A stretch of DNA of 26,313 nt, from the IMG/VR virus record IMGVR_UViG_3300001097_000028, positions 1-26,313 of that record; one strand, given 5' to 3'. Position 1 is the stretch's first letter; the number at the start of each line of letters is the position of its first letter. Both the position numbers and the translations under genes were made by a program. The stretch is from a virus. A model generated the notes under the pieces. The model ran no database searches and was not told the DNA's origin. It worked only from the letters and a program-made list of their open reading frames with translations. Positions 1 through 26,313 of the stretch are shown here, one piece after another.

Positions 1-1
1 G

Positions 2-577
2 GCCAGCCGATGGTCGGGAACCGTGGCCGGCGGCGGGCGCGACGGCGAGGCGCAGCGGCTGCGGCGATCCATTGAGGGGATCGTGCGGGCGCAGACGGCG
101 CACACGGTCAACCGAACACGGCTAAGGCTGGCCGACGTGTATCGACCGGGAGCGGGCGGGACCACCACGCCGCCCACGTCGGGAAACGTACCGCCGGCGG
201 TAACCGTTGCCACGCCGCCGGTGGTGCTTGACCGGGCGATACACGTTTCGGTGCTCGACGGGCGAACGTCGCGGATCTGCTTGGCGCGGGCGGGCCGGGT
301 CTACGTCCTGCCGATGAAGCTGATCGACGTACCGCCTTTGCACCCGAGTTGTAGGAGTCGTGTCTGGGCGCTTAAGCAAGGCCAGGCCCCGCCCAACATC
401 CCCACCGGCGCGGAGTGGCTGCGCCGCCAGTCGCCGGCCCGGCAGGATGAGATTCTCGGTCCGACCGTGGGCGAATTATTCCGCAGCGGAGATATCGAAT
501 TGCCCGACCTGATCGGACCCGACCTGAAGCCCCTGACCCTTGACGAATTGCGGAGGCGACGACGTGATCAGCAATAA
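2..577 (+). CDS. MuF-type head morphogenesis protein (3' part, 5' end outside window)
   Basis: The frame is open from base 2, so this is the C-terminal part of a gene whose start lies upstream; a GTG at 23 is only an internal candidate. The visible protein has the MuF C-terminal signature: VLDGRTSRIC, then a short loop and LHPSCRSRV, which is the family pattern of a conserved DERT-like motif followed by a PxHPxCRS motif. It then has the tail region EWLRRQSPARQDEILG and a segment resembling the family's conserved LFRSG. MuF-like proteins (phage Mu gpF, SPP1 gp7) are minor capsid proteins bound to the portal and often follow it. A portal gene just upstream is therefore expected but not seen. 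The last 14 bases overlap the next gene's start. The family call is firm; the full length is unknown. Confidence 0.85.
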   Translation, partial: ASRWSGTVAGGGRDGEAQRLRRSIEGIVRAQTAHTVNRTRLRLADVYRPGAGGTTTPPTSGNVPPAVTVATPPVVLDRAIHVSVLDGRTSRICLARAGRVYVLPMKLIDVPPLHPSCRSRVWALKQGQAPPNIPTGAEWLRRQSPARQDEILGPTVGELFRSGDIELPDLIGPDLKPLTLDELRRRRRDQQ

Positions 578-761
578 ACAACGTGACGACGCGACGCCCG
601 AACAGATCGCGGCCCGCTACGGCGTGAGTGATGAAACCGTGCGGCGGATGCTGCGTGAGAAAAAGATACCCGGCGTGAAGCTCGGCGCGGTCTGGCGGTG
701 CAATCCGGTGCAGGTGCATGAGGCGCTGGTAATGTCGAACGTGACGCCGAAAAAGCGTTGA
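564..761 (+). CDS. small HTH protein, excisionase/MerR-like (HTH_17 type)
   Basis: A 65-aa protein that is essentially one DNA-binding domain: TPEQIAARYGVSDETVRRML is the helix-turn-helix and IPGVKLGAVWRCNPVQV is the following wing with the conserved Gly and Trp-Arg of excisionase-family HTH_17 proteins. The GTG at 564 is chosen because a GGAGG Shine-Dalgarno sits at 552-556 with 7-nt spacing; an upstream in-frame TTG at 540 lacks this. The gene overlaps the MuF gene by 14 nt, so it is probably translated from the head operon. Its TGA stop overlaps the -35 box of the next gene's promoter. It could be a small regulator or an excisionase-like accessory. There is no recombinase in view to support excision. 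The domain call is good; the biological role is unknown. Confidence 0.7.
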   Translation: MISNKQRDDATPEQIAARYGVSDETVRRMLREKKIPGVKLGAVWRCNPVQVHEALVMSNVTPKKR

Positions 762-786
762 CGGATTTGCGGTGTTCTGGTAAAAT
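758..786 (+). promoter_or_regulatory. strong sigma70-type promoter of the XRE-sigma4 gene
   Basis: TTGACG (758-763) and TAAAAT (781-786) are separated by exactly 17 nt, and TGG directly precedes the -10, giving an extended -10 (TGn) element. The predicted start of transcription is about 792-794. The -35 overlaps the TGA stop of the HTH gene. It reads towards the gene at 897 and the predicted start coincides with the first base of the interleaved inverted repeats. This is sequence inference only. Confidence 0.75.
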
Positions 787-792
787 GATCGC

Positions 793-879
793 GTCAAACA
801 CCGGTTCCCCCTAAGAACCTAATACGCTACCGCCCCCACGTTCACCTCTCCCGGTGTTTGACAACGTGTGGGCGGTAGC
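793..879 (+). ncRNA. structured leader: two interleaved inverted repeats (pseudoknot topology)
   Basis: Two pairs of complementary arms alternate. Arm A1 793-804 (GTCAAACACCGG) is perfectly complementary over 12 bp to A2 851-862. Arm B1 826-842 (GCTACCGCCCCCACGTT) is complementary at 16 of 17 positions to B2 863-879, the only mismatch being C836/T869. The order A1-B1-A2-B2 shares no bases between arms and is that of an H-type pseudoknot. The connecting loops are 21, 8 and 0 nt, and A2 and B2 abut. A1 begins at the predicted transcription start, and B2 ends 3 nt before the GGAG Shine-Dalgarno of the downstream gene. It may be a cis-acting 5' UTR element, a separate small RNA, or a DNA-level operator. 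I do not recognise it as a known class. Confidence 0.65.
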
Positions 880-896
880 AATGGAGTCAACCCATT

Positions 897-1559
897 ATGA
901 AAGTCAGGGCGACAATGAGACTGCGCAACGAAGTCATGCTTCGGGCGCGGGAAAAGAAGGGCCTCACCCAAAAGCAATTAGCTTCGATTGTTGATTCAAA
1001 CGTAGGTACGATTGGCGAAATTGAGAGATTTGATTACACATATCCCCACACATTGGAGGTGGCCGCCCGCGTGGCCGGTGCTTTAGAAATAGAATTAAAT
1101 CAAGTTGTGGACGAGTCTTTGCTTGGCGAAGCATTGCAGTCATCGTTCGACAGGATCGTAGATATTGAGCTGGCGATGATTGGCTCCGACACCACGAGCC
1201 AAAAGACAATCGAATTGAATCCCTTAGACTTGTTGAGTGACAAAGAAACATCAGATCGTTTGTTTGGATCTTTAAGCGACTTAACTTCTACGGAAAGGGA
1301 AGTCATTAAGATGAGGACTGGCATAGGGGATGCCGGCAGGATTCCCTATACTTACGAAGAATGCGGGAGAATCTTCAAGGTGACAAGAGAAAGGGTGAGG
1401 CAGGTAGAAGCTGAGGGCATGAGAAAGTTAAGAAATTCCGATGTTTTAAGGGGACTCGATGGAGATTGCCCCGAGCCCCCGCGGAAAAGGCAACGCGTTA
1501 TAGACGTATCTCACCTTACCTCTGAGCGGAAAAAGGCGAAAACGCCCGCCCTCCGCTAA
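897..1559 (+). CDS. XRE-type HTH fused to sigma70 region 4 (regulator without sigma region 2)
   Basis: A 220-aa protein. Residues about 8-70 form an XRE/HTH_3 domain (LTQKQLASIVDSNVGTIGEIE, then a helical region ending GALEIELNQV). Residues about 128-180 are sigma70 region 4: the LTSTEREVIKMR start, the G-I-G turn, YTYEECGRIF, and the recognition helix VTRERVRQVEAEGMRKLR (162-179), which is nearly the housekeeping-sigma -35-reading helix. The middle (about 75-125) and the basic C-tail are not recognised. No region 2 is present, so it should not melt a -10 by itself. ATG 897 follows GGAG at 883-886. The gene is A+T-richer than its neighbours and has its own promoter and terminator, as phage morons do. 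It is likely a transcription regulator, possibly of late genes or of its own promoter; that role is inference. Confidence 0.8.
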   Translation: MKVRATMRLRNEVMLRAREKKGLTQKQLASIVDSNVGTIGEIERFDYTYPHTLEVAARVAGALEIELNQVVDESLLGEALQSSFDRIVDIELAMIGSDTTSQKTIELNPLDLLSDKETSDRLFGSLSDLTSTEREVIKMRTGIGDAGRIPYTYEECGRIFKVTRERVRQVEAEGMRKLRNSDVLRGLDGDCPEPPRKRQRVIDVSHLTSERKKAKTPALR

Positions 1560-1583
1560 GGCTTATGGCTCGACGAATCTCGC

Positions 1584-1612
1584 AAGCCCACGATTAAACC
1601 CGTGGGCTTTTT
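1584..1612 (+). terminator. rho-independent terminator after the XRE-sigma4 gene
   Basis: A perfect 9-bp stem AAGCCCACG (1584-1592) / CGTGGGCTT (1601-1609) with an 8-nt loop, followed by a T run to 1612. It lies 24 nt after the stop codon at 1559 and closes the cassette that starts at the 758-786 promoter. Confidence 0.85.
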
Positions 1613-1704
1613 AATGCGCCTAGCGGCCACCCTACGCGCCCACACGCACGATAACCACGGTAAGGCTATAGCGTTACCCGCTTTTATCCCGTATTGATAG
1701 GGTA
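1613..1704. other. 92-bp intergenic gap before the protease gene
   Basis: No gene is seen here. It should hold the start signals for the whole head/tail operon if the terminator at 1584-1612 is efficient, yet I see no convincing -35/-10 pair; TATAGC at 1667-1672 has no partner. TACCC (1675-1679) and GGGTA (1700-1704) form a short inverted repeat around the start region, which is too short to weigh heavily. Confidence 0.4.
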
Positions 1705-2793
1705 GTGAATCTTCCCGAGAACATTGCGGTTTACCTGCCCGGCGAGTTATCGCTCTCCGGCGACCAGTACACGCGCGATAGCGACGTGCCGCGCCAGCTC
1801 TACGATAAGGACCTGCTCCGCATCGGCGAGTTCCGGGCCGAGGACGGCACCACCTACACCATCGACGACCAGTCCCTTTCCGCGATTGCGAATTCGACCA
1901 ACGCCTACATCGCGGCCGGGCACGAGTCTTACCTGCTCGACGCGGAGCATCCGACCACGGACGGCAAGACGCCCACCCCCAGTGAAATGAGCCGGGGCAA
2001 CCTGCTGAGTGTTTCGCGGGTCGGCGACCGGCTACGCGGGCGGTTCGAGGCGGTCGGCCACGACGCCATCGCGGCCGCCGCGCGGATGAACGTGAGCATC
2101 GGGGCAAGAAAAGATCGTATCGGCAGCGATAGCAAAGCCTACCCCTACGCCATTGACCACACCGTCTTGACCACCCGGCCCGTCGTGAGCGGCCTCGGCC
2201 GGTTCGAGGCCATCGCCGCGTCTAATCCCGGCCACACCTTACTTACGCACCAGGAACAAACCATGAGCATTGACCTAAAGAAACTCGCCGAGTCCACCGG
2301 CATCAAAGACGAACTGACCGCCGATAACGCGGTCGAGCAAGTCTCGCTGGCGTTCTCCAACCAAAACAAAGCGGTGCAAGACCTGATCGCCGAGCGCGAC
2401 CGGCTCAAGGCCGAGGCTGACAAGCCGGATTCTCTGGCGCTTTCCAACGGCGACCGTGGCGCAGGCATCCGCACCGGGCAGGCCGCCGCCGATAAAGCGG
2501 TATCGCACGGTAAATGCACCCGCGCCCTTGCCAGTGCCATGTTTGAAAAGCTTCAGGGCAACGACGACTTCCTCCGGTTCAGCAATGAGGGCCGCGGCCC
2601 GAACCTGATCGAGGACGTGTTCGGCCTGATGGACAAACATAACGATGCGGCGGCGATGGATTCACTGACGAGCCAGCAAAAAGGAGACGGCGTTGTGACT
2701 CTCTCCAACGAAAAAGCCAAAACGCAGCGATCCGCCGAGCGTGAAGAAGATTCTTCCGACGTGGACGGCTACATCGGAAAAAGCGGCAAGTAA
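1705..2793 (+). CDS. Mu gpI-like head maturation protease with scaffold C-terminus
   Basis: A 362-aa protein in the position and with the layout of phage Mu gpI-type proteases. The N-terminal about 185 residues are the protease region, with AEHP (His82), MNVSIGA (Ser131) and the DHTVLTTRPVVSGLGRF block (about 151-167) matching the family's conserved end of the protease domain. His82 and Ser131 are candidate catalytic residues, not proven. Residues about 187-362 are charged, helical and scaffold-like. The start is GTG 1705; AGGG at 1699-1702 is too close to be a good Shine-Dalgarno, so the start is uncertain, but a stop at 1669-1671 limits it upstream. An internal ATG at 2263 probably makes a separate scaffold. 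It is followed directly by decoration and capsid genes, as expected. Confidence 0.8.
   Translation: MNLPENIAVYLPGELSLSGDQYTRDSDVPRQLYDKDLLRIGEFRAEDGTTYTIDDQSLSAIANSTNAYIAAGHESYLLDAEHPTTDGKTPTPSEMSRGNLLSVSRVGDRLRGRFEAVGHDAIAAAARMNVSIGARKDRIGSDSKAYPYAIDHTVLTTRPVVSGLGRFEAIAASNPGHTLLTHQEQTMSIDLKKLAESTGIKDELTADNAVEQVSLAFSNQNKAVQDLIAERDRLKAEADKPDSLALSNGDRGAGIRTGQAAADKAVSHGKCTRALASAMFEKLQGNDDFLRFSNEGRGPNLIEDVFGLMDKHNDAAAMDSLTSQQKGDGVVTLSNEKAKTQRSAEREEDSSDVDGYIGKSGK
2263..2793 (+). CDS. internal in-frame start: scaffold protein (Mu gpZ-like arrangement)
   Basis: ATG 2263 is in frame with the protease gene and is preceded by AGGA (2252-2255) at 7-nt spacing, a better ribosome site than that of the full-length protein. 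The product would be 176 aa, beginning MSIDLKKLAE, lysine/glutamate-rich and predicted mostly helical, with a probable coiled coil around ALSNQNKAVQDLIAERDRLKAEA. In Mu and lambda, a scaffold is made from an internal start inside the protease gene (gpZ in gpI, Nu3 in C). The same logic fits here. Expression of the short product is inferred from the start signal only. Confidence 0.6.
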   Translation: MSIDLKKLAESTGIKDELTADNAVEQVSLAFSNQNKAVQDLIAERDRLKAEADKPDSLALSNGDRGAGIRTGQAAADKAVSHGKCTRALASAMFEKLQGNDDFLRFSNEGRGPNLIEDVFGLMDKHNDAAAMDSLTSQQKGDGVVTLSNEKAKTQRSAEREEDSSDVDGYIGKSGK

Positions 2794-2826
2794 TCATCAA
2801 CGCAACCTCTATCCCGGAATAAAACC

Positions 2827-3288
2827 ATGAGCAGCTTTGGACGAACAGAAATCGGTAACACGGGGCGGCACACCGGCATCAGCGCCGACGGCAAGCCCGA
2901 ATGGAAATCAGGCGGCCTCACCATTGACTGGTCAACCGTCGATGCGAAGTCTACCGAGACTACGCTTTCCGATGGCTCAACGGTCAAGTCAGGCGAAAAG
3001 GTTCTCCGCTACGGAACCATTCTCGCCAAAATTACCGCCAGCGGTAAGTACGGACCCGCCGATACCGGCGCTGTCGATGGACGCCAAACGCTGACCCTCG
3101 GCGATGTCTATCTGGTTGACCGGACACTGTTCTTCAGCGATCCGGGCAGCGAGCAGGCCGGCGCAATCGAAGGCGGCCGGGTTTACACCGGTCGGCTCGC
3201 GGCCGGAACCACCGTTGACGGCTACATCCAGCCCACCCTTGCAAACACACTGGCGGCATTGCCCCGCGTAACTCCGGTAAAGGACTAA
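2827..3288 (+). CDS. head decoration protein (lambda gpD-like family)
   Basis: A 153-aa protein between protease/scaffold and capsid. The region GEKVLRYGTILAKITASGKY followed by D-GRQTLTLGDVYLVDRTL is the typical core of lambda-D/HDPD head decoration proteins, where a beta-tulip domain trims the capsid three-fold axes and stabilises the packed head. Length is somewhat above lambda gpD (about 110 aa), the extra residues being N-terminal. ATG 2827 is the first start after the protease stop (34-nt gap); the ribosome site is weak. It is probably co-transcribed with the capsid gene 4 nt downstream. The family call rests on motif resemblance and position. Confidence 0.75.
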   Translation: MSSFGRTEIGNTGRHTGISADGKPEWKSGGLTIDWSTVDAKSTETTLSDGSTVKSGEKVLRYGTILAKITASGKYGPADTGAVDGRQTLTLGDVYLVDRTLFFSDPGSEQAGAIEGGRVYTGRLAAGTTVDGYIQPTLANTLAALPRVTPVKD

Positions 3289-3292
3289 TTCA

Positions 3293-4399
3293 ATGAGCAC
3301 TCTTTCTGCCCTTAATCAATTTCGGCTTCAGTCGGTCATGGACGACCTGCGGGATAAGCGAGAGCTTCCCGCAACGCTTCGATTCCTCAATCGCACCCCA
3401 TCCGTGGATGCGATGGACGAGGAAATCATGGCGTTTGTCAGCGAGAACGTGATTGCCGCCGACATCCTGCCGGATGACGCGACCGCACGGGTCTACGGCG
3501 GTCAGGAAATCCGTCTGGAGCTAACCAAGCTGCCGAACATCAAGCGCGGCTATGCGATGAATCAGGCCATGCTTAACCTGTTGTCGCGTCTATCGCAGTC
3601 CGCGGGGACGACCGACGATCAGGGCCTACTTCGCAATCGCCGGGTTCAGATTCTGGACGGGCTTTTGCTCGGCGTTCGGATGACGATGGAGCGGATGATT
3701 ATCGGCTCAGCGCTGGACTCGCTGACCTACGACCACAACGGCCAGCAATTCGACGTGGGGTTCAACACCCCTAGCGACCTGAAGGTCACCGCGGGCACCC
3801 CGTGGTCTGATTCGGCCACGGCCACCCCGATCAGCGATATCCAAACGCTACAATCGACCGCACGCGAGAAATACGGCGTGGGCTTTGACCGGCTCACCAT
3901 GACCAGCGTGGCGTTCCGCGAGATGATCGCAACCGCCGAGTTCCGCGATAAGGCTACGCTTTACAGCCAGCTGGTTCTGCCGTCGGCGGGCAACTTCCCG
4001 ACCAGCGACACCGCCATGATGAATGTCCTGGCTGGTCGAATCCTCGGGATGTCGATTGAGATTTACGACGAAAAATATTGGACCGAAACCAACGCGGGGG
4101 CGGAAGTTGCGACCAACTTTGTTCCGACGACCCACGTGATTCTGACTTCTACCGCCAACGATAACAACGCGGGCGCGATGGACTTCGCCAACGCGGTGGT
4201 TACCGAAACGATTGTCGGCCAGATGCTTCAGGAAACCAACGGCAACGGTCAGATCCTCGGTGGCTTTGGTGCCGCCCGGCGTGGGCCGGTGGCTTACGCC
4301 GAGGGCAGCCTGAACCCCGCTAATCTTTCGTTGTGGGCGGTTGCCCGCGGCTTCCCCCGAAAGAAATTGCGGTCCTACTCCGCTTACCTCGTTATCTAA
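3293..4399 (+). CDS. major capsid protein (lambda gpE-type, HK97 fold)
   Basis: A 368-aa protein, close to the lambda gpE family length (about 340 aa). It has the family's N-terminal arm and E-loop region (SENVIAADILPDDATARVYG), a central long helix region (RVQILDGLLLGVRMTMERMI), the A-domain stretch YGVGFDRLTMTSVAFREM, and GRILGMSIEIYDEKYW. It ends with an F-P-R-K-rich tail, LWAVARGFPRKK. ATG 3293 has AAGGA at 3281-3285 inside the end of the previous gene. It would assemble the icosahedral shell around the scaffold made from 2263-2793. Phage capsid identity is firm; exact subfamily is judged from motif style. Confidence 0.85.
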   Translation: MSTLSALNQFRLQSVMDDLRDKRELPATLRFLNRTPSVDAMDEEIMAFVSENVIAADILPDDATARVYGGQEIRLELTKLPNIKRGYAMNQAMLNLLSRLSQSAGTTDDQGLLRNRRVQILDGLLLGVRMTMERMIIGSALDSLTYDHNGQQFDVGFNTPSDLKVTAGTPWSDSATATPISDIQTLQSTAREKYGVGFDRLTMTSVAFREMIATAEFRDKATLYSQLVLPSAGNFPTSDTAMMNVLAGRILGMSIEIYDEKYWTETNAGAEVATNFVPTTHVILTSTANDNNAGAMDFANAVVTETIVGQMLQETNGNGQILGGFGAARRGPVAYAEGSLNPANLSLWAVARGFPRKKLRSYSAYLVI

Positions 4400-4412
4400 A
4401 AGGATTTGAACC

Positions 4413-4622
4413 ATGAGCGATCAGAAAATCTCTAAAAGCGATGCCGAAAAAGTCATCAAGTCAGGCGGTTCGGTTATTTGGGAGGGTCGAGTCGTTAGCA
4501 CGATCGAGGGCCTAAGCGAATCCCCCGAAGATCAGGGCGCAGCCCCGAAGTACGAAAAGCCGACCGACGAATCGCAAGATACCGGCTCGGTGCAGGCCGA
4601 CACCAAAGCGAAAAAGAAGTGA
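4413..4622 (+). CDS. small hydrophilic protein after capsid gene
   Basis: A 69-aa protein starting at ATG 4413 with AGGA (4401-4404) at 8-nt spacing. The N-terminal part (SKSDAEKVIKSGGSVIWEGRVV) looks like a compact alpha-beta unit; the C-terminal half is acidic, then ends in KAKKK and is probably disordered. Small genes at this place in lambdoid head operons often encode head-completion or accessory head proteins, but nothing in the sequence identifies it. It ends 6 nt before the next gene and is surely part of the head operon. Confidence 0.65.
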   Translation: MSDQKISKSDAEKVIKSGGSVIWEGRVVSTIEGLSESPEDQGAAPKYEKPTDESQDTGSVQADTKAKKK

Positions 4623-4628
4623 TCGTTT

Positions 4629-5132
4629 ATGCCGCTGACCATCCGCACCATCCCCGAGGGCGACGGTAATTCGTACAACTCGCTGGCGGAGTTGGATACG
4701 GAGTTGGTTGACACGCGGCACGAAACGGCGTGGGAAGTCGAAACCGACACCCGGCTGAAAGAATCCGCAGCGATCCGGGCGAAGGATTACCTGGACGCGC
4801 GGTATCGGATCCGGGAGGATTGTCTAATCGGCAAAGTGAAGCTCGCTCATGCGTTGCTTTCGTCCTATGCGCTGGCGGGGTCGCTGGTGTTGGAGCCCGA
4901 ATCGTCCGAGACGGACACGGGGCAGGTGGTCAGCGAAAGCAAGAGCGTCGGGAGCCTGAGCAAGTCCGTCACCTACGCCCGAACCAAGCGCAGCGAGGCG
5001 GGGGCGAGCGGGCTTTACCGCCGGTTCCCGATCATCGACGGAATTTTGGCCGGGTGCCAAAGTGCCATCGGCGGGCGCGGCATGGTTGCCGTGCTGCCGC
5101 TGGTTGAATGCGGACGCGAGGTGTGGCGATGA
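4629..5132 (+). CDS. head-tail connector, DnaT-like (DnaT_2) family
   Basis: A 167-aa protein with the layout of the phage DnaT_2-type family, usually annotated as DnaT-like ssDNA-binding but found at the head-tail joint: an opening G-NSYNSLAELDTEL segment, then RLKESAAIRAKDYLDARYR, a helical middle (KLAHALLSSYALAG), and the terminal SLSKSVTYARTKR ... YRRFPIIDGILAG block. The second half is normally the ring-forming connector core. It sits directly after the head genes and shares ATGA (5129-5132) with the next gene, which supports a neck role rather than a replication role. The ribosome site at 4629 is weak. Confidence 0.65.
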   Translation: MPLTIRTIPEGDGNSYNSLAELDTELVDTRHETAWEVETDTRLKESAAIRAKDYLDARYRIREDCLIGKVKLAHALLSSYALAGSLVLEPESSETDTGQVVSESKSVGSLSKSVTYARTKRSEAGASGLYRRFPIIDGILAGCQSAIGGRGMVAVLPLVECGREVWR

Positions 5133-5542
5133 CCGATACCGCGTTCTTTGTTGAGTCGGCCCAGACCGCCCGTGAGTTGATCGACGACTTCGGCCGCGTC
5201 GAAACCGTAACGTTCCGCCGATCCAATGGCGCGGATGTTGCCGTAGGCGTTCCCGCCCCGATTGTCGAAACCACCCGCACCGCGAAGATTGCCGAGGATC
5301 AGTTGTCCGCCGCATCCGAGGATCAATTCGGGGCCGATATGCTCGCCAGTTCCGAGGGGCTGGTTTATGTGCTGGCCCTAGCCGACGATGGCGCTGAGGG
5401 CTTAGCCGGTTTTGAGTTGACCGCCGCCGATCGGTTCACACTCAACGGCCGAATCTGCCGAGTGATTGAGTCCAAGCCCGCCCGCGAGCCGGGCAACCCG
5501 CCGTTTATGTACGCCGCCGTTTATCGCGGGGGTGATTCGTGA
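5129..5542 (+). CDS. head-tail joining/neck protein
   Basis: A 137-aa protein from ATG 5129, which overlaps the previous stop as ATGA and has GAGGTG just upstream; an upstream GTG at 5108 would add seven residues and is less likely. The protein is beta-rich with segments VETVTFRRSNG, ADRFTLNGRICRVIESKPAREPGNPPFMYAAVYRG, resembling head-closure/stopper proteins that carry a small beta-barrel. Between the connector and the tail terminator a stopper is expected. The sequence itself is not a textbook match to a named family, so function comes mainly from position. Confidence 0.55.
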   Translation: MTDTAFFVESAQTARELIDDFGRVETVTFRRSNGADVAVGVPAPIVETTRTAKIAEDQLSAASEDQFGADMLASSEGLVYVLALADDGAEGLAGFELTAADRFTLNGRICRVIESKPAREPGNPPFMYAAVYRGGDS

Positions 5543-5964
5543 CCCTGGCTCAAGCAAAACAAGCAGCGCGGGATCATGCGGCCGATGCGTGGAACGGCTT
5601 TGACTGGCCGGGGATCGGCGTTGACGTGACCCCGACGCTTTACTGGCCGAACTCTAGCGGCGACCCCGACGGGCCGTATTACGGCGTGGGCGGGTTCGGA
5701 CCGCTCGGCGGTGGGCAGGTGTCGATGGGGATGACCGGCGACAATAAGCATCGTTTCGGTAAACAGATGGTGATTGATATTTTCACCCCGCTAGGCGTGG
5801 GCGAGCGGCAAGGCGATATGGTCGGCGAAGCGTTGGTGGAGGCGTTCCGCGATCCGCCACGCGGCGTTTCTGTTGATCGCGGTTATGTGACCGAGGCCGG
5901 CAACAACGACGGGCGATACCAGCACTCATTTATTCTGACTTTTGATTACGAAGACCACGGCTAA
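5539..5964 (+). CDS. tail terminator / tail completion protein
   Basis: A 141-aa protein starting at GTG 5539 in a GTGA overlap with the previous stop. It has an N-terminal helix, the aromatic strand TPTLYWPNSSGDPDGPYYGVG, then KQMVIDIFTPLGVGERQGDMVGEALVEAF and a C-terminal strand, QHSFILTFDYE. This strand-helix-strand plan with a final beta strand is that of tail terminators (lambda gpU, HK97 gp10-neighbour proteins), which cap the tail tube and bind the head. The gene directly precedes the tail tube gene, as is usual. Confidence 0.65.
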   Translation: MTLAQAKQAARDHAADAWNGFDWPGIGVDVTPTLYWPNSSGDPDGPYYGVGGFGPLGGGQVSMGMTGDNKHRFGKQMVIDIFTPLGVGERQGDMVGEALVEAFRDPPRGVSVDRGYVTEAGNNDGRYQHSFILTFDYEDHG

Positions 5965-5972
5965 AGCGAGAA
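5961..5972 (+). repeat. 12-bp element CTAAAGCGAGAA, copy 1 (tube gene start)
   Basis: CTAAAGCGAGAA spans the stop codon of the tail terminator gene and the ribosome-binding region of the tail tube gene. The same 12 bases recur at 7460-7471 before the chaperone gene, again including the upstream TAA. GCGAGAA is a probable Shine-Dalgarno substitute. Confidence 0.5.
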
Positions 5973-5978
5973 CCAAAC

Positions 5979-7463
5979 ATGGCAGACACCAGCACAATTG
6001 CAATCGGCATCGTTCAAATGGTGGACAACGGGGACGGCGGGTTCAAAATCCCGGATAACCCCCGGTTCCAGAACATTTGCCACACCGGCCCGACGCTCAC
6101 CCCGAACCGGCAGACGCAGCAAAGCGAGAAGATCTGCGGCACGTCCACCAATTCACGCGGGCGGAGCAATCCGACGCAGCTTGGCCAGCGGCCCGGCGGC
6201 GGATGGAACTTTGAACTGGAATTTAATCAGTTTGCCGCCCAGACCGCCGAGGGGGTCATGGCGAACACTTGGCGCAAGCGTCAGAACTTCCGCACCAATC
6301 GGGGCGGCGTGGATAACGTCACCGGCGTCTCAACCGGTGTTGTGGCCGTGACAAGCGGCACGGCGTTCGCGGCCGAGGACCTGGTGCGAACGCTGGGATT
6401 TGACAACGACGCCAACAACGGCGTGTTTCTCGCTACGGCGGGAGACGCGGCCGGGGTAACCCTGCCGGGTCTGATCGACGAGTCGTCGCCCCCGGTATCC
6501 GCTGCGGTCCACGTGGCGGGCAAGGCTATCGCCAAGTTATCACTGACCGACACGGCGGCATCGGGCGGCACGCCCGCAACGCTGGAGGCTACCGGCTTGA
6601 CCTGGAGTAACTATCTCGGCGAGGGCGACTGGTTCAAGCTCGGCGGGGTCGGCTGGTGCCGCGTTCAGTCCGTGAGCGGCATCACGGCATCGCTGGATAT
6701 CGTGCCCGCTGGGTTTGCCGGCGGCACGTTCCTTGATAATTACACCGGGTACATTTGGTTCGGTGATACGATCCGTGACGGACGCCGAAAGGTGCCTTAC
6801 GCCGTTGAGATTCGCGCGATTCAGGACGACGGCACGATCTGGTACGCCTACTGGGAAGGCTTGTATTTCAATACGTCGCAGTGGAGCGGGCAGAATACTC
6901 AGAACGCACAGATCTTCACCGGTTCGTTTGACTTCATCGGCATCGAGAAACCGGGCAACGCCACGGTGACCCGGCTTACCGGCGCGGTCACGGTTCCTGC
7001 GATCCCGAGCAAGAGCTTTCAGACCGGCCAGAACGTCGATCTTCTTTTGGAGGATGGGGTTCGTTTCAACGCCGCCGACGCGGTGACGAGTATGCAGACC
7101 ACCCTTAGCCATCAGGCCGAGCCGAAGGGCGGGTTTGAGTACGACGCGGGGATCGGGCTTCGCTACGGCGACTTCGACCCGTCGGGCAACATCGAAACTT
7201 ATCTTGACGCGCCCGAGCGGTACAACCTGCTGATCGAATCTGATCCACTGGCGATCACTTACGCGCTGCGGTCGGAGGATGCCTACGGGATGCTGATCGA
7301 CCTGCCCAACGCGGAATACACCGGCGGGCAGCCGAACGCTCAGGGGCGAAATAGCTCGGCTTCGTTGTCCCTGCCGTTTAGCGGTTATATTGATGAGTCG
7401 AACGGGTACACTGCCCAGCTTCAACTTCACTACGCGGTCGATGCGACCGTGCAAACCGCCTAA
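5979..7463 (+). CDS. major tail tube protein (large, 494 aa)
   Basis: The gene lies between tail terminator and tail assembly chaperone, the standard place for the tube. Residues about 30-95 (SEKICGTSTNSRGRSNPTQLG, then a G-G-W-NFELEFNQF strand and an AEGVMANTW helix) match tail tube proteins of the phage_tube_2 style, and the C-terminal half (DVLLEDGV-like, YGDFDPSGNIETYL, SDPLAITYAL, SLSLPFSGYI) repeats the beta-sandwich pattern. At 494 aa it is longer than common tube proteins (about 150-350 aa). The extra length seems to be in the middle, about residues 105-240, probably an inserted beta domain facing outward. ATG 5979 follows the short element CTAAAGCGAGAA that recurs before the next gene. 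Confidence 0.7.
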   Translation: MADTSTIAIGIVQMVDNGDGGFKIPDNPRFQNICHTGPTLTPNRQTQQSEKICGTSTNSRGRSNPTQLGQRPGGGWNFELEFNQFAAQTAEGVMANTWRKRQNFRTNRGGVDNVTGVSTGVVAVTSGTAFAAEDLVRTLGFDNDANNGVFLATAGDAAGVTLPGLIDESSPPVSAAVHVAGKAIAKLSLTDTAASGGTPATLEATGLTWSNYLGEGDWFKLGGVGWCRVQSVSGITASLDIVPAGFAGGTFLDNYTGYIWFGDTIRDGRRKVPYAVEIRAIQDDGTIWYAYWEGLYFNTSQWSGQNTQNAQIFTGSFDFIGIEKPGNATVTRLTGAVTVPAIPSKSFQTGQNVDLLLEDGVRFNAADAVTSMQTTLSHQAEPKGGFEYDAGIGLRYGDFDPSGNIETYLDAPERYNLLIESDPLAITYALRSEDAYGMLIDLPNAEYTGGQPNAQGRNSSASLSLPFSGYIDESNGYTAQLQLHYAVDATVQTA

Positions 7464-7471
7464 AGCGAGAA
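7460..7471 (+). repeat. 12-bp element CTAAAGCGAGAA, copy 2 (chaperone gene start)
   Basis: Second copy of the element at 5961-5972. It contains the TAA stop of the tail tube gene and lies 3 nt before the chaperone ATG at 7475. Copies at both ends of the tube gene suggest a shared translation-start element or a past recombination joint. Confidence 0.5.
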
Positions 7472-7474
7472 ACC

Positions 7475-7864
7475 ATGAATAGCCTTGAACAAGCCTTTAC
7501 CGCGCCGAATACGATTACCGAAACGATCCGGGGGGTGAAGCTCACCGTCGCCCCGGCCGATCATTACATGAACCGGGACTACGGCCGGGTGATGATCGAA
7601 GCGGCCGATTTGGTTGCTTCGATGAAAAAGGCGAAGGAATCCGACGCAGCGATTGACCAGCGCGTAGACGTGAAGGTGACGGCCGAGGCGCTGCTTGTCG
7701 ATTGGGACGCGACGGACTCAAAGGGTAAGCCGATCCCCTGCACTCCCGCGTACAAAGTCGCCATGCTGGAAAAGATGCCGGGATTGCTTTCGACGGTACG
7801 CCGTTTAGCCAAGCCGGACAATTTCTTTTCCTACGAGCATGAAGAAGACGCCGCAAAAAACTGA
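7475..7864 (+). CDS. tail assembly chaperone, short form (gpG-like)
   Basis: A 129-aa protein directly downstream of the tail tube. It opens with a small beta domain (TITETIRGVKLTVAPADHYMNRDYGRVMIEAADL) and continues helical (DVKVTAEALLVDW, YKVAMLEKMPGLLSTVRRL). It stops at TGA 7862-7864 just after an A AAA AAC heptamer, the classic -1 frameshift site. In lambda and many long-tailed phages, G and its -1 fusion GT are chaperones that coat the tape measure until the tube assembles; neither is in the virion. Position, size and slippery stop together make the assignment solid although sequence conservation in this family is low. Confidence 0.8.
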   Translation: MNSLEQAFTAPNTITETIRGVKLTVAPADHYMNRDYGRVMIEAADLVASMKKAKESDAAIDQRVDVKVTAEALLVDWDATDSKGKPIPCTPAYKVAMLEKMPGLLSTVRRLAKPDNFFSYEHEEDAAKN

Positions 7865-8304
7865 TCGACGTTCTGCGGTGGTGGAATCAGCACCCCGACC
7901 CGGAGAACGCCGAAACGCTTGAGAAGAAATACGACCTTGCCGGTGAAGACAAGCCCCACTGGATGAAAAATCGTCCGCTGCTGAAACGATGCTACGAACT
8001 CTATCACCGATGCTTTTCCGAATGCACCACCTGCCGCCAGATCGGGATGGGCGTCGGGCCGATACCGTGGGATGCGGTGATGCGGTGGTGCGAGGTGATG
8101 GATATGGACCGATCCAACTCGGCCCACGTGTGGCGGGTCGTTAGTGCCGTTGACGGGGAGTATTTGCGGATGAACCGAGACGAACCCGACAAGGACAAAG
8201 ACAATGGCGGTTCACAGCTCAGCGAGTGGTTTGGCGAACAAACTGCGTCTGGACGCCCGGACGATGGAAGCAAAGATGCTGGCCCAGACCGGCCGAGCGA
8301 TTGA
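7475..8304 (+). CDS. tail assembly chaperone, -1 frameshift fusion (gpGT-like)
   Basis: If the ribosome slips back one base at 7855-7861, reading continues from CTG 7861-7863 without a stop to 8304, giving about 276 aa (129 + 147). I checked the new frame: it reads LIDVLRWWNQHPDPENAE and then the segment around ATG 7963 (KNRPLLKRCYELYHRCFS). No good start codon with a ribosome site exists for a separate downstream gene; ATG 7963 lies inside the frame. The T part is Cys/Trp-rich and helical up to about residue 235, then an acidic disordered tail. In the family, the T part recruits tail tube subunits while G binds the tape measure. The last 101 nt overlap the next gene. Confidence 0.8.
7855..7861 (+). 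promoter_or_regulatory. -1 programmed frameshift slippery heptamer A AAA AAC
   Basis: The zero-frame codons are GCA AAA AAC TGA, so the heptamer A-AAA-AAC (X XXY YYZ) stands directly before the stop. A possible stimulator starts 7 nt later: CGTTCT 7869-7874 pairs with AGAACG 7904-7909, enclosing GGTG 7877-7880 / CACC 7891-7894. The heptamer and open -1 frame are direct observations; the stem-loop is my hand fold. Confidence 0.85.
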
Positions 8305-8692
8305 GGCGTCGGCCGAGACGGTGGCCAGCGGGACGCCGGTCGATACCGGCCGGGCACGGTACAACTATCTTCCGAGCAGTCTTGCCCCGGTGGATGTCGG
8401 GGCGGTTCGACCGGTCCCCGAATTTGCCCACGGGACCGCCGCCGAAAACTTAGCCTCCGGGAAGTTTGCCGAGCGAGCTTTAGTCCGCGCGGTGGTCCGC
8501 CGGGTGCGTGGCGTTCTGTCTCGCCGGACAAAAATCGACGGGACTTTTTACCTAACCAACAACGTGAAGTACGTCGCGGATCTGAACCGCGGCGGACGTT
8601 CGCCGCAGTCCGCGCGTGGCCGTTTTGTAGAGCGGGCCGGAGACGCAGCCCGCTACACGTTTCGCGGGAAGGGTGTGAATCTTGGCCGATGA
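8204..8692 (+). CDS. HK97 gp10-like minor tail/neck protein
   Basis: A 162-aa protein with the family hallmark TPVDTGRARYNYLP (about residues 44-58), an N-terminal helix before it and C-terminal NNVKYVADLNRGGRSPQSARGRFVERA, which matches the usual YA-LE-G-SxQAPxGM/FV ending of HK97_gp10/lambda-Z-like proteins. These sit at the head-tail interface. The start ATG 8204 has AAGGA at 8191-8195 (8-nt spacing), so the 101-nt overlap with the chaperone fusion is real. Its place after the chaperone instead of before the tail terminator is unusual. It ends across the TTG start of the tape measure gene. Confidence 0.7.
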   Translation: MAVHSSASGLANKLRLDARTMEAKMLAQTGRAIEASAETVASGTPVDTGRARYNYLPSSLAPVDVGAVRPVPEFAHGTAAENLASGKFAERALVRAVVRRVRGVLSRRTKIDGTFYLTNNVKYVADLNRGGRSPQSARGRFVERAGDAARYTFRGKGVNLGR

Positions 8693-11471
8693 AATTACCA
8701 GACTGATTTACACCACCAGCGGGGGCCGTGCGGCCATCGCGGTGCAAACCCAGCTAGCGGCGTCGGCGGCGAACGCGGCCCGTGAGATTGAGCGGCTGCA
8801 ACGTGTCCAGCGCCGGGGCTTTGCCACCGGTGCGGGCGGTTTGTCGGGCGTGGGAGCGGTGGGTATTCAGAACGAGGCGCGGCAATTCCGAGCGTACCGG
8901 GATCAGTTGGTTTTGATCGACCGTTCGCAGCGGAACATCACGAACAACCGGTTCGGCCAGTCGGTTAGAGACTCATCGAATCGGATGCGAGAGGGGACGC
9001 GGGCGGGCGGGCGATTCGCTACTTCCCTTTTCGCGGTAGACACGGCGGCGCATGCCGCGCGGGGCAACATCCGGGGGCTGGCTCAGGACGCACGCGGCTT
9101 ACGCGGCGCACGCGGCTTTGGCGGATTAGGCGCGGGCGCTGCGGCGGGGCTTGGCGCGGTGGCTGCGGTCGGTATTCTCACGGCGGTGGGCGGCGAAAAG
9201 ACCATCGGCGTTGAGCGGCGGGTGCGGCTATTCGTGGATTCGCAAAAAGAAGCGGTGAACGTTACCCGCGAACTGTTCGAGGTGACCAAGCGTAACCGGC
9301 AGGCATTGTCGTCGGTGCTGGAAACCTATCAGGGCGTGGCCCGCGGGGCCGAGCGGTACGCTCTATCCCAGCAGACGGTCCTACGGGTCACCGAGGCGGT
9401 CAGTGCGGCATCGCGGATCAGCGGCGGGCCGCCGGGGTCGGCGAGTGCATCCGTGGTGCAGCTTAGCCAGGCTCTTTCGTCGGGCGAGCTTCGCGGCCAG
9501 GAACTGCGGTCGGTGCTGGAACAGAACCCGCGTCTGGCGCAAGCGATCGCCGATGGGTTATCGCGGCTCAGCGATAAGTTTGACGACTTGGACACCGGCG
9601 ACCTGCTGAAGCTGGGTGAATCCGGCGAACTGCGAACCGGGGAGATTCTCGCGGCGCTGCGGCTGGAAACCCCGCGTTTGATTGAAGAAAACAAGTCACT
9701 CAACCTGACCATCGGCGAGGCGACGCGGGTACTGGGTACGTCGCTCTTGCAACTTGGCGGCGAGATCAACCGGGTAATCCCCGTGACCGAAAGCATCGCG
9801 GCGCTGTTGAAGGGCGGGGCCAACCTCGCGGGCGCGGGCGCGGGTCTGGTGGGGCAGATCAGGGCTTTCGACCGCTCGGCAGCAGGTTTTGTCCGCAGCA
9901 AATTTGAATCCGGCGTAGCGGGCGCGATGAATTTGAACGGCGGCGATGCTTCGATTGAAGATGCAAGACAACTGATTCAAGATATAGATAAGCCATTTAA
10001 GGATTTGCTTGACGCAATAAACAAGTGGAGCAATTCGCTACCCGGGGCGAATAACGTCACCAGCGACGTGCAGGCGCAGCTTAACCTATTCGGCAAGACG
10101 TTGAAAAATGAAGTGCTGCCGGCGTCGCGGGGCGAGATCAGCGCCGGGACGACGGCCAAAGAAGCCCGTAACCTTGAAGACGAGTTGCTGGTGGGCAAGT
10201 CGGCTGCGATTGATCTTCAGGATCAGGTCCAGAAAATCAATGACACGCTGGCGGATGTGCCGAGCGTGAGCTTTGCCGATGTGTTTGGCGGGGTTGATTT
10301 TGATACACAGGTCGCGCGGGTGGCCCACGAGATTGAATTGATCGAAGATCGGCTGACCACGATCAGCCAGATCAGGATTGACCGGGCGATTTCCGAGACG
10401 GTGACGCCTACGGTTGACAAGTTTTTAAGAGGGCAGAATCAAACTCAATTCCAGCTTGAATCCATCCGTAACGGCGATTCGGTCGAAACGGCGCAGCGTG
10501 AAGTTGCCTTGCTGAAAGAAAGAGCGACCCTTCAGGAAACGCTGAATAATCTGCGCAAAGAAGCGGCAGACGCCGGGATTCCCGAAGATCAGCTGGCCGA
10601 TCAGATCGAGACGATCAACATCGCGTTTAATCGTCGCATCGAGCTGGAGGACGAGCTAAAAGAAGCCATCGAGCAGCGTAAAGCGATTGATTCGTTTGAG
10701 GGTCGGCTTGATACGCTCGCCCAGAGCGCGGAGCTTGAATTGCAGCTTTTGGATCTTCGCAAAGAGGATCGGGACGTGCAGCGGACCATCATCCCGCTGC
10801 GGCAGGAAGCGGATCAGTTGGGGATCGAGAACGGGCAGAAGCGAGTCAACGCACTTGAAAAGGAGCTTGATCTGATCCGGCAACGGCAAGAAGTCGAAGC
10901 CGCCGCCGAGAAATTCGCCAACATCACCGGCGACTTCCTCGGCGACCTGGTGACCGACTTTGATAACGCGGGGGACGCGGCGCTCAAGCTGGCGAATCAA
11001 CTGGCCGATGTATTATTGCAATACGCTTTGATTGAGCCGTTCAAGCGGGCTTTGACTAGCTCGGGTTCGGACGAGAACAGCTTTATCGGTTCGATCATCA
11101 GCGCGTTCGCCACGTCCGGCACGGGCAGCACGGCGACCCCGGCCGCGACCGGCGGCGTGTTCCCGATGGCGTCGGGGGGGATGCTGGTCCGCCGGCCGAT
11201 GACGTTCCCGATGGCCTCAGGCGGTTCGGTTCGCGTGGGCGAGTCCGGCGAGGAGGGCGTGTTCCCGGTGCAGCGTGGCCGCGACGGTTCGCTTAGCATC
11301 CGGGGCGATTCCGGGGGCGGGGGAACGTCGCGGGTGGTGGTGCTGGATTCGTCCGAGATTGATCGCCGGATCGCTCAGGGTGAGTTTGATAAGTCGCTGG
11401 GCCGCAGAATCAACACCGTGGGCAGCCCGCTGAACGCATCGACGCGCCGGGCGGGGCAGCGTAGACGATGA
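8682..11471 (+). CDS. tape measure protein
   Basis: A 929-aa protein. The start must be TTG 8682, since an in-frame TGA at 8676-8678 blocks anything upstream and GAAGGGTG lies just before. Residues about 1-140 are Ala/Arg-rich and helical; about 145-170 is one Gly/Ala hydrophobic stretch. Residues about 205-295 (TYQGVARGAERYALSQQ, ASASVVQLSQALSSG, LRSVLEQNPRLAQAI) are the conserved tape-measure N-terminal domain. About 590-740 is a long Glu/Leu coiled coil. The C-terminal LLQYALIEPFKRAL and the Gly-rich FPMASGG repeats with VRVGESGEEGVFPV are typical of lambda gpH-like ends. By the usual 1.5 angstrom per residue rule the tail would be about 0.14 micrometre long (inference). The stop overlaps the next ATG (ATGA). 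Confidence 0.9.
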   Translation: MADEITRLIYTTSGGRAAIAVQTQLAASAANAAREIERLQRVQRRGFATGAGGLSGVGAVGIQNEARQFRAYRDQLVLIDRSQRNITNNRFGQSVRDSSNRMREGTRAGGRFATSLFAVDTAAHAARGNIRGLAQDARGLRGARGFGGLGAGAAAGLGAVAAVGILTAVGGEKTIGVERRVRLFVDSQKEAVNVTRELFEVTKRNRQALSSVLETYQGVARGAERYALSQQTVLRVTEAVSAASRISGGPPGSASASVVQLSQALSSGELRGQELRSVLEQNPRLAQAIADGLSRLSDKFDDLDTGDLLKLGESGELRTGEILAALRLETPRLIEENKSLNLTIGEATRVLGTSLLQLGGEINRVIPVTESIAALLKGGANLAGAGAGLVGQIRAFDRSAAGFVRSKFESGVAGAMNLNGGDASIEDARQLIQDIDKPFKDLLDAINKWSNSLPGANNVTSDVQAQLNLFGKTLKNEVLPASRGEISAGTTAKEARNLEDELLVGKSAAIDLQDQVQKINDTLADVPSVSFADVFGGVDFDTQVARVAHEIELIEDRLTTISQIRIDRAISETVTPTVDKFLRGQNQTQFQLESIRNGDSVETAQREVALLKERATLQETLNNLRKEAADAGIPEDQLADQIETINIAFNRRIELEDELKEAIEQRKAIDSFEGRLDTLAQSAELELQLLDLRKEDRDVQRTIIPLRQEADQLGIENGQKRVNALEKELDLIRQRQEVEAAAEKFANITGDFLGDLVTDFDNAGDAALKLANQLADVLLQYALIEPFKRALTSSGSDENSFIGSIISAFATSGTGSTATPAATGGVFPMASGGMLVRRPMTFPMASGGSVRVGESGEEGVFPVQRGRDGSLSIRGDSGGGGTSRVVVLDSSEIDRRIAQGEFDKSLGRRINTVGSPLNASTRRAGQRRR

Positions 11472-13390
11472 GCGTTTTAACCCCCTCCGATTTTGTATCC
11501 GGCGGCAAGGCGAATGAGCTTCGCTTGCCGGACGTTCTCTTTGCGCTGGCGGCGTCGGAGCGGCCGTCGGCAGAAGTGGACACGGTTTACGAAACTCAGG
11601 TGTCGTCGGGCTTCACCGGTGCGGAGACGCGGCGGGCCTTGCGAGATCGTCCGTTCCGCCGTCTGCGTCTCCGCGCCGAGGCGTTTGACGCGGTGGATAG
11701 CGGCTGGCTGCGGTCGCTGGTTTACAGCCAGTTGAATCAGCGTTTCGTCTGGCCGATCTTTGCGGACCAAAGCAAGGTGCAGGGCGATGTGCTGTCCGGG
11801 GCGACTTCGATCACTTGCGAGACGGATTATCGCCGCTTCTTTGTCAGTGGTCGCGTGGCCGTGTGGCAGCGGCCGATGCACCGTGGCGCGGCCCCGACGT
11901 TCGCGGCGGCGACGGTATCGGCCATCGGTAGCGGCGGGCTGACGTTCACCGCTCCGCTGGCCGTGGCGATTTCCGCGCCCGCCCTGGTTGCGCCGCTGGC
12001 CGAGTGCGAGGTCTTGACCGACGGGCCGCTGGGCTTTGACTTTCACGATCAGGCGACGGCGGACTTATCGCTGCTGGAGGTTGGCGGGGCGCAGGCGTTG
12101 CCCGGCCGGGCAGCGATTGGATCGGTGCCATCGGGCGCGACGATTTACGACGGCCTGCCGGTGATGGACGTGACGTGTCGGCGGGTGCGGCTGGGCACGA
12201 ACGGCTGGACGCGCCCGGGCAGCGTGTCGCGTCTGGGCTTATCGACATGGCCGGACATTCGCGGCTCGGCCCCGGCCGCCACGCTGGATATCGGCGTGGA
12301 GTTTACTTCCCGCCCGGCCGCGTGGGACTGGCTGACGTTCTGCGAATCACGCGGGGGTCGGGCGCATCCGTTCTGGCTATTGATGCCGGACTTCGAGCTT
12401 GACGCGGTGGCGATGACGGCCACGACGATCAGCCTGCGGGCCGCTGCGCCGGTGGCCGAATACGTCGGGCAAACCGTGGGCGTGCGGCTAGCGGACGGGA
12501 CGATCCACGGCCGCGTGGTGGCGTCGGCGTCGCGGGATGCGGGGGTGGATACCTTAACGCTGGCCTCGGCGTTGCCCGCTGCCTACTCGCCGGATGATGT
12601 ATTTATCGGCTATATGCGAAAAGTGAGGCTCGATACGGATGTGGTGGCCGAGTCGTGGCCGTCACTTGGTAGAATGGACGCTAGTTTATCTGTCATCGAA
12701 GTCCTAGAGGAAAAAGCCGTGATTGGAAAAATAGCACTTGCCGGAACTCTTGCGATTGGCGTTGCCTTTATCGCGATTCAATGCGGACAGGAAGCCGTTG
12801 ATCCGAGCCTTGACCCGCCGGACGTGTGGAAGATTACCGCGTGCGACGGGGGCGCGACGATCTATATCGCGCATAGCGTGCAGGACTTCAGCGCCTACGA
12901 AAATCAATCGGTGGATCTGGAGGCGGGCGATTACGGCGGGTGTCACCACATTACGCGAGCGCTAACGGGGACCGCCGCGACCTACACCGGGACACTGACG
13001 GTGCTGGGCGATCCGTTCGCGGGTTGCGGCGCGTGCCTGGCGGTGAATCCGGGTGACGGTCCGCCGGATACGGGGGATTCCCCCGCCCCGTGCGAGTGCC
13101 CGTCGGGGTTGGCGAGTAGTTATCGAGTGCAAGCAGACATCTATTCGGGGGGCGTTTTTCAGTACAGCGTGGACGAAACGGCATCCGGGACAGGCTGCTC
13201 ATGGAGTGGACCGGCGTCACTTCTGAGCCTCGACACGATCGGAGCTCCCAATTGCCATTGGAGTGTTGACCCAGACTCCGGACTCACCATGCCCAGCATA
13301 AAAGCGACGGGCAATACGCCAGTAGGTTCGTATCCGAACTCCTCAAATGAATTGGGCGATGAGGCCAGAAACATCGTCGTCTCGCCATGA
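11468..13390 (+). CDS. distal tail protein (DUF2460-like) with extra Cys-rich C-terminal part
   Basis: A 640-aa protein. Residues 1-417 look like the distal tail protein of the GTA-type tip module: an N-terminal SSGFTGAETRRALRDRPFRR segment (family sG-E-R motif), repeated beta modules, and a second block with FTSRPAAWDWLTFCESRGGR and HPFWLLMP; the module ends near LSVIEVLEEK. Residues 418-640 are different: a 20-residue hydrophobic stretch ending in Cys439, then Cys-rich pieces (GGCHH, CGAC, CECP, GCSW, NCHW). GTG 12719, which begins this part, has AGAGG at 12706-12710. So the gene may be a fusion, or may also make a 223-aa membrane or lipoprotein-like product. It starts by ATGA overlap with the tape measure gene and overlaps the hub gene likewise. 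Confidence 0.65.
   Translation: MSVLTPSDFVSGGKANELRLPDVLFALAASERPSAEVDTVYETQVSSGFTGAETRRALRDRPFRRLRLRAEAFDAVDSGWLRSLVYSQLNQRFVWPIFADQSKVQGDVLSGATSITCETDYRRFFVSGRVAVWQRPMHRGAAPTFAAATVSAIGSGGLTFTAPLAVAISAPALVAPLAECEVLTDGPLGFDFHDQATADLSLLEVGGAQALPGRAAIGSVPSGATIYDGLPVMDVTCRRVRLGTNGWTRPGSVSRLGLSTWPDIRGSAPAATLDIGVEFTSRPAAWDWLTFCESRGGRAHPFWLLMPDFELDAVAMTATTISLRAAAPVAEYVGQTVGVRLADGTIHGRVVASASRDAGVDTLTLASALPAAYSPDDVFIGYMRKVRLDTDVVAESWPSLGRMDASLSVIEVLEEKAVIGKIALAGTLAIGVAFIAIQCGQEAVDPSLDPPDVWKITACDGGATIYIAHSVQDFSAYENQSVDLEAGDYGGCHHITRALTGTAATYTGTLTVLGDPFAGCGACLAVNPGDGPPDTGDSPAPCECPSGLASSYRVQADIYSGGVFQYSVDETASGTGCSWSGPASLLSLDTIGAPNCHWSVDPDSGLTMPSIKATGNTPVGSYPNSSNELGDEARNIVVSP
12719..13390 (+). CDS. possible internal start: 223-aa membrane-anchored Cys-rich protein
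   Basis: In-frame GTG 12719 follows AGAGG (12706-12710) with 8-nt spacing. The product starts M-I-G-K and then 17 hydrophobic residues ending AIQC, like a signal peptide or anchor. The lipobox is poor (Gln at -1), so lipidation is doubtful. The rest has about ten cysteines in short pairs and a beta-rich unit, AHSVQDFSAYENQSVDLEAG. The local DNA around 12600-12790 is less G+C-rich than the flanks. Whether it is made separately or only as part of the 640-aa protein is not decidable here. Confidence 0.35.
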   Translation: MIGKIALAGTLAIGVAFIAIQCGQEAVDPSLDPPDVWKITACDGGATIYIAHSVQDFSAYENQSVDLEAGDYGGCHHITRALTGTAATYTGTLTVLGDPFAGCGACLAVNPGDGPPDTGDSPAPCECPSGLASSYRVQADIYSGGVFQYSVDETASGTGCSWSGPASLLSLDTIGAPNCHWSVDPDSGLTMPSIKATGNTPVGSYPNSSNELGDEARNIVVSP

Positions 13391-14262
13391 CCCCCACCCC
13401 CGACCAACTCGCAGCCGCGTCGTCCCGTGTGGTTCTGCTCACCCTGTTCTGGGGCGGGCAAGTCGCGCGCTACGCCCGCTACGAAAACCCAATCGTAGCC
13501 AATGGCAACACGTTCGCCCCGCTCCCGGACCTTGAGTCCGCGTCGCTCAGGCGTACCGGCGGTAGTGAGCCCGAATCGCTCAACCTGACCACGCACACGC
13601 TGCTTCCGCCGTTCAGCACGATCACGTCGCAGCCCGAGCACGCGCCGGTTGAGGTCGTGGTGGGCATTACCGACCCGAACGACCCGACGAGCAGCTACCG
13701 CGAGATCTTCATGGGTTTCTACGCGAAGGCCATGCCGGATCAGGACCGGGAGGGCATTTACGTTTTTACGTTCGGCGGGATCAAGTCGAAAATGGACCGG
13801 CGCATCGGCGTGATTGCCGACGAATACTGCCAAGCGACGCTCGGCGACAAGCGGTGCAAGGTTGATTTCTCGGCGTTCGAGCTATCCGGCGAGTTGACCG
13901 ACATCGGGACCGACGGCGTGCCGAACAAGATCACGGTGGCTCTGGGCGCGGGCGTTGACCTGCGTTCGGGCCGGTGGCGAACCGGGGCGATCGTCCGCAA
14001 CGGATTAGCACTGACCATCCGCACCGCCGAGGAGGGGAACAAGTTCACGCTGGACGTACCGCCGCCGGGCGAATGGCTGAATCAAACGGTCGAGGTCAAG
14101 CCGGGGTGCGATGGTCTGCTCAAGACGTGCAAGACGATCTGGCAAAACGAATCGGAGTTTTCGGGTTACGGCCTGGATATGGTCGCGGCGGATTCACTGA
14201 CCGAAATCGGGCGGGGCAACGTGGTCGCGCCCGGATCGCAGCAATTCGCACTTTCAGGATAA
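13387..14262 (+). CDS. tail hub protein, DUF2163 / BR0599 type, probable Fe-S binding
   Basis: A 291-aa protein matching the DUF2163/Phage_BR0599 pattern: N-terminal beta domain with VVLLTLFWGGQVARYARYE and SLNLTTHTLLP, central EIFMGFYAKAM..YVFTFGG, then the diagnostic C-terminal cysteines, EYCQATLGDKRCKVD (Cys148, Cys157) and VKPGCDGLLKTCKTIWQNE (Cys241, Cys248), ending in a FSGYG segment. This is the pattern of lambda gpL and GTA hub proteins, where four cysteines hold an iron-sulfur cluster at the tail tip. All four are present. The ATG at 13387 overlaps the previous stop as ATGA. The following NlpC/P60 and J-like genes complete the GTA-type order. Confidence 0.8.
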   Translation: MTPTPDQLAAASSRVVLLTLFWGGQVARYARYENPIVANGNTFAPLPDLESASLRRTGGSEPESLNLTTHTLLPPFSTITSQPEHAPVEVVVGITDPNDPTSSYREIFMGFYAKAMPDQDREGIYVFTFGGIKSKMDRRIGVIADEYCQATLGDKRCKVDFSAFELSGELTDIGTDGVPNKITVALGAGVDLRSGRWRTGAIVRNGLALTIRTAEEGNKFTLDVPPPGEWLNQTVEVKPGCDGLLKTCKTIWQNESEFSGYGLDMVAADSLTEIGRGNVVAPGSQQFALSG

Positions 14263-14265
14263 CCC

Positions 14266-14841
14266 ATGAGTTGTTTCGGATGCGGCGGCGAAACGTTGCA
14301 AGACATCATGGCCGAAATGGGGCAGCCGATGAAGCCGGGGCAACGGCCGTCGGGCGTGTTTCTGTGGCGCTCCATCGACCCCGGCATTGAATCGCGTATT
14401 GCGGCAACGCTGCGGATGATGAAAGGCACGCCGTATCGCTCAAACGGGCGGGTCATCGGCGAGGGCCTGGATTGCCGTACGTCGGTCGTGGCGTTTTTCG
14501 ACACGATGTACCGCCGCGAACGCAGCGAGTTAGTCGCGGTGCCGCAAGACGCCGGCTATCACGGCAGCGAATTATCCAAGCGGGCTATGAAACAAATGAT
14601 CCGATTAAGTGATTCACGCGAGGTCGGATCGGAGGGCTATATCGAACCGGGGGATATCGTCTGCACCCGCGGCAACGCGGAGGATGAATCAACCCACGCC
14701 GCCCACGCCATGATCGCGGGCATCGAAGCCAATACCGTATGGCACGCTTCGATGGACGGTACGGCGTTTTCTAGGTCCAGCCTTGCCGTGGGCGGGCGTG
14801 TCGTGGCCGTGTACCGCCCGGAGAAACAATCATGGCATTGA
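14266..14841 (+). CDS. NlpC/P60-family tail tip peptidase
   Basis: A 191-aa protein with the NlpC/P60 catalytic layout: a helical N-terminal part (IAATLRMMKGTPYRSNGRV), GEGLDC with catalytic-type Cys70, IEPGDIVCTR (about 126-135, the usual PGDlv motif), and HAAHAMIAG with His147 as likely second residue; WHAS (His160) follows. In tailed phages this enzyme (lambda gpK, GTA g14) sits in the tail tip and is thought to cut peptidoglycan peptides during DNA entry. The N-terminus MSCFGCGG has a Cys-x2-Cys pair of unknown role. The ATG is 3 nt after the hub stop and the end overlaps the J-like gene by 10 nt. Confidence 0.8.
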   Translation: MSCFGCGGETLQDIMAEMGQPMKPGQRPSGVFLWRSIDPGIESRIAATLRMMKGTPYRSNGRVIGEGLDCRTSVVAFFDTMYRRERSELVAVPQDAGYHGSELSKRAMKQMIRLSDSREVGSEGYIEPGDIVCTRGNAEDESTHAAHAMIAGIEANTVWHASMDGTAFSRSSLAVGGRVVAVYRPEKQSWH

Positions 14842-17276
14842 TCGGCAAAATACTGTTGGGCCTACTGTGGGTGCTCCTGCTGCCCGTGTGGTGGCGTCTG
14901 TACGTTCCGGTTCAGGTTGAGGGCGTTTCCCCGGCGGTTACCGAGGTTATCTCGCTGGCGATCAGCTTTGCGATTAGCTACGCGGTGGCGTATTTCAACC
15001 GCCCGAAGTTTAAAAACGCCGAGCCGCCGTCGGAGTTTACCAAGCAGCGGCCCGGTAATCGCGGGACCGGTATCCCCGTCGTCATCGGGCGGCGGACCGT
15101 GCTGCCGGTCGATTCGTGGTTCGGCAACCCGAAGGCCAAGGCGCAGACCGAAAGCGTCAAAACTAAAGGATCGAAAAAGAAGAAAGTCATCACGGGCTAT
15201 GAGTTTTTAGAGTCGGGGATGCATACTTTATGCTGCGGCCCGGCCAACGCCCTGCACGCTATCCGGCGGCGAGGGGAAGATTACTGGACCGGCAATCTCA
15301 ACCCGGTTAATCACCCGTCCGGGGCGGCGGTGGCGATCGATGACGGTTCAATCTTCCGCGTCTACTGGGGCGAGTACGATCAGCCAATCGACCCGATCAC
15401 CAGTTTTCTAAGCGTGAAAAGCCGGTTCCCCGGCGTGATGTACGTCGTCTGGGATCGGCTGAGCAAGGGGAACTCGGAAGTTTGGCCCCAGCTCGAATAC
15501 GAAATCACCGGGCAGTCATGCGAAACTAACGCGCTCGGATCGTCGTCGATGATTGCCGAGGGAATCAACCCCGCCAACGTGCTGTGGCAGGTGATGACCG
15601 GCGACAACGGATTGGGCGTCAGCTGGGAATTAGACTGGATCGACAAAACTTCACTTGAGGCGATGGCGGCACAATACCAGGTTGAGCAAATCGGCCTGAA
15701 CCTGATTCTTGACGGCGCGGCCGGCCAGGCTTTCGAGGCTGTCGCCCGTGACACCGGAGTTCTATTCCCCGAGTCGCGGCGGCTGGCATTCAGTCTCATG
15801 CGGCAGCCCGGCGGGACGCCTGAAACCATTGACCTTGATCGGCTCAAACAGAACCCGCGAAGCTCCCGATACGGGGCGCAAGGCAGGCCGACCCGCACCA
15901 CTTACAATTTCCCCGACGCGACGCGACGCCACGAATCATCGACGGTTGAGGTATCGGATAACTATCTGGCCGGACGGGACGGGGCATACATCGACGAGCA
16001 GGACACCATCGACACGGCCACTAGCCGGGGCGTTTCGACGAAAGTCGCGGCGATCCGGCACGCTTACCAGCGGCAGATTCAGCAGACTTCCGTTACCGAT
16101 ATCCTGCGTGACGGCGAGAACCTCCAGCCGGGCGACATTAAAATACTGCCCGGACTCGGCGCGGCCCGCGTTACGGAAACCGAGCTTAATTTATTCACCG
16201 GCGAATCTCGCGTGACGTGGGGTGTGGGCATGATGACATCGCTTGTCGTGCCGGGCGATATCGCCGAGGACGGAACCTCGCTCCAACCGCTCCTGCCGGT
16301 CCCTGATCCTCTGGTGATGGTCGCGGATACTTCGGCGTTTTCCGGCGGCCCGTCTATCGTGCTGCTTCGCAACCGGGCGCACGAGCAGATCAGCGCGACA
16401 TCCCTTTACGCCAGTGCGAACGGCGGCGGCTACTCACGAATCCGCGCAACGTTGCCGCAGTACGCGGGCGGTGAAGTGACTTCAGTTTTGCCCCTGTTGC
16501 CGGATCGCTTCGTGGCCGGAACCAGCTACGCCATCGACGACATTGTGATTCCCACGGTTGATTATGGCGGGGGATGGGCGGGCTTTGAATACCGATGCAT
16601 CCGCGAGGGATCTAACGGGGCCGAACCGGACTGGCCGAACAGCGACGGCGGCGAGACACCCGGCGGTGGGCCGTCCAATTCGGCACGTTGGAAGGCTCAA
16701 GTATCGGCCCAGTCATTCACGTTCAACCCGATCACCAGCGACTACCGAGATATTGAAGACTACTCGGCCGACACCGCGCCATGGCGAGATGGCGAACAGA
16801 TTTCGCTTTTGAGTAGCGGCATTCCCATTAAGACCCAGCGGATTGAGGCCAAGGATGAAACGGCGTGGGCGGCATCAACCGCTTACGCGCTAGGCGATTA
16901 CGTCAAGCCGTTGAGCTACTCAACCGGCCTGCGGTACGTCTGCGTCACGGCCGGGACAACCGACGCACTTGAATCCGAAGACTTGCCCACGATGGCCTAT
17001 CGGCAATATGAGGACGGGACGATAGTGTGGGAAGCCCGGTACTTCGCGCAGACCGCCAAAGGGCTGCTGTGGATCACTGACGGAATGACCGTTTCGACGT
17101 ACCCATCGACCGGCGATCACGTTTTGATCGGCCAGAACGCTTTGGCCGAATACATTGAAGATGCTCGGGTGCAGTACGACCTTGAAACCTGCTACAAAAC
17201 CTTGCCGAGCGCCAACGGCCAGACCGTCGAGCTTTCTACCGTCACGCCGCTTTGCCTGACGCCGGTTGCCCCATAA
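14832..17276 (+). CDS. J-like tail tip / central fibre protein (GTA g15-like)
   Basis: An 814-aa protein, last gene of the plus-strand tail operon. Residues about 5-20 and 38-55 are hydrophobic (KILLGLLWVLLLPVWW; VISLAISFAISYAVAYF), as in many J/TipJ-like proteins. GTGIPVVIGRRTVLPVDSWFG (about 75-97) is the typical opening of the hub domain; SSSMIAEGINPANVLWQVMT, and later DATRRHESSTVEV, TSVTDILRDGENLQPGDI and RVTETELNLFTGE, match the central J-family blocks. Residues about 558-600 and 676-735 are two similar W/Y-rich modules (TSYAIDDIVIP; STAYALGDYVKP) resembling small carbohydrate-binding modules. The protein should sit at the tail end and contact the receptor. ATG 14832 has GGAG just upstream inside the peptidase gene. 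Confidence 0.75.
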   Translation: MALIGKILLGLLWVLLLPVWWRLYVPVQVEGVSPAVTEVISLAISFAISYAVAYFNRPKFKNAEPPSEFTKQRPGNRGTGIPVVIGRRTVLPVDSWFGNPKAKAQTESVKTKGSKKKKVITGYEFLESGMHTLCCGPANALHAIRRRGEDYWTGNLNPVNHPSGAAVAIDDGSIFRVYWGEYDQPIDPITSFLSVKSRFPGVMYVVWDRLSKGNSEVWPQLEYEITGQSCETNALGSSSMIAEGINPANVLWQVMTGDNGLGVSWELDWIDKTSLEAMAAQYQVEQIGLNLILDGAAGQAFEAVARDTGVLFPESRRLAFSLMRQPGGTPETIDLDRLKQNPRSSRYGAQGRPTRTTYNFPDATRRHESSTVEVSDNYLAGRDGAYIDEQDTIDTATSRGVSTKVAAIRHAYQRQIQQTSVTDILRDGENLQPGDIKILPGLGAARVTETELNLFTGESRVTWGVGMMTSLVVPGDIAEDGTSLQPLLPVPDPLVMVADTSAFSGGPSIVLLRNRAHEQISATSLYASANGGGYSRIRATLPQYAGGEVTSVLPLLPDRFVAGTSYAIDDIVIPTVDYGGGWAGFEYRCIREGSNGAEPDWPNSDGGETPGGGPSNSARWKAQVSAQSFTFNPITSDYRDIEDYSADTAPWRDGEQISLLSSGIPIKTQRIEAKDETAWAASTAYALGDYVKPLSYSTGLRYVCVTAGTTDALESEDLPTMAYRQYEDGTIVWEARYFAQTAKGLLWITDGMTVSTYPSTGDHVLIGQNALAEYIEDARVQYDLETCYKTLPSANGQTVELSTVTPLCLTPVAP

Positions 17277-17308
17277 AAAACCCCCGCAACCCAGACGGGC
17301 AACGGGGG
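17275..17308 (-). terminator. rho-independent terminator of the minus-strand operon
   Basis: On the minus strand the stem is CCCCCG (17308-17303) / CGGGGG (17286-17281), with an inner CCC/GGG stem, followed by six T (17280-17275). It lies 29 nt after the stop of the 786-aa gene. A second 6-bp hairpin, CGACCC 17317-17322 / GGGTCG 17329-17334, stands between that stop and the terminator. On the plus strand there is no T run, so it may not end the tail operon. Confidence 0.75.
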
Positions 17309-17337
17309 CATGTGGCCGACCCGGTAAGGGGTCGTGG

Positions 17338-19698
17338 TTATGGCTGGTAGCTGTTGATGATGGTGATTGCCCCGCGGATCAAGGTTGTCGTTGCGCCGCT
17401 GCGGTTTAGCTGGATATCAAAGTTGCCGATGATCGTTTCGAGGTAGCTGCCCTTCGGATCGCCGACGGTTTTTGTCTGCTCCGCCGTTAGCGGCATACTA
17501 ATCAACTGCGCCGGAGTGCCTTCGTCGGTAAACGTACATTCGATGTCTTCTTCGGCGTTCCGCCCGTGTCTATCCGCCAGCGTTGCCTTGAGCACGTCGC
17601 CCGCCTGGAGCGTGAACTGATCCGGCGATAGTGCGAAGTCGATGGTGCCTCGGTCGTTGCTGCCGGTGTAGCTGTCGCCATAGATCGCGGTGATGCTGCC
17701 GGTGGTGGGGTCGTGGATGACATTCAAAACGATGCTCCCGGGCGCGATGACCTTGGTGTAAATGGTGGTGAGTTTTTCGTCCTGCTCGGACGTGAGTCCC
17801 CCGCTTGATCCTCCCCCACCACTCACCTCGTCCAGATTCGTCGCGATGTCGCCTTCGCCCGCGATACGGCGAGCGTCGCTCGGCTTGATGGCGTCGAGCA
17901 GGTCGTCGATCGCCTCGGCCCGCTGCGCCACGGTCAGGGATACGGGGGTGCCGAGACGGATGTCGATGTCGTCGGCGACGGCCTGGGTCAGTTTGATCGG
18001 GCCGCCGATGCGCTCGAGGTCCGCGCGGATCAGGGCGACCAGCGCAGGCTCCGCGATATCGGCGGCTTCGATCGCCGACACGATCGCGTCGATGACCTGC
18101 TGGCCGTCGCCCTCGTTAAGAATACCCGCCTGGATGTCGGAGACCGTCGGAATGTTGCTCACGTCGGCGGGGCTGGCGGGCAGGTTGTCGGTCTTGAGTT
18201 TGATCGCGGCGATTTCCGCGTTACTCGGGGCGGTGTAGTTCCCGGACTGCAGCGGCGAGCCTAGGGCGGTTACCGCCGATTGGCTTGCCCGGCTGCTGAC
18301 CAGGACATCGAGGTTGTCCAGCAATACAGCGCGGGCGGCATTGAGCCGCGTAAGCAGCGTCGTGGTGCCGGTCGTGTCGGTCCCGTCGTAGTCGTTGAGC
18401 GCGGTGATCGCGTTGTTGACCGCGGTGAGGCCAGCGGAAGTGGCCAACCCGCTTGTATCGGCCTGGCTGGCCGTGCGGCTGGCGTCGTCGGTGGTGACGT
18501 TGCCGGTGGCGTCTACCGCGAGCTTGTTGGCCGACGAAGCGACGTCGAATAGTGCGCTTTTGATCGCGCCGACAAGCGAAGCCTCATCCACGTTTGTGTT
18601 TCCGATCCGCGCGACAATCGAGGCGATCAGGTCGGTAGCGTCTCCGGCGTCGAGCAGGCGATCGTCGATGACGTCGGCGAGTGTGTTTCGCTCGCCGACG
18701 GTCAGGGTGACGGCTTCGCTATCCAGCGTGGCCTTCACGTCGTCGCCGGTGAATCGGAGTTTGTCCGTGACCACCTGAATCAGCGGCACCGCCTGAAACA
18801 GCAGCCGCATATACGTTTTCGCGCTGCCCGTGATCGCGGTGCCCGCTGAGATTGAGTAGGTCCAGACGCTCTCTGCGATCGTGGAAGCCGTCGGCACGTC
18901 CGACGTAATCACCAGCTCCACCATCCGCGGGTCATTCCCCGCCACCGTGATCCGCACCAGGGCGTTGGATTCTCGCGCCGCGACCGGCAGGCCCACCTCG
19001 TAGTAACCGCCGCCGATTTCGGCGAAACTGCCGTCCGCCCAGGTATCAGCCGTGCCCGCCTGCAGCGTGATCGCGGTCCAGGTGGTATCGCCCACCAGTT
19101 TGTATTCGGCCACGAGTCCGGCGGTGGCGGCCGTGAGTCCGGTAGCGGGGCTGCCCGCGTCGGTGAGGTACACGTCGCGGAGGATCGGGTTGTTGGCCTC
19201 GGCGAGCACGGCGTAGCGGGGCTGGGTTTTGCTGGCTTCGCGACTGGCGTCGTCGGTGGTGACTTCGCCGGTGATCGTCCGGGTGACGCCCGACCAGACG
19301 CCCGTGGCGATCGCGGAGGTGTCGGGCGGCGTGGTCGTATTCGCGTCGTCCGTCCCCCGCATAGTGGCGATCAATCCGATCTTGGCGGCGGTGTCGGCGG
19401 GCAGCTTGCCGCTGATGGTGCCGATGGTGGTGTTGTCGGGTGCCACGGCGTTGCGGCTGGCGACGGTGGCCCCGAAATCCACGTTACCGCCCGTGATGGC
19501 TGTCGCGCCGTCGTACCACTGAACGTACCCCGCGTCGCCGTCGGCCAGCCCTAAGGCCGTCCGGGTCACGCGGTACACCGTCCCGGCCACAAGGGTTGCG
19601 GTCGCGGCAGCGGCGTAGGCGGTCCCGGCGGGGGTGAACGCCCGTGCGGTCATGGCCCCTGCCGGTGCGGTCAGATTGTCGAAGGTGAATACGCTCAT
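17338..19698 (-). CDS. repeat-bearing tail fibre protein
   Basis: A 786-aa protein, last gene of the minus-strand operon. Residues about 1-75 form a beta domain (SVFTFDNLTAPAGAMTARAF, DGDAGYVQWYDGATAITGG). The rest alternates Asp/Ala/Thr-rich segments with two copies of VTTDDASR (about 146-153 and 401-408). Between them are a beta domain (about 165-270, YYEVGLPVAARESNALVRITV) and a helical stalk with EIAAIKLKTDNLPASPADVSN, a motif frequent in phage fibre stalks. After a Gly/Ser linker (about 635-645) comes a last beta domain (about 655-786). No catalytic motif is visible. The modular Ala/Asp/Thr composition and the location support a fibre or shaft role. The ATG at 19698 has a weak ribosome site. 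Confidence 0.6.
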   Translation of the reverse strand: MSVFTFDNLTAPAGAMTARAFTPAGTAYAAAATATLVAGTVYRVTRTALGLADGDAGYVQWYDGATAITGGNVDFGATVASRNAVAPDNTTIGTISGKLPADTAAKIGLIATMRGTDDANTTTPPDTSAIATGVWSGVTRTITGEVTTDDASREASKTQPRYAVLAEANNPILRDVYLTDAGSPATGLTAATAGLVAEYKLVGDTTWTAITLQAGTADTWADGSFAEIGGGYYEVGLPVAARESNALVRITVAGNDPRMVELVITSDVPTASTIAESVWTYSISAGTAITGSAKTYMRLLFQAVPLIQVVTDKLRFTGDDVKATLDSEAVTLTVGERNTLADVIDDRLLDAGDATDLIASIVARIGNTNVDEASLVGAIKSALFDVASSANKLAVDATGNVTTDDASRTASQADTSGLATSAGLTAVNNAITALNDYDGTDTTGTTTLLTRLNAARAVLLDNLDVLVSSRASQSAVTALGSPLQSGNYTAPSNAEIAAIKLKTDNLPASPADVSNIPTVSDIQAGILNEGDGQQVIDAIVSAIEAADIAEPALVALIRADLERIGGPIKLTQAVADDIDIRLGTPVSLTVAQRAEAIDDLLDAIKPSDARRIAGEGDIATNLDEVSGGGGSSGGLTSEQDEKLTTIYTKVIAPGSIVLNVIHDPTTGSITAIYGDSYTGSNDRGTIDFALSPDQFTLQAGDVLKATLADRHGRNAEEDIECTFTDEGTPAQLISMPLTAEQTKTVGDPKGSYLETIIGNFDIQLNRSGATTTLIRGAITIINSYQP
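18479..18498 (-). repeat. 20-bp direct repeat in fibre gene, copy 1
   Basis: CTGGCGTCGTCGGTGGTGAC on the plus strand, identical at 19244-19263. On the coding strand it encodes VTTDDAS(R/-). The exact DNA match over 20 bases shows recent duplication or constraint within the fibre gene. Confidence 0.7.
19244..19263 (-). repeat. 20-bp direct repeat in fibre gene, copy 2
   Basis: Identical to 18479-18498; encodes the first VTTDDAS copy of the 786-aa fibre protein (about residues 146-152). Confidence 0.7.
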
Positions 19699-19710
19699 GG
19701 CTGTTTCGGG

Positions 19711-20022
19711 TTAGCGGCTGCGGCGGGCAAGGGCATACAACGCTTGTTCCGGCGTCAGGCCGGTATCGGTGTCGGTCACTTTTGACGCGGCGGTAATGGT
19801 GCCGACGAACTTGACCACGGTCAGGGCTTCGGCGGGATCAGACCCGGCAAGGTTGCCGGCGAAGTCGTCGGGGGTAATCGGATCGGCACCGTTCGGGGCA
19901 TGGCCGAGGGCCACGTATTCGCCCGCCGGGACCTGAGCGTCGGCCAGCAAATCAAGGGCTTGCTTGGCGGTACTGGCGAGATCGGACAAAAACGCGGTAT
20001 GTGAGGGATTGGATTCGGGCAT
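19711..20022 (-). CDS. small protein between fibre genes
   Basis: A 103-aa acidic protein, not recognised. It has an N-terminal helix (FLSDLASTAKQALDLLADA), a short beta part (PAGEYVALGHAPNG) and a C-terminal helix (TPEQALYALARRSR). It ends 12 nt before the 786-aa fibre start and begins 20 nt after the 252-aa fibre-like gene, so it is co-transcribed with both. A fibre-assembly or fibre-joint role is possible by context only. Confidence 0.6.
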   Translation of the reverse strand: MPESNPSHTAFLSDLASTAKQALDLLADAQVPAGEYVALGHAPNGADPITPDDFAGNLAGSDPAEALTVVKFVGTITAASKVTDTDTGLTPEQALYALARRSR

Positions 20023-20042
20023 AGTGATAGCTTTCGTTGGGG

Positions 20043-20801
20043 TTAGATGGACTCCACGAGTCCGAGACTGTCAAGGGTGGTGAGTAGGTCGGCGGCAGAG
20101 ACGCCCGACGCGGTGACTTGGGGGCGGGCGACGGCCAGTTGGCCGAAGAATCCGAGCTTGGCCTGGGTGCCGTCGGCTCCGACGCGGATACCCTCAAACC
20201 GACCGGCGTGGCTGTAGCCGCTTAGAATCCCGGCGCCCTGGCGGGTCGCATCGGTCGATACGTCCCATTCGGTTTGGATATCGAAAACTGGTCTGCGGCT
20301 CGTGCTGCTGCTCTCGCGACTCCAAAGCGTTTTGCCCGGATTTGACACGCTCGGGGTGCGAAATTCGAAGTCTGAGTACCAGTACGGCAGGCTGGTATCC
20401 ATATCTACAATCCTGGCAACACCAGCAGCCGTGGTCAGTCTGTCGCAGCCCAAGGACAAGACCCCGCCGCCGTACAGCGATAACCCCCGCACGGAAAGAT
20501 GCGAGTAGAGCCACAAATGAGCACCGGCGTCGGGCTTTGCCTCCAGCGGAATCAAACGCCCGTCGCTGACCTCGAAGAACAGGCTTTTGTTGTACGGAAT
20601 CGTTGCACCGTCATTTAGAGCAACGGGCGTCGAAAAACTATGCCCCCCCGTCCAAGCATAATCCGCCGCATCATCCACGCCTATCGCGGAGTGGACGTAC
20701 TTCGACGCCGTCGCATCCCACACGACCGCCATGCCGTCTAAGCGGCCGGTGGTGTCAACGTCCAGCAATTGCGACAAGTTGGTCAGGACTCTAGCGGCCA
20801 T
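20043..20801 (-). CDS. fibre/appendage protein
   Basis: A 252-aa protein. The N-terminal LSQLLDVDTTGRLDGMAVVWDATASKYV is a pattern common at the start of phage fibre proteins (a short attachment piece of the form -LLDV-GL-DG--L-W---). The C-terminal KLGFFGQLAVARPQVTASG followed by LLTTLDSLGLVES is the ending often seen in phage receptor-binding and appendage proteins. The middle is beta-rich (SLFFEVSDGRLIPL, SLYGGGVLSLGC). So this is very likely a complete small fibre or fibre tip. ATG 20801 lies inside the end of the 65-aa gene (11-nt overlap). Confidence 0.65.
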   Translation of the reverse strand: MAARVLTNLSQLLDVDTTGRLDGMAVVWDATASKYVHSAIGVDDAADYAWTGGHSFSTPVALNDGATIPYNKSLFFEVSDGRLIPLEAKPDAGAHLWLYSHLSVRGLSLYGGGVLSLGCDRLTTAAGVARIVDMDTSLPYWYSDFEFRTPSVSNPGKTLWSRESSSTSRRPVFDIQTEWDVSTDATRQGAGILSGYSHAGRFEGIRVGADGTQAKLGFFGQLAVARPQVTASGVSAADLLTTLDSLGLVESI

Positions 20802-20988
20802 CTTTTACCTGCTCCCGTGCGTGAGTTTCGATTGCGGTCAGCACGTCTTCGCGGATCGCGTCGGGTAGGTCGGCGACGGACATCTGCACCTGCACCGGCG
20901 TCGCGTCACGGCCCGCGCCGAGCGAGCAAACGCCTTGCAGGACGACGGTTTTCGTGGAGACGGTGCAGGGGGTGGTTTCTTCGTTCAT
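20791..20988 (-). CDS. small protein of the fibre operon
   Basis: A 65-aa protein, not recognised. It has a beta half (TKTVVLQGVCSLGAGRDATPVQVQMSV) and an amphipathic helix (DLPDAIREDVLTAIETHAREQVKDG). ATG 20988 is preceded by GGTGA with 6-nt spacing. It overlaps the 252-aa fibre gene by 11 nt, so translation of the two is likely coupled. Confidence 0.6.
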   Translation of the reverse strand: MNEETTPCTVSTKTVVLQGVCSLGAGRDATPVQVQMSVADLPDAIREDVLTAIETHAREQVKDGR

Positions 20989-20994
20989 GGTGTT

Positions 20995-21090
20995 TCACCG
21001 TTTCGTAATCAATCGGGACAAAATCGTTAATTCAAATCTCGTTCTAATCGCTGACAATTTGGTATCAGTCCGCTGATAGTTGTTGGTCAT
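20995..21090 (-). CDS. 31-aa ORF filling the fibre-operon gap
   Basis: A short ORF starting at ATG 21090, overlapping the stop of the 830-aa gene as ATGA (21087-21090) and ending 6 nt before the next ATG. The product is basic (MTNNYQRTDTKLSAIRTRFE, then a hydrophobic-basic end ILSRLITKR). The start overlap and exact fit in the gap favour it, but its A+T-richer DNA and lack of recognisable domain mean it could be chance. If not coding, 20989-21086 is the only real gap in this operon. Confidence 0.4.
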   Translation of the reverse strand: MTNNYQRTDTKLSAIRTRFELTILSRLITKR

Positions 21091-23579
21091 CCCAGCAGGG
21101 GGGGGAATCGCGGGTGGAGCAGGGATTTAGGTCTGGTGTAGGCGGCCTCCGGCAACGGCACTCCCGCCAGCACGCTCGCCAGATCAAACACCGCCGGGTA
21201 CGCCTCGCTGGTGGCAGTAAAGCTCTTGGGGTCGGTCGGGCCCAGTCGCACCGGCATAAAGCCGTTGCCCGCCACCGTGTCGCTGAGCAGGATCGACGAG
21301 CCGTAGTCAGCAGCGGGGAACACAGTTGCATCGCCCTCCACGATCGCCGGCGGGTTGGCCGTCCAGTCGCCGATCCGAAACACCGCCAGCGTCGTGCCGA
21401 CGTGATTCGCGCCGAACCCATAAATCTGATTGCTTAGGTCGGTCCCGTTCGCCAGCGGCAAGAAACACAAAATATCTTTGGCGTTGCTGCCCGGCCGGTA
21501 CACATTGACGCCGATCGCTTGCCACTCTCGGATTGTCAGGGCCGCGTCGCGCCAGCCGGGGGCGAGTGATTGGATCGTGGGCAGCAGGTCGTGGTTGCGG
21601 ACGTGGGTGAGCCGAGGCGTCGGCGTCGCGGCGTAGTCGAGTACGTCCAGGCCATAGGCGGAGGTCAGCCGAGTTCCTTCGGGGTCGTCTGTAATAGCTC
21701 CGATTACTCCGACTTTGCTGCCGCTGATTCGGATGTCACGGGCGGTCTCGCCCTCGGTCGGAGCGTACGAGCCGCCACTTTCGCGGGCGATCAGGGCGTC
21801 TTTTGCGGGGCCGGGCTGCAAGTAAAACCGCGAGTCGTCCCAGCGAATGCCGCCGAGCGACGCCGCCACGTTGTCGCCGTTGGTCGCCCACCATCCGTCC
21901 GTGGTCGAGTCGAACTGCGACGGGTCGAAAAGGACACCGAAGCATCCCGCGTAGTCGGTGCTGCCGCCGATACGGACATTGGCCGTCGCCATTATTTTTC
22001 CGTCCGCCATCGGATAGAAACCGAACGGGATGCCCGCCCCGGTTGCCGAGCTTTGGCCCTCGCTCGTTACGTTGCGGCTCGTGAGCGCATCGTTCGCTGC
22101 GATGCGGCAGATACGCAGCTTGCCGCTTACCGTGTCGCTGGCGCGAGTGAGGAAATATACGTCTCCGCTGGATTCGATCAGGGCCGAATAACTTGTGCAG
22201 GCACGATAGATACCCGTTGAAGAGTTGTCCGATGTGGTTGGCAGGAGCAAGGGCAGGGGGTTTTCGCCCCCGTCCGTGATTTTGTAAACCAGCCCGCCGC
22301 TCCACGTCCGGTCACCCACCTGCGGCCAGTCGGTCCAGAAGTCGAGGTGGTAGCTGCGACTGATATAGATTCCGGTAGCCGTCACGCACACCGAGGCGTC
22401 AATATGGTTGTCGCCGATGTTCGTGTTACCGGTGGTGCCGGGCTTATCGTTCCACACCAGTTCTTCGGCGTTGGCGCTGGACGAATTGAAAAAGCCCCAC
22501 GCGACCGGGATCGGGATCATCGGCTTAGCGGCCAGTCCCGTCGCCGGGTTTAGCGCATGGAGATATAGGTCCGCGTTGAACGCTCCGTTGAGACACATCG
22601 TCGTGCCGACCACAACGCCATCCACGATCTGAGACTGCGGGTTGGCGTTGGTCGAATGAAACACGCTCACGCCGAACGTACTCGGCGTGTAGGGCGGCAT
22701 TCCCTCGGCGGTCTTGGTCGCTTCCGCCTCGATCACTTGATTGAGAATCTTGGCCGTGTTCGGGCAGACCAGCTTGTCCGTCGCCAGCAGTTGCGTTCGC
22801 TGGTGTAGTAGCTTTCGCTCGCCAGCTGCATTGCATAAGTCGAAGCTAAGAATCTTATCGAACTTCGCCGCGTGTTTTACGAGGATGCGGGCCGGATCGT
22901 GCATAAACGACATGATCTGCGCGTCGGTGTTGAGCTCGGTGTCAACAATCGTGTTGACCGGGTTGATCGCCGCCATGACAAACGAGTTGAGGCTGCACCC
23001 GCGTGGCGACCCGTCAATTTTTGCCCCCAGCCGCAATCGAGCGGACTCACCGGCCATCATGTCCGCGTCCATGTTACGATCCGACCCGAGGTTGATGGCG
23101 TCAGACAGCAGGGTCGGCCCCGCCCCAGAAGTCGCTTCACCTTCGACTACCCCCAGGCAGTGGCCCGAGAGAGACGATCCATTTTTGATGATGGCGAAGT
23201 GTTCTTCGCCGCCGTAAAGGGTACGTACGCCCGTGCAGTCAATATCCACGAAGTCGATTGTCACCCCCGTCACCAGGTAATAAACGCGGAAGTAGTTCAC
23301 CGTCCCTTGCGCCTGCCGCCGGATTTTGATTGATCCGTCCGCTGAAAATCCGATCGTGACCGGCCAGGCGTCGGGGATTCGTGAATCATCGTCCGGCGAG
23401 TTAAGCGAGCCAAATAGCATTTGTCGGTTCAACCGGAATGACAGGATCCAGTCGCCGGTGAAGCCGTCGAGCGTCGTGTTGTCCGCAGATACAAACGAAG
23501 TTTTCGCCGTTTCGGGCATCCGCAGCGAAGCGTCACCGATGGGCCGGGTCGAGATGTTTAGGGTTTCGCTGATGCTCAT
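21087..23579 (-). CDS. large tail-associated protein, LamG-like plus propeller-like (BNR-type) regions
   Basis: An 830-aa protein, the largest of the operon. Residues about 30-245 resemble a concanavalin/LamG-like beta-sandwich: TTLDGFTGDWILSFRLNRQM, SARLRLGAKIDGSPRGCSL, and a final ELNTDAQIMSFMHDPARILV, the usual end of such domains in phage proteins. Residues about 310-700 contain repeated strand units (IGDNHIDASVCVTATGIYI, SYSALIESSGDVYFLTRA, FYPMADGKIMATANVRIG), reminiscent of BNR-type beta-propellers of glycan-acting enzymes. No catalytic residues can be named. A glycan-binding or depolymerising appendage fits best. ATG 23579 overlaps the preceding stop (ATGA). Domain calls are pattern-based and moderate. 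Confidence 0.5.
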   Translation of the reverse strand: MSISETLNISTRPIGDASLRMPETAKTSFVSADNTTLDGFTGDWILSFRLNRQMLFGSLNSPDDDSRIPDAWPVTIGFSADGSIKIRRQAQGTVNYFRVYYLVTGVTIDFVDIDCTGVRTLYGGEEHFAIIKNGSSLSGHCLGVVEGEATSGAGPTLLSDAINLGSDRNMDADMMAGESARLRLGAKIDGSPRGCSLNSFVMAAINPVNTIVDTELNTDAQIMSFMHDPARILVKHAAKFDKILSFDLCNAAGERKLLHQRTQLLATDKLVCPNTAKILNQVIEAEATKTAEGMPPYTPSTFGVSVFHSTNANPQSQIVDGVVVGTTMCLNGAFNADLYLHALNPATGLAAKPMIPIPVAWGFFNSSSANAEELVWNDKPGTTGNTNIGDNHIDASVCVTATGIYISRSYHLDFWTDWPQVGDRTWSGGLVYKITDGGENPLPLLLPTTSDNSSTGIYRACTSYSALIESSGDVYFLTRASDTVSGKLRICRIAANDALTSRNVTSEGQSSATGAGIPFGFYPMADGKIMATANVRIGGSTDYAGCFGVLFDPSQFDSTTDGWWATNGDNVAASLGGIRWDDSRFYLQPGPAKDALIARESGGSYAPTEGETARDIRISGSKVGVIGAITDDPEGTRLTSAYGLDVLDYAATPTPRLTHVRNHDLLPTIQSLAPGWRDAALTIREWQAIGVNVYRPGSNAKDILCFLPLANGTDLSNQIYGFGANHVGTTLAVFRIGDWTANPPAIVEGDATVFPAADYGSSILLSDTVAGNGFMPVRLGPTDPKSFTATSEAYPAVFDLASVLAGVPLPEAAYTRPKSLLHPRFPPLLG

Positions 23580-24409
23580 TGCTCAAACCCCCCACGCCTC
23601 GGCCGCTTGCCCGCGTGCCGCAGCACTTCCTCCGCCGCCCACTCCATGTCTGAGTATTCGACCGCTAGCCGATGGCCGTGGTCCAGTACCCGCCTGGCGA
23701 GCATGATTCGATTCTCCGGATTGCCCGCGGTGTTTCGCAACACGAACCGCACTTGCTCGCCGGCGAGCATTGAATCCGGCGCACCCTCGGCGTCGGCAAA
23801 CTTGCTCGAATCCCGGCGGCGGCGGCGTGCTTCGTCGTCGATGATGTTGTACCCGTGGAAGCCTGTATCTTGTTTTCGCGGGACCGGCTCGATATAGACC
23901 TTGTGGGCCATCGCTGCGATCAGGTCGATGATCTCGTCGATGTAAGTGTCGGCGGCGCTTGCGCCGTACACCGCGTCGCAGGCAATGCTTTGGCCGTCGG
24001 GGATATCAAGGATCGAAGAATTGAGCCGGTACAGCAGCGACCGATCAAAGTCGTCGTCGCCCTTGATCTTGCCCAGATAGACGATGGTTTCGACCGTGCG
24101 GCGTTGTAGGTCCGCCAGCATCTTGTCCATCCCGTTGCGAATCCACGGCAGCGGGAAGCTTTCGATGCGCTGATCGAACTGCATCGACTCGCCGGGCAGC
24201 GTCCCGTAGGGATTGTGCAGCAGCGGGATCGCGTCCACGCCGAGCGTCTTGGCCCGGTCGATGTCGGCGATCATCTTACGGTGCAGCGGGGACATGTATT
24301 GCCCGCCGTGTTTTTTGATTCCCCATCCGATGCTGCGGTCTTCGACGTTGCCGTCCGATCCGCCGACGGTGTACCACAGGATGAGTTGGGGGCGATCACC
24401 AGCGGTCAT
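23576..24409 (-). CDS. unrecognised 277-aa protein, enzyme-like, in fibre operon
   Basis: ATG 24409 is preferred to ATG 24427: GGGGAGGAA lies between them, 6 nt before 24409, and gives an ideal ribosome site. The protein is rich in alternating beta strands and helices (PQLILWYTVGG, DRAKTLGVDAIPLLHNPYG, RRTVETIVYLGKIKG, AHKVYIEPVPR, AAEEVLRHAGKRPRR), which suggests a TIM-barrel-like hydrolase fold, for example a glycoside hydrolase-like appendage enzyme. No family signature is firm and no catalytic pair can be assigned. It overlaps the 48-aa TM gene by 14 nt upstream and the 830-aa gene by 4 nt downstream, so it is made together with tail appendage proteins. Confidence 0.55.
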   Translation of the reverse strand: MTAGDRPQLILWYTVGGSDGNVEDRSIGWGIKKHGGQYMSPLHRKMIADIDRAKTLGVDAIPLLHNPYGTLPGESMQFDQRIESFPLPWIRNGMDKMLADLQRRTVETIVYLGKIKGDDDFDRSLLYRLNSSILDIPDGQSIACDAVYGASAADTYIDEIIDLIAAMAHKVYIEPVPRKQDTGFHGYNIIDDEARRRRRDSSKFADAEGAPDSMLAGEQVRFVLRNTAGNPENRIMLARRVLDHGHRLAVEYSDMEWAAEEVLRHAGKRPRRGGFEQ

Positions 24410-24542
24410 AATCTTCCTCCCCGTCATAGAGAAATTCGCACACGTCGGACACGCGGCCGAAGACGATCCACGCGACGTAAGCGACGCCGGCCAGCACGGC
24501 CAGCAGCACGAGGACGCCGAGGATGAATAGGAGGAGGGTCAT
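24396..24542 (-). CDS. 48-aa single-TM protein
   Basis: Starts at ATG 24542 (ATGA overlap with the 32-aa gene). Residues 2-28 (LLLFILGVLVLLAVLAGVAY etc.) are one hydrophobic helix; the C-terminal tail VSDVCEFLYDGEEDYDRW is acidic and aromatic. A longer reading from 24656 is open but lacks the TM-first layout and the overlap. It may be holin-like, a small inner-membrane protein of unknown task, or an accessory for lysis. The DNA of its end also carries the ribosome site of the 277-aa gene. Confidence 0.6.
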   Translation of the reverse strand: MTLLLFILGVLVLLAVLAGVAYVAWIVFGRVSDVCEFLYDGEEDYDRW

Positions 24543-24637
24543 AGTAAGAACCACACCGCGGCCGCGACAATAATCAGCAGTAGGGCCACGGAGCCGATGG
24601 CGAGCAATGGGAAAAGGGCATCGTCGGGGATTTTCAT
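24539..24637 (-). CDS. 32-aa single-TM protein
   Basis: A tiny ORF read directly from the sequence: MKIPDDALFPLLAIGSVALL then IIVAAAVWFLL, that is, a short polar N-terminus and one TM helix running to the C-terminus. ATG 24637 overlaps the beta-helix gene stop as ATGA (24634-24637) and its own stop overlaps the next ATG as ATGA. The two exact overlaps make it very likely real in spite of its length. Function unknown; pairs of tiny TM proteins in phage often belong to lysis or membrane sensing. Confidence 0.6.
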   Translation of the reverse strand: MKIPDDALFPLLAIGSVALLLIIVAAAVWFLL

Positions 24638-25611
24638 CGCAGCATCCCTTCCGCAATGTCGAATCGGTCCTTAGCGTCGGCGGCGCGGATCGCGGACCAG
24701 TCCCAGGCGTCGGGGTAGGCGTCGAGTTTGATCAGCCCGTCGATCGGATAATCGGGATAATGGTGCCAGCCCCGCGGCCCGCCGGTCCCGTCTTCGTGAT
24801 AAATCGGATCCTTGCTCGGCGCGATGCTATAGCAATCTTTAGCCTTGCCCGCGACTTCCTTGACGCCGAAGTTGATGGCACTCTCGCAGCAGATTACGCC
24901 GTCCATCTCAACCCGTCCGCCGTTGATCGCGTGGCTCGCTCCGCGGCGGAGAATGCAGCGCCGCAGCGTCAGCAGGCCGACGTTGTTCACCACGTAAGCC
25001 AGGTGGCTGTAGATATCGCGAAGATAAACGCCGCCGAATCCGCAGTCCTCGATCAGCATGTCTTCGAGCGTGATGTCGCGAGCGTTCGCGCCGTATACGC
25101 CGTGCTCCCGGCTGCTGCGCACGTCCTTGCCCGGCTCGTCGTTCCAGATATGGTGGATGTAACCCCGCCGCAGCGTGATGCCGTCTATCAGGTCATCGCC
25201 GTTGCCGTGCACGGTCACGCCGTGGGCGAGGTGGCCCACTTCGAAATCTTCGAGCAGCACGCTGGGCCGCGGGGCGACGATTCGAACGCCGGTCGTATTG
25301 ATATGTGGGGTGTCGCCTCCGCCGATGACGCGGAAATCGCGAAACGCTTTGGGGCCGGTCCGCCGAAACTCTTCGATGCCGACGTTGCCGGACGTGGCGA
25401 TGATCTCGCGGCGCGTCGGCTCCGTCTCGCCCTGCCCGCCAGACACCGGCGGCGTGACTTCCGGCGGATCAACGTGCGGGATTTCGACCTCGGGGGCTGG
25501 GGCGACGGGCTGCTTCGCGATCAGCGCCGCAATCAGCTCGCCCTGGCGGTAGTTGACGCGCTGCAGCTCCGCGAGTTCTTCGGGGATGGATTGTTGCTCG
25601 GCTTCGCTCAT
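24634..25611 (-). CDS. right-handed beta-helix protein (tailspike-like)
   Basis: A 325-aa protein. Residues 1-70 are a coiled-coil-like N-terminus (EELAELQRVNYRQGELIAAL) and Pro-rich linker. Residues about 75-265 are parallel beta-helix: regular short strands with turns (NTTGVRIVAPRPSVLLEDFEV, GVTVHGNGDDLIDGITLRRG, HGVYGANARDITLEDMLIED, GGVYLRDI, LLTLRRCILRRG, INGGRVEMDGVICCESAI), as in pectate-lyase-like and tailspike folds. The C-terminal 60 residues are Trp/Tyr/Asp-rich. It may bind or degrade surface polysaccharide; no catalytic set can be proved. The start overlaps the PAS gene stop as TAATG, and the end overlaps the 32-aa TM gene. Confidence 0.7.
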   Translation of the reverse strand: MSEAEQQSIPEELAELQRVNYRQGELIAALIAKQPVAPAPEVEIPHVDPPEVTPPVSGGQGETEPTRREIIATSGNVGIEEFRRTGPKAFRDFRVIGGGDTPHINTTGVRIVAPRPSVLLEDFEVGHLAHGVTVHGNGDDLIDGITLRRGYIHHIWNDEPGKDVRSSREHGVYGANARDITLEDMLIEDCGFGGVYLRDIYSHLAYVVNNVGLLTLRRCILRRGASHAINGGRVEMDGVICCESAINFGVKEVAGKAKDCYSIAPSKDPIYHEDGTGGPRGWHHYPDYPIDGLIKLDAYPDAWDWSAIRAADAKDRFDIAEGMLR

Positions 25612-26108
25612 TATTTCAGCACCTTCATGGCCGGTGTCATGTCTTCACCGGTTTGCTGCAGCGTGTCCAGAATATCGGCCGGGATGATTTTCTCGGCCGA
25701 CTTAATCTCGTGAGCGGGCATCACAAACACGGCCAGCCGCCGCTCCTGCTGCCAGTCGTAGCGCCATATGTCCACGCTCACCGGGACCAATTCCCCGCTG
25801 CGTGTTTTTAATTTGATCCCGGCCTCAGGCCCCATCCTGAGCCGCTCGCCCACGCCGAGCACCGAGTGGTCCGTGAGATAGCCCGCGACGATATCCGGCA
25901 CCAAAACAATCTTCGTGCCGTCCTCGCGGATTTGGGTCAGCGACCAACCGGTGATCCGCTCGATCCCTACCGTGAGGTGCGTTATTTTTCCGTCCGCGTC
26001 GAAGAGCAGTGCTCCGCCCGGCCCGGAGGTCACCGCACCCGACACTTGCAGCGCGTTGGCGAGCTGCGCGTTCACCTCGATCTGGCTCAACGACGCCTCG
26101 CTCATCAT
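25611..26108 (-). CDS. PAS-domain protein
   Basis: A 165-aa protein from ATG 26108, chosen because it overlaps the preceding stop as ATGA (26105-26108); ATG 26138 would add ten residues. Residues about 28-131 are a PAS fold: GALLFDADGKITHLTVGIER, ITGWS (the conserved Gly-Tyr/Trp-Ser turn), a long loop with LVPDIVAGYLTD, then KLKTRSGELVPVSVDIWRYD and RRLAVFVMP. It has an N-terminal helix and a C-terminal helical tail but no kinase, cyclase or DNA-binding output domain. PAS domains bind small ligands or dimerise. In a phage appendage/lysis operon it is unusual; it could sense a host state or pair with a partner. The fold call is good; function is open. Confidence 0.75.
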   Translation of the reverse strand: MMSEASLSQIEVNAQLANALQVSGAVTSGPGGALLFDADGKITHLTVGIERITGWSLTQIREDGTKIVLVPDIVAGYLTDHSVLGVGERLRMGPEAGIKLKTRSGELVPVSVDIWRYDWQQERRLAVFVMPAHEIKSAEKIIPADILDTLQQTGEDMTPAMKVLK

Positions 26109-26266
26109 CTTGCTTGCGCTTGCCGGGCGAAGCTCCACCCGAACGCGATCGAACCCACGACCAGACAGGTCGCGGCAACCATGAGCACCCAGTTCCAGAA
26201 GTGATCCTTCGCCTTGCGATCTTCGGCCTGGCGCTCGGCGTGGTGGAGTTGTTCACGGTCGGTCAT
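26105..26266 (-). CDS. 53-aa single-TM protein (holin-like or membrane accessory)
   Basis: Starts at ATG 26266, with TTGGGA about 7 nt upstream. N-terminus is strongly charged (MTDREQLHHAERQAEDRKAK), followed by WNWVLMVAATCLVVGSIAFGW as one TM helix and a short basic end, FARQAQAR. The gene ends in an ATGA overlap with the PAS gene, so the two are probably translated together. One-TM holins and spanin-like proteins are options; neither can be confirmed, and no endolysin is in the window. Confidence 0.6.
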   Translation of the reverse strand: MTDREQLHHAERQAEDRKAKDHFWNWVLMVAATCLVVGSIAFGWSFARQAQAR

Positions 26267-26313
26267 TTTTGATTCCCAATTTCTTTTTGTACCATTTCTC
26301 GGCGGCCATAATG
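26253..26313 (-). CDS. 3' end of an upstream gene (or 18-aa leader ORF)
   Basis: On the minus strand the frame is open from the window edge through ATG 26309 to TGA 26255-26253. Visible residues include MAAEKWYKKKLGIKNDRP, basic at the end. It overlaps the 53-aa gene by 14 nt, a usual overlap in this operon. Too short to identify. Confidence 0.35.
   Translation of the reverse strand, partial: IMAAEKWYKKKLGIKNDRP

Follow-up and report, generated by a model that had tools for sequence, protein, structure and literature searches.

In an uncultured phage, a pair of crossed inverted repeats occupies the whole predicted 5′ leader of a gene for a protein that combines an XRE domain with sigma70 region 4 (XRE-sigma4). 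The feature is real and rare, is represented by one genotype, and most likely constitutes the leader of a phage moron gene, folded as a long-stem pseudoknot. Our computations support the pairing and its rarity, the coincidence with a predicted promoter and +1 position, the order of folding, the energy, a feasible geometry, a base bias in the linkers and a self-contained transcription unit. The window, i.e. the entire stretch of DNA analyzed, comprises bases 1–26,313 of the 33,724-base virus record IMGVR_UViG_3300001097_000028.

Crossed repeats in the predicted leader of XRE-sigma4

An inverted-repeat search of the window revealed that the A1 and A2 arms are complementary at all 12 positions (100%) and the B1 and B2 arms at 16 of 17 positions (94%), with C836 opposite T869 as the sole mismatch (Table 1). 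The arms succeed each other in the order A1–B1–A2–B2, share no base and together form 28 of 29 possible pairs, which is the crossed helix order of an H-type RNA pseudoknot. An earlier note, made from the letters of this DNA, had described the same arms, pairing counts, crossed order and absence of any reused base, all of which were exact on recheck, and had correctly placed a ribosome site 3 nt past the end of B2. The crossed unit thus fills the predicted 5′ leader, from the predicted +1 to 3 nt before the Shine-Dalgarno (SD)-like GGAG of the XRE-sigma4 gene.

Table 1 Features of the leader and its transcription unit (positions in the window)
Feature	Position	Strand	Remarks
Sigma70-type extended −10 promoter	758–786	+	TTGACG, 17-nt spacer, TGG-TAAAAT; 10/12 matches, TG before −10
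A1, 5′ strand of stem S1	793–804	+	Starts at predicted +1; S1 stacking about −24.0 kcal/mol
L1 linker, 21 nt	805–825	+	One G; reach ample for 29-bp stack
B1, 5′ strand of stem S2	826–842	+	S2 stacking about −33.4 kcal/mol
L2 linker, 8 nt	843–850	+	No G; has to span S1
A2, 3′ strand of S1	851–862	+	12/12 with A1
B2, 3′ strand of S2	863–879	+	Contiguous with A2; contains ops-core-like GGCGGTAGC
Small hairpin AAUGG/CCAUU	880–896	+	Pairs part of SD; contiguous with S2; −2.4 kcal/mol alone
SD-like GGAG	883–886	+	3 nt after B2; 10 nt before ATG at 897
XRE + sigma70 region 4 protein, 220 aa	897–1559	+	Pfam Sigma70_r4 2e-13; HTH_3 1e-4, just below its cut-off
Intrinsic terminator	1584–1612	+	9-bp stem, 8-nt loop, U tract; −15.8 kcal/mol

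To judge the rarity of this arrangement, each sequence was scored by the number of paired bases summed over its best crossed inverted-repeat pair; the element scores 28. When the 161 bases surrounding the element were shuffled locally 4000 times (first order), the maximum score was 20, and one of 466 shuffled 26-kb copies of the whole window reached 28 (~0.2% window-wide); as Markov shuffles omit some biological sources of repeats, these figures serve as guides. Real viral DNA gave a top score of 24 over 118 other loci (1.05 Mb), in a sequence of 12% GC, and of 26 in a further set of ~115 kb. The latter score belongs to crossed inverted repeats that precede an XRE gene in a phage of 28% GC (L027:1870–2012); we did not accept this XRE operator region as a comparable element, given its 28% GC DNA and its resemblance to repeated repressor operators. 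Against this background, the element is outstanding for its G+C-rich arms. The crossed pairing is therefore locally far beyond chance and rare in real phage DNA, which bears out the earlier judgment that it was very unlikely to have arisen by chance: none of the 4000 local shuffles came close, and ~1.05 Mb of other viral DNA held no equal.

The 6-nt discriminator GATCGC places the predicted +1 at G793, the first base of A1, in agreement with the start at about 793 that had previously been proposed from the extended −10 promoter. Both promoter and +1 are consensus predictions, and a start 2–3 nt upstream of G793 would give a free 5′ tail. Several smaller sequence features were noticed around the leader. 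A hairpin (GGTTC-CCCCTAA-GAACC, 803–819) lies within A1 and L1 and competes with the last two S1 pairs. An ATG at position 881 opens an out-of-frame ORF of ~38 codons (881–997, read by eye) that overlaps the start of XRE-sigma4. The –35 region (752–762) is complementary at 9 of 11 positions to the SD–ATG spacer (886–896); a read-through pairing of 757–762 with 886–891, which would close the ribosome site in longer transcripts only, had a probability of ≤0.27 and was not adopted.

The gene itself stands apart from its neighbors. Its GC content is 0.484 as compared to ~0.62–0.67 in the surroundings, with third-position GC much lower, and it is followed by an intrinsic terminator that a consensus scan had missed, probably because the stem uses part of the T run. 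Upstream, the order is terminase large subunit (named from reading frame and position rather than from a profile search), portal, MuF-like head protein and an excisionase-like HTH_17 gene (540–761), then the element; downstream of the element, XRE-sigma4 is followed by a Mu-like protease, head decoration and capsid E proteins and then the tail genes. Having its own promoter, its own terminator and a low GC content, the XRE-sigma4 gene is best seen as a moron inside the head-gene operon, in line with phage morons as separately transcribed genes of deviating composition among late genes. The only relative available for an empty-site comparison is very distant (24% portal identity) and its record lacks XRE-sigma4; no direct repeats were found flanking the XRE-sigma4 insert.

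The layout of this unit also bears on the suggestion that the leader is mainly a small RNA in its own right, which would be processed out of the transcript or arise by premature termination and act in trans. A compact and very stable structure that starts at +1 could indeed persist as an RNA of ~87 nt. However, B2 is not followed by a terminator, the next one being located past the gene, no complementary target was detected in the phage and no homologue was found. We therefore regard a trans-acting RNA as improbable.

Folding, geometry and the choice between RNA and DNA

On a rough Dirks–Pierce-type estimate, the knot has an energy of about −44.5 kcal/mol, as compared to −38.1 kcal/mol for the best nested fold of positions 793–879, a difference of ~6 kcal/mol in its favor. 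With a much harsher pseudoknot penalty of 15, the knot (about −39.1 kcal/mol) is still level with the nested fold. Within these rough parameters, the crossed fold is thus at least as stable as its nested competitors. Energy parameters for long-stem knots are poor, and a nested fold of S2 and small hairpins differs from the knot by no more than the error of the estimate. The order of transcription is favorable, too: S1 can form before B2 emerges from RNA polymerase, S1 alone is favored once A2 is out, and the knot is preferred at every exposed length from position 871 onwards.

Geometry narrows the possible arrangements. With a third linker of zero length and an S1 of 12 bp, the classical stack is impossible in a simple A-form model, and the only feasible arrangement has A2–B2 as one continuous 29-nt strand. 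The earlier note had proposed that the helices stack with the 21- and 8-nt loops crossing them. This proved sterically possible, yet only as the non-classical A2–B2 stack, where the linker lengths allow both helices to coexist and L2 needs ~47 Å along the surface against a reach of ~48–52 Å, i.e. is nearly taut. With almost no slack in L2, fraying of S1 or a lack of helix stacking is possible. In the stacked A-form model, the 5′ nucleotide G793 occupies the nick where the two helices meet.

The linkers provide a hint as to the strand and molecule on which the element acts. Together, L1 and L2 contain a single G in 29 nt on the plus strand, and only 2 of ~26,267 same-shape placements in the window are equally G-poor. 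This favors plus-strand RNA, as such a bias makes sense for linkers that have to remain unpaired but not for a DNA operator; we give the test moderate weight because it was conceived after seeing the sequence and because the comparison is mostly coding DNA.

Were the arms instead operator or recombination half-sites in DNA, for example for autoregulation by the XRE domain, the position of the element at the start of the transcribed region would be fitting, as would the tendency of XRE proteins to bind DNA dyads and the excisionase-like HTH_17 gene preceding the element. There is also a precedent in BstA/aba, where an element at the beginning of a prophage gene is able to act as DNA (PMC8585504). 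As here, a short special sequence stands at the head of a regulator or defense gene of a prophage; aba, however, has 63 bp, is apparently DNA-based and carries terminal CCCGCC direct repeats, as opposed to crossed inverted repeats and no BstA in the present case. The layout is likewise unlike that of a usual operator: the A arms show no sequence relationship to the B arms, dyad centers are 25 bp apart and the arms of each pair are separated by 46 and 20 bp, and repeated related dyad half-sites, as in XRE operators, were not found, nor were strong further copies of the arms elsewhere in the window. A recombination site was discarded because no tyrosine integrase or serine resolvase gene was found in the virus record. 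Combined with the strand-specific linker bias, this renders a DNA site quite unlikely.

Template switching might have produced such a structure as well, by copying short inverted segments into functionless crossed repeats. The stems are nearly perfect (28/29), as for a recent copy, and the element is known from a single virus lineage. A single switch is insufficient, because A2–B2 is complementary to B1 and A1 in permuted order; two events would need to abut exactly, and the coincidence with +1 and SD as well as the nearly G-free linkers would be left unexplained. An origin as a mutational by-product hence appears unlikely.

Its leader-filling position, the G-poor linkers, the non-operator layout of the arms and the lack of an integrase or resolvase lead us to prefer plus-strand RNA, and an RNA fold is likely. 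The independent RNA and the DNA site, both of which the earlier note had put forward as alternatives, are accordingly judged less likely than the leader.

Homologue searches and known leader RNAs

Only one other copy of the element was found, on contig IMGVR_UViG_3300023301_000194, with an identical leader and two differences in an overlap of ~10 kb. The existence of a second contig, from an almost identical virus, makes an assembly error unlikely; this copy adds no comparative information on the pairing, so that the element represents one genotype. Searches of viral contigs, reference genomes, phages and plasmids, some of them single-protein searches whose reach is limited to close relatives, yielded no diverged homologue of the leader. 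Relatives of XRE-sigma4 were limited to generic sigma factors or generic XRE proteins. A stem-pattern scan of viral contigs returned the same virus and two further matches, both dismissed as chance: one is inside a coding frame (L007) and the other in a region that reads as coding (L008). A 16-mer spanning the A2–B2 junction matched 119 stretches, and none of the 118 loci checked had a comparable crossed repeat.

Rfam yielded nothing real at gathering or permissive thresholds, the only match being JUMPstart on the minus strand (16.6 vs. 35 bits); in keeping with the initial impression that no known riboswitch, ribozyme or sRNA class is present, no family member exceeded its gathering cut-off. 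Two further classes were considered and rejected. A type III toxin-antitoxin RNA would require tandem repeats and a toxin gene, neither of which is present. An HDV-like ribozyme would have no room for its catalytic joining segment, A2 and B2 being contiguous.

The JUMPstart/ops similarity resides in the B arms. The RfaH ops core GGCGGTAGC is present in both of them, on the plus strand at 871–879 in B2, and the minus strand at 824–834 fits GGCGGTAGNNT; GGCGGTAG occurs five times in the window as compared to 0.9 expected. In a genuine ops leader, the non-template strand of the transcribed region would carry GGCGGTAGNNTG, whereas the plus strand here reads GGCGGTAGCAAT and thus lacks T11-G12, common to all validated E. 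coli ops targets (PMC5995543). As T11-G12 is missing, the virus record contains no NusG-family gene and 15% of shuffled windows hold an ops-like match, GGCGGTAGC probably occurs in B2 by coincidence.

Translation is known to be controlled by pseudoknots that precede or cover a ribosome site, examples being rpsO, the alpha operon and T4 gene 32 (PMC10931766, PMC535899). The T4/RB69 gene 32 operator is, as here, a phage mRNA pseudoknot at the 5′ end and upstream of the SD (PMC535899). There, a knot of ~28 nt is followed by >40 nt of less structured, UUAAA-containing leader, whereas the present knot has 87 nt and arms of 12 and 17 nt, ends 3 nt from the SD and precedes a gene for an XRE-sigma4 regulator rather than Ssb; neither UUAAA/UAAA repeats after the knot nor an Ssb gene downstream were found. 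The rpsO (uS15) and alpha operon (uS4) pseudoknots are similarly next to or over the ribosome site, the mycobacterial rpsO knot being upstream of the initiation site as in our case (PMC10931766), but they differ in arm lengths, linker order (21-8-0 here) and stacking, and the present leader has neither a ribosomal protein gene downstream nor a known rRNA-mimic motif.

By analogy to uS15, uS4 and gp32 on their own mRNAs, the knot could be a ligand-gated translational operator, bound by the XRE-sigma4 product, a ribosomal protein or another host factor and thereby locked or opened near the SD. The knot adjoins the SD, stacking of the small SD hairpin on S2 is possible, a regulator gene is directly downstream, and pseudoknot-controlled mRNAs provide precedents. 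However, known operator pseudoknots have far shorter stems, and long stems would hamper switching. Moreover, no known operator motif was recognized, Rfam was silent and both XRE-sigma4 domains are of DNA- or RNAP-binding types. Protein-gated control is thus rather unlikely. On paper, the leader resembles known leader pseudoknots and 5′ stem-loops; by these comparisons, it is a member of none.

Possible effects on the message and other features of the record

Pairing statistics, energy, folding order, geometry, the coincidence of A1 with +1 and the G-poor linkers all argue for a pseudoknot-type leader that begins at the transcription start, as the earlier note had read it; that it acts in cis on XRE-sigma4 we infer from its position. 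The best explanation, which we advance with a little less than even confidence, is a leader pseudoknot acting in cis, in which the 5′ end is buried, the mRNA is shielded and a stable helix is pressed on the ribosome site.

In this model, the transcript from the 758–786 promoter would begin at G793 and its entire 5′ UTR would fold into the pseudoknot. S1 (A1:A2, 12 bp) would form first, with B2 still inside RNA polymerase, and B2 would then pair with B1 within the S1 loop to give S2 (17 positions, including one C·U mismatch). The helices would stack with A2–B2 continuous, so that the mRNA 5′ end would be placed at an internal nick instead of hanging free. According to a review, RppH and the 5′ sensor of RNase E need single-stranded 5′ termini, which accounts for the long-known stabilizing effect of 5′ structures (PMC3997798). 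A 5′ end hidden in the knot would be a poor substrate for RppH and subsequently for RNase E or J, and the message would be long-lived. In parallel, the stable S2 and the small SD hairpin, which may stack on it, would lie against the ribosome site, and 30S loading would be reduced or gated.

In the 5′ stem-loops of the ompA/papA type, a paired 5′ terminus is likewise expected to block RppH/RNase E (PMC3997798). These are simple hairpins, whereas here the 5′ end would sit inside the coaxial stack of a pseudoknot. Of the chain that leads from sequence via fold and buried 5′ end to longer life, the computations support the part up to the fold; formation of the knot in the cell, a buried 5′ end and the two effects on the message, on decay and on translation, are what we infer beyond it. 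That the leader founds a new RNA class, namely a long-stem pseudoknot with a third linker of zero that takes up the 5′ UTR completely and hides the 5′ end in the internal helix junction, combining decay protection with ribosome-site control of XRE-sigma4, is a more speculative and rather doubtful proposition.

If it forms, the knot would compactly conceal the 5′ end of an mRNA in a folded leader, and would couple message lifetime to translation control for a regulator gene within a phage head operon. It would also offer folding studies a natural long-stem knot with unusual stacking and provide a defined target for how 5′-end accessibility controls decay.

The right-hand part of the virus record (segment L006, positions 26000–33724) contains type IV CRISPR-like ORFs on the minus strand (L006:2630–6127). 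Adjacent ORFs match Cas8/Csf1, Cas11, Cas7/Csf2 and Cas5/Csf3, with a weakly CysH/PAPS-reductase-like ORF beside them, suggestive of a IV-B-like set of cas genes on a phage. The right end of the record (L006:7470–7725) consists of a low-complexity repeat with proline/alanine-rich frames in all readings and is possibly an assembly end.
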